Source of the DNA: Pleurocapsa sp. MO_226.B13
Lineage (GTDB): Bacteria; Cyanobacteriota; Cyanobacteriia; Cyanobacteriales; Xenococcaceae
Assembly (NCBI GenBank): GCA_030064795.1
Contig: JASJEI010000005.1
Span: forward strand, 1 to 64,000
Direction: 5' to 3'
DNA length: 64,000 bases
How positions within the stretch are numbered: position 1 is the first letter of the stretch; every line of letters begins with the position of its first letter. The notes beneath the pieces are model-generated. The model ran no database searches, was not told the origin of the DNA, and worked only from the letters and a program-made list of their open reading frames with translations. This document shows, one piece after another, positions 1 to 64,000 of this stretch. The translations under genes and the position numbers were made by a program.

Positions 1-240
1 ATCTAAATTAATTTCCTCCAGGTTATTCTCCTCTGGAGTCTCTTCGGTCAGAGCCACTAATGATTCAAATTCTCCCAACTCATCTAGTTCTGAATCTTCG
101 CTATCTAAACTAATTTCCTCCAGGTTACTCTTCTCTGGAGTCTCTTCGGTCAGAGAAACTAATGATTCAAATTCTCCCAACTCATCTAGTTCTGAATCTT
201 CGCTATCTAAACTAATTTCCTCCAGGTTACTCTCCTCTGA
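1..240. repeat. 102-bp tandem repeat, about 2.3 copies in window
   Basis: Copies begin at 1, 103 and 205. The first two are complete and differ at only a few bases. The third breaks off after about 35 bases. The 102-bp unit is 34 codons, so the repeat keeps the minus-strand frame open. The array may continue beyond the left edge. Confidence 0.9.
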
Positions 241-615
241 AGTCTTTTTTAATTCTGGATCGGGGTCTAATTCCAATTCTTCTGATTTACTTTGATTTTC
301 TCGAACAATATTCGGTTCGATTTCTTCAGTTGGTTCGGGTGGTATGGGGTCGCGAAAATCCCAGTTATCGAAATCTATATCTGTCAGTTTCTTTTTCTTA
401 GCAGGTTTCTTACTTACTTCTGAAACAGCATCTTCTGGGGTGTTAGCATTAGATGTTGCAGTCTCATCCGATACGAACTCCGTTATCGTCTCTGGCTCGT
501 CTTCTCCAGTCCATAAATCTACTAAATTCTCGTTGTCCTGTTTTGTTACATCAGAAGGATCTAATGATTTGTCTAGATTCTCATTAGCTTCTAAGGGCTT
601 GTCTTGACTGTTCAT
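1..615 (-). CDS. Acidic tandem-repeat protein, C-terminus beyond the window edge
   Basis: An open frame runs without a stop from an ATG at 615 to the left edge, so only the first 205 residues are visible. The product is very rich in Glu, Asp and Ser. A short basic stretch (KKPAKKKKL) follows near residue 85, then the motif DIDFDNWDFRDPIPPEP. From about residue 125 the protein consists of a 34-residue repeat containing EESNLEEISLDSEDSELDEL. The DNA repeats at 1-102 and 103-204, with a partial copy from 205 to about 240, and the copies are almost identical. No signal peptide or membrane segment is visible in this part. I do not recognise the family. It may be a disordered N-terminus of a larger protein whose functional domain lies outside the window. 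The low-complexity coding call is supported by codon periodicity and by in-phase repeats of exactly 102 bp. Confidence 0.7.
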   Translation of the reverse strand, partial: MNSQDKPLEANENLDKSLDPSDVTKQDNENLVDLWTGEDEPETITEFVSDETATSNANTPEDAVSEVSKKPAKKKKLTDIDFDNWDFRDPIPPEPTEEIEPNIVRENQSKSEELELDPDPELKKTSEESNLEEISLDSEDSELDELGEFESLVSLTEETPEKSNLEEISLDSEDSELDELGEFESLVALTEETPEENNLEEINLD

Positions 616-981
616 AATAGTTATGGTTATGACCGAATATTGCTTAATTGCTCAACCTTAAGAATGAGGACAAAGTAAATTTCCAGTCTGCTCAAAAAAT
701 ATGTTAGAGATACAGCACCAGAAATATTTGAGTTCAGATTTATATATATAAAAAAATATGGGCTAACACCAGATACTGAAAAAGAAACATATTAAGTTCA
801 ATATTATCTATTTGAATTATATAGTTGACGACATAATTTTAGTCTGCCCAAAATTAGGGTATCAAATTGAAATTTGACTAAAAAATCTTAGATATCTTCC
901 AGAATTTGCTAGATAAGAAATATCCAACTTTAGAAACGCTTATTTTAGTATTATTTTCAACGTCTTCTGTTTTAAATATCT
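616..981. other. AT-rich intergenic region
   Basis: This is the divergent gap between the repeat protein (minus) and purU (plus). It is strongly AT-rich, including a TATATATA run near 742, and must hold both promoters. I see no open frame, hairpin or named element. Confidence 0.6.
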
Positions 982-1836
982 ATGACTGAGCCTACTGCAA
1001 CCTTACTCATTTCTTGCCCCGATCGCCCTGGTTTGGTGGCAAAAATTGCCAATTTTATTTATGCCAACGGTGGCAATATTATTCATGCCGATCAACACAC
1101 TGATTTCGCTACAAGTTTATTCTTGATTCGCATCGAATGGCAACTTGAAGGATTCAATTTACCTCGTGAAGCTATAGCCACAGCTTTTGCTGCGATCGCC
1201 AAACCCCTTGAGGCTACTTGGCAACTTCACTTTTCGGACACTTTGCCCAAAATGGCGATTTGGGTCACAAAACAAGACCACTGTTTATTGGATCTGCTTT
1301 GGCGCAACCAAGCTAAAGAGCTACCAGGAAATATTTCTCTAATAATTAGTAATCATTCTAACCTAGAAGCGATCGCTACCCAGTTTGGTATTGATTTTTA
1401 CCACCTGCCCATAACCAAAGAAAATAAAGCCGAACAGGAAGCAAAACAACTAGAGCTTTTACAGCAGTATCAAATAAATCTAGTCATTTTGGCTAAATAT
1501 ATGCAGATTTTGAGTCCGAAACTAGTTAAGGAGTTTCCTAATATAATCAATATCCATCATTCTTTTTTACCAGCTTTTCCTGGAGCTAAACCCTATCATC
1601 GCGCTCACTCTAGAGGGGTTAAAATAATTGGTGCTACCGCCCACTATGTAACGGAAGATTTGGATGAAGGCCCGATTATCGAGCAAGAAGTTGCTAGAGT
1701 AAATCATCGAGATACGGTAGCGGATCTGATTCGTAAAGGTAAGGATTTGGAACGTCTGGTTTTGTCTCGTGCGGTCAGGTTGCATTTACAAAATAGAGTC
1801 TTGGTTTACGATAATAAGACCGTGGTTTTTAGTTGA
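982..1836 (+). CDS. purU: Formyltetrahydrofolate deformylase
   Basis: PurU hydrolyses 10-formyltetrahydrofolate to tetrahydrofolate and formate in the cytosol, balancing one-carbon pools. An N-terminal ACT domain (about residues 5-80, CPDRPGLVAKIANFI) is followed by a formyl-transferase fold (about 88-280). The catalytic stretch NIHHSFLPAFPGAKPY starts near Asn190 with His192. It is followed by GATAHYVTEDLDEGPIIEQ, which carries the family His and Asp. The length of 284 residues is normal for PurU. The ATG at 982 gives the ACT domain directly. No strong Shine-Dalgarno sequence is visible, which is common in cyanobacteria. It appears monocistronic. Confidence 0.95.
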   Translation: MTEPTATLLISCPDRPGLVAKIANFIYANGGNIIHADQHTDFATSLFLIRIEWQLEGFNLPREAIATAFAAIAKPLEATWQLHFSDTLPKMAIWVTKQDHCLLDLLWRNQAKELPGNISLIISNHSNLEAIATQFGIDFYHLPITKENKAEQEAKQLELLQQYQINLVILAKYMQILSPKLVKEFPNIINIHHSFLPAFPGAKPYHRAHSRGVKIIGATAHYVTEDLDEGPIIEQEVARVNHRDTVADLIRKGKDLERLVLSRAVRLHLQNRVLVYDNKTVVFS

Positions 1837-1887
1837 TTTGAAGGGTTGTGACTGTGAGTGGTTAGTTGTTAGTCGTTAATTGTTTAA

Positions 1888-2343
1888 TTACTTATCTGGC
1901 TGAATTGAGCCGATTTTAAACATCCACCACCAGCCAATTAACGAACCCAGGGCATAATGAGGAAAATCCCACCAAGCAAAACCAGCACCGAGGAGTAGTT
2001 TCCAGATTAAATGCGATCGCACTTAATGGGGAACTAAATGAAACCATAGCTGACTGACTTCGATTACACAGGTAACAGCAAATACTCCCAGAGCAATTTT
2101 GCTAGTTACCAGCTTGAGTCTAGTTAAATCCCTGACTGGAAGCGTAAACCAGAAAACGAATAAACCCCAAAAAATTTCATATAACACATCTCCCGAATAG
2201 TCTCTTACCCAGGTTTGAGCAACTCCTGTATAAGCTTTAGAAAGTAATCCCAAAAGAGTAATTAGCAATAAAGAGATAATAATTAGAACCCGCGATCGCG
2301 ATCGATAACTTTTGATATATTTGTCAACTGATTTCTGTCTCAT
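1888..2343 (-). pseudogene. DUF2809 membrane protein with in-frame stop
   Basis: From the ATG at 2343 the frame encodes three to four hydrophobic segments (LIIISLLLITLLGLLSKAYTG, EIFWGLFVFWF, IALGVFAVTCVIEVSQLW), typical of the small DUF2809 family. A TAA at 2023-2025 stops it after 106 residues. The same frame then continues for 44 codons (VRSHLIWKLLLGAGFAWWDF and PHYALGSLIGWWWM) to a second TAA at 1888-1890. That downstream part is the expected end of the domain, including the conserved WWDFPHY-type stretch and a last membrane helix. The whole reading is 152 codons, close to family length. The stop is either a nonsense mutation, a sequencing error or readthrough. A 106-residue product would lack the last helix. 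Confidence 0.75.
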
Positions 2344-2461
2344 TTTTGGTTGCTCTCTAGACTTTATTGCTCAAAAATAAATCATTATCTCCAAAAGCGA
2401 GAAATTTTGAGCAAAGAGCGTTACCATCTTTATTAATAAGAATAAAGTTTTGTAACTAAAA

Positions 2462-3064
2462 GTGACTACGACCCAATCATTCAATCTTCAAACCACTCCG
2501 ATTAGTTGGCACTCTCTCAAACCAATTTGGCAAGGTGGCAAAGATGCCGTACAACAGGGACTACCTCACGAGCAACTAGCACCTACTTGGCAAATCCTGT
2601 TACTTGGTGATGGTTCTCCCACTCATCTTTTACAGTTACTTACGGGAGAACAAACCGAAGTAGACGTAATTGATATGTCTTTGATTGGCAAGCGAGATGA
2701 TGGCGCACCAGAGGAAATTGCAGCTATCTCCGAACCTAGATTAAGAAGACAAGTCTGGTTGCGTACTGCATCGGGACAGAGGTTAGCCTATGCAGCATCT
2801 TGGTGGAATGCCAGTATTGTTGATGACTATTTACAAAATCGCTCTCAGCCCGTTTGGCGTAGTCTTTCGACATTACATACCGAACTCTATCGTGATGTCA
2901 GGGGAGTATGTTGTGGTCATTGTCCAGCTTTAGAGTCAGAATTTGGCGAAAAAGCACCATTTTGGGGTCGTCATTATTTATTCTGGCATGACCGTCAGCC
3001 TCTAACTTTAATTTATGAAGTATTTTCGCCTTATTTACAAAATTATCTGGGAGAAATGAGCTAA
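2462..3064 (+). CDS. Cyanobacterial chorismate lyase (DUF98 / UbiC-like)
   Basis: The protein of 200 residues resembles the cyanobacterial chorismate pyruvate-lyase family, which releases 4-hydroxybenzoate from chorismate for plastoquinone head-group synthesis. Visible family features are PTWQILLLGDGSPTHLLQLL near the start, the RLRRQVWLRTASGQRLAYA core strand region and the final FWGRHYLFWHDRQPLTLIYE with VFSPYL. The start is a GTG at 2462. The family assignment is from recognition of the overall pattern, and the function follows from characterised cyanobacterial relatives. It stands alone between a broken DUF2809 gene and a BON protein. Confidence 0.8.
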   Translation: MTTTQSFNLQTTPISWHSLKPIWQGGKDAVQQGLPHEQLAPTWQILLLGDGSPTHLLQLLTGEQTEVDVIDMSLIGKRDDGAPEEIAAISEPRLRRQVWLRTASGQRLAYAASWWNASIVDDYLQNRSQPVWRSLSTLHTELYRDVRGVCCGHCPALESEFGEKAPFWGRHYLFWHDRQPLTLIYEVFSPYLQNYLGEMS

Positions 3065-3207
3065 AAATCCCCCTACTATTAAAAAATTTAAAGTCTTGCT
3101 CACTCCTTTGCTTTGTCTTTACTACTCAGCCCTATACTTACTGCCAGCAAGTACAGTTACGTTTTGTGCTTACGAACTGGAATTTAGAGCTAGAGGATAA
3201 AATAATT

Positions 3208-3543
3208 ATGGGCTTTCTCAGCAAATTATTTGGTAAAAAAGAAGAAGATAAGGCAAAAGCAGCAGGTAAAGTTTCCGTAGCATCAGCAGCAAAAGATAAC
3301 GATATTCCTCCTGAAAAAGTTGGTCTAGATGGTCAATTTGATGAAAGCGGTTTGGCAAAGCGTGTTGCTCAAGCATTAGACGAAGCTAATATTTCCGATG
3401 ATGTGGGACTATGGGTGGCTCAAACTGGTAGCACTGTAGTTTTGAAATATAATCCCGATGCAGAAAGTATTCTATCTCAAGCCGAACAGATTGCTAAAGG
3501 AGTAGATGGTGCAACTGCCGTACAAACTGTACCTAATAGCTAA
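3208..3543 (+). CDS. BON-domain protein
   Basis: The ATG at 3208 is preceded by AGAGGA at about the right spacing and gives 111 residues. An upstream GTG at 3166 in the same frame is less likely. The N-terminus MGFLSKLFGKKEEDKAKAA is amphipathic and lysine-rich. The rest (about residues 45-108, GLAKRVAQALDEANISD to VDGATAVQTV) has the alpha-beta-beta-alpha-beta pattern and closing GV-type motif of BON domains, which are thought to bind membranes or lipids. No signal peptide is visible, so it is probably cytoplasmic. A strong terminator follows. BON assignment is by pattern and not certain. Confidence 0.65.
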   Translation: MGFLSKLFGKKEEDKAKAAGKVSVASAAKDNDIPPEKVGLDGQFDESGLAKRVAQALDEANISDDVGLWVAQTGSTVVLKYNPDAESILSQAEQIAKGVDGATAVQTVPNS

Positions 3544-3557
3544 TTAATAATTTAAAG

Positions 3558-3597
3558 AAAAAAGGACTAGATGGTAAAACGTCGTAGTCCTTTTTTT
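3558..3597 (+). terminator. Rho-independent terminator after the BON gene
   Basis: The stem arm AAAAAAGGACTA (3558-3569) pairs with TAGTCCTTTTTT (3585-3596). The loop is 15 bases and the plus strand ends in seven T. It sits 15 bases after the BON stop codon. Confidence 0.9.
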
Positions 3598-3599
3598 AA

Positions 3600-3943
3600 G
3601 TTACTTACCTAGCAACTTTTCCACCAAGAGCCAATTCGATCGACGGTCAGAGATTACCAATCTGTTTTAATGTTTCTTCTCCCGCCAACGTTGAATAAAA
3701 AAAAATAAACTAGAATCAGTAAAATAGTACATTAAAACTATCAAAAACTTGTTTTTTATTTAACTTGAGATTTCGGGAGCAAAGCGATCGCGATCGGAAT
3801 TTTCCAACCTTCCTTGTTGATTTGGGATAAACGTGCTGGGGGAACATTAATCTATCTTACTTACCATCTTCTTGATCTAAGGCGCGTAGAAATTAGAATA
3901 GTTGTTCAGGGTCATCCCATGACTTTGATACTTATCCCACTTT
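3600..3943. other. Intergenic region with one copy of a direct repeat
   Basis: There is no convincing gene here. It holds the left copy (3763-3791) of a 29-bp direct repeat that recurs upstream of the neighbouring gene at 5945-5973. On the minus strand short open stretches follow the stop at 3944, but none has a start or a recognisable domain. Confidence 0.6.
3763..3791. repeat. 29-bp direct repeat, copy A
   Basis: ACTTGAGATTTCGGGAGCAA followed by AGCGATCGC. It matches copy B at 5945-5973 at 28 of 29 positions. Both copies end in a HIP1-type GCGATCGC. The pair brackets the coiled-coil gene. Confidence 0.85.
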
Positions 3944-5908
3944 TTACTGAGTCACTACCGCGATCTCCTTCGCTTTTCCCTGGCTAAGTTGCTTTTTAAC
4001 ATCTGCATCGCTCATCCAGGCTAACAAATAGTTAAAGCTACTTGAGTCTTCAATACTAGCAATTCTAGATGTCCAATCAGCAGGAATCTCAGTACTATCT
4101 CCCCCACCTGGAGCTAATTTAAGCCAATGCGTTGAGTTATCGAGCTTTACATAGTATGTAGAACCATTTTGCTGAACAGCAAGAGAGTTAACTTGGGGAT
4201 GAGAACTAAGAAAGTTTATTGGTTCGCTCTTGGAAGAACTAAGTTCTAAAGCTAAAGACTGTCCAACATCAATATCCAAACTCTGCCATTTAAGCACGAA
4301 AGTATCTCCTTGCTTATAACTACTAAACCTACCTATATCTATATTTCCTGCTTTGAGATTAATCTTTGTTTCTTCATCGGCGCGAGAAATTTGTTTGGCG
4401 ATCTCTACATTATCTAATTCGCTGTCAGGATTACGAAGTTTTGCACCATCTTGAGCAATAGCTGTAACCAATCCTAGAGAGTCGCTAATTTTCATTCCAT
4501 AGGTAACTCCATCTGATGTTTCAAATGAGAGAAGATTATCCTGCAATTTTGCTGATTTATAGTCAATATTTCCTCGTAAGCTGCGATCGCTAATTTTCCT
4601 GAATCTTGGTAAAGGAGTTTGCTTGGCAATTAGCTGGCGATTAGCTAAAGATACACCTCCAGATATAAATTTGTTTTCCCCAAACTGGGTAAAAGTTTTC
4701 GATCTCAAAAGCGGCATTGCTTCCGTCTTTAAATCTTGATAATCAGGAGGATAAAAACAAACTGGAGATCGATCGGGAGCGGAATTTAAATTTTCAGAGC
4801 AGTTTTCTGTTGCCCATTCTTTAAATCTAAGCTGTTCCTGATTGGCTTTAACCCAATCAGGAAACCAATAGTCATGATTTACTGGAACATCTTGCAAAAA
4901 GTTTAGAAATTTATTTTGATGAGAATGATTAAGCCAGCTAATTACAAGAATCCACTTCATTATTTCGTTCAGTCTTTCGTACTGATGTTCATAACGAGCG
5001 ACTTCTGAATAATGTTCATTCCACCACCCCAAAAAAGCTTCGGAATTTGCGGCTGCTGTAGATTCTGCACCAGGCTTAAGAGGATTAGATGATGCTGCAT
5101 AGATTCGAGTAGCATTACGAGCCATCAAGATACTATTACCATTGTTAGCTATTTGAAACCCTTTATCTTTATGACCAAACCAAAGCCTCGTCTTTGGAAG
5201 TTCCTTAAGTTCAGGTTGATAAATTGAAGATAATTTTGTAGCTCTTTTGGTTAAAGGCTCAAAATCTGCAATGTGTTTTTCTGGAGTAGTTTCTAAATAA
5301 TCTAGAGCCCATAACTTAGCCAGTAAATCAGTATAATACAAGACCATTCCTACTTCAGTTCCCTGTAGGTCTCCATCATAGCGTGCAGTTTGAAAACCCT
5401 GAGTGACAGGGGTTTTGAGAAACTGATTTATTTCGGTTAATACTGATTCTTGTTGAGCTATAAACTGTTGAATATCTGCATCAATCTTATTTTTTAAATC
5501 TTGTTGATAATTTTGTAGTTTTTCTGATTGTTCCTGAACTTTCTGATTGTAAAGCTGATTTTTGTCAGCAACAGAAGAATTAGACTGCTTGATTTCTTGT
5601 GCTATGTTGTCAAGTTCTTGTTGAAGTTGATTTTTATACTGTATGACCTGCTGGTTAAATTCTTCTTGAGCAACTGCGATTTGCTGCTTGACCTTGAGAT
5701 CTACTTCGCGTTTAAACGCCTTCAAAACACCACTTTCTTTTGACTTTAAATTTTCTTGCAGTTTTTCAATTAATTCCAAATAAGGAACAATATTATTCTC
5801 AGACAGACCTTCTTCTGCTGCTTTAATTTCTGAATCGGAGATAAATGATTGATTATCGGAGTTCAAGGCAGTTAATTTTGGCTCGATTGTAGTTAAAGAA
5901 TCTTTCAA
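3944..5908 (-). CDS. Large coiled-coil protein of unknown function
   Basis: The protein has 654 residues and no family I recognise. Residues about 35-165 form a long Gln/Glu/Lys-rich coiled coil (for example QQELDNIAQEIKQSNSS). The middle (about 175-360) is mostly helical with many aromatic residues and contains GDLQGTEVGMVLYYTDLLAK and AFLGWWNEHYSEVARYEHQY. The last 250 residues look beta-rich, with two short repeated strand patterns (FETSDGVTYGMKI and VQQNGSTYYVKLD). The only possible start is a TTG at 5908 without a clear ribosome site. The same frame stays open upstream to about 6023 but offers no ATG or GTG. The gene may therefore be the 3' part of a longer ancestral gene. No signal peptide is visible from the TTG. 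Confidence 0.6.
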   Translation of the reverse strand: MKDSLTTIEPKLTALNSDNQSFISDSEIKAAEEGLSENNIVPYLELIEKLQENLKSKESGVLKAFKREVDLKVKQQIAVAQEEFNQQVIQYKNQLQQELDNIAQEIKQSNSSVADKNQLYNQKVQEQSEKLQNYQQDLKNKIDADIQQFIAQQESVLTEINQFLKTPVTQGFQTARYDGDLQGTEVGMVLYYTDLLAKLWALDYLETTPEKHIADFEPLTKRATKLSSIYQPELKELPKTRLWFGHKDKGFQIANNGNSILMARNATRIYAASSNPLKPGAESTAAANSEAFLGWWNEHYSEVARYEHQYERLNEIMKWILVISWLNHSHQNKFLNFLQDVPVNHDYWFPDWVKANQEQLRFKEWATENCSENLNSAPDRSPVCFYPPDYQDLKTEAMPLLRSKTFTQFGENKFISGGVSLANRQLIAKQTPLPRFRKISDRSLRGNIDYKSAKLQDNLLSFETSDGVTYGMKISDSLGLVTAIAQDGAKLRNPDSELDNVEIAKQISRADEETKINLKAGNIDIGRFSSYKQGDTFVLKWQSLDIDVGQSLALELSSSKSEPINFLSSHPQVNSLAVQQNGSTYYVKLDNSTHWLKLAPGGGDSTEIPADWTSRIASIEDSSSFNYLLAWMSDADVKKQLSQGKAKEIAVVTQ

Positions 5909-5944
5909 ACCTTGATAATCGAAAGCAGGATCTAAAGAAAAACC

Positions 5945-5973
5945 ACTTGAGATTTCGGGAGCAACGCGATCGC
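5945..5973. repeat. 29-bp direct repeat, copy B
   Basis: ACTTGAGATTTCGGGAGCAA followed by CGCGATCGC. One mismatch to copy A at 3763-3791. On the minus strand this copy lies in the open extension upstream of the coiled-coil gene and would read GDRVAPEISSG. Confidence 0.85.
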
Positions 5974-6027
5974 CTGCTTTTCCAGATACTTGTCTCCCTA
6001 AAAAAGAGGCGATACGGACATCTCAAG

Positions 6028-6050
6028 GGTCTGAGGTTTCCTCAGACCCC
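6028..6050. repeat. Short hairpin repeat
   Basis: GGGTCTGAGG and CCTCAGACCC form a perfect 10-bp stem with a TTT loop. A related hairpin (GCTGAGG, TCT, CCTCAGC) occurs at 61658-61674. The surrounding 5909-6202 has no gene and also holds an inverted pair GGGCGAA/TTCGCCC at about 6122-6141, as in the repeat at 56437-56511. Confidence 0.75.
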
Positions 6051-6202
6051 TTTCACAAGCTCGCGTCACAGGGGTTTCGCTTTGCAAATCGCCCGTACAG
6101 TCATGGGTCATTGATTGTTAGGGGCGAACGGTCATTCGCCCTTACAGTTCTGGGTTGTACTTCCTTCCTTCTCAACCTATCTATAGCAAGTTTTAAGATC
6201 TT

Positions 6203-6847
6203 CTAGACGGGTAGTTCTTCATCTTTCCAAGAATAAGACCAAGAGTCGTATCGCCGAATCTCAGCATCTGGATGTTCTTGACAATATTCTTCAAAAGCGG
6301 TTTGTCGGAGTCCTTCTGTACGTTCGTGTGCTTGTTCTGCCTGTAATTCTTCTACTACATCCCAAGCAAAGGCGCAATTGTCGGAGGAAAAACCGTCCTC
6401 AGCACAAATTTGGCGAGCCTCGGCAATTTTTTGTTGGATTTTTTCTTCGATTAGAATAGAACTCGGTTGTTCGACAAAATTGCTTTTTAGTAATAGATCG
6501 GTTGTGGAGATAATACCCAAAAGTTTGTCTCCAATAATTGGTGCGCGACGTATACCAGTATTGGCAAAAAGCTGGGCAACAGATTTGGTACTGAGATGGG
6601 GATGGACTGCGATACAGGGCTTAGTCATAATTTCACAGACTCGAACTTGTTGGGGGTCTAGTCCTTTGGCTGCTACTTTATAAATAATGTCAGTTTTGGT
6701 CACTATGCCATAGCTATCGGTTTCATCAAGACGCTCGACAATTAAAGAACTCAAGTTATGCTCTTTCATCAACTTAATAGCATTGGCGACTGTAGCAAAA
6801 CTGCGAATAGTTATGACTTTTTTATTCATAATCTCTGCTGCTTTCAT
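6203..6847 (-). CDS. CBS-pair protein fused to a CP12-like domain
   Basis: Residues 1-120 are two CBS motifs (MKAAEIMNKKVITIRSFATV and EIMTKPCIAVHPHLSTKSVA), which usually sense adenine nucleotides. Residues about 130-214 match CP12, the small redox protein that ties GAPDH to phosphoribulokinase in the Calvin cycle. Visible are ICAEDGFSSDNC with the N-terminal cysteine pair, then the core AWDVVEELQAEQAHER and finally EEYCQEHPDAEIRRYDS. In ordinary CP12 the last segment has two cysteines; here only the first is present. CBS-CP12 fusions are known in cyanobacteria. The start ATG has GGGAG at proper spacing. It follows a second CBS gene by about 44 bases on the same strand, so the two are probably co-transcribed. 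Confidence 0.9.
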   Translation of the reverse strand: MKAAEIMNKKVITIRSFATVANAIKLMKEHNLSSLIVERLDETDSYGIVTKTDIIYKVAAKGLDPQQVRVCEIMTKPCIAVHPHLSTKSVAQLFANTGIRRAPIIGDKLLGIISTTDLLLKSNFVEQPSSILIEEKIQQKIAEARQICAEDGFSSDNCAFAWDVVEELQAEQAHERTEGLRQTAFEEYCQEHPDAEIRRYDSWSYSWKDEELPV

Positions 6848-6891
6848 TTCTTATTTCTCCCTGAATTGTTTACTTACCCGTGACGGCTCGC

Positions 6892-7395
6892 TTAACCACT
6901 ACACCAATTGTCATATTCCCTCTCCCACTCCTCAATTTGACCTTCTTTAGTTAGCGATCGCTCTGATGGTAATTCGGGTAACTCCGATCTATTCATAGAT
7001 ATAGAGTTAATCTTATCTGGGGTTAAACAATCAGTTTTAGTGAGAATATCGGTTAGTGAAATAACACCTAATAATCGGTCTTGAATTACTGGTGCGGTAT
7101 GAATTTTCGCTCTAGCAAATAATTTAATGATGTGTTCCACAGCTAGATCGGGATTAACGACAATACAAGGTTGGGTCATTACTTCGCGGACATAAGTCGT
7201 TTCGGGGTCTTTGCCGTTGGCGATCGCCTGGGAAATATCGGTTGCGGTTATAATTCCATAAGCATCTTCCTGGTTTGTGCGATCGACAATCAGATCGCGC
7301 AAACAATATTGCTTCATCAGTCTAGCTGCTTGGGCAATAGTTGCTAAACTATTAACAGTGACTACTTTAGTAGTCATAACATTGGCTGCTTTCAT
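6892..7395 (-). CDS. CBS-pair protein
   Basis: This protein of 167 residues has two CBS motifs (MKAANVMTTKVVTVNSLATI and EVMTQPCIVVNPDLAVEHII). It is clearly a paralogue of the N-terminal half of the CBS-CP12 protein encoded just downstream. The ATG at 7395 aligns with the start of that paralogue; a TTG at 7413 would add six residues. After the CBS pair there is only a short tail ending EWEREYDNWCSG, with no CP12 motif. It probably binds adenosine nucleotides. It may partner with the neighbour, but that is inferred from adjacency alone. Confidence 0.88.
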   Translation of the reverse strand: MKAANVMTTKVVTVNSLATIAQAARLMKQYCLRDLIVDRTNQEDAYGIITATDISQAIANGKDPETTYVREVMTQPCIVVNPDLAVEHIIKLFARAKIHTAPVIQDRLLGVISLTDILTKTDCLTPDKINSISMNRSELPELPSERSLTKEGQIEEWEREYDNWCSG

Positions 7396-7546
7396 GAATC
7401 TTCTACTCGACAATACTTTTGTTACTTACAACATAAATAAATAAATTGAAGAATTTGTGAGGAGACAGTGGTTAACAGCGATCGATTTGCCAATTTACTG
7501 TCTTGTTTCGCTATCGTTGAGTTAGTAACTATCTCTGGTAATTATT

Positions 7547-8536
7547 ATGCGGGCAATGATTTTCACGGAGGCAAAACAACCACTACGGAAACAGGACTTA
7601 CCCGTACCCAAACCGCAACCTACACAAGTATTGCTTAAGGTTCATGTCTGTGGAGTATGTCGTACCGATTTACACATAATCGATGGCGAACTGACTAAAC
7701 CAAAACTTCCCTTAGTATTGGGACATCAAATCGTCGGTACTGTGATTGAAACTGGAGAGAAAGCAACTAAATATTCTTTGGGTACTCGCGTCGGTGTACC
7801 TTGGCTGGGCAAGACTTGCAATTGTTGTCGCTATTGTTTGGCTGGTAAAGAAAACCTTTGCGATCGCGCTTTATTTACAGGCTACAACCTCAATGGGGGT
7901 TATGCCGAATATACTGTTGCCGATGAGAGTTTTTGTTTTCCCATCCCCGAAGATTTTCCCGACTTACAAGCAGCACCATTATTATGCGCTGGATTGATTG
8001 GCTATCGTTCTTATCGGATGACGGAAGATGCAGCCAAAATTGGTTTTTATGGCTTTGGTGCAGCAGCCCATATTTTAATTCAGGTAGCTAATTATCAAGG
8101 CAAACAAGTGTATGCCTTTACTCGCTCTGGAGATACTCAAGGACAACAGTTTGCCAGAGATCTTGGTGCAGTTTGGGCGGGTGGTTCGGACGAACTACCA
8201 CCAGAGGAATTGGATGCAGCAATCATCTTTGCTCCTGTAGGCAAATTAGTTCCCGCTGCTTTAAAAGCAGTGGCTAAAGGTGGCATAGTAGTTTGTGCTG
8301 GTATTCACATGAGCGATATCCCTAGTTTTCCTTACCAGATTTTATGGGAGGAAAGGAGCTTGCGTTCGGTTGCTAATCTGACTCGCCGAGATGGTGAAGA
8401 GTTTTTAGCTTTAGCCCCGCAAATTCCGATTCACACCGAGGTTACTGCCTTTGCTTTATCTGAGGCAAACGAAGCCCTGAATGCTTTGCGGACTGGCAAG
8501 ATTAATGGTGCTGCTGTGTTAGTAATTGATTCCTAA
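7547..8536 (+). CDS. Zinc-dependent alcohol dehydrogenase
   Basis: A medium-chain dehydrogenase of 329 residues, cytosolic, expected to interconvert alcohols and aldehydes with NAD(P). Catalytic zinc ligands are Cys38 (GVCRTDLH), His60 and Cys147. The residue after His60 is Gln instead of the usual Glu (GHQIVG). The structural zinc site is Cys91, Cys94, Cys97 and Cys105 (CNCCRYC). The Rossmann motif reads GFYGFGAAAH, so the usual GXGXXG is altered to GFGAAA. The substrate cannot be told from sequence. It ends convergently with the photolyase gene, overlapping by four bases. Confidence 0.88.
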   Translation: MRAMIFTEAKQPLRKQDLPVPKPQPTQVLLKVHVCGVCRTDLHIIDGELTKPKLPLVLGHQIVGTVIETGEKATKYSLGTRVGVPWLGKTCNCCRYCLAGKENLCDRALFTGYNLNGGYAEYTVADESFCFPIPEDFPDLQAAPLLCAGLIGYRSYRMTEDAAKIGFYGFGAAAHILIQVANYQGKQVYAFTRSGDTQGQQFARDLGAVWAGGSDELPPEELDAAIIFAPVGKLVPAALKAVAKGGIVVCAGIHMSDIPSFPYQILWEERSLRSVANLTRRDGEEFLALAPQIPIHTEVTAFALSEANEALNALRTGKINGAAVLVIDS

Positions 8537-9963
8537 TTCTTTTGTTGTTGATATAGTTCCTTAAACTTCCGCTGCTGTTTCTTATGGTCAACAATAGGCT
8601 GAGGATAATCATAACCATCTAGTTCTTCGGCTGGTATTTTGCCCGTAACCAGATATTCTGTCTCCATTGAGCTTATTTCGGGCAACCATTGGCGGATGTA
8701 TTCTCCATCTTGGTCGTATTTGGCAGCTTGGGATGCAGGATTAAAAATACGTAGAGGTTTAGGATCCATCCCGCTAGAGGCACTCCATTGCCAACCGCCA
8801 TTATTTGCCGACAAGTCACCATCATAGAGCTTTTGCATAAAATACTTCTCGCCCCAACGCCAGTCGATAATTAAATCTTTAGTTAAAAAACTAGCAACAA
8901 TCATCCGACAACGGTTGTGCATCCAGCCAGTTTCATTTAGCTGTCGCATGGCAGCATCAACTATCGGATAGCCCGTTTTACCTTCACACCAAGCCTGAAA
9001 TTTGGTTTCGTCGTTCTCCCAAGGAAAGTCTTTAAATTCATCTCGATAGGACCCTTGGGCTAGTTCGGGAAAGAAAAACATACAGTGTTGATAAAATTCT
9101 CGCCAGGCTAGCTCTTTTTGCCAGGTTATTACTCCATTCTTAGCTTCGTCACTGCGACAGTTTTGGGCAATATCTAGAGTTGCCTGCCAGACGGTACGAA
9201 TTCCGATCGCACCAAACTTGAGGGCCGCACTCAACCGGGATGTACCATCGACATAGGGAAAATCGCGTTCCTCATCGTAACAGTAAATTGCGCGATCGCC
9301 AAATTCTGCTAATCTTTCTTGGGCTGCGGTTTCTCCAGGATCGAGCAACAGAGAAGATTCCCATTCATAGCCCAAATCTTTGGCAGTGGGTAGAGCGATC
9401 GCCCCTGCATCAGTTGCTGTTTTTTCCTCGGCTTTGGTTAATCCTTTTAACTGTTTAATTTCAGGAGCAATGCCTTGTTTATTTTCCTGACTCCAGCTAC
9501 GCCAAAAAGGAGTATAAACCTTATAGGGAGAGTCGGAAGACTTGGTAACTATTTCTCCAGGAGCGTGTAATAACTGATCCCAAAAGTTGCTTGTCTTGAT
9601 GCCCTTTTCTTTTAAAGCCTCTGTAACCAGGCGATCGCGTTCTTTAGCATAAGGTTCTACATCTAGATTCCAAAATACTGCTTTTGCTTCTAGTGCTGCT
9701 GCTAATTTGGGGATGACTTGTTTCGGTTCGCCCTGAAGAATCAGCAATTGACTGCCATGCTGTTGATAACTCTGCTGTAATTCTTGCAAACAACCAATCA
9801 TGTAGGTGACTCTAGCTGGTGCAATGTCGTCGCGATCTAAGATATTAGAATCTAAGCAAAATAGACCAACTACCTGAGAAGCTTGTTCTGCTGCTGCGCT
9901 TAAGCCAAGGTTATCAGAAATTCTGAGATCGCGACGATGCCAAAACAGTATTAAATCGGACAT
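8533..9963 (-). CDS. phrA: Deoxyribodipyrimidine photo-lyase (class I)
   Basis: A light-driven DNA repair enzyme that splits cyclobutane pyrimidine dimers, using FADH and an antenna pigment. The 476 residues have the N-terminal photolyase alpha/beta domain (LILFWHRRDLRISDNLGL) and the C-terminal FAD-binding domain. FAD-domain hallmarks are TSRLSAALKFGAIGIRTVW, WREFYQHCMFFFPELAQ, GYPIVDAAMRQLNETGWMHN and NNGGWQWSASSGMDPKPLR. The length and motifs fit a CPD photolyase better than a DASH cryptochrome. The ATG at 9963 starts right at the domain. Confidence 0.93.
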   Translation of the reverse strand: MSDLILFWHRRDLRISDNLGLSAAAEQASQVVGLFCLDSNILDRDDIAPARVTYMIGCLQELQQSYQQHGSQLLILQGEPKQVIPKLAAALEAKAVFWNLDVEPYAKERDRLVTEALKEKGIKTSNFWDQLLHAPGEIVTKSSDSPYKVYTPFWRSWSQENKQGIAPEIKQLKGLTKAEEKTATDAGAIALPTAKDLGYEWESSLLLDPGETAAQERLAEFGDRAIYCYDEERDFPYVDGTSRLSAALKFGAIGIRTVWQATLDIAQNCRSDEAKNGVITWQKELAWREFYQHCMFFFPELAQGSYRDEFKDFPWENDETKFQAWCEGKTGYPIVDAAMRQLNETGWMHNRCRMIVASFLTKDLIIDWRWGEKYFMQKLYDGDLSANNGGWQWSASSGMDPKPLRIFNPASQAAKYDQDGEYIRQWLPEISSMETEYLVTGKIPAEELDGYDYPQPIVDHKKQQRKFKELYQQQKN

Positions 9964-10031
9964 GGGTTAATTAATGTTTTTCCGTTGTTTATCTTATCGT
10001 CTTTTTAGTTCAGGCGAACTGGCAAACAAAA

Positions 10032-10949
10032 CTATTCTGGAACTGAAGCGATCGCTTTTGCTTGATTAGAGAAATAAGGTAAAGTTTGGTTTGAAGCGGG
10101 AAAACGTTGATAGACAAAGCTCGCTAGAAAAGGCAGTGACACGGCTACCAAGAGCAAACCGACGATCCAGTCTTGACCAGACATTTCATTAGCAGACTCA
10201 GTGATGCTATTATTTTCTTCGGCAAAAGTAGCTAAAAATTGCCCGACAACCACAATGGTATTATTCATAGCATGAGCAATTATCGGAACTACCAAAGTTT
10301 TAGTTTTGAGATACAACAAGGCCCAAACAACTCCCAACATAGAAATACCAATTGGGTTGGGATGCATCAAACCAAAAATTATCGAAGAGATCCAAACTGC
10401 GCTGGCTAGATTCCATTTAGCAGCAAGTCTATGCAAGAGTACACCGCGAAAAATAAATTCTTCAGTAATTGGTGCGATCGCTATATAGTTAATTGTCTCC
10501 AAACATTTATTAATTATCGGTAAGGCAGATACTTGAGATTCCTGTTCTGATAGTGACTCCATCATTGATTCTAAGAAATCAGGAGCAACCAAAGATAAAA
10601 AATAAAATAATAATATTGCTGCGCCAGAAGAAAATATTAATAAAATAATTGCTAATCTGAGCAGCGACCACCAAGGATAATTGGGAACTAGTTTGCCAAT
10701 TAAATATCGAGGATTGAGCCGAAACTGACGTAATTTTGTCAATAAATAATAACAGAGGCTAATAAAACTGCAAAAATAAAGAATTTGATTGGTTATTGGG
10801 TCTTCAAAATTCGGAAAACTAGGCACAAAATCGGCGACAATTTGATAAACAATCGAAAACCCGATATAAAATAGCAGTAACCAGGCAAATAAATATCTAG
10901 ATTTGATTTTGCTAAAAGCAGCTCGCTCTGATTTTAAAGAATTTGACAT
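10032..10949 (-). CDS. CPBP-family intramembrane metalloprotease
   Basis: A membrane protein of about 305 residues with six to eight hydrophobic segments and the ABI/CAAX-protease signature. EEFIFRGVLLHRLA gives the EExxxR motif, FGLMHPNPIG supplies a His, and PIIAHAMNNTIV gives the HxxxN-type motif. These residues form the active site of intramembrane glutamic endopeptidases. An ATG at 10949 and a GTG at 10964 are both possible starts; the ATG sits behind a GGATCGG stretch. The substrate is unknown. It ends about 70 bases upstream of the photolyase start on the same strand. Confidence 0.85.
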   Translation of the reverse strand: MSNSLKSERAAFSKIKSRYLFAWLLLFYIGFSIVYQIVADFVPSFPNFEDPITNQILYFCSFISLCYYLLTKLRQFRLNPRYLIGKLVPNYPWWSLLRLAIILLIFSSGAAILLFYFLSLVAPDFLESMMESLSEQESQVSALPIINKCLETINYIAIAPITEEFIFRGVLLHRLAAKWNLASAVWISSIIFGLMHPNPIGISMLGVVWALLYLKTKTLVVPIIAHAMNNTIVVVGQFLATFAEENNSITESANEMSGQDWIVGLLLVAVSLPFLASFVYQRFPASNQTLPYFSNQAKAIASVPE

Positions 10950-11062
10950 AAGACCCGATCCCACGAACTACCCGCGCAGTTAATTCTCGAAAAAATTGGC
11001 AGTATTTACAGTATAAAGGCTAAAACTTCGATCCATTTGTGACCAAAAAATAACTGGAGCGA

Positions 11063-12157
11063 TCATCCTTCGTCGATCTCTTCTAGCTGTCTGTCGTAAA
11101 TATCCTGAAGATTTTGATGTTTAGTTTTACGAGAAATACGACGATATTTTTTGGTTTGCAATTTCGGTTCGTACTGACTTTTACCCGCTCGCTTGACTTT
11201 AAGTTTAATTTTAGATTCCCGATCGGGTTGTTTTTGTAAAGATTCTTGACGAGCGATCGCCTTATCTAAAAAATCAAGATAATACTCATATCGTTCCCAA
11301 TTTCCCCTGACTACGCAATTAGGTTCATCACGATGGAGACAATCACTAAACTGACAAGTTCCCGTCTTTAATCTCGCTCTAGCTTCGGGAAAATAATGAG
11401 CTAATTCGCTTGGCATACAGTCCAAGTCGGGCTGGTTGAACCCTGGGCTATCGGCTAATAAACCACCATCGGGAAGCTCAAATAACTCCACATGACGAGT
11501 CGTATGACGACCGCGTTGTAACTTTCCCGATACCTCGCCAACCCGCAAATTTATTGAAGGAATCAACGTTTCGATTAGGCTAGATTTTCCGACTCCACTA
11601 GGCCCTGCGACAATCGTAATCTTGTCCTGTAAATGTTCTAATAAACGAGCGAGACCTAATTCTTCTTTAACACTGACAAAATTAGCAGCGTATCCCCATT
11701 TTTCCAGGCGTTGTTGCCACTGTTGTTGCTCTGTTGGAGTAATTAAGTCACATTTATTCAAACATAAACGGAGTTGTAAAGAAGTAGATTCTGCCTTAAT
11801 TAAAAAACGACTTAATTGCCAGGGATCTAAGGTCGGTTCTTCTAGGGCAAAAACCAATAAGATCAGGTCGGCATTAGCTACAGGAGGACGCTTTAGCTCC
11901 GTAGTACGGGGAAGCACTTGAGCGATCGCACCACGGCGATCTTGCCAATCTGGTTCTTCAATTAAAACGCGATCGCCAACCATCACTTTTTGTCCAATTT
12001 TTTTGAGTCGCGTACGACGAGTGCAAAGTAAAAATTGAGTTGAGTGGTTAGTTTGTAATTTAACCTGATAGAAATTAGCCTGGACGGCAACTACTGTTCC
12101 CAATAGCTCTGGGTCATCAAGGCGATCGCGCTCTTGTTTTGTGCCTGTCAAATCCAA
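11063..12157 (-). CDS. rsgA: Ribosome small-subunit-dependent GTPase A
   Basis: RsgA is a circularly permuted GTPase that helps late maturation of the 30S subunit. An N-terminal OB-fold (residues about 18-80) comes first. The permuted GTPase follows, with LNKCDLI (G4) before GPSGVGKSSLIETL (G1). The G3 stretch is DSPGF. A C-terminal zinc cluster is CQFSDCLHRDEPNC. A basic C-terminal tail of about 60 residues (KIKLKVKRAG, KTKKYRRISRK-like) is longer than in many homologues. The start appears to be a TTG at 12157, only five bases after the TusA-like stop, so it is probably translated with the chaperone operon. Confidence 0.93.
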   Translation of the reverse strand: MDLTGTKQERDRLDDPELLGTVVAVQANFYQVKLQTNHSTQFLLCTRRTRLKKIGQKVMVGDRVLIEEPDWQDRRGAIAQVLPRTTELKRPPVANADLILLVFALEEPTLDPWQLSRFLIKAESTSLQLRLCLNKCDLITPTEQQQWQQRLEKWGYAANFVSVKEELGLARLLEHLQDKITIVAGPSGVGKSSLIETLIPSINLRVGEVSGKLQRGRHTTRHVELFELPDGGLLADSPGFNQPDLDCMPSELAHYFPEARARLKTGTCQFSDCLHRDEPNCVVRGNWERYEYYLDFLDKAIARQESLQKQPDRESKIKLKVKRAGKSQYEPKLQTKKYRRISRKTKHQNLQDIYDRQLEEIDEG

Positions 12158-12162
12158 ATCAC

Positions 12163-12444
12163 TTACGACCTCGCAGGACGACGAACCAACAAAGAAAAAA
12201 AGCCTTGACGTTCGGTCAAAGATTCTAGCTTATATCCTTCCATTTTCAAGCTATCGGGGACTTGTTCGATTGGTTCGCCAGCATCCAGCCAAACCTCTAA
12301 TATAGAGCCGGGGGACATCTGCTCTAGGCGAAGTTTCGTGCGGACAAAATTTATCGGACAGGGGGTACCGCGTAGATCTAGATGAGCATCAGCCAGTTGA
12401 GAGGTAGAATTATCCGTACCTTGGGGAGGATCGACAGAATTCAT
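12163..12444 (-). CDS. TusA/SirA-like sulfurtransferase-family protein
   Basis: This 93-residue protein has the TusA fold signature [20 protein letters not shown], with the conserved Cys29 that carries persulfide in this family. The ATG overlaps the dnaJ stop by four bases (ATGA), so translation is coupled. Its position between dnaJ and rsgA is a known cyanobacterial arrangement. Whether it acts in tRNA thiolation or another sulfur-relay step cannot be read from the sequence. Confidence 0.88.
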
Positions 12445-13577
12445 TTTTGAAATAGACCTCCCAAAAATCCTTCTTTATTACCCTTTCCTGTCGATTCTCC
12501 TCTGACGGTAGCTAACTTTTCTAATAGCTCTCTTTCCTCAGAGTTGATTTTAGTAGGAATATTAACTTTAACCGTAATTAAATGATCGCCTCTGCTTACG
12601 GGGTTGCCTAATTTGGGTACGCCTTTACTTTCGAGGGTCAATACCGTATTAGGTTGAGTCCCCGCAGGAATAGTCAGATTTTCTTTCCCGTCTACTGTGT
12701 TTACTCTTAAATTACAACCTAAAATTGCTTGTAAATAGCTAACGGTAATCTCCGATCTAATGTTAATGCCTTCCCGAACAAATTCTTTATCGGTTTCAAC
12801 AAACAAATAAACATAAAGATCCCCTGGCGAGCCGTTACGCATCCCTGCATCTCCTTCTCCAGAGACCCTGAGACGAGTACCGTTATCAACCCCAGGAGGA
12901 ATAGTAATTTTGAGCTTTTTAGTTTCTTGCAAACGACCCGCACCGTGACAGGTACTGCATTTCTCTTCGATCACCTGTCCAGTACCATTACAGTTGGTAC
13001 AAGCAGATACTTGAGCAAAACTACCAAAAGGAGTGCGAGTAGCTCTTCGTACTTGACCGGTACCATTACAAATACTACAGGTCTTAACTCCCGTACCTGG
13101 TTTAGCTCCCGAACCCTTACAGGTTGGGCAGGTTTCTAAATGGGGAATTTTAATTTGCTTTTCGCCACCAAAAACCGCTTCGCGAAAATCTAATTTTAAA
13201 TCTAGTCTGAGATCGTCTCCCCGAACGGGGCCATTACGACGACGAGACTGACCCGCTCCCGTACCTACACCACCGCCAAAGCCACTAAAAATAGTTTCAA
13301 AGATATCGGCAAAACCGCCCATATCACTGTAATCGAATCCTGACGCTCCTGCTGCACCGCCAACCCCAGCTTCGCCAAAGCGATCGTATCTAGCGCGGGT
13401 TTCTGGCTCAGAAAGAACCTCATAAGCACGATTAATTTCTTTAAACTTTTCTTCTGCTCCCGCTTCTTTGTTGACATCGGGATGGTATTGGCGAGCTAAA
13501 CGACGATAAGCACGCTTTAATTCATCTTTATCTACATCGCGGGATACGCCCAGTATTTGATAGTAGTCCCCTGCCAT
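12441..13577 (-). CDS. dnaJ: Chaperone DnaJ
   Basis: A full-length type I Hsp40 of 378 residues and co-chaperone of DnaK. The J-domain (1-70) contains the HPD motif ([12 protein letters not shown]). A Gly/Phe-rich linker (about 75-130) follows. Four zinc-binding repeats come next ([32 protein letters not shown]), then the C-terminal substrate-binding beta domain. It lies downstream of dnaK on the same strand, after a gap of about 160 bases, and overlaps the TusA-like gene by four bases. Confidence 0.97.
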
Positions 13578-13739
13578 AAAATTTTAATTTTTTCCTATGG
13601 TTTGTCGATCGTTACTTTAGCAAAATCAGAACTAGAAAATATAGTACGGTTACTACTAAGAATTAATATTTCTGATTTGCTTATGTCAAAGTTGTTCCAA
13701 TGCCAAATAAACGAATCAATTATTAAAATTCTAGTTCAT

Positions 13740-15737
13740 TTAATCTACTGATTCATAATCATCAAAAGACGTATCATCTAAACCTAGATCGTCACCGCCT
13801 TCAATATTGGCATCGTTGGATACACTCACTACTGCTTTGACACTATTATCCCGAACCATATCCATTTCAGTTTTTGCCTCTGCAAAATCATCATCATCAA
13901 ACATAAAGGAATCATCGGCATCAGAATTTTTTTGTTGATACACATCCGTACCTATTTCGAGTAGAGTTTGACGTAGGTTTCCTAAAATACCCTCGATCTC
14001 ACTCATGGTGCTGTGAGGATTGTTACAGGCTATTTTAAATTCCTCTTTAATTCTGGCAATTTTAGCTTTAAGCTCATCGCGAATCAAATCACCCTGCTCG
14101 CTGAGGGTCGAATCATAGTTATAGATTAAGTTTTCCGCTTGATTTTTTAATTTGACCAACTCAATGTTGCGACGGTCTTGTTCGGCGAAGTTTTCTGCTT
14201 CTTGGCGCATTCTCTCAACTTCGCTGGCACTTAATCCTCCAGTATTACTGATGGTAATACCTTGTTGTTTGCCAGTGCCTTTATCTTGAGCGGACACCTG
14301 TAAAATTCCGTTAACATCAATCTCAAAAGTGACTTCGATTTGAGGCATCCCTCTGGGGGCGACTGGAATACCCGTGAGTAAGAATTTTCCCAAACTCTTA
14401 TTGTCTTTTGCCATCGCTCTTTCCCCTTGAAGAGCGTGAATTTCTACAGTAGTTTGTCCATCGGCTGCGGTAGAAAAAATCTGCGACTTACTAGTTGGTA
14501 CGGTAGTATTTTTCTCGATGATTTTAGTAAATACTTCTCCCAAGGTTTCTAAACCAAGAGACAAAGGAGTAATATCTAAGAGCAAGACATCTTCTACTTC
14601 ACCACCCAAAACTCCAGCCTGAATCGCAGCACCAGCAGCGACAGCTTCATCTGGATTGACAGAGCGATCGATTTGCATTCCCTCGAAAACTGTTTGGATT
14701 GCATTTTGCACGGCAGGAATCCGAGTCGATCCTCCTACCAAAATGATGCGATCGATCTCGTTTGGTTTTAAATCGGCATCTTTAAGTGCCAACTTAACAG
14801 GTTCTAAAGTTTTTTGAATTAGTGCTTTAGATAGTTCTTCAAATTTAGCGCGACTCAACTCCATTTCTATGTGCTTGGGGCCAGTTTCATCGGCAGTGAT
14901 AAATGGCAAATTGATCGAGGTGGTCTGAGCAGTAGAAAGCTCGATCTTGGCTTTTTCTGCTGCTTCTCGCATTCGCTGTAATGCCATTTTATCGGTTCTC
15001 AAGTCAATTTCTTCTTGAGCGTAGAAACTTTTGATCATCCAACGGACAATAACGTTATCAAAATCGTCCCCGCCCAGATGATTGTTTCCCGAAGTCGCTT
15101 TAACCTCAAAGACACCATTTCCCAATTGCAAAATGGAAACATCAAAAGTACCGCCTCCAAGGTCGAAAACCAAAATATGTTCTTCTCGGCCTTGCTTGTC
15201 TAGACCATACGCTAAAGCAGCAGCGGTAGGTTCGTTAACAATTCGCAGTACCTCCAGACCGGCAATTGTCCCCGCATCCTTAGTTGCTTGTCTTTGAGCA
15301 TCTGTAAAGTATGCAGGAACAGTAATTACTACTTCAGTCACCGGTTCGCCTAAAAAGCTTTCCGCATCCGCCTTCAATTTCTGCAAAATCATTGCTGAAA
15401 TTTCTTGGGGAGTATAGTTACGATTGCCGATCCGAACATCTACAGTATCGTCCCGACCAGGAACACAATTATAGGGAGTTCGCGATCGCTCTTCCTCTGT
15501 ATCTTCCCATCTACGACCAATAAAACGCTTGATACTATGAACGGTATTTTGAGCGTTCGTAACTGACTGTCTTTTTGCTAGTTGACCTACTAAACGAGTA
15601 TCACCTTTGGCAAATGCCACCATGCTAGGTGTGGTTCGCGCACCTTCGGAGTTGGCAATAACTACAGGCTTGCCTCCTTCAAGCACCGCAACACAACTGT
15701 TGGTAGTTCCCAGGTCAATACCGATAACTTTTGCCAT
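13740..15737 (-). CDS. dnaK: Hsp70 chaperone DnaK
   Basis: An ATP-driven protein-folding chaperone of 665 residues. The ATPase domain begins [19 protein letters not shown] and carries [13 protein letters not shown] and [13 protein letters not shown]. The substrate domain ([20 protein letters not shown]) follows, then a helical lid. The C-terminal tail is acidic and unlike the plain EEVD-type end ([12 protein letters not shown], then [19 protein letters not shown]). Linkage to grpE and dnaJ resembles the grpE-linked DnaK1-type locus of other cyanobacteria; the paralogue number is an inference. No CIRCE (HrcA) operator is evident upstream. Confidence 0.97.
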
Positions 15738-15898
15738 AGTGCTTAGGCAGTAATTTCATATATCTGTAAATTTAAGAAGTCAAACAACAAAATTAAATTA
15801 ATCATCGGCAGATTTTCATGCCGAGTATCGATGCATTCTCAATCGATTCTAAATCCTATGGGCTTTAGAATTTTCAGGAGCTATGCATTTTTATTGCT

Positions 15899-16627
15899 TC
15901 ATTGTTCTTCTTCTGTGTTTTTCTCTTCCGAAGTTATCACAGGTTCTTTGGGAACAGCAACTTTAACCATGGCATGACGGAGGATTGTATCTCCTAAAAT
16001 ATATCCCCTCATTAATTGCTCGATAACAGTTCCTTCGGGATATTCATCGGTTTGTTCTCGCAACATTGCTTCATGAAAATTGGGGTCGAATTCTTTTCCT
16101 TCTGGTCGCATTGCCGAGACTCCCATTTTTTTGAGACATTCTACCAAGGTTTTATAAACTCCTTGATAACTACTGTGAATTGCTTTTTCTCCTTCGCTTT
16201 CTGGTTTGAGTTGAGTTCTGGCGCGTTCAAAATTATCTACTACTGGCAGTAATTCGGTAATTACGTTTTTTTTAGTCTGTGATTCTAAATTTTCTTTTTC
16301 TTTAGCGGTTCTACGACGGAAATTTTCAAAATCCGCAGCCAACCTAGCATATTGTGCTTTGATCGAATCTGCTTGTTGGCTTTTTTCATCCAAAAGTTTT
16401 TTCAGATTGGCATTTTCTTGTTGAAAAGCAGCAAAGATCTCCTCATTCTCAGAAGAAATTTCGCCCTCTCCCGCTTCTGTTTCTGGCTCTACTTCGGTAG
16501 GTTGCACCGTATCTACATTGGGTTCTGTAGTATCTGGTTGGACTTCTGTGTCATCTGCCGTGTTATCTTTGATTACCACTTCGGGGCTTTCGGATACGAT
16601 TTCGGGTTGTTTCTGCTCTTCTGTCAT
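15899..16627 (-). CDS. grpE: Nucleotide exchange factor GrpE
   Basis: GrpE releases ADP from DnaK. The protein of 242 residues has an acidic, low-complexity N-terminus (about residues 1-65, rich in Glu, Thr and Val). A long dimerising helix and the GrpE head follow, with [20 protein letters not shown], then [15 protein letters not shown] and [20 protein letters not shown]. The final KVAVPKEP is typical. It is first in the order grpE-dnaK-dnaJ. The acidic N-terminal extension is longer than in E. coli GrpE but usual in cyanobacteria. Confidence 0.95.
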
Positions 16628-16990
16628 AGGAACACTTATCTCTTCACATACAAAATATAGGATATTGCATTATCCATGTTAACTAACAACTTTAGTTGAG
16701 ATTGAAGAAAATAAAGAGTGGTTTGAGTGCCTTGATGACTAGACCCAGCATTATCTAGTAAATCATCTAGTAATTTTGTGCATTATAGGAAAATATTGCC
16801 TGAAAATCTTTTAAAAGCCATTTTTGAAGACTTTTGGTCTTAAAATCCCATAAAACTGTCAAATAGCTTCAATTACAGAATAAAGCTGCATAAATAGAGC
16901 TTCAAAACAATGTTTTGTCTGAATAGATGGCAATTTTAGCAAAGCTTTGGGGAACACTAAATAACGTGACTGAGATATTTTTTATACTTT
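16628..16990. other. Divergent promoter region grpE / pilB
   Basis: This 363-base gap separates the minus-strand chaperone genes from the plus-strand pilus operon and should contain both promoters. I looked for a CIRCE-type inverted repeat (TTAGCACTC and GAGTGCTAA) and saw only an isolated GAGTGC near 16726. No other element was recognised. Confidence 0.5.
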
Positions 16991-18997
16991 ATGGCTTATT
17001 CTTCCTCTTCTAAAAAAACACGGGCGATCGCCCTACGAAGTAACTTATCTCCTTTTGGCAACCAACTAGTACAAAAAGGGTTTATTGATGGCGATAAAAT
17101 GCAAAAAGCATTAGCCGAAAGCCGTAAAACTGGTCGCTCTTTAGTAGAAATTCTGGAATCAGCTACGGGCAAGCAGCTACCACCAGATTTGTTACGTCAG
17201 TATAAAAAACATCATTTATTTGAACTTAAGATTCTCTATGGAGTCGAATCTGTAGACCCTGAAATCGAAACCGATAAATTTGCCGACAATCAAATGGAGG
17301 AATTAATTAATTCCTTAATCCCTCTTGATATTTGTCGTCGTTATCGGCTGATTCCTCTTAAAAAAGAAGAGGGGGATAAGCCAGCTTTATTGGTGGCGAT
17401 GGTAGATCCTGAAAACCTCGAAGCTCAGGACGACCTCAATCGTATACTACGACCAAAAGGAATTAAACTCAAACGGCAGGTAATTACTCAAGATGACTAT
17501 CAACAGCTAATCGATCGCTTTTTAGACGAACAAGTTAAAAAAGAAACTGCCAAAAAACAAGAAGTCAATGTTGATGTTTCCCTAGATCTAGATAACTTTG
17601 ATTTCAATTTAGAAGAAGCAGATGAAGAAGTCGCCGACGATCTCGGTGCAGCCAATGAAGCCCAACAAGCACCTATTATTACTCTAGTCAACAAAATACT
17701 AGCTAAAGCTCTCCAAGATGGAGTTTCTGATATTCACGTTGAGCCTCAAGAAGAAAGCCTAAAAGTTCGTTATCGCAAGGATGGTGTTCTGCAACAACCC
17801 TTCGATCCGATGCCCAAAAAAATTATCCCAGCTGTGGTGGCTCGTTTCAAAATCATGGCTGAATTGGACATTGCAGAAAAACGGTTGCCCCAAGATGGTA
17901 AGATTCGCCGAATGTTCCAAGGTAGAAAGGTAGATTTTCGGGTTAATACCCTACCCAGTCGCTACGGAGAAAAGGTTGTACTCAGGATTCTGGATAACTC
18001 AGCTACACAGTTAGGTCTAGACAAATTAATTTCTCACGAACCAACTTTGGAATTGGTTCGGGATATGGCAAAACGTCCTTTTGGTCTAATTCTAGTAACG
18101 GGGCCGACAGGTTCGGGTAAATCTACCACTCTTTATTCAGTATTAGCAGAAAGAAATAGCCCCGATATTAATATCAGCACCGCCGAAGATCCGATTGAAT
18201 ACTCCCTCGATGGGATTACCCAGGTACAGGTAATTCGGGAAAAAGGGATGAACTTTGCTTCGATTCTACGGGCGTTTTTACGACAAGACCCTGACGTAAT
18301 CCTGGTAGGTGAGACTAGAGACTCAGAAACCGCTAAAACAGCGATTGAAGCTGCACTGACGGGTCACTTGGTACTAACTACCCTACATACTAATGATGCT
18401 GCTGGCGCGATCGCTCGACTGGATGAAATGGGAGTCGAACCGTTTATGATTTCTGGTGCATTAGTAGGTGTTTTGGCACAAAGGCTAATGCGTCGAGTAT
18501 GTACCGAATGTCGTATTGCTTATCATCCTACCCACGAAGAACTATCGCGATTTGGTTTATCCGCCTCCACAGAAGAAGAAGTCACCTTTTATAAAGCAAA
18601 TACTTTAGATGCCGAACAGATTGCCCAAGCTAAAGCGAATAATAGTCTTTGTTCTAAATGTGGTGGCGTGGGCTATAAAGGACGGGTTGGGGTATATGAG
18701 GTCATGAAAAACTCTGAAAGGTTGCAGAGTTTGGTCAACGAAGGAGCAAATACCGATCGCATTAAGGAAGCAGCAGTGGAAGAAGGGATGATTACCATCT
18801 TGGCTTATAGCCTCAATTTAGTTAAAGAAGGTCATACCACTTTAGAAGAAGTTGAGCGGGTAACGTTTACTGACTCTGGTTTAGAAGCCGAACTAAAAGC
18901 CAAGCGTAAGAGTGGCTTGACCTGTCGTACCTGTAACGCAGAATTACAGCCCGAATGGTTGGACTGCCCTTACTGTATGACTCCCCGATTTAGCTAA
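16991..18997 (+). CDS. pilB: Type IV pilus extension ATPase PilB
   Basis: PilB powers pilus polymerisation from the cytoplasmic side. The 668 residues include an MshEN-type N-terminal domain (about 20-165), an acidic linker and the secretion ATPase core. Walker A is GPTGSGKSTT, the Asp box is near DISTAEDPIEY, Walker B is DPDVILVGETRD, and the His box is GHLVLTTLHTND. The tetracysteine site is CTECRI and CSKCGG. An unusual C-terminal tail holds a second zinc-ribbon-like set, CRTCNAELQPEWLDCPYC. It is first in pilB-pilT-pilC. In cyanobacteria this system drives phototactic motility, DNA uptake or surface attachment. Confidence 0.96.
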   Translation: MAYSSSSKKTRAIALRSNLSPFGNQLVQKGFIDGDKMQKALAESRKTGRSLVEILESATGKQLPPDLLRQYKKHHLFELKILYGVESVDPEIETDKFADNQMEELINSLIPLDICRRYRLIPLKKEEGDKPALLVAMVDPENLEAQDDLNRILRPKGIKLKRQVITQDDYQQLIDRFLDEQVKKETAKKQEVNVDVSLDLDNFDFNLEEADEEVADDLGAANEAQQAPIITLVNKILAKALQDGVSDIHVEPQEESLKVRYRKDGVLQQPFDPMPKKIIPAVVARFKIMAELDIAEKRLPQDGKIRRMFQGRKVDFRVNTLPSRYGEKVVLRILDNSATQLGLDKLISHEPTLELVRDMAKRPFGLILVTGPTGSGKSTTLYSVLAERNSPDINISTAEDPIEYSLDGITQVQVIREKGMNFASILRAFLRQDPDVILVGETRDSETAKTAIEAALTGHLVLTTLHTNDAAGAIARLDEMGVEPFMISGALVGVLAQRLMRRVCTECRIAYHPTHEELSRFGLSASTEEEVTFYKANTLDAEQIAQAKANNSLCSKCGGVGYKGRVGVYEVMKNSERLQSLVNEGANTDRIKEAAVEEGMITILAYSLNLVKEGHTTLEEVERVTFTDSGLEAELKAKRKSGLTCRTCNAELQPEWLDCPYCMTPRFS

Positions 18998-19097
18998 ATA
19001 AGCTTCAAGCTAACAATTTAGAAAGATTTTTAGCTGACTAATAGTTATTAAAAGTAAAACAATATTTAAATTTAAACAATTTTGAGAGGTAAAAATT

Positions 19098-20207
19098 ATG
19101 GATTTAATGATTGAAGATTTGATGGAACAGTTGGTGGAAATGGGTGGTTCGGATATGCACATCCAAGCTAGTGCGCCCGTTTACTTTCGCATCAGCGGTA
19201 AATTAACCCCCATCGGTGACGATCTGACTCCCCAAGAATGTCAAAGATTAATTTTTAGTATGCTCAACAATACCCAAAGAAAGGAATTAGAGCAAAATTG
19301 GGAACTTGATTGTGCTTATGGAGTAAAAGGGTTAGCTCGTTTTCGCGTCAATGTCTATAAAGAACGGGGTTGTTATGCTGCTTGTTTAAGAGCCTTGTCT
19401 TCTAAAATTCCTAACTTCGATCAGTTAGGTTTGCCCGATGTAGTTAGAAATATGACCGAAAGACCTAGAGGGTTGATCTTGGTAACAGGGCCGACAGGTT
19501 CTGGTAAAACTACCACCCTAGCAGCAATGCTGGATTTAATTAATCGTACTAGAGGAGAGCATATCTTAACAGTAGAAGACCCGATTGAATATGTCTTCGA
19601 TAATATTAAAAGTCTTTTCCATCAACGACAGAAAGGAGAAGATACTAAAAGTTTTGCTAATGCCCTTAAAGCGGCCCTGCGGGAAGATCCAGATATCATT
19701 CTAGTAGGGGAGATGCGGGATTTGGAAACCATCTCTCTGGCAATTTCGGCAGCAGAAACAGGTCACTTAGTCTTTGGTACACTTCACACTAATTCCGCTT
19801 CAGGTACTGTAGACAGGATTATTGATGTTTTCCCTGCTGGTCAACAGGCACAAATCAGGGCAATGTTATCTAACTCCTTAATCGCGGTATTCAGTCAAAC
19901 CCTAGCGAAAAAGAAAAATCCCAAACCAGGAGAATTTGGACGGGTTATGGCCCAAGAAATTATGGTGGTGACACCAGCGATCGCCAATTTAATCCGCGAA
20001 GGTAAAGCAGCCCAGGTATATTCAGCTATTCAAACAGGGGCAAAAATGGATATGCAAACTATGGAACAAGCTTTAGCCAACTTAGTTAAAAAAGGCATTA
20101 TCAGTATGGAAGAAGGAATTGCCAAAAGTTCTCGTCCCGATGAACTGCAACGGCTTGCGGGGGCAGCAGCAGGTATGGGCATGACGGCCAATGCCAAACG
20201 TCGTTAA
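19098..20207 (+). CDS. pilT: Type IV pilus retraction ATPase PilT
   Basis: PilT depolymerises pili, giving twitching motility. The 369 residues show the PilT N-terminal PAS-like domain (GGSDMHIQASAPVYFRISGK), Walker A GPTGSGKTTT, Walker B DPDIILVGEMRD and the His box GHLVFGTLHTNS. It also has the retraction-specific AIRNLIREGK-type segment, here AIANLIREGKAAQVYSAIQ. The ribosome site GAGAGG precedes the ATG at 19098. It follows pilB by 100 bases and precedes pilC by 48, so a single transcript is likely. Confidence 0.96.
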   Translation: MDLMIEDLMEQLVEMGGSDMHIQASAPVYFRISGKLTPIGDDLTPQECQRLIFSMLNNTQRKELEQNWELDCAYGVKGLARFRVNVYKERGCYAACLRALSSKIPNFDQLGLPDVVRNMTERPRGLILVTGPTGSGKTTTLAAMLDLINRTRGEHILTVEDPIEYVFDNIKSLFHQRQKGEDTKSFANALKAALREDPDIILVGEMRDLETISLAISAAETGHLVFGTLHTNSASGTVDRIIDVFPAGQQAQIRAMLSNSLIAVFSQTLAKKKNPKPGEFGRVMAQEIMVVTPAIANLIREGKAAQVYSAIQTGAKMDMQTMEQALANLVKKGIISMEEGIAKSSRPDELQRLAGAAAGMGMTANAKRR

Positions 20208-20255
20208 TCACATAAATATTTAACTCAATCATTCAACTCAACCATTAGTTTATTT

Positions 20256-21470
20256 ATGTCTATATTTGTAGCAAAGGTAAAAGACCATTCAGGTAAGGTC
20301 TTTAACGAAAAGATTGAAGCAGCTTCGGCCGAACAAGCTCGTCTGGTACTCAAAAATAGATACGTAGCAGTCGGTAAGATTACCAAATCTAGTTTTGAGA
20401 TCGATCTTTCGGCTTTAGAACTAGCCCTGGCTAAAGTAACGGTTAAGGATAAAGCAGTATTTTCCCGTCAGTTTTCGGTAATGGTCAACGCGGGAGTGGC
20501 AATTATTCGTGCTTTGGGGATCTTAGCCGACCAAGCACCAAACCCCAAACTTAAAAAATCTCTCCTGGCTATTAGTGCCGAGGTACAGCAAGGTACGAGT
20601 CTTTCAGATGCGATGAGCAAGCATCCAGAATGTTTTAACGATCTCTACGTCTACATGGTCGAAGCAGGGGAAGCTGGTGGGGTACTCGATGAGGTACTGA
20701 TGCGGTTATCCAAGCTTTTGGAAGATATGGCTGCGTTGCAGAACCAAATTAAATCAGCAATGGCTTATCCCGTAACCGTAGGTATTTTTGCTGTTCTGGC
20801 TTTTTTGGGGATGACTATCTTTTTGATTCCCGTGTTTGGCGGTATTTTTGAATCATTAGGAGCGGAGTTACCCCTGCTTACCCGCACGATGTTGACCATC
20901 AGTGACATTCTGCGTAGTTGGAAAGTGCTAATTCCCGTGGTGGTCTTTGTTGTAGTTAGTTTCTTAATTCGTACTTACTATAAAACTCCCGTGGGTCGCT
21001 TACAAATAGATGGCTTTATGCTAAAAATGCCTCTGTTTGGCGACTTAAATGAAAAAATTGCCGTATCTCGTTTTTGTCGGGTATTTGGTACTCTGACTCG
21101 TTCGGGTGTTCCAGTTTTGCAGTGTTTTGATATTGTCTGTAACACTATCGGCAATCAGGTAATTATCAATGCAGTAATGTCTGCCAAGAAAGATATTCAA
21201 CAAGGAGGCATGATTTCCTTGGCAATTCAAAAGGAAAATGTCTTTCCGCCTCTGGCAATTCAGATGATTAGTATTGGTGAAGAAACAGGGGAATTAGACG
21301 GCATGATGGAGAAAGTTGCCGATTTCTATGAAGATGAAGTAGAACAAGCCGTTAAAGCTCTAACGAGTATGATCGAGCCGATTATGATGGTGGGTATTGC
21401 GGTAATGGTCGGGACAATTCTACTTTCAATGTACTTACCAATGTTCTCGATTTTCGATCAGTTGGCTTAA
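20256..21470 (+). CDS. pilC: Type IV pilus inner-membrane platform protein PilC
   Basis: PilC is the inner-membrane platform on which PilB and PilT act. Its 404 residues contain two T2SSF domains (about 70-195 and 275-395). They carry the repeated motifs FSRQFSVMVNAGVAIIRALG and FCRVFGTLTRSGVPVLQCFD. Three membrane helices lie near residues 175-195, 220-245 and 375-400. It is third in the pilBTC operon. The prepilin peptidase gene pilD is at 39864 in the window, and no pilin gene is seen here. Confidence 0.95.
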   Translation: MSIFVAKVKDHSGKVFNEKIEAASAEQARLVLKNRYVAVGKITKSSFEIDLSALELALAKVTVKDKAVFSRQFSVMVNAGVAIIRALGILADQAPNPKLKKSLLAISAEVQQGTSLSDAMSKHPECFNDLYVYMVEAGEAGGVLDEVLMRLSKLLEDMAALQNQIKSAMAYPVTVGIFAVLAFLGMTIFLIPVFGGIFESLGAELPLLTRTMLTISDILRSWKVLIPVVVFVVVSFLIRTYYKTPVGRLQIDGFMLKMPLFGDLNEKIAVSRFCRVFGTLTRSGVPVLQCFDIVCNTIGNQVIINAVMSAKKDIQQGGMISLAIQKENVFPPLAIQMISIGEETGELDGMMEKVADFYEDEVEQAVKALTSMIEPIMMVGIAVMVGTILLSMYLPMFSIFDQLA

Positions 21471-21513
21471 TTCTAAGAAACGATCGCACTTGATATACTT
21501 TCTAAAATCGATT

Positions 21514-22089
21514 ATGTCTGTTAAAAAATCTGATTATGAGACTTGGCTGGCAGAATATAGCACTAGAAGTGGGGCGATCGCTTTGCTCAAGCAATATCGC
21601 CCTTATCTGGAAGCTTTACCCAGCATTCGCCGTCCAGAACAAAGTTTGATTACTATTCCTCTACCAGTAGTGCGTATTCGCCGTCCAGAGTTGGATTTTA
21701 ATAATCCTTTGTCAGCAAAAACTCCCCGCGTAGCTACTTCTCTACCCTGCGATTTAGGGATTTTGATGTGCGATCCAGAATGGCAGATTAAAATGGGTGC
21801 GGAGATTATTATTTTTATTCATCGCCCAGAGGAGGATTTTTCCGATCTAATTAATCGCTGGCGTAAAACTCAAGTTTATCTAGACCAAGACTATGAATGG
21901 TTGATGCCTCCTAACGAACAGCATATGTTTAGCGAAGCAGCAGAAGAAATCAACCCCCTGTTTGTAGTTTTTGAAGGGACTAGCGATCGCATTAAACAAG
22001 GTTTATCTGGCGCGGGTTTCCCCTACATCGTTCAATCTTCTAATTTCCTGCCTCTGGAATCAGAAATCGGCGAAATGGTATCAGAATAA
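21514..22089 (+). CDS. Conserved cyanobacterial protein of unknown function
   Basis: A protein of 191 residues from an ATG at 21514 (a TTG at 21490 would add eight). It begins MSVKKSDYETWLAEYSTRSG and holds two copies of an IRRPE motif (SIRRPEQSL, VRIRRPELDF). A compact hydrophobic domain follows (CDLGILMCDPEWQIKMGAEI). No signal peptide or membrane helix is visible. It lies 43 bases after pilC on the same strand and may be co-transcribed, but the content gives no pilus-related motif. I do not recognise a functional family. Confidence 0.75.
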   Translation: MSVKKSDYETWLAEYSTRSGAIALLKQYRPYLEALPSIRRPEQSLITIPLPVVRIRRPELDFNNPLSAKTPRVATSLPCDLGILMCDPEWQIKMGAEIIIFIHRPEEDFSDLINRWRKTQVYLDQDYEWLMPPNEQHMFSEAAEEINPLFVVFEGTSDRIKQGLSGAGFPYIVQSSNFLPLESEIGEMVSE

Positions 22090-22439
22090 ACAAAGAAGCA
22101 AGGAATAAAAAAACTGTTTGATAGTAAAACCAAAATTTAGCGATAATTTTAGTTGGTTAACATAGTAGGATTATCCCAGATTTAACCCGATTTAACCCAA
22201 AAAATGAGGCGAAAAAACCAACAGTTTATGCCTGTCTTTATTCCTCATTTTTAGTTCTATTTAATAGAAAAAGAGAAAGATAGTATTTATAGTCATTCTA
22301 AATGGGAAACACAGATTAATTGCTACCAGATTTTAGCCTCGTTCTTTTTTACTTCTTTTTACCGATATTAATCAAAGCTAAGAAATTAATTAGAACAACT
22401 ATAATCCTCGTTCCTTCTTCCTCTCTCCTCATTCCTCAA
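22090..22439. other. Intergenic region between convergent genes
   Basis: The region contains a terminator-like inverted repeat at 22199-22252 and a short direct repeat GATTTAACCC near 22180-22197. A frame starting near 22320 overlaps the lrtA gene on the other strand and looks spurious. Confidence 0.5.
22199..22252 (+). terminator. Possible terminator of the pil operon region
   Basis: AAAAAATGAGG (22199-22209) can pair with CCTCATTTTT (22243-22252). The loop is long (33 bases), so the call is moderate. The A- and T-rich arms would let it work for either strand. Confidence 0.5.
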
Positions 22440-23048
22440 TCAATGCGGATAATCTCCTTGACGGGCATTGTTATCGGAACGGGGTTGAATTACGCCGTAA
22501 CCACCATGATTGCGGATGTAGATTACATTAATTTCTCCAGTGTCTTTGTTATTGAACATATAGAAGTCGTGATCTACTAGTTGAAGTTGCGCTAGTGCTT
22601 CTTCGATAGTCATTGGTGGCATGGCAAAATACTTGTTTCTGACCACCTCTGTCGGTAATTCTGGAGCGCGATCGCTATTTAATTCTTCTGTTTCGACAAC
22701 GCCTTCTTCAATTATTGCTTCCTGACGGATGTTAGCATGGGCTTTTTTATCTAGGTTTTTTTCTTTGTATTTGCGTAGCTGACGGGCAATTTTGTCTGCA
22801 ACCATATCGATACTGGCATAGAGATTTTCGCTACCTTCTTGAGCGCGAATTACTGTACCATTAGCAAATACTGTAACTTCAGCCTTATGTTTTCTTTCAA
22901 TCCTAGAATTGCGAGCTACAGATAAATGAACATCTACTTTACTAGTTATATTTTGAAAATGTTTAACTGCCTTTTCTAATTTTTGTTCGACGTAATCATG
23001 AATTGATTCTGTTACTGCAATGTTATTTCCCTGGATTAAAAGTTTCAT
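22440..23048 (-). CDS. hpf: Ribosome hibernation-promoting factor, long form (LrtA-like)
   Basis: The protein binds the 30S decoding region and, in its long form, pairs ribosomes into 100S dimers when growth stops. Residues 1-100 are the HPF/YfiA domain ([20 protein letters not shown], then [20 protein letters not shown]). Residues about 140-195 are the C-terminal dimerisation domain ([40 protein letters not shown]). The 202-residue length fits the long form. The cyanobacterial orthologue is known as light-repressed LrtA, whose message is more stable in the dark. A long gap of 518 bases separates it from divergent lipB. Confidence 0.95.
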
Positions 23049-23566
23049 ACTTGCAACTCCATACTATACAGTTAAAAAGCTCAGAAAAGTGCCGACAACA
23101 TCAATAGCAAATTGTAGTAGGATATACAAATCTCTCAAGCTAAAAAAGCAAAGCTTTCTCGATCGAGTTTTAGTAGCAAATATTACTTTTTTAGTTGGGG
23201 TAATGTATTTCTAAGTTACTTTTTCCGATCGCCAAAAAATCAAATTGCGTTTCAACTAGCAATGGTCGAGCTAATTTGATAGTTGCGTAGAAATACCTCT
23301 AGCCTAAACAATAGATAAATCAAGTATTTTTATTATTTAGACCGAAAACTGACTTGTATTTATTGAAAACCCACTTAATTTTAGATATTTGTGTTTGAGA
23401 TAGCCTGTGATTTGTTTTGTTACCTGTAATTTCCTCAAACAATGCTCTTTTCCTAATAGCTTTATACTTAATAGATTAACACTTTGTATCCTCTAAAACA
23501 TCATAAATTCCAATTCTTTTTATGTTCTGTTACATTGATTGACATTTATTTAACTAGACTAGCAAG
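23049..23566. other. Divergent regulatory gap lrtA / lipB
   Basis: 518 AT-rich bases with no supported gene. It should hold the lrtA leader and promoter (minus strand) and the lipB promoter (plus strand). The lrtA leader is known to matter in dark stability in other cyanobacteria, but I could not define a structure here. A short open frame at 23020-23214 has no recognisable content. Confidence 0.5.
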
Positions 23567-24259
23567 ATGATCCAAAATAAAAGAAAATGCAGATTAGAAA
23601 ATTATCAATTAATTAAATATAGTGAAGCTTGGACATATCAGCGATCGCAAGTTGTAGCCAGAATTGATAATCCCAATCTAGATGATGTTTTGATTTTATT
23701 AGAACATCCACCAGTTTATACTTTAGGAACTGGCTCTAGTTTGGATTTTCTTAAGTTCGATCCCTTGGCAACTGAATTTGAAATCCATCGTATCGAACGA
23801 GGTGGTGAGGTGACATATCATTGTCCCAATCAACTAGTGGGATATCCGATTCTCAATCTGCGTTATTATCGACAGGATTTGCATTGGTATCTCAGACAGC
23901 TAGAAGAAGTCATCATCAAAACCGTAGCTAACTACGATCTCAAGGCTTATCGCATCCCCAAATTAACAGGAGTCTGGTTAGAAGGGAAAAAAATTGCTGC
24001 GGTAGGGATTAAAGTAAAACGTTGGATTACGATGCATGGTTTTGCTTTGAACGTATGTCCCGATCTGAGTGGTTTTCAACATATAGTTCCTTGTGGCATT
24101 ACAGATAAACCAGTAGGAAGTCTGGCAGAGTTTATTAGCGATCTGACAGTTGAGCGAGTTCGGGTTGACTTAGCTAGGGCTTTTGCGGAAGTATTTCAAG
24201 TGGAGTTAATCGAGCAAAATTATGAGTCAAGCAGTTTTAAAACCTTTAGTAGAACGTAA
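23567..24259 (+). CDS. lipB: Octanoyltransferase LipB
   Basis: LipB moves octanoyl groups from acyl carrier protein to lipoyl domains, the first step of lipoate synthesis. Its 230 residues contain [37 protein letters not shown], the catalytic lysine region [20 protein letters not shown] and the catalytic cysteine in [15 protein letters not shown]. The 3' end overlaps the following HAD phosphatase gene by 38 bases in a different frame, an unusually long overlap. Confidence 0.95.
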
Positions 24260-24986
24260 CTGGAAAGATATTCGTCTGATTGCATCGGATCTGGATGGAA
24301 CCTTGACTCAATCGGAAAAGTTTAATTTTAAATTATTTCAGGCTTTAACTCAACTAAATACTGCGGGAGTAGATGTATTAATAGTAACTGGACGTTCGGC
24401 GGGATGGGTTCAAGCGATCGCAACTTATTTCCCGATCGTGGGAGCGATCGCTGAAAATGGTGGTTTACTCTATTGGAATCACGATCCTCAGCCAGATTTG
24501 CTCACCAGTCTTAATTTAGCTCAACACCGTCAGGAATTAAGTCGGGTGTTTGAATTACTTCAAGATAAATTTCCGCAGCTTAAAGAATCTGAAGATAATC
24601 GTTTTCGCCTCACTGATTGGACTTTTGAGGTGGCAAATCTTACCGAGACTGAACTAGAAAGAATTAATTTGATTTGTCAGTCAGAAGGTTATGGTTTTAC
24701 TTACAGCACGGTGCAATGTCATATCAAACCTTTACAGCAGGATAAAGCGATCGCTTTGGGCAAAGTTATTCCCCGATATTTTCCCAGTCTAATCTCAGAA
24801 CAAATAGTTACCGTCGGCGATAGTCCTAATGATGAGTCTTTATTTAATCCCGAACAGTTTCCCGTTTCGGTAGGAGTAGCTAATATCTTAAAATATCGCG
24901 ATCGCTTGCAGCATTTACCCGCCTACGTAACTAATAAGTCTGAATTGGCGGGATTTTACGAACTAGTAGAATTGATTATAAATTAG
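24222..24986 (+). CDS. HAD-superfamily sugar-phosphatase-like hydrolase
   Basis: A HAD phosphatase of the Cof / mannosyl-3-phosphoglycerate phosphatase type, 254 residues. Motif I is [11 protein letters not shown], motif II is [11 protein letters not shown], motif III Lys is in [15 protein letters not shown], and motif IV is [12 protein letters not shown]. The cap domain between motifs II and III is of the alpha/beta type. The substrate cannot be told. The start at 24222 lies inside lipB (38-base overlap), and the N-terminal 20 residues before motif I are needed for none of the motifs. A later start is possible but no better ATG is seen. Confidence 0.88.
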
Positions 24987-26002
24987 AGAGTTAATACTAA
25001 TTTGCCGATGGTTTTACCAGATTCTAGTTTACTGTGGGCGATCGCCAAATTGGTAGGATTCAAAATACCTAAATTTTCTTTTAAGGTAGTCTCGATAATT
25101 CCCTCTTCGACTAACCGAGATACTCGATTTAATAATTCCCCTTGGGATGCTATGTCTGGGGTATTGTATTGAGATTTGGTAAACATAAATTCCCAGGCAA
25201 AAGTCACGCTTTTACTTTTCAAGAGATTTAAATCCAAAGGTTGACGATTTCCGACGATCGAGCAGATTTTTCCCTGGGGTTTAATTACCTCTACCATATT
25301 TTGCCAATGATAATCGGTATCATTGAGACAGAGAAGATAATCCACCGCAGTAATATCGATCGCTTTCAATGCAGGCAAAAACTCATGATAGTGATTGATA
25401 CAATAATCCGCACCCAATTGTCTGCACCATCTGATCGTATCGCCCCTAGAGGCAGTGGCAATTACCTGTAAACCTGCTACTTGTTTGGCTAACTGAATCG
25501 CGATCGAACCAACACCCCCCGCACCATTAATAATTAACAGCGTACTCTGCTTATTTTTTTCTGTTTTCTTAGGTTCAATTGCCAATCTTTCAAATAAAGC
25601 TTCCCAAGCGGTAATGGTAGTTAAAGGTAAGGCAGCAGCCTCTTCAAAAGAGAGATTATTCGGCTTTTTACCGACAATTCTTTCATCAACTAACTGATAC
25701 TCGCTATTACAGCCAGGACGAATAATACTACCTGCGTAAAATACTTCATCCCCTACCCGAAATAAAGAAGTATCTTCTCCAACCTCTTCCACAATTCCCG
25801 CAGCATCCCAACCTAGAATTTTGGGCGCGTCTAATTTGGCTTTAATTGAAGATCTGACTTTATAATCGACTGGATTAACTGCTACCGCTTTGACTCGAAT
25901 TAGTAAATCTTTGCCCCGTGTTTGGGGTTGATCTAATTCAATTTCTGCAAAACAATCAGGATCGTCTGTAGCTAGATGTTGATAAACGGCGATCGCTTTC
26001 AT
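24983..26002 (-). CDS. Zinc-type alcohol dehydrogenase-like / quinone oxidoreductase family protein
   Basis: A medium-chain reductase of about 339 residues of the NADPH quinone reductase / ZADH type. It starts MKAIAVYQHLATDDPDCFAE. Residues about 30-130 are the GroES-like domain (AVNPVDYKVRSSIKAKLDAP, ILGWDAAGIVEEVGED). The NADP motif is INGAGGVGSIAIQLAKQVAG. The zinc ligands of true alcohol dehydrogenases are absent, so it should be a zinc-free oxidoreductase. The ATG at 26002 has GGAG nine bases upstream; a GTG at 26017 adds five residues. It converges on the HAD gene with a four-base overlap. Confidence 0.88.
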   Translation of the reverse strand: MKAIAVYQHLATDDPDCFAEIELDQPQTRGKDLLIRVKAVAVNPVDYKVRSSIKAKLDAPKILGWDAAGIVEEVGEDTSLFRVGDEVFYAGSIIRPGCNSEYQLVDERIVGKKPNNLSFEEAAALPLTTITAWEALFERLAIEPKKTEKNKQSTLLIINGAGGVGSIAIQLAKQVAGLQVIATASRGDTIRWCRQLGADYCINHYHEFLPALKAIDITAVDYLLCLNDTDYHWQNMVEVIKPQGKICSIVGNRQPLDLNLLKSKSVTFAWEFMFTKSQYNTPDIASQGELLNRVSRLVEEGIIETTLKENLGILNPTNLAIAHSKLESGKTIGKLVLTL

Positions 26003-26017
26003 TTTAATCTTCTCCAC

Positions 26018-26484
26018 CTACGCATAGAATGATTATCCTACGAGAACTGTAGATAATTGAATAAAATTAAAACTTGGGTATGAAGTATTTTTTTGCTAGG
26101 TGCAGGATCGTTACGATTAATTTTTTCTAGTTTCTTTCTCTGGTCTGAACTTAGCAAAACCCAATCTCTACGGCCTCTTCCTAGATCGTTCGATTTTTTC
26201 TCTCTATTCCACTATTTTAAGCTTGACGCGCCAGTAGGGTGGGTTAGGCTCGAAGGAAAGTAGTCCGCAGGAAGCAGCAGGGCGTGAGGCGAAATAAATA
26301 CCAAGAAAATTCTAATATCTTAGCGTTTATTAGCTGTAATTCACCAATAACAAACCTTATAGCTATTTTAAGGTTTAATTTATAAATAGTCTCTAAGTAG
26401 CTCCATTTTATTAACTATGAAATAGTAGAGATCGCTCCTAGCGCACCGTAATTAACAATTAATTAAAATTAACTCTTAACAATC
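26018..26484. other. Intergenic region without recognisable gene
   Basis: 467 bases between divergent genes. Near 26238-26292 there is a GC-richer patch (GGGTGGGTTAGGCTCGAAGG) of the kind seen in dispersed cyanobacterial repeats; it resembles the GGGTGGGC arm at 29901. Otherwise AT-rich, with no supported feature. Confidence 0.5.
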
Positions 26485-27621
26485 ATGAAAGTTATCGGTT
26501 TGATTAGTGGCACTTCAGTCGATGGTATCGATGCCGTATTGATAGAAGTTAGTGGTAGAGAAACAGACCTTCAGGTGAATTTATTAGCGGGTGAAACCTA
26601 TATTTATCCTGAAGAATTAAGAACAAAAATTTTAACAATATGTGGCGGTGAGGCCATTTCGATGTTGGAATTAGCAGTTTTAGATGATGCGATCGCGACT
26701 GCCTTTGCCGAAGCTGCCCAAAAAATTCAATCTCACTTTAAAACTACTGCCGATTTAATTGGTTCTCACGGTCAGACTGTCTATCATCGACCACCATCTC
26801 TAGATCGGCTAGGCTATAGCTTGCAGCTTGGTAGGGGAGAATTAATTGCCAACCTGACAGGCATCAAAACCGTTAGCAATTTTCGGGCAGCAGATATTGC
26901 TCTGGGGGGAGAAGGCGCACCGTTAGTACCGAAGATAGATGCCTGTCTCTTGTCTCATCCGACCAAAATCAGAGCAATTCAAAATATCGGTGGTATTGGC
27001 AACGTGGCATATTTACCACCCAATCGAATTCCCGACTGGGAACAACAAATCTGTGGTTGGGACACAGGGCCGGGAAATGCCTTGTTAGATCTAGCTGTTA
27101 CCCGTCTTACTAATGGCAGTCGAACTTACGACCACCACGGTCAATGGGCCGCCCAAGGCACTCCCCACCAAGAATTAGTAGCTAGATGGCTAGAACAAGA
27201 TTTTTTCCAACAGCATCCACCCAAGTCTACAGGTAGAGAACTTTTTGGTAAGGATTATTTGGAGCAATGCTGGCAAGATATGGAGCAAGCTCAATTAAAA
27301 GATAGCGATCGCCTTGCTACTATAACAGAACTTACAGTAGCCTCAATTTTTCAAAGTTATCGGCAGTTTTTACCCCAAATGCCCCAGGAAATTTTGCTTT
27401 GTGGTGGTGGCAGTAAAAATTTATATCTGAGACAACGCTTGCAAGCTGAGTTAGCATCGGTACGTATCAGTACCACAGACGAGGTAGGAATGAATAGCAA
27501 TTTTAAAGAGGCGATCGCTTTTGCGGTCTTAGCCTACTGGAGAGTTCATAACATTCCTGGTAATTTACCTCAAGTCACAGGAGCAACTAAACCAGCGTTA
27601 TTAGGAGAAATTCATCTTTAA
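26485..27621 (+). CDS. anmK: Anhydro-N-acetylmuramic acid kinase
   Basis: AnmK phosphorylates and opens anhydro-MurNAc released from peptidoglycan, feeding it back as MurNAc-6-phosphate. The 378 residues show the family start [20 protein letters not shown], then [44 protein letters not shown] and [12 protein letters not shown]. The ATPase C-terminal [12 protein letters not shown] and [20 protein letters not shown] follow. All family hallmarks are present, so it should be active. It stands alone on its strand. Confidence 0.95.
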
Positions 27622-27713
27622 AGCTATAAAATTAGATATAAACGTTGAATTATAACTATATTTTTTAAAAATTGTTCCTTTTTTGACTATATTTGAATTG
27701 CGAGGATAGAGTT

Positions 27714-28151
27714 GTGGCTCATAGTTTCTTATTAGAATCAGGCTATTGGAAGGTAACAGGTCATTGGCTTCGACAAAATTTCTCGCCCATTCCTCTTGAG
27801 GGAAATATTCAAATTGCTTGGAAAAGAGAAAACTGGTTCAAGCTAACCACTAGCTTAATTTGTCAGGATGAAACCAAGACTGAAATCGTCTATCAATGCC
27901 GAGGTAATTTAAATTACGAAGAAAAATATTATACCTATGTTTCCCAACACAGCCTTTTGGGGAATATTGAGGGAGAGGGTAGGCTAGGATTCCAATCGAT
28001 CGTTCAATATTACTGGTTGATTGGAACTGCCAGCCAACAGAAGGGACTAGATACTTTTTACTGTCTAGATCGAGATACCTATCATCTAACCAGCAGTATT
28101 TTGGAAGGTCACAGTCTCAAAAATACGATTGAGGCCACCTTAAAACGTTAA
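27714..28151 (+). CDS. Conserved hypothetical protein, phycobiliprotein-lyase-like size
   Basis: The best start is a GTG at 27714, eight bases after GAGG (27702-27705); a TTG at 27693 in the same frame lacks such a site. The 145 residues (MAHSFLLESGYWKVTGHWLR onward) look beta-rich, with many Trp and Tyr, and end DTYHLTSSILEGHSLKNTIE. The pattern suggests a small beta-barrel, as in lipocalin-like lyases, but no diagnostic motif is visible and I assign no function. It lies 56 bases before a Ser/Thr kinase on the same strand. Confidence 0.7.
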   Translation: MAHSFLLESGYWKVTGHWLRQNFSPIPLEGNIQIAWKRENWFKLTTSLICQDETKTEIVYQCRGNLNYEEKYYTYVSQHSLLGNIEGEGRLGFQSIVQYYWLIGTASQQKGLDTFYCLDRDTYHLTSSILEGHSLKNTIEATLKR

Positions 28152-28207
28152 ATTTAATTACTTTAATTAGCAAAACCGAGATAAATTTTGCTCAAATCAG
28201 TTGCTCT

Positions 28208-29761
28208 ATGAATAAAGATACTAATAGTGGTCGTTTACTTGCCAATCGTTATCTACTCTGCGATCTAGTTGGAGAAGGTGCCATGGGTAGAGTCTATCGA
28301 GCCAAAGATACCGTATTAGGCGGTGTAACTGTAGCGGTAAAATTCTTATCTCAGGCCCTACTCAATGATAATATGCGCGATCGCTTTGAGCGGGAAGCAA
28401 CTATTTCGGCTCTTTTGGGAGAAAAAAGTATTCATGTCGTCAGAGTAAAGGACTATGGTGTAGACAAAAATAACGCTCCTTTTTATGTGATGGAATTTCT
28501 CTCCGGAGAAAGCATCAACGATTTAATCTGTTATCAGCCTCTTCCTCTACCCAGATTTTTGACTTTAACTCGCCACGTATGTCTGGGTTTAGAATCTGCT
28601 CACCAAGGAATTTACTTTAATGGCGAACTTTCTCATATTATTCATCGAGATATCAAGCCGAGCAATATAATTGTTATTCCAGACCCCAGTTTAGGAGAAG
28701 TTGCCAAAATACTCGATTTTGGTATTGCCAAGCTAGTTCAAGCCAACGCCAACCAAACCCAATCTTTTATGGGAACTTTAGCATACTGTTCTCCCGAACA
28801 AATGGAAGGTAAGGAATTAGATAATCGTTCTGATATCTATAGTTTGGGCATTATGATGTACGAAATACTCACTATGGATATGCCTTTATTGCCCCAAAAC
28901 TCCTCTTTTGGTGGTTGGTATCAAGCACATCACAACTTTAAACCAGAACCATTTAGCGAAAGATTAAATTTACCTCAGAAGCTACAAGACCTAGTATTTC
29001 GTTGTTTGGAAAAGGAACGAGAAGATAGACCCCAAAGCGTTCGTGAAATTTTAGAAACTTTAGAATCTCTTGAGTTTACCTTCAAACCTCGCACCACCAA
29101 TCCCGATCCAAGTATTTCTCTCAACCAAAGATCGAATATAGTTGACGATACAACTTGCAAAGCGGAAGCTTTTGCAGATAAAACGGTTAATGCCGAAACT
29201 TCGGTGACAGAAATTTGTCTGCAAACTCCCTGGCCAGCAGACAAACCGTTACGTAAAATTGTTTTTGCTCAATTAATAGACACTCCTCTAGGAGAAGCAC
29301 CCGTACTTTCAGTCATGTTAGACCCAGAAGGTGTTGAAAATAGAATATCTGGCACTCGCTACGATCGGTTTTTGTACCTAAATCATCCTCATCCCACCCT
29401 TCTCTGGATTACTTTACTATATAACCCCGAATATGGCCCGAAATGGCTTCCCTGTTATCTAGACTTAAAATCTCACAAAGGACAGCAAATTGCTCGCGCT
29501 CTTTCAGAGCAAGGTAAATATCGCATCTTACTATATGCCCTCGATCGACCCCAACAATGTCAACACGTTATCAATTCGGTAATTAACTCCGGCTATCGCA
29601 ATATGTTGGCACAATGGGCAAACCTCAGTCAAGTAACTAGAAGCGTGGGCGAACTTTCAATGGCAAAAAAAATCTTGAAACAAGAACTAGAAAAGCTCAA
29701 GGATAAGATTTTGGCTAAAGTGAAAAATTCTAAGTTATCTGATGTGAATGCCAGAAGATAA
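28208..29761 (+). CDS. Serine/threonine protein kinase with C-terminal extension
   Basis: A bacterial Hanks-type kinase of 517 residues. The kinase domain (about 15-285) has the glycine loop LVGEGAMGRVY, the ATP lysine in VAVKFLS, the catalytic loop HIIHRDIKPSNI, DFGIAK and the P+1 region SPEQM with SDIYSLGIMMYEIL. All catalytic residues are intact. A linker (290-345) leads into a C-terminal domain of about 170 residues (WPADKPLRKIVFAQLIDTPL onward) without a recognised motif and without a membrane helix, so it should be soluble. It may be co-transcribed with the small gene upstream. Confidence 0.92.
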   Translation: MNKDTNSGRLLANRYLLCDLVGEGAMGRVYRAKDTVLGGVTVAVKFLSQALLNDNMRDRFEREATISALLGEKSIHVVRVKDYGVDKNNAPFYVMEFLSGESINDLICYQPLPLPRFLTLTRHVCLGLESAHQGIYFNGELSHIIHRDIKPSNIIVIPDPSLGEVAKILDFGIAKLVQANANQTQSFMGTLAYCSPEQMEGKELDNRSDIYSLGIMMYEILTMDMPLLPQNSSFGGWYQAHHNFKPEPFSERLNLPQKLQDLVFRCLEKEREDRPQSVREILETLESLEFTFKPRTTNPDPSISLNQRSNIVDDTTCKAEAFADKTVNAETSVTEICLQTPWPADKPLRKIVFAQLIDTPLGEAPVLSVMLDPEGVENRISGTRYDRFLYLNHPHPTLLWITLLYNPEYGPKWLPCYLDLKSHKGQQIARALSEQGKYRILLYALDRPQQCQHVINSVINSGYRNMLAQWANLSQVTRSVGELSMAKKILKQELEKLKDKILAKVKNSKLSDVNARR

Positions 29762-29900
29762 TTAAGAAACAAGGATTGAGGAATCAGGAGCAAGTGCGAT
29801 CGCGCCTTCGGGTGGGCAAAATAATCAGAACCAATTAGTATTTTTAAAATAGATTCTTGCCACCAAATCAATGAAAACAATTTTGACCAGATAATTATTG

Positions 29901-29955
29901 GGGTGGGCATTAATCAATTATCCGTTGCGCTTTAGATATCTTGTAATGCCCACCC
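29901..29955. repeat. Inverted repeat around AT-rich core
   Basis: GGGTGGGCATTA (29901-29912) and TAATGCCCACCC (29944-29955) pair perfectly over 12 bp with a 31-base loop. The arm resembles common cyanobacterial dispersed repeats of the GTGGGCA type. Confidence 0.75.
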
Positions 29956-30002
29956 TACCTTCTGTTTACATAGAATACTTATCGGTTAAATCGTCAAACC
30001 CT

Positions 30003-30030
30003 GTAGAGACGTAATATATTACGTCTCTAC
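30003..30030. repeat. 28-bp perfect palindrome
   Basis: GTAGAGACGTAATA followed by its exact reverse complement TATTACGTCTCTAC. A sister element with a changed core lies at 36487-36514. Confidence 0.9.
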
Positions 30031-30089
30031 GATCGATTTTTTGGTACTTTTTGGTAATCGGATTTGATATAAATTATCACCATCAAAAA

Positions 30090-30127
30090 ATCAAAAAAAA
30101 GCAGTACTCAGGTTAGGAGTACTGCTT
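30090..30127 (-). terminator. Rho-independent terminator of ftsH
   Basis: Arms AAGCAGTACTC (30099-30109) and GAGTACTGCTT (30117-30127) form an 11-bp stem. On the minus strand it is followed by a run of eight T. It lies 47 bases after the ftsH stop. Confidence 0.9.
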
Positions 30128-30173
30128 ACTTCAAATTCTCAATTAAGAACTATAAAGCGAAACCAAGTTTTAA

Positions 30174-32024
30174 CTAAGCTAGAGATGCCATAGTGACATC
30201 ATTGTCCGACAATACATTTTGTAGTTCGTCCGCTTCTACAGTTTCTTTTTCGATTAGCATTTGCGCCAGGCGATCGAGAATATGACGGTTATCTAATAAA
30301 ACCTTTTTGGCACGGCTATAAGCTTGGTCAACGTAGTTACGTACTTCTTCGTCGATCGCTGCTGCGGTTTCATCGGAGAAATCGCGGTCAGAAGCAATGT
30401 CGCGACCCATAAAGACGTTACCGTTTTGACGACCGAGGGCTACAGGGCCCAAGCGATCGCTCATCCCAAAGCGAGTTACCATCTGACGGGCGACTCTAGT
30501 TACCTGCTGCAAGTCGTTAGAAGCACCAGTGGTTACTTCTTCTTCACCGTAAACGATCTCCTCTGCCAAACGACCGCCTAAAGCAACAGCCATTTGGTTT
30601 TGTAGATAGGAACGAGAATACAAACCAGACTCCATACGGTCTTCACTAGGAGTAAACCAAGTCAAACCACCAGCGCGTCCGCGAGGAATAATACTGATTT
30701 TTTGTACGGGGTCGTAGTCGGGCATCAATGCTCCAACTAAAGCGTGACCAGCTTCGTGATATGCTACCAACTCTTTGCGTTTTTCGCTCATAACGCGGTT
30801 TTTCTTCTCTGGCCCAGCCATAACGCGGTCGATCGCGTCGTTGACTTCATCCATGGAGATTTCGGTTAGGCTGCGACGTGCGGCCAAAATTGCCGCTTCA
30901 TTGAGTAAGTTAGCTAAGTCCGCCCCAGTAAAGCCAGGAGTACGACGAGCAACTTTGTTGAGGTCTACGTCTTTTGCCAGAGTTTTACCACGAGCGTGTA
31001 CGTTGAGGATTTCTTGACGACCAGCATAGTCTGGACGGTCTACTACTACCTGACGGTCAAAACGACCAGGACGCATTAAAGCAGAGTCTAGGACATCAGG
31101 ACGGTTAGTCGCAGCAATGATGATAATACCTGTATTGCCTTCAAAACCATCCATTTCGGTCAGCAATTGGTTAAGAGTTTGCTCGCGCTCGTCGTTACCA
31201 CCACCTAGACCAGCACCACGTTGGCGACCTACTGCATCGATCTCATCGATAAAGACAATACAGGGTGCATTAGCTTTTGCCTGCTCGAATAAGTCACGGA
31301 CGCGAGAAGCACCCACACCAACGAACATTTCCACAAATTCCGAACCAGAAATACTGAAGAAAGGTACGCCAGCTTCACCAGCTACAGCTTTTGCTAGTAA
31401 AGTTTTACCAGTCCCTGGAGGGCCAACCAGCAATACACCCTTGGGAATTTTTGCCCCAATAGCAGTAAAGCGATCGGCATTTTTGAGGAAGTCTACTACT
31501 TCAGTCAGTTCTAGCTTGGCTTGTTCGATACCTGCTACATCACCAAAGGTTACTTGAGTTTTAGGCTCCATCTGTACTCTGGCTTTAGATTTACCAAAGT
31601 TCATTGCCTGAGATCCAGGGCCGCTTTGCGCTCTTCTGAGTAAGAAGAATAGACCAACTAGCAAGAGGATAGGGAATAAGAGGCTGCTCAAAGCTCTAAA
31701 CCAAAATCCTTCATCACTCTGAGGTAAGACGGCAATGTCTACACCGTTTTCGCTCAAAATGTCGATCAACTGTGGATCGTTGGGTAGGTTGACTAAAATC
31801 GGTGTCCCTTCACGGTCAATAACCTGCGCCTTGGTGCGATCGGCACTAATTTTGACAGTCTCGACTTTATTGCTTTGAACTTCATCGATTAGTCTGCTAT
31901 ACGCCCAAGTTTCGCGAGCTTGAGGTTGTTTGTCCAAAAAGGCAGTACCTAACGCCACTACCACTATGGCTAACAGAACATATAGTCCTGCGTTACGCCA
32001 CTTTTTATTATTGTCTTTACTCAC
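30174..32024 (-). CDS. ftsH: ATP-dependent zinc metalloprotease FtsH (FtsH3 type)
   Basis: A thylakoid or plasma-membrane AAA protease of 616 residues. Two membrane helices (about 11-27 and 106-127) flank a lumenal/periplasmic domain. The AAA module has [19 protein letters not shown] (Walker A), [13 protein letters not shown] (Walker B) and the SRH with [19 protein letters not shown]. The zinc protease motif is HEAGHALVG. The N-terminus [18 protein letters not shown] and the 616-residue length match the FtsH3 subgroup. FtsH3 forms hetero-hexamers with other FtsH proteins in Synechocystis and takes part in PSII repair and Fur control there. The GTG start has GGGAGG in front of it. Confidence 0.95.
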
Positions 32025-32699
32025 TCTGACAGCCTCCCTTAGCTGAAGATTAAGAATCTTTATTGTTATTTTAACTACTGTTATCTTGTTATTTTCCTAG
32101 GGTAGAATCCATTCAAATTGAGTTTCTCATTTCTCACTATGTGCATATAGAGCAGAAATTTATTAGAAACATTTTGGAACTAGCTAGGATGACCAGTTGT
32201 CTTAAAAGAACTAGTATCTACTACATTTTTAGTTTAACGTTGTTAACTTATGTTAACGTTTCTCAGGAATAATTTACCAAGTATTTTTATAAAATGTCGG
32301 AAAAATACGGCAAGCCGACCGAAAAATAGCTGTTCTGCCAGGGTGAGTCGGGATATATTTGGATATGTTTGTAAGGTTATTGCGCTTCAGACTTTTGCTG
32401 GAGGGTGGTTGTGCCTAATTAGGAGTAAGATTGATTGCGATCGCACCTTGATATTTAATTTCAAGGTTATTGAGTCAAAAGAAAATAGAGGACTAACCAG
32501 GAATCAGATTTCCTTAGCTAATCCTGCTAAAAGTAATAGAAAATAAGAAAATAAATGCTGCACCTGGGTTTAGGTGAACGCAAACGCTACGGAGTTAGTC
32601 CTAAAGGATACCGCGATGCGCAGCGAGTCCTTTAGGGCTTCGCATATAGTTCGGAATTAGTCATTTCTTGCTCTGCTCCCCTGCTTCCCGATTAAGAAA
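32025..32699. other. Long intergenic region with a dispersed repeat
   Basis: 675 bases upstream of ftsH and downstream of a small minus-strand gene. It holds the ftsH promoter and, at 32597-32639, a CCTAAAGGAT-type inverted repeat. A frame at 32250-32546 (98 codons) shows no domain, start signal or codon pattern that convinces. Confidence 0.55.
32597..32639. repeat. Dispersed inverted repeat of the CCTAAAGGAT family
   Basis: AGTCCTAAAGGA (32597-32608) and TCCTTTAGGGCT (32628-32639) are inverted copies with two mismatches around a core ACCGCGATGCGCAGCGAG. Related pieces occur at 48242-48268, 56450-56460 and 61648-61660. Confidence 0.75.
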
Positions 32700-33185
32700 T
32701 TAAGATTGGACTAGACTCCAGCCTCTAGAACATTTTACCTTACCTTGAATTACAGTCTTGAGATACTGCAATCTGATGCCATACTTGCTGCCTAGTTCTG
32801 TAGCAGTACAATGTTCAAAAATATTTCTTTTTTCGTTTTTCCAGCTATAGGTATTTTGATACAGGTGCTTGTCTGTGTCTTGTACGGAAGATTTTACCTC
32901 CACAGAGGGAATAAATTTGGCAACAGTATCTTCAATTAAGATTACAGGAGCGACCAACTCGCCAATTTCAGGATGAGAAGCTGCCAAGTTTAATCTTTTC
33001 ATACCATCCTTGACATTGAGTTTTTTCATCCCAAATCGACTTTTTGCACCATCCGTAGTAAAAATAATCGGGTCTTTAACGCCAAACTGTAGTAAATTCT
33101 CTGCCAATTCGGGGTTACTGTAGTTTTCTGTAACAATTAAAAGGGCAAGATCTTTGAGTTTAGCTTGATAAGTAATTTTGTTCAT
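32700..33185 (-). CDS. Small protein with C-terminal NUMOD-like helix module
   Basis: A protein of 161 residues. The last 50 residues (YSWKNEKRNIFEHCTATELG through GKVKCSRGWSLVQS) resemble NUMOD/IENR DNA-binding modules. These typically read W-N-x-F ... L-x-x-x-Y-x-I ... L ... GK-x-K-x-x-x-GW, and usually sit behind homing-endonuclease domains. The first 110 residues (YQAKLKDLALLIVTENYSNP, PIIFTTDGAKSRFGMKKLNV) show no nuclease motif. No GIY-YIG or HNH signature is visible, so it may be a free-standing DNA-binding protein. The match is by eye and could be chance. Confidence 0.6.
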   Translation of the reverse strand: MNKITYQAKLKDLALLIVTENYSNPELAENLLQFGVKDPIIFTTDGAKSRFGMKKLNVKDGMKRLNLAASHPEIGELVAPVILIEDTVAKFIPSVEVKSSVQDTDKHLYQNTYSWKNEKRNIFEHCTATELGSKYGIRLQYLKTVIQGKVKCSRGWSLVQS

Positions 33186-34028
33186 AATTTAGCCTGGCTC
33201 TGTCACTATTCATTGGAAAGAGACAATAAGAAAAACTGAGTTATTGCGCCTAAGATAGAACTGGTTACTATGTAAATCTTCAAATTTTAGTGGCAAATTT
33301 TCTTTTGATGGGTTAAAGTGCATAACCGCAACCGCGTTGGAATCAGATTTTTGCCAGTTAATTCGCAGTTTAGCATTGTTTTTTGGTGAGAATATTTAGC
33401 CCACAATCGAGACAAATGAAAAGATTTGACAGCAAATATTTCTAGCTTACAGAGATCGCAATCCAAGAATTTCCTTACGTATAAACTCTCCTGGAAGAAT
33501 GGGGTATCAACTCGCACATTGTATTAATCTCTGTAATTTTACTCATCCGTATTTTCACGGTTTTTGCTCGGATCGCATTAGAGTAAAAGAATACTTAATC
33601 TAAAAACATCAAGGTTAGTATTTCTTAAGATCGTTCTGGTTAGATGAGCTTAACGAATTGGCGATCGCTTTACAGGAGTCACTCTAACAGGGATAACTAG
33701 AGTGGCGATCCGAGCGGAAAGTGCTTTGGGACTTAACTCTTCATTTTTTGAACCAGGTTGCTTAATTTCTCAACCAGTCCCTAGTAATAAGATTTAAAAT
33801 CTAAAAATCTTATTTTTCTTTATAGTTTTTAGTCGTTTTCTGATTAGCAGTAACCTCATTTATTTTTATTCATCATTTCGGGAACAATATTGTTAAGTCA
33901 CCGCTGGTTAAACTATTTATTGCTTAAATCGATAAAAGTTTAGCTCAATAAAATCTATGATTGTAGATCGTAGTTATGGAAATGGTTGCTATAACAAATA
34001 AGTTTAACTTTTGTAACATAAATTTATA
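33186..34028. other. Long intergenic region
   Basis: 843 bases between divergent genes. The minus-strand frame 33287-33517 (76 codons) has no start signal or domain and is probably spurious. A weak hairpin CACTCTA/TAGAGTG lies at 33680-33704. The rest is AT-rich and should include the promoter of the hybrid kinase. Nothing else is recognised. Confidence 0.5.
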
Positions 34029-36320
34029 ATGATACGGAATAATTCTGCTCATAAAACTAGCGTACTAAGGAAAACTTTTTGGTTTTTGGGTAGTTATACA
34101 GTTTTCTTGATTGCGATGATTTTGGTTGCCGTTTACTATATTGCCAGAAACCTCGAAACGATACATCAATCTGCTTTAGAATTTGACGAACTTAGTCGCG
34201 AAATAGAAATCGTTAACGATTATTTTATCCGTCAGGCAAAAGATCGAAAAAATTTATTTTTACGAGGACATAAAAAGAAAGATCTAGAGAAATATCTCGG
34301 TCGTGTTAATGAAATGACCGAGAAAATTCAAACAAAAATAGTAGAAATCAAGCAAAACCCTTTGTCAGAAGCTTATCAAGCCGATCTAGATTTATTTGTC
34401 AGTAAACACCAGCAATTAATGAATACCTATTTAGAAGGTATCGAAATTTTTCAACAGACAAAGGATCATACAGCTGGCGATCGATTTGTTAGGGGCAATG
34501 GCGGTAAAGTTGGAGAAGAATTGACTCAAGTGATCGGGCAAATTAGAAAAGACAGACAAAAGTTATTAGAAGATAACAGAAGAGATATCAAAAATTTTCT
34601 AATTGTTAGTACTGGTGGACTTTTGGTAATAATTTTAACTGGTTCTGGCATTTTGATCCTGGCCGTAACCGATCCCATACGTCGAATTGTACGCTTTACC
34701 AACTTTTTAGAAGCTAGTAGTTTGTCTCATACAGACTACAACCAAATTTATCAACCAATAGAAGGGCAAAAAGACGATGAAATTGGTTATATGATCGACA
34801 CCTATGCTAAATTGTCTAATTTAATTTTTGACTACAATCAAACTTTGGAACAAAAAGTTCAAACTCGCACACTAGAATTAAAACAGGCTAAAGAATTAGC
34901 TGAGGTGGCAAATAAAGCTAAGAGTGCATTTCTTGCCAATATGAGTCATGAATTGCGGACTCCTCTTAACGCTATTCTGGGATTTACCCAAATTATGCAG
35001 CAAGATCGAGGGGTAACGCGATCGCAAATTAAAAATCTAGAAATTATTAATCGTAGTGGGGAACATTTACTTACTTTAATTAACGAAGTGTTGGATCTGT
35101 CTAAAATTGAAGCGGGAAAGATTGATTTTAATGCCAAAGACTTTAATTTACATCGCCTCTTACTTAATACTAAAGAGCTGCTGAAACTAAAAGCCGAGCG
35201 CAAAGGTCTAGAGCTTTTATTTGAGTGCGATCGGGATACACCTCAATATATTCGTACCGATGAACGCAAACTCAGCCAGGTACTAATAAATCTACTCAAT
35301 AATGCTCTTAAATTTACTACTCACGGCAGTGTAACTGTCCGAGTCAAACCAGATCCAAATAATATTTATCGACTTATATTTGAAATCGAAGATACTGGCA
35401 CGGGTATTGCCAAAAGCGAACTCAAATCTTTGTTTCAACCATTTACCCAAACTGAAAGTGGAAGGCGATCGAAGCAGGGAACGGGATTAGGTTTGTCTAT
35501 CAGCCGTAGATTTGTGCAACTAATGAAGGGCGATATTCAAGTTAGCAGTCAGTTAGGAGTAGGAACAGTCTTTAAATTCGATATTCTCGCCGAACCAACA
35601 CTTGAAGAAAAATTACTACAGGAAGACACGGTTACTAGAAAAGTTATTGGTTTAGCAGCCGATCGACATAGCTATCGTATTTTAGTGGTAGACGATCGCT
35701 GGGAAAATCGTCAGATGTTATTGCAACTTCTCGAATCTATTGGTTTTAAGGTTAAAGAAGCTGAAAATGGTCGAGAAGCTCTAGAAGTTTGGCAAGATTG
35801 GCAACCTCATTTAATCTGTATGGATCTACAAATGCCGATTATGGATGGCTATCAAGCCACTAAAAAAATTAAATCTCTGGATATAAAAAAAGAGACTATT
35901 ATCATCGCTTTGACTGCTAATGTTTTTGAGAACAGCAGCACTATTATCTCCGATTCTGGTTGTGATGATTTTTTACGCAAACCCATTCATCTTTCTGAGT
36001 TACTGGAGAAATTTAAAGAGCATTTACAAGTTCGCTATCTCTACCAAAAGTCAGATATATTTAACCCGAATTTTGATTCAATCCAGACCAATTCTCCACG
36101 AGTCGAACTTACTTCTGAAAACTTAGAAATAATGACTGCTGAATGGCTAAACCAAATCTACGAAGCTGCTCGAATCGCCGACTATCAGGTTTTAAAACAA
36201 GCGATCGCAGAAATAGAGCAAGAATATAGTCAAATAGCAGTAGGATTAGACGATTGGCTAGAAAAGTTTCGGATGGACAAAATTGCTGAATTAGCAGAAG
36301 AAGCTCTGCTCAAAAAATAA
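34029..36320 (+). CDS. Membrane hybrid histidine kinase
   Basis: A sensor of 763 residues. The N-terminus has a membrane helix (about 17-37), an extracytoplasmic helical sensor (about 40-190) and a second helix (about 192-214), then a HAMP-like linker and a coiled coil. The HisKA domain has the phosphoacceptor His307 in [15 protein letters not shown]. The ATPase has [16 protein letters not shown] (N box), DTGTGI (G1) and [10 protein letters not shown] (G2). A receiver domain follows, with the acceptor Asp599 in [20 protein letters not shown], Thr in IIALTAN and Lys in DFLRKPI. The last 60 residues are helical, without a clear Hpt histidine. The partner regulator and signal are unknown. Confidence 0.93.
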
Positions 36321-36447
36321 TGAGCCGAACCGAGCTGATATTTGTAGGACTTACGCCAGGAACTCGCGAGAAAATTAGGCTTTTTGCATTACTCGATCGC
36401 GTTGCCATAAGAGCATATTTATAAAGTCAACCTTGAGAACATGCAAA

Positions 36448-36490
36448 GTAGGGAAGTAGGGAAGTAGGGAAGTAGGGAAGTAGGGGGTAG
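36448..36490. repeat. 8-bp tandem repeat GTAGGGAA
   Basis: Four exact copies of GTAGGGAA from 36448 to 36479 are followed by a variant GTAGGGGG that runs into the palindrome at 36487. A second short array of CCCAAGTC units follows at about 36538-36560. Simple sequence of this kind can vary in copy number. Confidence 0.85.
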
Positions 36491-36514
36491 AGACGCGATA
36501 TATCGCGTCTGTAC
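36487..36514. repeat. Imperfect palindrome, sister of the 30003 element
   Basis: GTAGAGACGCGATA and TATCGCGTCTGTAC pair with one mismatch. Outer arms equal those at 30003-30030, while the core GCGATATATCGC replaces GTAATATATTAC. It sits between the kinase and the PepSY gene. Confidence 0.85.
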
Positions 36515-36584
36515 AAGGGAAGTAGAGAAGTATTATTCCCCAAGTCCCCAAGTCCCCAATCTCGCGCTTAGTTTAATTTTTTCC

Positions 36585-37721
36585 TTATCGGCTATAAGCA
36601 ACAACAGTACCTGTCAGCCACAATACCAAGGATAAGATATGCACGGGTAAAAATAACCATAGATTGAGTCCCATCCACTTACCTTCATGAATATCTTCTA
36701 ACCAATCGGTACGGCGAGTAGCCACTTGTAAGACCTCTCCAGTAGAGGAATCGATTTGGAATTCCTGACGGTTTTCCGCACGAATGGTTGTAATGCCTTT
36801 ATCTGGATAAACATAAAGTCGCCAGACATCTTCCCAGTCTCGAACACCATGTTCGGGAAATTGTCGAGCCGTTTCCAATACCTGGGCAAATTCTCTTTGA
36901 GGTACTGTTCCCTCTCTCTGCTGTTGAACGGGCATCACCCAAGGCACTTCATACCGCACTTGCAATAACAGCCCACTGCTAATGACAAAAGCCCAGGGAA
37001 TAATTACAATCCAGCCCAGCCAGTAATGATAATTTAACATCCAAGATTTGAGACGCAAACGCCAGGGTCGCCCATCCTTTTTTTTCAAGGGCAGAGCCTT
37101 GGAGTCTTCAACAACTGGCGTATTCTTGGGAGGATCTAATTTATCGGTTTTTCCTTGAAGCATTCGCCACAGAGGGAGGGATTTAAGACGAGCTGGCAAC
37201 ATCTTGATATTGAGATAAAGTCCAGTAAGAAAAATAGCTAAAAAGCCTAATTTAACGGGCAAACCCAACCACAACCGAGCATTCCAGGCTGAAAAATCGT
37301 GCATCTTGACAACGAAGTCATTGCGTCGTTGTGCGGTTTGTAAAACGTCTCCGTTACTTGCATCTACCTGGGTTTCGAGTCCAGCATGGTTACGAACTTT
37401 AATAATGCCTTTTTTGGGACGCAGATCTAACAATTTGATGTCTGACCAATCGCTTACCTGCATTTCTGGAATAGTCTTTACCCGATCTAAAACCTGCTCT
37501 AAGGCAATTGTTGGTTGGTACTTTTGACTCCCCTTGAGGGTAGGGGGCTGAATCCAATCAACGGGTTTTCTAAGCTGTAAAAAAATTCCCGTGAGAATCA
37601 CCAAAAGCATTGGTAAGGAGATGGCGAGTGCAAGCCAACGATGAATTTTACGGTTTTGACGTACAGCACTTTTCTTGGAAAGTTTAGGACGGGAAATGGA
37701 TACTGGAGATCTTAAAGACAT
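36585..37721 (-). CDS. PepSY-associated transmembrane protein
   Basis: The 378-residue membrane protein has about four helices (for example WLALAISLPMLLVILTGIFL and WLGWIVIIPWAFVISSGLLL). It also has two PepSY-type extracytoplasmic repeats with the parallel stretches DLRPKKGIIKVRNHAGLETQ and YVYPDKGITTIRAENRQEFQ, each followed by a D-x-x-x-G-x-V-L-Q element. Members of this PepSY_TM group often occur with iron-siderophore uptake genes and can act as reductases; here the function is inferred only. A broken FecCD permease lies about 6 kb away. The ATG at 37721 is at the domain start. Confidence 0.85.
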   Translation of the reverse strand: MSLRSPVSISRPKLSKKSAVRQNRKIHRWLALAISLPMLLVILTGIFLQLRKPVDWIQPPTLKGSQKYQPTIALEQVLDRVKTIPEMQVSDWSDIKLLDLRPKKGIIKVRNHAGLETQVDASNGDVLQTAQRRNDFVVKMHDFSAWNARLWLGLPVKLGFLAIFLTGLYLNIKMLPARLKSLPLWRMLQGKTDKLDPPKNTPVVEDSKALPLKKKDGRPWRLRLKSWMLNYHYWLGWIVIIPWAFVISSGLLLQVRYEVPWVMPVQQQREGTVPQREFAQVLETARQFPEHGVRDWEDVWRLYVYPDKGITTIRAENRQEFQIDSSTGEVLQVATRRTDWLEDIHEGKWMGLNLWLFLPVHILSLVLWLTGTVVAYSR

Positions 37722-38167
37722 AATTGGGTTCTATTACCAAGAACAATAAGGACGGATCAAAAGGACGGAATATTATCAACAACTCAAGCCAAGTTAAATC
37801 AATTGAATCAATTGAATCAACGGAAAAGATCTTCCAGGTATTGGAAGTTGATTTTAAAAAGATTTGGCTAGTTGACGAATCGACAAGTGACTTAGCGTCC
37901 TCAACTGTAAAAAAATTTATTTTTTTTAATTACTAGTAATAATACTTATTTTTCTCTTAAAAGTAAAGAAAAAATATTATTTTGTTTCTCAGTAAATTGA
38001 AGACAAGAGACAAGAATTTTTAACAATCAGTCGTGTATTTAGGTATACAGAAACTCAGTGCTGCTGATTTTACAATAAGTTTTCCGTTTATTTTAATCGT
38101 CAAAATTATTGAGCTATTGCTAGGAATCTACTGACATTTACAGAAATTTCACATAACTTGCTATTGA
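37722..38167. other. Intergenic region
   Basis: 446 AT-rich bases between PepSY and the CoaBC-like gene. A short direct repeat TCAATTGAA lies near 37798-37818. I looked for an iron-box-like palindrome near the PepSY start and saw none that convinces. A 70-codon plus-strand frame at 37724-37936 lacks any domain. Confidence 0.5.
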
Positions 38168-39451
38168 TTAGTTACTTACTAATACTTCCAAATAGTTCGC
38201 GATCGCCTTAGCTATCTCTTGTTTTCCTACTACTTTTTTGGGTTGCTCTTCTTTAGTTACTAAATAAGCCACCTGCGCGCCTGTTTGTTGGTGTTCTTCA
38301 CCGCGATTTGCCACGACCATTTGATAACCTTGTTGTAATCTATTGTTAGCAATAGTAATTAATTCTTCGTGGGAAATGTTTTCTTGATATTTAAAAGTAA
38401 TCATTGCCAAACTGGGAAATTTAGCTTTTACCTCCTTAATTACTTTTAGAGTAGGAATTAAATCAATTTTAGATAAAGCACCACTGGGTATTTTGCCAGG
38501 AAATACTCGCTCTGGTTGATAGTCAGCAACCGCAGCCGAGAAAATACCATAACTATATTGATGCTGCTGTAATTCTGCGATGACTTCAGTTAAATATTCA
38601 TCGTAGGTAGTGACAATCTGGTGGGGAAGATAGCTAGGGGGAGAATAACTACCTTGTCCGTGAATTAGTTTGACTTTTGCCGATCGCAGATACAATTCTT
38701 CCGCGATACAAGCACCCAATCTACCTGTAAAGCGATTGGTTAGACGACGTATATTATCAAGAGGTACGGGTGTTGGGCCTCCAGTAACTAAAATTGGGAT
38801 TCCCTTCAGGGAAGACGAACTAACCGCACGACATACAGCCACGGCGATCGCTTTTTCATCTGGGAGATTGTTTTTACCGTTTGCCACCTTGGGGGGAACG
38901 ATCTTTACACCTAAGCGATCTAACTCCTGTAGAGATTGAGTCAAAATTGTATTATGTAAGCTACCATGCATGGTAGGAGCGATTAAAATTTGGGTTTTGC
39001 CCCGTTCCATTCTGCCAAGAGCCGAACCCAATGTCGAGGTAATTACCCCATCCGCCAGACCAAAACGCATCTTATTAATAGTGTTGTAAGTTGCAGGTGC
39101 AACTAGATAAGCAGCAAAAGGATGTTCGTCGCTAAGATGTTCTGCATTTGCCGTTAATTTGGTTACCACCGTATTAGTAGTACTCCACTCCAAAGCATCG
39201 ATGGTAGTGTATCTCAAAGCTTCCTGGGAAACAAAAGCGACTACCTCAGCACCCTGACGGCGCAGAGTACGGGCAATTAAAGGAGCTTTGATGGCTGCAA
39301 TGCTACCTGTTACCAGTAAAGCAATGCGTTTATTTAATAGATGATTTGATTCTAGCTCAACTTGGCGATCGCCAAGGTCTGATTCGGGTGGTGGTTGAAA
39401 ATCCCAATCTTTCATGCGTATATATTTCTCGATAGTCAAATAATTTAGCAA
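38168..39451 (-). CDS. CoaBC-like flavoprotein, divergent
   Basis: Homologous to the fused CoaB/CoaC enzymes of coenzyme A synthesis, 427 residues. The flavoprotein half has IALLVTGSIAAIKAPLIART and LVAPATYNTINKM. The ligase half has ILVTGGPTPVPLDNIRRLTN and SAAVADYQPERVF. Several standard residues differ. The usual APAMN-x-x-M segment reads APTMHGSLHN, the cysteine-bearing flap (LACG-type) is replaced by PPKVANGKNNLPD, and the KIKK-type motif is replaced by KIPSG. It may be a divergent CoaBC or a flavoprotein with another substrate. The start is ATG 39451, or an internal ATG at 39415 (MKDWDFQPPPE). Confidence 0.75.
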   Translation of the reverse strand: MLNYLTIEKYIRMKDWDFQPPPESDLGDRQVELESNHLLNKRIALLVTGSIAAIKAPLIARTLRRQGAEVVAFVSQEALRYTTIDALEWSTTNTVVTKLTANAEHLSDEHPFAAYLVAPATYNTINKMRFGLADGVITSTLGSALGRMERGKTQILIAPTMHGSLHNTILTQSLQELDRLGVKIVPPKVANGKNNLPDEKAIAVAVCRAVSSSSLKGIPILVTGGPTPVPLDNIRRLTNRFTGRLGACIAEELYLRSAKVKLIHGQGSYSPPSYLPHQIVTTYDEYLTEVIAELQQHQYSYGIFSAAVADYQPERVFPGKIPSGALSKIDLIPTLKVIKEVKAKFPSLAMITFKYQENISHEELITIANNRLQQGYQMVVANRGEEHQQTGAQVAYLVTKEEQPKKVVGKQEIAKAIANYLEVLVSN

Positions 39452-39544
39452 TTATCAAGATCTGTAACATAAATTTATCTTTCTGGTCTTCGTTCTGAAA
39501 AAAATTAGGTTAAATTTAGAGTTGTCTTTTTAGGGAGCGAGAAA

Positions 39545-39811
39545 GTGAATTTTACACCGTCTACGCGCAACGTTAATTCAGCTAAAACCAAAGAGTCCGG
39601 TATGATATTTTTCGATCCTACTTTAATCAAAGCAGCTAGGAATATTTATCGTAATTATTGCAGTTTAAATATGTCAGCAGATCTCAAGCCAATGGGAGTA
39701 GTAATTAATCGAGATAGTCACCGAGGACAACTAGCATTTAAACCCAAGCCAATATTATTACCTAGAGAATGTTTTATTCCGCTCAAGCAAATTGAAGCCG
39801 AAACCTATTAA
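39545..39811 (+). CDS. Small conserved-looking hypothetical protein
   Basis: GTG start at 39545 preceded by AGGGAGCGAGA, a plausible ribosome site. The 88 residues have no signal peptide or membrane segment, and end PILLPRECFIPLKQIEAETY. A basic central part (TLIKAARNIYRNYCSLNMSA) may be helical. I do not recognise the family. It precedes pilD by about 50 bases on the same strand and may be transcribed with it. Confidence 0.6.
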   Translation: MNFTPSTRNVNSAKTKESGMIFFDPTLIKAARNIYRNYCSLNMSADLKPMGVVINRDSHRGQLAFKPKPILLPRECFIPLKQIEAETY

Positions 39812-39863
39812 AACTATTATCTCCACTTATTTCTACATATCTATTTAAATTAAAAGCTAAATT

Positions 39864-40679
39864 ATGGATACGCTGTTAACAGCACTTGCCTTTATTTTTG
39901 CCTTTATTTTTGGTGCTTGTATCGGTAGTTTCTTAAATGTCGTCGTCTATCGTATTCCCGCAGGCTTATCTCTAATTCATCCTCCTTCTCGTTGTCCTCA
40001 ATGTCTACATTCTCTGGGAATCACAGAAAACGTACCTGTATTTGGTTGGTTGTGGTTGAGGGGGCGTTGTCGCTGGTGCCAAACTAAAATCTCAAGTCGC
40101 TATCCTACGGTAGAAGCGATTACGGGATTGATGTTTGTTTTGGTTTTTTGGCGGTTTAGCTACAGTCTGGAAACTATCGGCTATTGTGCTTTTTTGTCCT
40201 GGTTGTTGTCATTATCTTTGATCGATTTGGACACCATGACTTTACCTTCTCCTCTAACTAAATCAGGCTTGGTTTTAGGGTTAGTATTTCAAACTGTTTT
40301 AGGTTGGCAACTAGGACAAGGACAGGGCATAGCAAATCAATTGATGTTTGGTATTGGTGGCGCAGTCTTGGGCATCTGGTTATTGGAAATAATCGCGCTA
40401 CTCGGTTTAATTATGCTGGGACAACAAGCAATGGGAGATGCTGACGGCAAGTTAATGGCTACCATCGGGGCCTGGATCGGCTGGAAATATGTCTTGGTAT
40501 CGAGCTTTGTCGCCTGTGGTGTTGGTGCAGTTATTGGCGGTGGCGCGATCGCTCTAGGTTTGATTGGTAAAAAGCAACCAATACCTTTTGGCCCTTTTTT
40601 AGCCTTGGGCGGGGCATTGAGTCTGTTTTTCGGGGAGGCGATTATTAATGCTTATCTCAATACTTTTTTTAATTTCTAA
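39864..40679 (+). CDS. pilD: Prepilin peptidase / N-methyltransferase
   Basis: PilD cleaves the leader of type IV prepilins and methylates the new N-terminus in the inner membrane. Its 271 residues have about eight helices. The N-terminal cytoplasmic zinc site is formed by CPQC and CRWC (CPQCLHSLGI and RGRCRWCQTKIS). The two catalytic aspartates lie in SLIDLDTMTLPSP and in GDADGKLMATIG (GxGD-type). This supplies the processing enzyme for the pilBTC machinery encoded at 17-21 kb. Confidence 0.94.
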   Translation: MDTLLTALAFIFAFIFGACIGSFLNVVVYRIPAGLSLIHPPSRCPQCLHSLGITENVPVFGWLWLRGRCRWCQTKISSRYPTVEAITGLMFVLVFWRFSYSLETIGYCAFLSWLLSLSLIDLDTMTLPSPLTKSGLVLGLVFQTVLGWQLGQGQGIANQLMFGIGGAVLGIWLLEIIALLGLIMLGQQAMGDADGKLMATIGAWIGWKYVLVSSFVACGVGAVIGGGAIALGLIGKKQPIPFGPFLALGGALSLFFGEAIINAYLNTFFNF

Positions 40680-40893
40680 CTTTTAGTGGATGATTTTATC
40701 TGCAATAAAAACTAGAAAAATTGTCAAATTGTCTGCAAAATACTCAAGATTTTAATCTGGGTAGTTCTCAATTATTCAGATAAATAACCAATAATAAGTG
40801 AAATCAGACAAATAATACCGAGGAGAGCAATATGTCTGTTAATATTTAAATTATAATCGGGGATTAATTGTTTACGTAATTAAATCGCTCAAA

Positions 40894-42414
40894 ATGGTGG
40901 AAAGCTTATCTAAGCGTATTGCTTCATCTCTGGAAGTAGATCGCGTCTCTTGCTATCAGAAATTGCTCGATCGCATTCGAGACTTGGCTTGGATAATGGA
41001 TACCGCAGGACGAATACATCTAGGCAACAATTCTTGGCAAAACTATACTGGAGTGAGAAGATCTCCCTCTAAAACCTATTTTCTGTGGGATTTAATTGAG
41101 CCAGAACAAAAAGCCAAAATCCAACAGCTATGGCTGAATTGCGATCGAGAAAGCGATGTTTGGGAACACCAACTAAGGCTCAAAAATCTGGCAGGTAACT
41201 ATACTTTATTTAATTTAGAAATAGAACGATTAACAGCAGCAGATAACCACTGCTCTTGGTTAATTTGTACTGCAACTTCCGCAGCAGATAAGGTTGCCGA
41301 TGAATTAGCTAGGGAATATGGGTTGGCATCTGGGGACCAAAACTATAAACAAAAAGAGCTAAACCTAATTCGCAATGCCGAGTTTATCCGTCGCATTTTA
41401 GAAAGCAGTCAAGATTGTATCAAAGTTTTGGATCTCCAAGGTCGGCTACTCTACATGAACGGTCGCGGGCAAGATCTGATGGAGATTGATAACTTTGCCC
41501 AAGTACAATACGAACCCTAGCTGAATTTTTGGCAGGATTGCGATCGCCAAGCAGCCCAAATAGCTTTTGCCACAGCCCGTGCGGGAGGTGTAGGCAGATT
41601 TGACGGTTATTGTGCCACGGCAAAAGGAACACCTAAATGGTGGGAAGTAGTGGTTACGCCGATGTTGGGCAAAGACGATCGAGTACAAGAGATCTTATCC
41701 GTTTCTCGCGATCTTACCGCTAGGAAGATTGCCGAAGAAGCCTTAAAAGAACGCAATCAAGAACTAGATCGATTTACCTATAGTGTTAGTCACGATCTCA
41801 AAGCACCGTTGCGAGGAATCTCCAATTTATCAGAAATGATTGTCGAAGATCTTCAGGGACAGATTCCCCCAGACAATCAACATCAACTAGATCTTTTGCA
41901 GCAAAGAGTACTGAGAATGAATGCTTTGATTGACGGTTTGCTCAAGTACTCGCGAATTGGCAGATAAACACTCGCTACCGAGTCGGTCGATCTAGGAGAA
42001 TTGCTTCGGGAGATAATTGATTTTCTGGATCCGCCAAAAGGTTTCAAAATTACTGGTATTCTCCCCCTGCCAACTTTAGTCACTAAGAAACTTTTATTGA
42101 GTCAAGTTTTAACTAATTTAATCGGTAATGCGATTAAACACCACGATCGCGACAGAGGACAAATAGATTTAACGGTTAAAGATTGCGGTCGGTATTATCA
42201 ATTGGCGATCGCCGACGATGGACCGGGAATTCCCGAAGCAGATCGAGAACGTATTTTTGAAATGTTTGAAACTTTAAAAAATAAAACCTCCACTACCAAT
42301 ACGGGTATCGGTTTAGCATTAGTCAAAAAGATTGTTTTGGGGGAAGGAGGAGAATTGTGGCTGGATAGTAAGGGCGATCGAGGATGTAAGTTTTGCTTTA
42401 GCTGGAAGAAATAG
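40894..42414 (+). pseudogene. PAS histidine kinase broken by two in-frame stops
   Basis: One frame of 507 codons reads as a PAS-PAS-HisKA-HATPase kinase. The first stop is TAG at 41518-41520, after LMEIDNFAQVQYEP. The second is TAA at 41965-41967, after GLLKYSRIGR. Between and after them the frame remains intact: DRFTYSVSHDLKAPLRG with phosphoacceptor His300, then LTNLIGNAIKHHDRD, DGPGIPEADR and TGIGLALVKKIV. The kinase sequence is otherwise well conserved, so the decay is recent, or the stops are sequencing errors. The first stop most likely replaces Trp (TGG to TAG) and the second Gln (CAA to TAA). No separate piece contains a complete kinase. Confidence 0.85.
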
Positions 42415-42420
42415 AAATAA

Positions 42421-42448
42421 TAAAAAGAGGGACTTGGATAAATCCCTC
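42421..42448 (-). terminator. Terminator of the GST gene
   Basis: GAGGGA (42427-42432) pairs with TCCCTC (42443-42448). On the minus strand the stem is followed by TTTTTATTATTT. It lies between the kinase pseudogene and the GST gene, which converge. Confidence 0.7.
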
Positions 42449-42482
42449 ATGAGATTATTTCAATTAATAATGCTCGAAATAG

Positions 42483-43280
42483 CTATTCGATATCAATTGA
42501 AGTAGGTGCCGAACCAGTTCCAGTACTGGTAGGAATACTAGAACCTTGACGAAAATCGTTATAAAGGCGATCGCGCCAGGCAAAAAATGGCTCAAAAGTA
42601 ATATTATCCGCAAGTCCTGGAATACCTTTGCCTTTTAAGGGGTCGGGAATATCGAGATAAGTACCTGCGGGAAATTTTAACAAGATACTCAATCCTGCTA
42701 CTGCTAGATCGGCTAGAGTAGGTGTATCGCCAGTCAGGTAAGGTTGATTTTGCAGAATTAGACATAAAGCTTCTAAGTCTTGAGTAAGTCTTTTTTTAGC
42801 TTCCTTGACTGCATCGCCACCAAAACCAACGCCAGTACCTAGAGCATCTAATAATTCTCCTGGGATTGCTCCTACAGCTGTCTTGACCAGATCTGGAGTG
42901 TTAGCTGGCAATACGGAAGTCCGAAAGTTTTGATTTTGATTTAATGCCCCAATAAAAGCTTTGCGACCCTGTAAACCGATCGAAGCATCCGCCCATTCTT
43001 CGATCAGCAAACATTGTCCCTTAGCCAAAGAATCCGTTGGGACGATCGGGCGTTCGGGATATTTGCGTTCTAGGTATAAAGCAATTTCTGTAGAGTCAGA
43101 AACATAGGTACTGCCATCTTTCAGGACTGGCACTTGACGACTGCCAGATTTTTGCATTAATTCAATTTGTCCTACCCCTGGAGTGACTTCAATTTTACGA
43201 TATTCTAGCTGTTTGTAATCTAGGATGAGGCGAACTTTTTCTGAATACTGAGACAACTCAAATTGATATAGTTCTAACAT
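42483..43280 (-). CDS. Glutathione S-transferase family protein
   Basis: The 265 residues begin with a thioredoxin-fold domain (LELYQFELSQYSEKVRLILD) carrying the cis-Pro and SxE-type motif (RQVPVLKDGSTYVSDSTEIA). The C-terminal helical domain follows, with QPYLTGDTPTLADLAVAGLS. The first catalytic residue region is SQYSEKVR, where a Ser or Tyr would be the active residue. The interdomain part is longer than in classical GSTs and the C-terminus is Ser/Thr-rich. The substrate cannot be told. Confidence 0.88.
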   Translation of the reverse strand: MLELYQFELSQYSEKVRLILDYKQLEYRKIEVTPGVGQIELMQKSGSRQVPVLKDGSTYVSDSTEIALYLERKYPERPIVPTDSLAKGQCLLIEEWADASIGLQGRKAFIGALNQNQNFRTSVLPANTPDLVKTAVGAIPGELLDALGTGVGFGGDAVKEAKKRLTQDLEALCLILQNQPYLTGDTPTLADLAVAGLSILLKFPAGTYLDIPDPLKGKGIPGLADNITFEPFFAWRDRLYNDFRQGSSIPTSTGTGSAPTSIDIE

Positions 43281-43730
43281 TAATACTCCTTGTTATCGGA
43301 TCGACGGGACGATGCAATTGTTAATCTATCTCTTTTACAGACTAAAAAACATCAGTCTCCAGTCTATAGATGTTGCTAGATGCTGGGGCAAAATCCCCTA
43401 GATATCTTTAGGTGACTTACCGATGCTAAAAGGGGATAGCCTTCCTACTTCGACGATACTTGAGGCGAACACATTGCGATCGCTATGTCCCTTTTCCTAG
43501 GTATCACCCTAGTACTCTGTCAACAATTAATTGATGGGTTGGGGTCTATATCAGACCATTTCTCCTTAAAGTTGCACTGAATATTTTGAGTTTGGATCTC
43601 ACGCAAAGACGTTTATCCTCAAAGCGACGAGGACAAGTGCCCGTCGCATTGGGTGTTTATACCCGTCGCATTGGGTACAAAGAAGTTAAATTTTAGAAGA
43701 GTGCATTGTTTTAGATACTATTGCTATTTG
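43281..43730. other. Intergenic region with short direct repeat
   Basis: 450 bases, no gene. CCCGTCGCATTGGGT occurs at 43640-43654 and again at 43662-43676, a 22-bp period. The rest has no recognised structure. Confidence 0.55.
43640..43676. repeat. 15-bp direct repeat, 22-bp period
   Basis: Two exact copies of CCCGTCGCATTGGGT, 22 bases apart. The unit itself is partly palindromic (CCC...GGG). It lies just beyond the end of the broken FecCD permease. Confidence 0.8.
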
Positions 43731-44491
43731 TTACTCAAAACCTTCCGATCGCCTCTTAATCTTCCACCGAATCAGATAGATAAAAAATGGCGCACCAATC
43801 AAGGGCATTACCAAACCTACAGGTAATTCGCTAGGTTGAATTATCAATCGACCGCCAAGATCGCAATCAGCATCATAATCGCTCCTAAAATTGCCGAATA
43901 TGGCAAAATCCAACGATAGTCAACGCCCACTATGAAACGAACTATGTGGGGAATAATTAAACCGACAAAGCCAATTGGTCCTGCGATCGCTACACTCGCT
44001 CCTGCTAGTAAAATAATGGTAATTGCCGCCAGGATTTTAATTAATGCCGTAGATTGTCCCAAACTTCTAGCGGTATCTTCCCCCAAACTGAGGATGGTAA
44101 TTTGTCTGCTGAGAGCGATCGCACTTATTAACCCAATACAGATATAAGGTAATACTTGTAGCAGTAGGTTGAGATCTCTTCCTGCTACCGAACCCGCCAG
44201 CCAAAACCGAATTTCTTCAAGGGTGCGTTGACTGAGAATCAGAATACCACTAGTAATTGATGAGATAAATGCGGTAAGTGCTGCACCAGCTATGGTTAAG
44301 TTAAACGGTGTCAATCCCCCACGACCGAGAGAACCCAAAAAATATACGGCGATCGCGCTAGTAGCTGCCCCCGCAAAAGCATACCAGGTATAGATACTTA
44401 ACGAACTGCTCCCAAAGATAAACGTTCCCACTACGACGGCAAAAGCTGCACCCGCATTAACCCCTAAAATACCTGGAGATGCCAAGCTCAC
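43731..44491 (-). pseudogene. FecCD-type iron-siderophore ABC permease remnant
   Basis: The upstream piece (44491 to about 43844) starts in mid-protein at [20 protein letters not shown], a stretch that normally lies about 90 residues into FecCD permeases. It continues through the conserved [20 protein letters not shown]. The frame then ends at ILAVD. The remaining C-terminus ([20 protein letters not shown], then GAPFFIYLIRWK) is in another frame, at 43731-43913. The join is at about 43860-43872, where GCGATC may have lost one base from a GCN-GAT codon pair. The N-terminus is missing entirely. No partner binding protein or ATPase is visible. It is a broken siderophore uptake gene. Confidence 0.85.
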
Positions 44492-44921
44492 AAGGGTAGT
44501 TTTTTTTACAATCTAGGAAGAATTGGCAAAAGCTAAATCGTTAAAATGACTGAAGGGTAAAGGAAACAAGCGACCAAAAGTGAGAGATTCACCTTTGAGT
44601 AATTGCGCTACTACAGTTAACAAACCATTAAGAAAACAAGAAAGAGTCGGAGTGGATTGGGAAGAAGAAGAGCGATCGCTAATTAGAGATTCACGATCGC
44701 AAACCTCTTGTTCGCCACCAAGAGTGACCATCCACAGCTCACGCTACAGAGATAGCTAGCCAATGACCTTCGGCTCTTTCTTGTTTTCTGAGGCGAGTTT
44801 TCTGCCATCTCATACCATCACTTTTGGCATCTCTGTAAGAGCATTCGATTGCTAACAATCTGTTTCCAGTCTTTGAGTTGAAATATATTAACTTATTGCT
44901 ATTTTTGAAATAATATTGCTC
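44492..44921. other. Region upstream of the FecCD remnant
   Basis: 430 bases. A minus-strand frame (44513-44731) codes 72 residues (ending PFSHFNDLAFANSS) with no domain I recognise. The missing FecCD N-terminus is not found here, so the break in that gene looks like a deletion or rearrangement. Confidence 0.5.
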
Positions 44922-45821
44922 TCAGCGAGAAAATTTTTTGGGTGTGACACCTACTAGGCGTTTGAAGTGCTTGGTAAAATTACTTTGATCGGAAAATCCA
45001 ACTTGTAGACCAATGTCAGCAATGCTTAGTTTCGTTGTTGATAAAAGTAATAACTTGGCTCTATCTATGCGACATTTAATCAGATATTGATAGGGTGTAA
45101 TTCCTATAGATTTTTTAAATAGACGACAAAAATAAAAGCGACTCATGCCTATTTCAGTTGCCATGGCATCTAAGGATAAATCTTCAGCTGAGTGAGCCTG
45201 TATATAATCAATTGCTCGTCGTAGTTTGGATGAGGATAGTCCTCCAGTATATTCTGAAAACACCGATCGCTTGGTTGCGTAGTGTTTTACCAAATGGGCA
45301 GACAAAAATGTTAAGGCGGACTCGGCGTAAAAGCGACTGTTTGCAGGGTTGGTTTCTAATTCGGTTTTTAATGCTAAAACAATCTGATAGATTAAGGGGT
45401 CGTATCTCATAAAATGTACCATCAGTTCCAAATAATCTGGATCGATAGACTCATAAGCAGTTCGACACAGGTTTTGAGGATCGATATAACAATGGATAAA
45501 TTCTGATTCTCCCATCCAGCCCACCTGATAAGAGCGATCGGCAGGGTAGACGTAAATTAGATTGTCTTTTAACGCTGATGAAGTTGTCCAACTTTTTCCC
45601 TCGGAAATTACCTCTAATTTTGCTGGATTTCTGGCTGAGATACTAATAATATGCTGAGAAATATAATGTTCTGGTATTTGCCAAGAGGACTGACGATAAT
45701 GAGCCAGATGAATGCCATGCCAATTTGCTTTATAACTGGATAAAAGAGGAGCGCGAGCCAGAATCTGCGACATTGCTCCTTCCTGAAAAGGATTGACTTT
45801 TATGGGCTTTTCTGGTGACAT
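44922..45821 (-). CDS. AraC-family transcriptional regulator
   Basis: A DNA-binding protein of 299 residues. The C-terminal 100 residues are the two helix-turn-helix AraC domain (AIDYIQAHSAEDLSLDAMAT, EIGMSRFYFCRLFKKSIGIT, then IGLQVGFSDQSNFTKHFKRL). The N-terminal 190 residues lack an obvious cupin motif, although a small-molecule sensor role is expected. It is last in a minus-strand trio after an OpuAC-like protein and an SDR, which it may control. Confidence 0.92.
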   Translation of the reverse strand: MSPEKPIKVNPFQEGAMSQILARAPLLSSYKANWHGIHLAHYRQSSWQIPEHYISQHIISISARNPAKLEVISEGKSWTTSSALKDNLIYVYPADRSYQVGWMGESEFIHCYIDPQNLCRTAYESIDPDYLELMVHFMRYDPLIYQIVLALKTELETNPANSRFYAESALTFLSAHLVKHYATKRSVFSEYTGGLSSSKLRRAIDYIQAHSAEDLSLDAMATEIGMSRFYFCRLFKKSIGITPYQYLIKCRIDRAKLLLLSTTKLSIADIGLQVGFSDQSNFTKHFKRLVGVTPKKFSR

Positions 45822-45904
45822 GAGTTTTGTTGTTTAAGATTAACGGTTATCGGGGGCGATCGCGCTTTACTTGATTTTTTAGCTGCTTCTATCGGTTGGT
45901 CTGA

Positions 45905-46885
45905 CTACGAAGCAAATACCATCCAAGATTGAACCATTTCTGGATTGTTTGCCATCCATTGAGTTGCGGCTTCGCGAGGAGATAAACCCTCAACATTGGT
46001 GAGATAGTCCATCTCAGTGACAGCATCAACACCGAGAGAAATGCGATTGAGAGTATCCAGAGTCTTGCTTGGGGCGCGATCGCGGAAGTTTTGGGTCACG
46101 ACTAAAGAACAGCGATCGGGTTCGGGAAATACATTCAAAGGATCGTTTAAACGACGAATTTCATAAGCTTGATTGAGATATTGCGGTTGCCATAAGGGAA
46201 TAATTACCCCATTTTCTGCTTCTACTCCTTGCTCGAATGCACTTACCCAATCTTCTTCTGTCCCAGTGCGAAACTCATAACCAGCAGCTTCCAGGTTGTA
46301 GCGAGACATAATCTCTTGAGACAAACGAGTAATACCCGCGCCTGGACCAATTCCCTGAATCACTTGATTCATCTGCTCGGAGACTTCAGGACGAGTGAGA
46401 TCTTCAATAGATTGAATATCTTCAGGGAGATAGTTGGGAACACCCCAGAAAAAACCTGCATTTTCATAGAGAGGGTCTAGCTCTATTGCTTCTGTGCCGT
46501 ATTCTTCAAACAGGGGCTCGTGTCCAGACGGAAGCCATACAGCTACCAGCAGATCTAAATCTCCTTGACCGAGAATCGGAAAAATCTCAGCATGAGGCCC
46601 TTCAGTAATTTCTACCTGATGTCCTAATGATTCGAGAACATTCTGCATTACACCACCGACGACTCGATAAAAAGACAGTCCCACAACACCCATACGAACA
46701 GTTAAATCGTTAGAGGCAGTTTGTAATCGAGTAGAATTAGCGATCGCTTTGGTTTTTCCAATAGTTACGTTGAGTGCGGCAGATGTACCTGCTATAGCAG
46801 CAAATTTAAAAAACTGACGGCGACTAGCTTGGCTCAAAGAATTAATATAAGTGATTTGTGAATAGTTGTTACCCCAATTTTTCAT
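45905..46885 (-). CDS. Glycine-betaine-type ABC substrate-binding protein with Tat leader
   Basis: The protein of 326 residues has a twin-arginine leader (SQASRRQFFKFAAIAGTSAA) and then an OpuAC-type binding domain. Typical stretches are GVVGLSFYRVVGGVMQNVLE and LDLLVAVWLPSGHEPLFEEY, and EEDWVSAFEQGVEAENGVII. The aromatic and acidic residues seem to allow binding of a quaternary amine or a related cation, but the ligand is unknown. No permease or ATPase gene is nearby, so it is an orphan binding protein or works with one elsewhere. It lies 93 bases after the SDR gene on the same strand. Confidence 0.85.
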   Translation of the reverse strand: MKNWGNNYSQITYINSLSQASRRQFFKFAAIAGTSAALNVTIGKTKAIANSTRLQTASNDLTVRMGVVGLSFYRVVGGVMQNVLESLGHQVEITEGPHAEIFPILGQGDLDLLVAVWLPSGHEPLFEEYGTEAIELDPLYENAGFFWGVPNYLPEDIQSIEDLTRPEVSEQMNQVIQGIGPGAGITRLSQEIMSRYNLEAAGYEFRTGTEEDWVSAFEQGVEAENGVIIPLWQPQYLNQAYEIRRLNDPLNVFPEPDRCSLVVTQNFRDRAPSKTLDTLNRISLGVDAVTEMDYLTNVEGLSPREAATQWMANNPEMVQSWMVFAS

Positions 46886-46978
46886 GGCTGAGCTTTAGTT
46901 AAAACTGATAATTATTTTGAAGGCGATCGCTTTTGATAAACACTAGATTTGGCGATCGCTCGAACTACATTTCTTTTC

Positions 46979-47863
46979 TTATCGAGTTAAATAACCGCCG
47001 TTAATCCAAATCGTCTGTCCCGTAATCCACTGCGAACTAGGCAAAGCGAGAAACTCTACTACAGGAACAATATCGCTAATCTGACCGAGACGATTTAAAA
47101 CAGAGAGATTGGCAGCAAATTCAGTCGTTTCGGGAGTTTCCTGACTATGAAAGAAGGGCGTATCCACAGGCCCTGGTGAGATAGTGTTGACGGTAATGCC
47201 CCGCTCTCCTAATTCCCGCGCCCCCATCCGAGTTACTTCTTCCATAGTTGCCTTAGTTCCTGCATAAGCAGAGTAATTAGGTGCCATTCCCGCCAGCAGC
47301 GAAGTACCAATATTGATGATGCGTCCATTGTCTGAGATACGGCGTGCTGCTTCTCGCATACACAAAAAAGTTCCCCTGGTATTGATATTAATCATCCGTT
47401 CGAGGTCTTCATCGGTGACTTCGGCAATTGGTTTCTTGACAATTTGCCCAGCGTTGTTGACCAGAATATCCAACCGTCCGAAGTTTTCAAATGCCGTATC
47501 GAAAGTTCGTTTAACCGTTTCTGTCTGACCCAAATCGCCCTGTACTAAAGCAGCCCGCGTGCCTTGGGCTTCTACTAGCCGTGCAGTTTCTTCTGCCTGA
47601 TCTCTGGTTTCTTCCCGATGGTAATGCACCACCACATCCGCACCATGTTTGGCTAAGGCTTCGGCAAAACCACGTCCTAGATTGGATCTAGCTCCCGTAA
47701 CGACTGCTACTTTACCAGCTAGTTCTCGATTGGAATCAGCAGCAGCAGTTGAAATCGGCTGAGATTGGCTTGTATCTTCAGCAATGGCTTGACCAGCAGC
47801 AATTGACCCCACTAAACCCGTTGCTCCAATCGCACCCAAGAATTTGCGTCTATTTGTACTCAT
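46979..47863 (-). CDS. Short-chain dehydrogenase with Tat leader
   Basis: The 294 residues start with a twin-arginine leader (STNRRKFLGAIGATGLVGSI, ending AAGQAIA). A complete SDR domain of the FabG / glucose-dehydrogenase type follows. The NAD(P) loop is VVTGARSNLGRGFAEALAKH, then NNAG (LDILVNNAGQIVKKPI), and the catalytic Ser, Tyr and Lys region GTSLLAGMAPNYSAYAGTKA. The C-terminal SPGPVDTPFF and ITGQTIWINGGYLTR are typical. A folded export with bound cofactor is what Tat does, but the leader on an SDR is uncommon. It is the first gene of a minus-strand trio with the OpuAC-like and AraC genes. Confidence 0.88.
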   Translation of the reverse strand: MSTNRRKFLGAIGATGLVGSIAAGQAIAEDTSQSQPISTAAADSNRELAGKVAVVTGARSNLGRGFAEALAKHGADVVVHYHREETRDQAEETARLVEAQGTRAALVQGDLGQTETVKRTFDTAFENFGRLDILVNNAGQIVKKPIAEVTDEDLERMININTRGTFLCMREAARRISDNGRIINIGTSLLAGMAPNYSAYAGTKATMEEVTRMGARELGERGITVNTISPGPVDTPFFHSQETPETTEFAANLSVLNRLGQISDIVPVVEFLALPSSQWITGQTIWINGGYLTR

Positions 47864-48153
47864 GATCTTTCTTAAGTATTTTTTAATAAATTCTGTTGCC
47901 TAAATCATAAGTAATGTTGGCAGAATAGGTAGTATCGCTTAGATACTAAAATGAGTGGATTTCGATCCGTAGTTTTCAAGTATTTGCAGAGTAACTTGGG
48001 GATATTTTCTAATCAAAGCGATCTAAGTAGGTGGGCAAAAAGACTATTACTATAGCTTGTCAGAATTATCCGAAAGGCTCTGCTAACACTTTAATGTCAT
48101 CTTTTTCTGCCACTCTAGATAAAAACAGTAATCTCTGACTGAAACGATACGTA

Positions 48154-49452
48154 ATGAAACTGCTCTTAAATTTAAAATTGCTATCAATAACGGCGATTAG
48201 TGCTGCTGGCTTAGTCATACTCGAATATGACGATCGCCCTGCCCTAAAGGATACGCCTTCGGCTAACAGCATGGCTTTGCTAGGCTTTTTTAGGTCAGAA
48301 TTCGCTGTAACAGTTCAATCTTCAGTTAGATCTAGCTTAACTTCCTACAGCCGAGTTAATCGAGATGCCGAAGCATTAGTCAATCTTGGTTCGAGGGTAG
48401 CGGGAACGCCAACTAGCGAAAAAGCACTTGCTTATTTAAATTCGGAATATCAAAAAGCAGGTTACAAAACTGAAGTTCAGACTTTCACCTATCCTAAATT
48501 TGAGGATCGAGGTTCTAATCTAGAGAGCGACGGCAATAGAGTTTCAGGTAGAGCTTTGAATGGTTCGCCTTCTGGTAGTCCCTGTGCTGCAATTGTAGTA
48601 GTTCCAAACTTGGGAAGAAAAGAGGATTTCCAACAGGTAAATGTAAAAGGCAAGATTGCCGTTGTCAGACGGGGTGAAATTCGTTTTAGCGATAAAGCTA
48701 GCAATGCGGAAGCAGCAGGTGCGGTGGGTTTGATAATAGTCAACAACGCAGAGGATAACTTTAGCGGAACTTTGGGTAAAAAAATAAATATTCCCGTTTT
48801 ATCTGTTTCGGGCAAACAAGGAAAATCTCTACTGCAAAATACCGACAATTCCCAACAAGCAACCCTAAAAGTCGATACAGTTCGTCGCCTCGTTACAGGA
48901 CGCAATTTGATTGCTCGTCAAGCAAATTCAACTCAGCCAAAAGCAATTATCGGCGGTCATTATGATTCGGTAGCGGGTTCTCCTGGAGCCAATGATAACG
49001 CTTCGGGTACGGCTGTAGTTCTCGAACTAGCTCGGAGACTAGCTGGAACACCACAAGCAGATCGAGTTTGGTTTGTTGCTTTTGATGGTGAAGAGGACGG
49101 TCTGCATGGCTCTAGGGCATTTGTAGACAATGCCACTCCTCAGTTTCTCTCACAGCTATCGGGAATGATTAACTTTGATATGGTAGGAATAAATAAAGAG
49201 TTGAGAGTTGGCGGAACGCCTTCACTAGCTACTCCGATCGAAAAAGATTATTCAAATTATTCTCTTTCTCAAATTGGAGCAATTGGCGGTAGCGACCACG
49301 TTCCCTTTGCTAATGCCAAAGTTCCCGTTCTTTTCTTTACGAGAGGATTAGACCCTAACTATCATACTCCGAAGGATCTAAAGGTGAATCCTCACTTGCT
49401 CGATGAAACTGTCGAAGTGGGTTTGGAAGTTACCAGACAGTTTCTAGAATGA
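48154..49452 (+). CDS. Exported M28-family zinc aminopeptidase with PA domain
   Basis: A secreted peptidase of 432 residues. The leader MKLLLNLKLLSITAISAAGL is hydrophobic. A PA domain (about 130-225, PCAAIVVVPNLGRKEDFQQV through EAAGAVGLIIVNNAED) is inserted before the M28 catalytic domain. Zinc-site motifs are GGHYDSVAGSPGANDNASGT, AFDGEEDGLHGS and MINFDMVG, and GGSDHVPFANAKVPVLFF supplies the last ligand. Between leader and mature part, 48242-48268 carries a dispersed DNA repeat (ALKDTPSANS). The gene ends about 210 bases before pqqA on the same strand. Confidence 0.9.
   Translation: MKLLLNLKLLSITAISAAGLVILEYDDRPALKDTPSANSMALLGFFRSEFAVTVQSSVRSSLTSYSRVNRDAEALVNLGSRVAGTPTSEKALAYLNSEYQKAGYKTEVQTFTYPKFEDRGSNLESDGNRVSGRALNGSPSGSPCAAIVVVPNLGRKEDFQQVNVKGKIAVVRRGEIRFSDKASNAEAAGAVGLIIVNNAEDNFSGTLGKKINIPVLSVSGKQGKSLLQNTDNSQQATLKVDTVRRLVTGRNLIARQANSTQPKAIIGGHYDSVAGSPGANDNASGTAVVLELARRLAGTPQADRVWFVAFDGEEDGLHGSRAFVDNATPQFLSQLSGMINFDMVGINKELRVGGTPSLATPIEKDYSNYSLSQIGAIGGSDHVPFANAKVPVLFFTRGLDPNYHTPKDLKVNPHLLDETVEVGLEVTRQFLE
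48242..48268. repeat. CCTAAAGGAT-type dispersed repeat inside the M28 gene
   Basis: CCCTAAAGGATACGCCTTCG then GCTAACA. The core CCTAAAGGAT is shared with 32601-32610 and 56451-56460. It is translated in frame as part of the region after the signal peptide. Confidence 0.7.
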
Positions 49453-49665
49453 AATTGGTAGATTGATGGTAAAAATTATTTAATCACTCTATTATCCCTT
49501 CTGGACTGGAATTTTATAGCAGCGATCGCTTTTCACAATGTCACAATGGCAAGGAGATTGCTAACATTTAACAAAAATGCGAAACAACTCTCAGTCTTCA
49601 ACTTGCCAAGGCTGAGATGGATTGATTTTCAGATTCAAGCATAGTTAATAATTAGGAGTAACGTC

Positions 49666-49857
49666 ATGGTAGATCGAGCAAATTATTTGGATTCTAGTAA
49701 AAAAGAAACCGATACTGCGAACAATAATAGAGATAAAAACGCGACGGATACCGCTCTTTCTAATACAGGAAAACCGCTCGCGGTTTGGGAGTCGCCAGAA
49801 TTTGAAGAATTCGATCTTTGTATGGAAGTAACCGCTTACGTCCATCAGTGGCAGTGA
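49666..49857 (+). CDS. pqqA: PqqA-like pyrroloquinoline quinone precursor peptide
   Basis: A 63-residue peptide whose C-terminus (WESPEFEEFDLCMEVTAYVH from Trp41) fits the PqqA core pattern. In PqqA the Glu and Tyr four apart, here Glu54 and Tyr58 in MEVTAY, are cross-linked and become PQQ. Known PqqA peptides are about 22-30 residues, so this one has an extra polar N-terminus of some 40 residues (MVDRANYLDSSKKETDTANN). AGGAG (49654-49658) lies seven bases before the ATG. The stop TGA overlaps the pqqB ATG by one base (TGATG), giving translational coupling. The position directly before pqqB strongly supports the identification. Confidence 0.88.
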   Translation: MVDRANYLDSSKKETDTANNNRDKNATDTALSNTGKPLAVWESPEFEEFDLCMEVTAYVHQWQ

Positions 49858-50771
49858 TGCAGATACGTATTCTCGGTTCGGCAGCAGGAGGCGGATTTCC
49901 TCAATGGAACTGTAATTGCGCTGGTTGTCAGGCTGCACGTGGAAGCAATACGGGAGTACGCTGGCGTACTCAATCGTCTTTGGCGGTTCGAGGCAGTTCG
50001 GGTAATTGGTTTTTGGTTAACGCCTCCCCTGACGTGCGCCAACAACTGGAACGGCTGCGGGAGGAAACACCTACTTCTATTCGCTCTAGTCCTATTGCCG
50101 GGGTGCTATTGAGTGATGCCGAGATCGACCATACCGCAGGATTGACCATCTTAAGGGAATCGAGCAAACCGCTGCAAATTTACGGCACAGATACCGTAAA
50201 ACGGGCATTAACCGAGGGTTTTTCTTTACTGCGGGTGCTTAAGGATTATTGCGGGATCGAATGGTGGGCGATCGAACCAGGCTCATTAATAAATTTTGGC
50301 AGTCAAGAGGAGTCTAGCCTAGAAGTAGAAGCCTTTTCACTGATTGGTACGCCACCTAAGTATATGCGTTCTCAAGCTTCATCTGAGGGTATTTGGGTAG
50401 TCGGGTTTACCTTCCGCGATCGCGCTAGTGGTGGGGTTGCTACTTATGCACCAGCTTTAGCCGAACTAACCCCCTCAATCATCAACAGGTTTGAAACGAG
50501 TGACTGTATTTTGGTAGATGGTACTTTTTGGCAGAATGACGAACTAGTAAAACTGGGAATGTCAAACCGTACCGCTTTATCAATGGGACACTTACCGCTT
50601 TGGGGAGAGAATGGTAGCTTGAACCGTCTATCTCAACTCTCCCCCTCGCGCAAAATTTTTACTCATATCAATAATACTAATCCGATTCTGATCGAGCATT
50701 CGCCAGAACGACAAATAGTTGAAGTAGCAGGGATGGAAGTTGGTTATGACGGATTGACTATCGAACTGTAG
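49857..50771 (+). CDS. pqqB: PQQ biosynthesis protein PqqB
   Basis: A metallo-beta-lactamase-fold protein of 304 residues, the normal PqqB length. PqqB is reported to hydroxylate the tyrosine of the excised precursor in PQQ synthesis. The start MQIRILGSAAGGGFPQWNCN then CAGCQAARGSN is diagnostic, with the CxCxxC metal site. The metal-fold motif is SDAEIDHTAGL, and FTHINNTNPIL is a typical late His motif. An upstream in-frame ATG at 49818 would add 13 residues but overlaps pqqA; the ATG at 49857 aligns with known starts. No pqqC, pqqD or pqqE gene is found in the window. Confidence 0.93.
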   Translation: MQIRILGSAAGGGFPQWNCNCAGCQAARGSNTGVRWRTQSSLAVRGSSGNWFLVNASPDVRQQLERLREETPTSIRSSPIAGVLLSDAEIDHTAGLTILRESSKPLQIYGTDTVKRALTEGFSLLRVLKDYCGIEWWAIEPGSLINFGSQEESSLEVEAFSLIGTPPKYMRSQASSEGIWVVGFTFRDRASGGVATYAPALAELTPSIINRFETSDCILVDGTFWQNDELVKLGMSNRTALSMGHLPLWGENGSLNRLSQLSPSRKIFTHINNTNPILIEHSPERQIVEVAGMEVGYDGLTIEL

Positions 50772-50786
50772 CTGTGAGCTACTCTC

Positions 50787-51779
50787 TCAGCTAACCTCTG
50801 CTAAGGCAGCCTTAATAGTCGAGGCATTTGCCCCAGGCAAATAAGCTTGTTGACTGATATAGCGTTTCCAGGCTTTAGTTCCTGGTTGTTCGGCGAATAG
50901 CTGTAGCATATGACGGCTAATAGAATTAAGCCTGATGCCTTTGCCGATCCAGTATTCAATGTAGGGTAGCATGGCTTCTACGATCTGATGGCGAGTTGGA
51001 GGGGTAACATCTTCACCATAGAGATCTCGGTCTATACTAGCAAAAAGATAAGGGCGATCGTAAGCAGCACGCCCAATCATTACTCCATCTACGAATTCAA
51101 GATGGGTATTAACCTGCTGAAGACTAGTAATACCGCCATTGATTTCGATAAATAGATCGGGAAAATCTTCCTTGAGACGATAGACATCTTGGTAACGTAA
51201 CGGCGGGACGTTGCGGTTTTCTTTAGGGCTTAAGCCTTTTAACCAAGCCTTGCGGGCATGGACGGTAAAATTGGTACAGCCAGCTTCAGAGACAATCCGT
51301 ACGAAGTTTGCCATGTCTTCATAGCGATCGCACTCGTCCACCCCGATCCGATGCTTGACTGTCACGGGGATCTCTACAACCCGTTTCATCGCCTCTACCG
51401 CAGCAGCTACTAATTCTGGTTGCGTCATCAAACAAGCACCAAAATTACCACTTTGAACCCTGGGACTGGGGCAACCAATGTTTAAATTGATGGCATCATA
51501 ACCCCAATTCGCGCCAATTTTGGCACATTCAGCCAATTGTCTTGGCTCGTCTCCTCCTATCTGTAGTACCAAAGGTTTTTCTGCCTCAGAGAAGTCTAAT
51601 AGCTTGGAGCGATCGCCATGCATAATTGCCTGACTGGTAATCATCTCCGTGTACAGTAAAGTCCGACGAGTAATTTGTCGCATAAAGTAGCGATAATGGC
51701 GATCGGTGCGATCCATCATCGGGGCAATACTCAAAGGATTATCGATTTTGATTTGGGGGTTAGTGGAATTGCTATTCAC
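50787..51779 (-). CDS. dusA: tRNA-dihydrouridine(20/20a) synthase
   Basis: A flavoenzyme of 330 residues that reduces uridine 20 in the tRNA D-loop. The TIM-barrel start is PLSIAPMMDRTDRHYRYFMR. The FMN-binding and catalytic motifs are QIGGDEPRQLAECAKIGANW, NIGCPSPRVQSGNFGACLMT with the active-site Cys, and TVKHRIGVDECDRY. DGVMIGRAAYDRPYLF follows. The DusA type is suggested by the APMMDRTDRHYR start. The gene converges on pqqB with only 15 bases between stops. Confidence 0.94.
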   Translation of the reverse strand: MNSNSTNPQIKIDNPLSIAPMMDRTDRHYRYFMRQITRRTLLYTEMITSQAIMHGDRSKLLDFSEAEKPLVLQIGGDEPRQLAECAKIGANWGYDAINLNIGCPSPRVQSGNFGACLMTQPELVAAAVEAMKRVVEIPVTVKHRIGVDECDRYEDMANFVRIVSEAGCTNFTVHARKAWLKGLSPKENRNVPPLRYQDVYRLKEDFPDLFIEINGGITSLQQVNTHLEFVDGVMIGRAAYDRPYLFASIDRDLYGEDVTPPTRHQIVEAMLPYIEYWIGKGIRLNSISRHMLQLFAEQPGTKAWKRYISQQAYLPGANASTIKAALAEVS

Positions 51780-51857
51780 GATCCGAGCATTTTGAATGGT
51801 GTTGTTATATACTAATTCTTTGAATGAGTCTTGGTTGCCATCCAGAACAATTAAGTC

Positions 51858-52124
51858 TTATTCGACGACAATACACCATTCGTGTAACTCGTAAGTTACA
51901 CAATTATTAATAATTAAAGGATCTCTAGCAACGATGTCTTTAGCTTCTTGTAGTGAATCGGCATTAAAGATTAACATCCCACCGCCCAATTCTCCCCAAT
52001 AGCCACTTTTTGCTTGATGTCCTTTGGCAATTAGTTGACGGACGTAATTTTTGTGATCGCGAACATAGCGATCGAATGTTTTTTTATTAACTATTCCTTT
52101 TTCGATTTTGACAAAAGTTGGCAT
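51858..52124 (-). CDS. YciI-family protein
   Basis: A small protein of 88 residues of the YCII fold (MPTFVKIEKGIVNKKTFDRY, AKSGYWGELGGGMLIFNADS, ARDPLIINNCVTYELHEW). The His and Asp in the YciI pocket (HKNY, ARDP) are present. The function of most YciI proteins is unknown. It lies about 80 bases upstream of dusA on the same strand and may be transcribed with it. Confidence 0.88.
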   Translation of the reverse strand: MPTFVKIEKGIVNKKTFDRYVRDHKNYVRQLIAKGHQAKSGYWGELGGGMLIFNADSLQEAKDIVARDPLIINNCVTYELHEWCIVVE

Positions 52125-52224
52125 AGGTAAGAGCTATTTTTTTTTGACTAGTAAATTATATTAAATACGACTACAATGGTATATTTATTATGGAGTCCTG
52201 TTTATTTTTTTTAGTAAAACTTAA

Positions 52225-53379
52225 ATGTTTTTGAGGAAATTTGTAGGTATTGACAAAAAATCTACTTTAAAAGTTTCTATAGTTGGCGGATCTAACTCTG
52301 TAATGAGGAGAGGATACACTAAATATTTAAAAAGTTATCTCGCTCAAGCAACTTCTAAATCGATTTCTTTAGAATACTATTCCTTGGGTGGTGTACCCAG
52401 TATTTATGGTGTAATTCAGCAGACCAGACACGATCTTGCAGCTCAAAGCGATATCATTTTTTTTGACTATCGCGACAACGATCGCTACGCTATTGACGAT
52501 GGGCAATATGGCTTAGATCTATCAGCAAAATCCCTAGAAGGATTTATTATAAAAGTCCAAAAGTCAAATCCAAAATGCTTAATCGTTCTGATTTTGATCG
52601 GTACAAATCTAGACCAATTTTATCATAATCCTCGTCCTGTTTGCGAACTGTATAAATCAATCGGCAAGCAATATAATTTACCAGTAATCGATCTGACAGA
52701 AGTGTTGAGTAAAGATGGAGGCTTGGATTTTGTAAAATCTTTATATAATGAAAAAGATCACGCCCATTATACTCGACCCCACGGGGTACAAATCGTGTCT
52801 CAAGCTATTGTAGATGAACTAGACTATCTGAGTATTATTAAGCTCTTAAAATCTCGAAAAGACTCATTTGAAATTCCAGATATACCGCCGATTGCTCCAG
52901 ATAATTTTGCCGATCTAAAATACTTTGACCGCTTTGAAGAAGGTAATTATTTTGCCCAAAAACCAAAAATATCTATTTATCAAAATACCGTTTTTCGCGA
53001 AAGAAACTTTACTATTTATCGGAGCAATTCTCTAAACTTTTGGCTCAAAGGAAAATTGATGGCGATTTTAATTAAATCCGATCTTAATGATGGTTTTATC
53101 GAGATCGAGTTTGATTCCAAAAAGATTGTTACTAGCTCTTATAATTCATGGGTTAATAATATAAAACCCCAAAATGTCATCAATCTCTGTGCCTTACCAA
53201 TGCATAGATTTAAACCATCAACTGATTTTGCTCTCGTGTCAATTTCTTTGTGTCAGGAATATCCAGAGAAGTTTGAAATAGGCTACAACAAAGTCGTCCC
53301 AACTAAAAAAAATCCTGACAAATGGAAACTCAGTATCATTGGTTTGGCTTACCTAGGAGAAATCAAGCCAATATCTTGA
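52225..53379 (+). CDS. SGNH/GDSL-like hydrolase-domain protein
   Basis: The protein of 384 residues starts MFLRKFVGIDKKSTLKVSIV and then GGSNSVMRRGYTKYLKS, a block I type motif with the nucleophile Ser of SGNH esterases. IIFFDYRDNDRYAIDD and LIVLILIGTN resemble blocks II and III. The final block reads NEKDHAHYTRPHGVQIVSQA, with Asp and His. The second half (about 240-384) is beta-rich and unassigned. No signal peptide is visible. It might act on polysaccharide or acyl substituents; this is an inference from the fold only. Codon use is more AT-rich than its neighbours. Confidence 0.7.
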   Translation: MFLRKFVGIDKKSTLKVSIVGGSNSVMRRGYTKYLKSYLAQATSKSISLEYYSLGGVPSIYGVIQQTRHDLAAQSDIIFFDYRDNDRYAIDDGQYGLDLSAKSLEGFIIKVQKSNPKCLIVLILIGTNLDQFYHNPRPVCELYKSIGKQYNLPVIDLTEVLSKDGGLDFVKSLYNEKDHAHYTRPHGVQIVSQAIVDELDYLSIIKLLKSRKDSFEIPDIPPIAPDNFADLKYFDRFEEGNYFAQKPKISIYQNTVFRERNFTIYRSNSLNFWLKGKLMAILIKSDLNDGFIEIEFDSKKIVTSSYNSWVNNIKPQNVINLCALPMHRFKPSTDFALVSISLCQEYPEKFEIGYNKVVPTKKNPDKWKLSIIGLAYLGEIKPIS

Positions 53380-53418
53380 GAAGAATTAGTTCTCAGTCAA
53401 ACTAAAACTACTTCAGAA

Positions 53419-54459
53419 TCATTGATATAATTCCATCACTCGAGCGATCGCCATGCGCGATCGCACTTCTAGATCCAAAGCTGAAGTATGACCTAAGTTA
53501 AAATGTTGGGCTGCTGCACAACCAATCATGGCAGCATTGTCGGTACAGTATTTCAGAGGAGGAAAATAAACTTTTAAGTTATCTCGATTGGCTGCTTGTT
53601 GTAAATATTTTCTCAAGGCACTATTCGCTGCAACTCCACCGCCAATAGTAATCGTATCCAAACCATAATCGCGGGCGCATTTGACGCTACGTTTTGCTAA
53701 TACCCTAGCTACCGTATCTTGAAAGCTAGCAGCGACATCGGCGGTGGGAATTTCTCCTTGGGTTTCTAATTTTTCAGTCAATCTTAAAACTGCGGTTTTC
53801 ATCCCGCTAAAGCTAAAGTCATAGGGATGATAACCCCTTCCGTCTGGTAAAGATATTCTACCCTCTGGTAACTTAAATGCTTTGGGATCGCCGTGCTGCG
53901 CCAGGCGATCGATTACAGGGCCACCAGGGTATCCGAGGTTAAGTAATCGCGCCACCTTATCAAATGCCTCTCCTGCTGCGTCGTCTCTGGTCGATCCTAA
54001 CAGCTCATATTTGCCGTAATCTTTGACATAGATGCTGCTAGTGTGTCCTCCAGAAACCAACAGACATAAAAAAGGCGGTTGTAATTCTGGTTGAGCCAGA
54101 TAAGAAGCATAAATATGTCCTTCTAAGTGGTGTACGCCCAAAAATGGCTTGCTATGAATCATTGCCAGGGTTTTCCCTGTTGCCACACCAACTAATAAAG
54201 CCCCGACCAAACCAGGAGTACAGGTAGCTGCGATCGCATCTATCTCTTGCCAGTCCATCTTTGCCTCTGACATTGCGCGATCGATACAGAAGTTGATAAT
54301 TTCTAGATGTTTTCGGGAAGCTAATTCTGGTACTACACCACCATAAGTTTTGTGTAATTCGCTCTGAGAAGAAACAATACTACTTAAAACTTGACGATTC
54401 TTTACGATTGCCACCGCAGTTTCGTCACAACTTGTTTCGATCGCTAAAATTATTGCCAT
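53419..54459 (-). CDS. tsaD: tRNA N6-adenosine threonylcarbamoyltransferase
   Basis: TsaD transfers the threonylcarbamoyl group to A37 of ANN-decoding tRNAs. The 346 residues have the family start [20 protein letters not shown]. The metal site follows with [12 protein letters not shown] and [20 protein letters not shown], then [38 protein letters not shown] and CTDNAAMIG complete the match. It starts at 54459, and the psaF gene begins 96 bases further on the opposite strand. Confidence 0.95.
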
Positions 54460-54554
54460 CCTTTGATAAGTTTATTTATGAGTTAGCGTCTAAAAATTAT
54501 CTTTGCGCTGAAACACAAACACAATTATTATCTGTCACAAAAGGAAACATATTC

Positions 54555-55052
54555 ATGAGAAAATTGTTTGCTTTAATACTAGTATTTACGCTTTGGTTTG
54601 GTTTTGCACCTACAGCTAATGCTGATGAAGTAGCGGGTTTAACCCCCTGTGCTGAAAACCCCGCGTACATTCAGAAAGCTAAAAATTTCCGCAACACTAC
54701 TGACGATCCCAATTCAGGTCAAATTAGAGCCGAGCGTTATGCTGAAGCTCTCTGTGGCCCTGAAGGCTATCCTCACTTAATTGTAGATGGTCGCTGGTCG
54801 CATATGGGAGACTTTTTTATTCCTAGTATCCTCTTTTTGTATATCGCAGGCTGGATTGGCTGGGCTGGTCGCTCCTATATTATTGCTGTTAGAGACGAAA
54901 AGAATGCAGAAATGCAAGAGATCGTCGTCAACGTCCCCTTGGCTATTAGCAAAATGCTAGCTGCTGCCACTTGGCCGATATTAGCTTTTGGAGAATTTAC
55001 TAGTGGCAAAATGTTTGCAGACGAATCGGAAATTACTGTTTCTCCGCGCTAG
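54555..55052 (+). CDS. psaF: Photosystem I subunit III
   Basis: The 165 residues have a lumen-targeting signal peptide (MRKLFALILVFTLWFGFAPT, cleavage likely after ANA). A lumenal domain follows (LTPCAENPAYIQKAKNFRNT with GQIRAERYAEALCGPEGYPH), then membrane helices and the stroma-side end. PsaF docks plastocyanin or cytochrome c6 in eukaryotes and is part of the PSI periphery. AAGGAAAC before the ATG at 54555 sets the start; an upstream frame from 54408 is not used. psaJ follows after 40 bases. Confidence 0.96.
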   Translation: MRKLFALILVFTLWFGFAPTANADEVAGLTPCAENPAYIQKAKNFRNTTDDPNSGQIRAERYAEALCGPEGYPHLIVDGRWSHMGDFFIPSILFLYIAGWIGWAGRSYIIAVRDEKNAEMQEIVVNVPLAISKMLAAATWPILAFGEFTSGKMFADESEITVSPR

Positions 55053-55092
55053 ATCTGCATTTTAATTACTGTTTATACGGAGGATATTAATT

Positions 55093-55221
55093 ATGGAAGG
55101 CTTGCAAAAGTTTCTTTCTACTGCCCCAGTGTTGATTATGGCTCTGCTGACGGTTACAGCGGGAATTTTAATTGAATTTAACCGATTTTTCCCAGATTTA
55201 TTATTTCACCCTTTAAGTTAA
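55093..55221 (+). CDS. psaJ: Photosystem I subunit IX
   Basis: A 42-residue hydrophobic peptide, [20 protein letters not shown] and [20 protein letters not shown]. This is the typical PsaJ pattern of one membrane helix next to PsaF. GGAGG at about 55079-55083 precedes the ATG. The gene is too short for many gene finders. It follows psaF in the usual psaFJ operon and is followed by a terminator. Confidence 0.96.
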
Positions 55222-55309
55222 TCGAAAACCAAATTGAACTAAAAATTTCGAGAACTTAACTTAAATCTGTCTATTTTCAGCAAAAGTGCTGAGAATTTAC
55301 ACTCTAAAT

Positions 55310-55346
55310 ACTGCGATTAATTTTGGTTATTAGTCGCAGTTTTTTT
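55310..55346 (+). terminator. Rho-independent terminator of psaFJ
   Basis: ACTGCGATTAAT (55310-55321) pairs with ATTAGTCGCAGT (55329-55340), with one T-G wobble, followed by a T run to 55346. It lies about 90 bases after psaJ. Confidence 0.88.
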
Positions 55347-55378
55347 GTTCATTTGCCAGTCGCCTCAGCTTAACACTA

Positions 55379-55726
55379 CTAACCACCACTAATTTTAGCT
55401 TTATAGCCCAATTGAGTCAGAATTTCCAATAACTTTTGTTTATGCTCCCCCTGGATCTCTAGGCTATTCTCTTTTACTGTACCGCCACTACCGCATTTAG
55501 CTTTTAGCTGCTTGAGTAATTTACTTAGAGTTTCGGGTGAATGTTGAAATCCAGTAATTACCGTCACAGTTTTTCCTTTACGCCCAGATCTTGTTGCTTG
55601 TATTCTCAGATCCTGTTGATTGGGTGGTAAATCGGGTACTGCCCTTTCTAAAGCTTGGGAATTGTCGATCTGACCGAACTCTTGATAAGCAATGCGTTGA
55701 CGATTAGATTTACGTTTGCCAGCCAT
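55379..55726 (-). CDS. SUI1/YciH-family translation factor-like protein
   Basis: A 115-residue protein with the SUI1/eIF1 fold in the last 80 residues (RIQATRSGRKGKTVTVITGF, LKQLKAKCGSGGTVKENSLE, IQGEHKQKLLEILTQLGYKA). The bacterial YciH proteins resemble eIF1. The start is set at the ATG giving MAGKRKSNRQR, with AGGAAGAAAG upstream. The frame continues upstream to 55831, but that overlaps the NUDIX gene. The NUDIX gene lies divergently, 91 bases away. Confidence 0.92.
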   Translation of the reverse strand: MAGKRKSNRQRIAYQEFGQIDNSQALERAVPDLPPNQQDLRIQATRSGRKGKTVTVITGFQHSPETLSKLLKQLKAKCGSGGTVKENSLEIQGEHKQKLLEILTQLGYKAKISGG

Positions 55727-55817
55727 ATTTAATTCTTTCTTCCTGTTGATACAACTTAAATTAGCAATGCCAAGATATGATGTTTGTGCAATCCAGGCAA
55801 GATTTACATTAATTATT

Positions 55818-56375
55818 ATGTCCGCAGGCAAAGAACCAGCAGAAATTTTAGAACAAAAACTTACTTATAAAGGTCGCAAATTTAACTACGAAGTAATCAA
55901 GCTACGTCTACCCAATGGAGTTGCGGGAGAATGGGAATGTATCCGCCATCCTGGAGGAGCTTTGGCCGTTCCAGTCACCAATGATGGTAAGTTTGTCCTA
56001 GTCAAACAATATCGCTTTACTGTCGAGGGTAGACTGTTAGAATTTCCCGCAGGAACAGTGGAAATAGAGGAATCACCTTTTGAGACAATCAAACGAGAAA
56101 TAGAGGAAGAAACGGGTTATCGCGCCCATAAATGGCAAGATATGGGGAAATTCATCCTTGCTCCTGGATATTCTGATGAATATATCTATGCATTTCTAGC
56201 ACAAGATTTAGAAAAACTAGCAACACCACCCCAACAAGACGAAGACGAAGATATCGAAGTAGTGTTGATGAGTGAAGAAGAGCTAGAAGCAGCTATCCTA
56301 TCGGGCGAACCCATAGACGGCAAATCTATTGCTAGTTTCTATATGGCAAGAGCATATTTAAGGAAGGAAAAATGA
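55818..56375 (+). CDS. NUDIX hydrolase, ADP-ribose pyrophosphatase type
   Basis: A cytosolic hydrolase of 185 residues. The NUDIX box is intact (GTVEIEESPFETIKREIEEE then TG, following G-x5-E-x7-REUXEEXGU). FILAPGYSDEYIYAFLAQDL is typical of ADP-ribose pyrophosphatases. The ATG at 55818 is preferred; the same frame is open upstream to 55716 but begins inside the SUI1 gene's promoter gap. Likely substrate is ADP-ribose or a related nucleoside diphosphate sugar, inferred from family. Confidence 0.9.
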   Translation: MSAGKEPAEILEQKLTYKGRKFNYEVIKLRLPNGVAGEWECIRHPGGALAVPVTNDGKFVLVKQYRFTVEGRLLEFPAGTVEIEESPFETIKREIEEETGYRAHKWQDMGKFILAPGYSDEYIYAFLAQDLEKLATPPQQDEDEDIEVVLMSEEELEAAILSGEPIDGKSIASFYMARAYLRKEK

Positions 56376-56436
56376 GGAATATAGGCTGATTGGGGGACTT
56401 GGAGCGGAGGGAGATGGGGATTGGGGAATAACTACT

Positions 56437-56511
56437 GTAGGGGCGAACGCCCTAAAGGATTAGCTGAGTCTAACGACTTGCTTGCGCAACCGCGTCGCCG
56501 TTCGCCCCTAC
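56437..56511. repeat. Inverted-repeat element with nested CCTAAAGGAT
   Basis: GTAGGGGCGAACG (56437-56449) and CGTTCGCCCCTAC (56499-56511) are perfect 13-bp inverted copies. Inside lie CCTAAAGGATTAGC and other short palindromic pieces. The arm is related to 6120-6141. It looks like a small non-coding mobile element; no target-site duplication was clear. Confidence 0.8.
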
Positions 56512-56515
56512 GAAT

Positions 56516-57475
56516 TTAACCTGGTTCTTCTTCGTATTCGGGAGCTTTTTGCTTTTCAGGAATATTTACTGGTGGAGGATTGTATGCTTTGGGTTCGGTG
56601 TCATCGTCCCAGACATCTTCTACAGTCGCCTCACCATATTCGTATTCTTTAGCTGGTGGTGCTTCGTATACTGGCGCATCGTATACTTCTGGTTCTGCAT
56701 CTTGCCAGTTGCTTTCCTCATATTGCTCTTCATAAGGAATTGCCTGTGCTTGCTGTCTCATAGGTGGCGTAGTGCGAGCTTCTTGCCATTGGTCTTCATC
56801 CCATCTTTCTTCCATCACGGGTTCTCTGGTGTCCACTGGAGTAGAAATTGGGGGACGAACGGGCGTTCCCGTACCTAGTTGATTGTCTGCACTAATAGTT
56901 TGAGGATAATAGTCTTCTTCCCTTTCCCAAGGAGGACGACCAATACCCAGACGTTCTAGCAATCCTACTGAAATTTGTTCGATCCGTTCTTCTGAACCTT
57001 CAAAGACAATTAGACGATTGGGCCCACTACTAACGACCTCTTCGATAGACAATTCATAGGTACTAATAAACTGTTCTGGAATTTGTGGTATTCCCAAGGA
57101 AGCAATGATAATCGAGTTAACCGCTCCATTTTCGGCATCGAACTGAAAATCTCTAACTTTGCCTAGAGGTTCTCCTGCTTCGGTAATTACTTCGCAGTTA
57201 ATCAACTTGCTATAGGCTTCAATATCAATATCTTCAATTACATTTTCGTCGTCTACTAAAATTACGTCTCCAGTCTGACGAATGCTATCGAGATACATAT
57301 ATTTTGGTATGCCAGAAACTGAAAGTAAATTGTCTCTCAGACCTAAAGCTACTACTTCTCTGCGGTCTATATCTACCAAAACCTCTTTCACTACTCCTAG
57401 TCTCTTGCCACTGTTGCGAGCAATTACCTGAGTATTGATAAATTCAGAACGTAGATGTGTGTTTTCAGTTGTCAT
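56516..57475 (-). CDS. PRC-barrel domain protein with acidic tail
   Basis: The 319 residues contain two PRC-barrel modules (about 8-80 and 90-170). Matching stretches are FINTQVIARNSGKRLGVVKE and INCEVITEAGEPLGKVRDFQ. The C-terminal 120 residues are disordered and rich in Glu, Pro, Tyr and Gln (EVYDAPVYEAPPAKEYEYGE). PRC barrels occur in RNA processing and photosynthetic proteins; nothing points to a specific role here. The ATG at 57475 lies directly at the module start. A dispersed repeat follows its stop codon. Confidence 0.85.
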   Translation of the reverse strand: MTTENTHLRSEFINTQVIARNSGKRLGVVKEVLVDIDRREVVALGLRDNLLSVSGIPKYMYLDSIRQTGDVILVDDENVIEDIDIEAYSKLINCEVITEAGEPLGKVRDFQFDAENGAVNSIIIASLGIPQIPEQFISTYELSIEEVVSSGPNRLIVFEGSEERIEQISVGLLERLGIGRPPWEREEDYYPQTISADNQLGTGTPVRPPISTPVDTREPVMEERWDEDQWQEARTTPPMRQQAQAIPYEEQYEESNWQDAEPEVYDAPVYEAPPAKEYEYGEATVEDVWDDDTEPKAYNPPPVNIPEKQKAPEYEEEPG

Positions 57476-57883
57476 TTTATTGTTCGGTTAATGTAAGCAG
57501 CTGCTTGCACTAGCTGTATATATAGTAATCTTATTTAAATCAAAGATGACTAGATCTATGTCTAGATCTAGGTCTCAAAATCATGCCACAAAATTTACCA
57601 GATAATTAATACCTATAGATTATTCTAGCTAATCAAGAGAGTATTTGACTTATTGGAGCATGATTAGTATTTTTTGGCAAGGGTGTCATAATTGCGGATT
57701 AGGCGGAGTTTTAGCTTCTGAAATCTAGGATTGGCTTACCATGTAGAAGGAAAAGGTGGAAAAAGGTTTCAAGACGATCGAAAGGTCAAGAGCGAGAAGT
57801 TTTTTGCTCTCACCAAGATGTTATTCAATCGGGCAAAAATGGGTACTCTAATACAGTTGCCGTCTGAGTGCCTTTGAGAGTGC
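57476..57883. other. Divergent gap PRC / PatA-like
   Basis: 408 bases that should hold promoters for both neighbours. AGATCTAG-type short repeats occur near 57553-57573 (CTAGATCTATGTCTAGATCTAG), a small imperfect palindrome. No gene or named element is supported. Confidence 0.5.
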
Positions 57884-59152
57884 ATGAATCACCTCCACCC
57901 TTCTGATCTCGACAAAGATCGACAAACATTTTCCACTGCTAGATTAACTGATGTCCTAAACAAGCTATCTGATTCTCAAGAAAATAGTTGTTTGCAGGTT
58001 GTTTACAATTCCACAACTTTTTTTCTTCACTTTAATGAGGGGAAATTGATTTATGCGACCAATTCTTTAGCCCCTTTTGAAAGGTTAGAGCGACATTTAC
58101 GTCGCCTGAGTAATCTCAATACCAAGCTTACCAATTCAATTATCAAGCAACCACGTTTAAAATTTCATACAGATCTCCAATCTTATACCCAATTTCCTTC
58201 AGATTATCGGGGTATTATCTGGTTGACCGAACCAGGACATCTAGATTCTCAACAGGCGATAACTTTACTCAGAAGAATTACCAGAGAAGTATTTGAATCT
58301 TTATTATGCATACCAGATGCTTGTCAATATCGACTGATAGTAAAATCTGACAAGATTGCTCAATTGTGTCAATTTGATTTAAATACCTACATTGCACAAT
58401 GTCAGAAGAGACTGGAAGCTTGGCAAGCTTTCGAGGAAAAAATTTGGTCTTCTTATCAACGTCCTTATTTAGCTACTGAAAAAACTAATGCTATAGGCGA
58501 TCTAACAGCAGAACAAAATCAAACCATTTGCAAACTTCTCAAAGGATTAAACTTTCGTCAGATCAGTGCCGTACTGGATCTAGACGAACTAGTAGTAGCT
58601 AAAATTCTCTATCCTTCAATGTTAGAAAATGCGATCGTCATGCGAGATCCTAAACCACCATTCGATCGCTTACCCCCACTACCTCGAAAAGAAAACATGA
58701 CTCTAGCAGCAGAATCTGACTGGCGTGGTGAAGATAGTGGATTTGAGATTAATTCTCATAGCGAGCAAACCGTTCATGTTTTAGAAGCTACTTGGAAAAT
58801 TGCTTATGTAGATGATGATGCTTCTATTCATACTGATTTTACTCAATGTCTCAATCGCAATTTATTTTCTGTCTTAACGATTGAAGATTCTTTAAACGCT
58901 TTTTCTGAATTAATCGAATTTGAACCAGATTTGATTGTTTTGGATGTGAATATGCCTCATCTCAATGGCTACGAACTGTGTAGTTTGCTCAGAAACCATA
59001 ACAATTTTAAGTCAATTCCAATAATTCTCTCTCATGAAACCTACGAACTAATCGATATGTCTAGACTCAGACGCTCTAGAGCAAGCGAAAGCCTGACCAA
59101 ACCATTCAATCGCACTCAATTGCTTAACGTGATTTTTAAGTATCTGCAATAG
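57884..59152 (+). CDS. PatA-type response regulator (PATAN plus receiver)
   Basis: The 422 residues have an N-terminal PATAN/DUF4388-like region (TARLTDVLNKLSDSQENSCL, FFLHFNEGKLIYATNS) and a middle helical region. The C-terminal receiver domain (about 300-422) has DDDA near the start (IAYVDDDASIHTDF), the acceptor Asp in LIVLDVNMPHLNGYELCSLL and Lys in SLTKPFN. The arrangement matches PatA-type regulators, such as PixG/PilG-like proteins that control pilus motility or phototaxis in cyanobacteria. No kinase partner is adjacent. Confidence 0.88.
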   Translation: MNHLHPSDLDKDRQTFSTARLTDVLNKLSDSQENSCLQVVYNSTTFFLHFNEGKLIYATNSLAPFERLERHLRRLSNLNTKLTNSIIKQPRLKFHTDLQSYTQFPSDYRGIIWLTEPGHLDSQQAITLLRRITREVFESLLCIPDACQYRLIVKSDKIAQLCQFDLNTYIAQCQKRLEAWQAFEEKIWSSYQRPYLATEKTNAIGDLTAEQNQTICKLLKGLNFRQISAVLDLDELVVAKILYPSMLENAIVMRDPKPPFDRLPPLPRKENMTLAAESDWRGEDSGFEINSHSEQTVHVLEATWKIAYVDDDASIHTDFTQCLNRNLFSVLTIEDSLNAFSELIEFEPDLIVLDVNMPHLNGYELCSLLRNHNNFKSIPIILSHETYELIDMSRLRRSRASESLTKPFNRTQLLNVIFKYLQ

Positions 59153-59181
59153 GGTTCTCAAAGGTTGTTGCTAAAAAGTTT

Positions 59182-60123
59182 TTATGGTTCTAATTGTTCT
59201 AGTAGTACCTGCTGAGTTAGTAGTTTTTGAAAACTATCCTGATTGGGAAGAGAAGACTGTGCGCCGTTTTTGGTCACTGCTAAAGCTCCTCCTACCATAC
59301 CCCACTGCACCGCTTCTGCCAGAGATTTTCCCGATGCCAATCCCGCTGCTAATGCTCCATTAAAGGCATCTCCTGCTGCTACGGTATCGACTACAGGAAC
59401 GGGAATTGGTTTGGCCCAAAATTCATCTACTTGGTTACTGTAGAAAGCTCCTTGACTACCTAAAGTAATGATGACATTTTTAACACCCATCTGATGTAAA
59501 AAAGATGCAGCTTGTCTGGCGGTTGTCACGCCATCAACGGTAAAGCCAACTAGTTGGCTGGCTTCTACTTCATTAGGAGTAATTAAGTCAACTAAACTGT
59601 ATATTTCTTCTGGGAGATTGGGTATTACTGGCGCGGGATCTAGTATTAGGAAGCAATCGTGAGCTTTTGCAGCCCTAGCTGCGTTTAAAACCGTGGCAAT
59701 CGGTATACCCAACTCTAAAAGCGCGATTTTGGCTTTAGGTAATAGTTTTTCAAACTGTTGTATTTCTTTTTCCCGAACGAGATTATTTGCACCCGCAGCA
59801 CAGGCAATGGTGTTTGCCCCTGTTTCATCTACGACAATAGAGGCAACTCCTGAATAGGTATTGGGATTGACTGTGATGCCACTGGTATCGACTCCTTCGG
59901 TTTGTAAACTTTGAATTAAGGTTTGACCAAAGCTATCCTCGCCAATTTGACCGACTAGACTGACTGGAATACCTAATTTAGCGATCGCAACAGCCTGGTT
60001 GGCAGCTTTTCCTCCAGCAGCCGAAAAGAAACGATGTCCAATCACTGTTTCTCCTTTGGTGGGTAAATGAGGAACTTCTACGACTAAATCTAGATTGATA
60101 CTGCCAAAGACAACTACGGTCAT
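59182..60123 (-). CDS. rbsK: Ribokinase (PfkB family)
   Basis: A sugar kinase of 313 residues that phosphorylates ribose at O5. The start VFGSINLDLVVEVPHLPTKG, the substrate motif FFSAAGGKAANQAVAIAKLG and the catalytic DTVAAGDAFNGALAAGLASG are all intact. TPNEVEASQLVGF and VIITLGSQGAFYSN are typical of RbsK. It could accept another sugar, but the motif set is the ribokinase one. It stands alone. Confidence 0.92.
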   Translation of the reverse strand: MTVVVFGSINLDLVVEVPHLPTKGETVIGHRFFSAAGGKAANQAVAIAKLGIPVSLVGQIGEDSFGQTLIQSLQTEGVDTSGITVNPNTYSGVASIVVDETGANTIACAAGANNLVREKEIQQFEKLLPKAKIALLELGIPIATVLNAARAAKAHDCFLILDPAPVIPNLPEEIYSLVDLITPNEVEASQLVGFTVDGVTTARQAASFLHQMGVKNVIITLGSQGAFYSNQVDEFWAKPIPVPVVDTVAAGDAFNGALAAGLASGKSLAEAVQWGMVGGALAVTKNGAQSSLPNQDSFQKLLTQQVLLEQLEP

Positions 60124-60359
60124 TCTCTTTATTCTTTTGAATCTCGGACGATTACTAGATAGATTATAAAGCTTACCAAGCGATCGAAATTAAGTTATTA
60201 GAGATCTAATTTAATTGTCGAGATCGGATGTTGGATACGTGAAGCTGAGATTTTTTGAACTATTAATAAATATAGTTTGAAGTCTTGATTAAATACAGTT
60301 CTTAAGAAATATTTTATACTACTCAAGAGTTATTAAAATATTTCTAATCATCTTGAGTA

Positions 60360-60887
60360 ATGAGTAATAATTCAGAGCCAAATAATCTCGAACGAGTTTT
60401 AGCAACCAGAAATGTAATTGTCGATCGCCTCAATAGAATTGCTGAGACGATTGAAACTAGGGAAACATCTGAGGAAAATAAATCGGGCAAGTTGGAATTA
60501 GCTTCAGCGATCGCCGAACTTAAAAGTTATAGTAGCAAACTAGAGGAAGGGGTATTTCGTTTATTAGTTTTGGGAGATGTTAAGCAGGGTAAATCTACGG
60601 TTATTAATGCTTTAATAGGTGAAGATTTGTTACCTAGGGATGTTAATGCCTGTACCGCAATTTTGACGGTGTTACGTTACGGAGTAGAGAAAAAGGTAAC
60701 GGTTTATTTTAATGATAATACTGCACCAGAATCCCTTGATTTTGAGACGTTTAAACAAAGATATACGATTAGTCCCGATGAAGCTAAAAAATTAGAAACT
60801 GAAGGTAAATTAGCTTTTCCTCAAGTCAAGCAAGCAGTAGTAGAATATTCTCCTGGCTTTATTAGAACTAGGCAGATAAATTGTTGA
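60360..60887 (+). pseudogene. Dynamin-like GTPase, truncated first copy
   Basis: The frame encodes 175 residues: an N-terminal helical bundle and the start of a dynamin-type GTPase. The G1 loop is LLVLGDVKQGKSTVINALIG and G2 follows in LPRDVNACTAILTVLRYG. The frame breaks at about 60880 (ending FIRTRQINC). The next motif IVDSP (G3) is found just after, in a different frame. Bacterial dynamins are usually 600 or more residues, so most of the protein is missing. It starts with ATG at 60360. Confidence 0.85.
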
Positions 60888-60915
60888 TAGTCCTGTCAAG
60901 AGTTTATTAAGTTAA

Positions 60916-61543
60916 CCATTAGATCGAGAATTGTCAGATCTTGAGATGGCAAGTAAAAATTTACGAGAGGGGGAATTTAGGTTATTAGTTTTAGGAGATC
61001 TCAAACGAGGAAAAAGTACGCCAGGTATTAAAAACAAATTTAGCACCATACTATCAGGTGTTAGGTAAAAATCTTTATAGTGAAAGAGTTTTTGAAATCT
61101 CAGCTTTAAATACTTTACGAACCAGACTTCAAGAGCCAAATGCAGATTTAACTAATACGTAATTTGGTCGATTTAGTAGTAAATTAAATGATTTCTTGAC
61201 TCAAGAAAGAGCGCGTACAGAATTTAATCAAGCTCAATTAGTAGCCAAACAAATACGCGATCGCCTTCGAGAAATTGTTCATCGTCGCATTCCTTTATTA
61301 AAAGAAGACTTGGTAACTCTAACAGCCAAAATAGACTCGGTAAAACCAGAATTTGAACAACTACAATCGATTAAGGATAACTTTAGCGCGGAAATTATCG
61401 ATAAACGCGATCGCCAAGCTAAAAGTCTTGCTAATTCTTTCCAAGATTATGTTTTAAAATTAGGCGATACTTTTGAGACTGATTTTGTAGCCTATCAACC
61501 CAATTTAGAATTTTTTGATTTCCTACGCCAAGACAAGCGATAG
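60916..61543 (+). pseudogene. Dynamin-like GTPase, decayed second copy
   Basis: A second G1 loop (LREGEFRLLVLGDLKRGKST) lies at about 60961-61017, after PLDRELSDLE. Directly afterwards the frame changes and about 170 residues of the GTPase core are missing. The later sequence resumes as VLKTNLAPYYQVLGKNLYSE, then TAA at 61160-61162, then FLTQERARTEFNQAQL and a helical stalk to 61543. It is cut off at LEFFDFLRQDKR. Two paralogous GTPase genes therefore stood in tandem, as is common for bacterial dynamins, and both are broken. Confidence 0.8.
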
Positions 61544-62030
61544 GGTGTTGATTCTGGAGCAGGCGATCGCCAATAACGCGCGAAGGGATTACAATCTCTT
61601 ATGACCGTAGAGTTGAAAAAGCGCACCGCCCGCGTGACGCGAAGCTAATCCTTTAGGGCTGAGGTCTCCTCAGCGTAAGGACGGTTAATAATTCACTAAT
61701 TAATTGACAAAGAACTATCTACAAATATCAAAAACTAAAGAGTATCGAGCCAGCAGATAAATCATCTGTGTTCATCCGTGTTAATCTGTGGACTCTTCTA
61801 ATACAACATTTGAGACGTGTCAGTCCACTAGCCCTGCGGAGTGTTAACCTAAGATACTGTACGTTAGTTGCCAATTTAATCTTGCCTGATTTTGACGATT
61901 TGATTTATGATGAACTACTATCTCAAATAATGCCTAGATAGCAGATTAATCTCAAGAATATTCTGGTTTCTTGGTTTTTCCTTAATTATCTTCAATTATC
62001 TCGGCTTATCCAAGCTCAATCAATGTCTAA
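61544..62030. other. Repeat-rich intergenic region
   Basis: 487 bases with several repeat pieces. These are ATCCTTTAGGGCT (61648-61660), the hairpin GCTGAGG-TCT-CCTCAGC (61658-61674) and a decamer-like series ATCTGTGTTCATCCGTGTTA (from 61764). No gene is supported. It includes the promoter of the LptF/LptG gene. Confidence 0.65.
61648..61674. repeat. CCTAAAGGAT-family arm joined to a hairpin
   Basis: ATCCTTTAGGGCT is the inverse of the AGCCCTAAAGGAT arm seen at 32597-32639. It runs into GCTGAGG-TCT-CCTCAGC, the sister of the hairpin at 6028-6050. Confidence 0.75.
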
Positions 62031-63197
62031 ATGAAATTCTATTTCAATAGCATTATCAAGAAAATATCTTGCCAGATACCTTTAATCGATCGCTACATAG
62101 TCAGTCAATTAAGCTTATTTTTTTTATTTAGTCTGGGATTATTTTCTGCTCTCGGAGTTACGATCGGAACGGTTTCCGATTTAGCCTATAAAATTACTGA
62201 ATATAAATTACCTATTTCAGTAGCAATTTTAATTTTTGGCTATAAAATACCAGAATATATTGCTTATGCCTTGCCGATTTCAATTCTGCTATCGAGTTTA
62301 ATTATTTATGGTCGTTTGAGTGGCGATCGCGAGTTAATTGCTCTGCTTAGTTTTGGCATTAGTTTTAAACGAATCATCTTACCAGCCTTGGTATTTAGCT
62401 TCTTAATTACGGGCATAACTTTTTTATTTAACGAATTAATTGTACCCGCTGCTAATTATCAAGCCAGCCTCTTGCAAAACCCTTTTATTAGCGAAACAGA
62501 ACTCAACCTGCAAAAAAGAGATCTATTCTATCCTGAATATGAATCTAGCTGGCAAAACGATCCAGTCAAAAGTCTTAAAAAAATCTATTTTGCCGAACAA
62601 TATCAACAGCCTAACCTCAAACAAGTAACAGTAATTAGTTTAGATCGAGGACAAATAAATCAAATCATTACGGCAAAATTAGCTCGATGGAATCAGCAAC
62701 GAAAAGTTTGGAATTTAATCGAAGGGGAGCTAAATAAAATTAATCTTGCTACTGGCAAAATCACCAGCGAACAATTTAGCACCAGACAGTTACCTTTATC
62801 TGCAACTATTTTTGAAATTGCCAGCAAAAAACGTAGTCCTGAAGAGATGAATATTCGTCAAGCCCAAGAATATTTAACTCTAATAAAAGACAGTGGTAGC
62901 GAAATAGATCTAGTCAAATTTAGGATGAGAATTCAGCAAAAATATGCTTTCCCTTTTATTTGTTTGGTGTTTACTTTAATTGGTTCCACGTTAGGAGCTA
63001 ACTATTCCCAAGTAAATCGTTCCAAAGGCTTTGGCTTGTGTGTAGCAATTGTCTTTATTTATTATCTCATAGGATTTGCTTTCGACTCGTTGGGAATTAC
63101 AGGAATATTATCGCCCTTTCTAGCAGCTTGGATGCCTAATATTTTGGTCGGGGTGACTGGTATCTGGTTGTTGTTAACTGTAAAAATCTCACTGTAG
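62031..63197 (+). CDS. LptF/LptG-family permease
   Basis: A membrane protein of 388 residues of the YjgP/YjgQ family, the permease part of the LptB2FG complex that extracts lipopolysaccharide from the inner membrane. It has six helices, three at each end (about 22-46, 62-84, 103-125 and 305-385), around a periplasmic beta-jellyroll domain (130-290). Family stretches are IDRYIVSQLSLFFLFSLGLF, YALPISILLSSLIIYGRLSG and FPFICLVFTLIGSTLGANYS. Cyanobacteria often carry a single such protein for LPS export. The ATG at 62031 fits. Confidence 0.92.
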   Translation: MKFYFNSIIKKISCQIPLIDRYIVSQLSLFFLFSLGLFSALGVTIGTVSDLAYKITEYKLPISVAILIFGYKIPEYIAYALPISILLSSLIIYGRLSGDRELIALLSFGISFKRIILPALVFSFLITGITFLFNELIVPAANYQASLLQNPFISETELNLQKRDLFYPEYESSWQNDPVKSLKKIYFAEQYQQPNLKQVTVISLDRGQINQIITAKLARWNQQRKVWNLIEGELNKINLATGKITSEQFSTRQLPLSATIFEIASKKRSPEEMNIRQAQEYLTLIKDSGSEIDLVKFRMRIQQKYAFPFICLVFTLIGSTLGANYSQVNRSKGFGLCVAIVFIYYLIGFAFDSLGITGILSPFLAAWMPNILVGVTGIWLLLTVKISL

Positions 63198-63417
63198 CGC
63201 GATCGCACTCCTCTTCAGATGAGCAAAGTATAAGAAAATATAAAAATAGGGACGGCGGAGTCATCTGTGACTTTTTAGCAGTCGCGATCGCCCTTGACAG
63301 AAAATTCATCAATCACTTGACATTCAAGACAATCGCTACCTACTCTAACCACTGTAGGAAACGGGGGCGATCGACTGCCGAGTGCATTCCCCATTGATAA
63401 TTTTTACTTAATTGCTT

Positions 63418-63672
63418 TTAGCCATACCTTAACTTGCAAACCAAAATCGGAAATGCCAACATAAAAGTAGCAAAATTAGCGACAAAGACGGGTAAATTTT
63501 GCGTATAGAACCCATAAATGACCCAAAGCACCACACCCAAGCAAAAGCATAAAAACATTGTCAGAGATATATCTTTAGTAGATTTTGTTTGCCAAGTTTT
63601 AATCGCCTGAGGCAAAAAGGAAATAGTGGTTAAAATTCCTGCCGTCAGACCGATATAGGTCATTAGTTCCAT
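63418..63672 (-). CDS. SemiSWEET sugar transporter
   Basis: An 84-residue protein with three membrane helices (about 5-23, 38-58, 63-80). The triple-helix-bundle motif GLTAGILTTISFLPQAIKTW is followed by STKDISLTMFLCFCLGVVLW and then IYGFYTQNLPVFVANFATFM. SemiSWEETs form dimers that carry sugars. The PQ-type motif (FLPQ) and the conserved Trp and Asn (VLWVIYG, VANF) are present. It stands alone near the right end. Confidence 0.92.
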   Translation of the reverse strand: MELMTYIGLTAGILTTISFLPQAIKTWQTKSTKDISLTMFLCFCLGVVLWVIYGFYTQNLPVFVANFATFMLAFPILVCKLRYG

Positions 63673-64000
63673 AAAAAAATAAATAGTTTAACTCTCCTTA
63701 CTGATAGTAGCGAGATTTAGTTATCAAGGAGAAATAAATATACTCAGATAAAAATCGAATCAAAAAAGAGCAGAAACCAAATTTTTCTCCTGCATCTTTT
63801 AACGGTCGAGCTTGGCAATTCAACCGTCAACCATAGGTTCGGAAAACTACACTACCTAATAACTAACATCAGCTTGCACTATGTATAAAGATGATGTGAA
63901 AACTGAGGGGAGTTCAGCAAACCAATAAGAATCACCAATCATCCATGACATTCACAACATTGAATATTGTTGCATCGCTAAAAAAATAATTTTAGTTTTT
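63673..64000. other. Right-end region without recognisable gene
   Basis: 328 AT-rich bases up to the window end. I see no open frame, hairpin or repeat that can be supported. It may include the promoter for the SemiSWEET gene (minus strand). Confidence 0.5.

Follow-up and report, generated by a model that had tools for sequence, protein, structure and literature searches.

PQQ synthesis is usually regarded as a proteobacterial trait. The locus considered here lies in a 64,000-nucleotide stretch of DNA from the cyanobacterium Pleurocapsa sp. MO_226.B13 (the window), in which a pqqA gene and a pqqB gene stand together without the other genes of the pathway. This arrangement raises the question of whether the two genes still serve PQQ synthesis, or whether they are the remains of a lost pathway or components of a different one.

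The pqqA-pqqB pair and its flanking sequence

The coordinates, reading frames and starts given for the two genes by the initial annotation proved correct (Table 1), as did the one-base overlap within TGATG at their junction, and the pqqA ATG is preceded by AGGAG. The PqqA peptide scored 31.5 bits against PF08042 (cut-off 21.1; residues 41-58) and 24.3 bits against TIGR02107 (cut-off 20; residues 41-59), with Glu54 and Tyr58 in the core and 40 residues ahead of Trp41, as had been described. PqqB scored 374.9 bits against TIGR02108 (cut-off 245), with residues 2-304 aligned to model positions 1-298, and matched solved PqqB structures in the PDB over its full length (residues 1-304), so that its description as a full-length PqqB is likewise borne out. 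Three other MBL models gave 27.9-41 bits, far under their own cut-offs; family models and solved structures thus place the protein closer to PqqB than to other metallo-hydrolases and not in an unrelated metallo-hydrolase family, an outcome that would have counted against the initial annotation. The PqqB tree described below consists of PqqB rows only, and hence offers no comparison with other metallo-hydrolases.

Table 1. Features of the pqqA-pqqB locus, with positions numbered from the first base of the window
Feature	Position	Strand	Description
M28-family peptidase with PA domain	48154..49452	+	Upstream neighbour; PF04389, 120.5 bits
SDH fossil (GSDH-family sugar dehydrogenase)	49488..49559, outer limits approximate	+	About codons 326-347 of 407; 8-base tandem duplication breaks the frame
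pqqA	49666..49857	+	63-aa PQQ precursor peptide; residues 1-36 a variable polar extension, remainder a conserved core with E54-V-T-A-Y58
pqqB	49857..50771	+	304-aa PqqB from ATG; start codon shares one base with the pqqA stop
pqqB/dusA gap	50769..50793	.	Small hairpin between convergent stops, possible shared terminator, no T-run
dusA	50787..51779	-	Convergent neighbour where most relatives have pqqC; NF008774, 501.7 bits (cut-off 269)

Conservation of the peptide in relatives, the lack of which would have counted against the initial annotation, was found in 53 homologues of 59-64 aa in public data. Fourteen positions, including W41 and the E54 and Y58 of the E-x3-Y motif near the C-terminus, are invariant among them; the set was gathered by likeness to the window query, and remoter cyanobacterial PqqA peptides differ at some of these positions. 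Chance is ruled out as an explanation of the peptide by this degree of conservation, and the pair are genuine members of the PqqA and PqqB families. Annotation of cyanobacterial PqqA and PqqB is not new, as public records already use both names.

The absence of PqqC, PqqD and PqqE from the window was confirmed by tblastn with the G412 proteins (taken from L104) as queries, which gave no significant match in the 64 kb at E values up to 10, the single match being to PqqC with an E value of 0.51. The next gene is indeed dusA on the opposite strand, its product scoring above the NF008774 cut-off, with 15 bases separating the pqqB stop (to 50771) from the convergent dusA stop (from 50787). The hairpin in this gap (-10.9 kcal/mol, z -2.85; 1/200 shuffles equally good) was not listed by the terminator scan, which returned two terminator-like sites, neither of them in the gap, versus 1.2 (sd 1.0) in shuffles. 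The promoter scan returned two promoter-like sites versus 2.4 in shuffles. The order of dusA, a YCII-like gene and a GDSL-like gene is common to the window, G407 and G415. On the 3' side of dusA in G407 (L183:1913-5764) are ORFs named by eye as hydrogenase-like (hox-type).

The M28-family peptidase upstream was considered as the missing PqqA peptidase, an assignment left unsupported by the finding of no homologue among the ORFs beside the operons of relatives. When 27 family genomes were searched with this peptidase at E<=1e-30, no match was obtained, an empty answer that shows nothing alone. Further upstream, positions 45905-46885 (minus strand) encode an ABC substrate-binding protein of the choline/glycine-betaine type (72.6 bits against TIGR03414, under its cut-off of 379), beside which lies a gene judged by eye to encode an AraC-type regulator (44922-45821).

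The pqq operon and its sugar dehydrogenase in cyanobacteria

A single scan of genome contigs, from which the best 80 loci were taken, was supplemented by searches of order, family and class, which together yielded 23 pqqB-bearing cyanobacterial genomes (L004 and L137 represent the same locus, counted once). The nearest PqqB loci among the best 80 were those of Pleurocapsa MO_192.B19 (80%, partial), Richelia UBA3308 (71%), Nostoc ATCC 43529 (65%), a MAG labelled Gracilibacteria (58%) and Mastigocoleus testarum (53%). A single stretch carries pqqB-C-D-E in 17 of the 23 genomes; among the other six, the locus is cut by contig ends in G004, G634 and G685, divided in G520 and G530, and has a truncated pqqB in G711. 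Division of the pqq genes in Richelia UBA3308 was also considered and rejected, pqqB and pqqCDE sharing one contig of 47065 bases. A PqqE match over the cut-off was present in 21/23 genomes, the exceptions being G685, in which pqqB runs off the contig end, and G711; only matches over the cut-off were counted, default-threshold searches giving sub-cut-off matches in 14/14 control genomes. Of the cyanobacterial genomes encoding a full-length PqqB, all 19 examined for PqqE were positive.

Two of these loci have further features. In G711 (L144:10158-10820), pqqA and the sugar dehydrogenase (SDH) gene are present, homology in pqqB stops after residue 192, well inside the contig, and PqqE is missing; either the operon is decaying or the assembly is at fault. 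In G549 (L136:7788-9167, minus strand), pqqD and pqqE are apparently fused in one ORF of 459 aa.

The view of the initial annotation that a cyanobacterial locus is unexpected is a fair one. PqqB was found in 19/388 sampled genomes of the order, with one match in each, and PqqE in 2/388 genomes of the class sample, one of which is the centre genome. In the family of the Pleurocapsa relative, PqqB (one match each) and PqqE were found in the same 6/27 genomes and neither was found in the other 21. This distribution suggests that a scattered minority of cyanobacteria may be able to make their own PQQ. Among open-licence PubMed Central titles and abstract openings, none was found to deal with a pqq operon of cyanobacteria or with an extended PqqA, and a study mapping PQQ import and synthesis does not use the word 'cyanobacteria' in its main text (PMC12124388).

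A GSDH-type SDH gene adjoins pqqA in 15 of the 23 genomes with pqqB, being located directly upstream of pqqA in six and between pqqA and pqqB in nine. The SDH of G412 is a complete member of PF07995 (440.5 bits, cut-off 25) whose nearest structure is 2g8s, an E. coli aldose sugar dehydrogenase. It thereby resembles the PQQ-dependent aldose sugar dehydrogenase/sGDH proteins (PF07995; 2g8s, 1cq1) but differs in scoring 148.6 bits against TIGR03606, below the cut-off of 434.55, whereas the window holds only a broken fragment. Within the order, GSDH-type dehydrogenases were found in 152/388 genomes at E<=1e-20, weaker paralogues included. Such genes accompany PqqB in 16/19 genomes, versus 136/369 genomes without PqqB (Fisher p 5e-5), a value that is indicative only, as related genomes are non-independent, the threshold admits weaker paralogues and the same 388 genomes are assumed in both searches. 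The 136 genomes with a dehydrogenase and without PqqB are possibly those of PQQ scavengers, and since the dehydrogenase is commoner than PqqB, PQQ may be exchanged within mats. In a study of Microcoleus mats, Proteobacteria were supposed to be the source of PQQ (PMC7367855).

The fragment of SDH upstream of pqqA in the window (Table 1) does not appear in the initial annotation. In blastn searches, positions 49497-49543 matched the interior of the SDH gene, at the same place, in L127, L128, L129, L130, L137 and L198 (49496-49534 for L130), and the fragment is thereby homologous to PF07995 genes at the same operon position in six loci; in the relatives that share this layout, SDH precedes pqqA in the same orientation. 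The best ungapped match with the L127 SDH covers 41/47 bases; when the sequence separating the M28 peptidase gene from pqqA was dinucleotide-shuffled 500 times, the highest value obtained was 30/47. With the SDH fossil upstream and no pqqC, pqqD or pqqE beyond pqqB, the locus descends from an SDH-pqqA-pqqB arrangement in which most of SDH has been lost.

Extended PqqA peptides

Description of the window PqqA as over-long holds against non-cyanobacterial peptides, 73 of which span 23-28 aa; it does not hold as a peculiarity of this locus, since length of this kind is usual in cyanobacteria (21/22 loci), where PqqA peptides are of 52-64 aa. The average length of PqqA is given as 23 aa in one study (PMC3023750). 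The window peptide, at 63 aa, departs from this typical, non-defining length, and the family models cover its core only. A short PqqA from an internal start was considered and rejected: codons 1 and 8 are the only ATG, GTG or TTG codons before Trp41, so that in-frame starts yield either 63 or 56 aa.

An ATG backed by a Shine-Dalgarno motif and giving a peptide of <=30 aa is likewise absent from 21 of the 22 cyanobacterial pqqA loci counted. The sole exception, L136, has another ATG, preceded by GGAGG, that would yield 63 aa. Any start at all giving <=30 aa was found in 3/22 loci, and in L002, L005 and L128 (3/22) no ATG is preceded by the Shine-Dalgarno motifs used. Conversely, all 73 non-cyanobacterial peptides (from 69 of 75 loci) have a Shine-Dalgarno-backed ATG giving 23-28 aa. 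These counts exclude two (L133 and L143) of the 24 cyanobacterial loci and 6 of the 75 others, in which no peptide passed the motif filter.

The two parts of the peptide differ in their degree of conservation, the mean frequency of the top residue being 0.90 in the core versus 0.54 in the first 36 columns, and the extension is rich in N, S, T, K and D. Comparison with L127, L129 and L130 gave dN values of 0.155-0.218 for the extension (dS 0.730-1.027; 32-34 codons) and of 0.000-0.112 for the core, indicating that the extension is under weaker constraint; against G412, which has the whole operon, the core is unchanged (dN 0.000 over 29 codons). The pqqA core is under purifying selection. PqqD is reported to bind PqqA at its N-terminal leader (PMC10906245), which makes an extended leader plausible, and the extension may have such a role. 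It represents a natural variant with which to test how PqqD and PqqE read their substrate.

Compared with the proteobacterial pqqABCDE(F) system, the E-x3-Y core of PqqA and the full-length PqqB of the window are alike, as is the PqqC-D-E order of its relatives, with A and B of the window and C, D and E of G412 all scoring above curated cut-offs. The differences lie in the length of cyanobacterial PqqA, in the frequent presence of SDH beside pqqA and, in the window, in a pair that stands without pqqCDE. The pqq genes of Actinomycetota (e.g. Solirubrobacter) are alike in having a PqqB next to the cyanobacterial group and, in L006, a core of D-L-C-C-E-V-T-T-Y, but differ in having a PqqA of 24 aa with its own ATG and Shine-Dalgarno sequence.

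Retention, decay or relocation of the pqq genes

Values of dN/dS for pqqB between the window and eight relatives were 0.05-0.17, the lowest with saturated dS, and among those eight relatives 0.08-0.23 where defined (four pairs undefined); pqqB is under purifying selection. Relatives of PqqB 99% and 97% identical lie on contigs of 6435 and 17672 bases, respectively, and relatives of DusA with the same identities lie on contigs of the same two sizes; PqqA is likewise recorded on a contig of 6435 bases. To judge from these equal sizes, as opposed to any reading of the contigs themselves, the pqqB-dusA neighbourhood seems to be present in two further assemblies. PqqB is full length in both strains, with 3 and 8 changes in 304 residues, alongside 2 and 10 in 330 for DusA. 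An unused pair would not be expected to appear so constrained beside an SDH gene that is far decayed.

Of the 95 PqqB rows in a maximum-likelihood tree, the 20 from cyanobacteria formed one group (support 98/96) next to five actinobacterial rows; the tree is rooted at the midpoint and its rows are the best matches listed, so that other phyla may be missing. The partial pqqB genes of L004, L137, L142, L143 and L144 were left out. The window protein groups with those of G412 and G411 (94/92, just under the support mark; long branches were warned of among other rows), and its end branch of 0.14 compares with a median of 0.11 for all rows. Locus L003, titled Candidatus Gracilibacteria, has a pqqB within the cyanobacterial group and its genome was returned in the cyanobacterial order; from this placement the record is probably mislabelled.

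Division of the pqq genes between two loci is seen in G530 and G520, close relatives of G557, which has a whole operon (loci L131, L132, L133, L195 and L196 for the three genomes). In G530, A-B-C-D occupy the place syntenic with G557, and E is found on a different contig, preceded by the decayed beginning of a pqqA gene (70.6% over 279 positions). In G520, the syntenic place holds B-C and, after them, 47 bases from the end of pqqE, and A-D-E lie some 0.9 Mb away. Each genome has one PqqB match, one PqqE match and one intact PqqA. The second loci of the two genomes share near-identical limits (9012/9023 and 12634/12635 of L132), and some kb upstream the two have a sequence of 1226 bases in common, at 94%. 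A single duplication, after which the two genomes underwent complementary but differing losses, would account for both divisions. The history of these operons is not simple, as the B-C segment of G520 is only 83.9% identical to that of G557, with flanks at 92.5-96.4%, and the moved E of G530 is at 85.9%. A palindromic repeat of about 30 bases between pqqA and pqqB in G557 (L132:9464-9493) recurs in related loci; it sits at a breakpoint of the divided operons and may mediate rearrangements.

By analogy, the AB pair of the window could be one half of such a division. It seems likely that the pair was retained from an SDH-pqqABCDE operon and still takes part in PQQ synthesis, with the other genes elsewhere. 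From the existence of two cyanobacteria with pqq genes at two loci we infer that pqqC, pqqD and pqqE persist elsewhere in the same genome, and that PQQ is made. The initial annotation had offered two alternatives, namely other genes elsewhere in the genome or a modified or reduced pathway with a different Glu-Tyr product, and the first is favoured by these two genomes and by the presence of PqqE in 21/23. PqqA would then be made with a polar leader some 36 residues long, its Glu54 and Tyr58 would be cross-linked by PqqD and PqqE, and a peptidase would free the cross-linked Glu-Tyr pair; PqqB, in the role of iron-dependent hydroxylase predicted from the known pathway, would hydroxylate the freed pair, and PqqC would complete PQQ for use by a quinoprotein, a sugar dehydrogenase for example. 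These assignments of function follow the known PQQ pathway as reported in PMC10906245. Against retained function, G407, the nearest whole genome by DusA (88%), has no match to PqqB or PqqE, operon decay does occur (G711, with PqqE missing also in G685), and loss of SDH removes a local candidate user of PQQ.

These same observations bear on the other readings, which are not mutually exclusive, the likelihoods assigned to all of them summing to slightly above unity. That the lineage has lost PQQ synthesis, with pqqAB simply the last genes to decay and without present function, is unlikely but deserves the most weight among them: SDH has already been reduced to a fragment, the window contains no pqqCDE, the operon of G711 appears to be decaying and 21/27 family genomes have neither PqqB nor PqqE. 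Against such a relic stand two intact and constrained frames, and a PqqB that is full length in two further strains and has accumulated about as many changes as DusA. Less probable again is a partial second copy, in which a segment beginning midway through SDH and ending with pqqB was copied beside dusA and a whole operon lies elsewhere in the genome. The segment ends do look arbitrary, falling inside SDH and just past the pqqB stop, and G520 and G530 suggest that pqq operons have been duplicated in cyanobacteria; a redundant copy would nonetheless be expected to decay, whereas the window copy is constrained, and PqqB gave a single match in each of the 19 order and six family genomes.

Little credence is given to a lineage lacking PqqE, PqqD and PqqC in which the extended PqqA and PqqB are selected as a substrate-enzyme pair for a non-PQQ Glu-Tyr product, the intermediate being supplied by, or the maturase borrowed from, another pathway, for example. 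Slightly more doubtful still is a modified pathway in which PqqA and PqqB work with other maturases towards a different Glu-Tyr product; the only point in its favour is that the window holds no PqqC, PqqD or PqqE, and against it stand the identity of the PqqA core to that of G412, with its whole operon, and the finding of PqqE in every tested cyanobacterial genome with full-length PqqB. Least probable of all is an artefactual pqqB-dusA junction in a chimeric assembly, since, although the window DusA is on a 69902-base contig whose source is probably a draft or metagenome assembly and the upstream M28 neighbour has no match in the family, PqqB and DusA occur on equal-sized contigs elsewhere, PqqA is likewise recorded on a contig of the smaller size, and dusA and the next two genes keep their order in G407 and G415.
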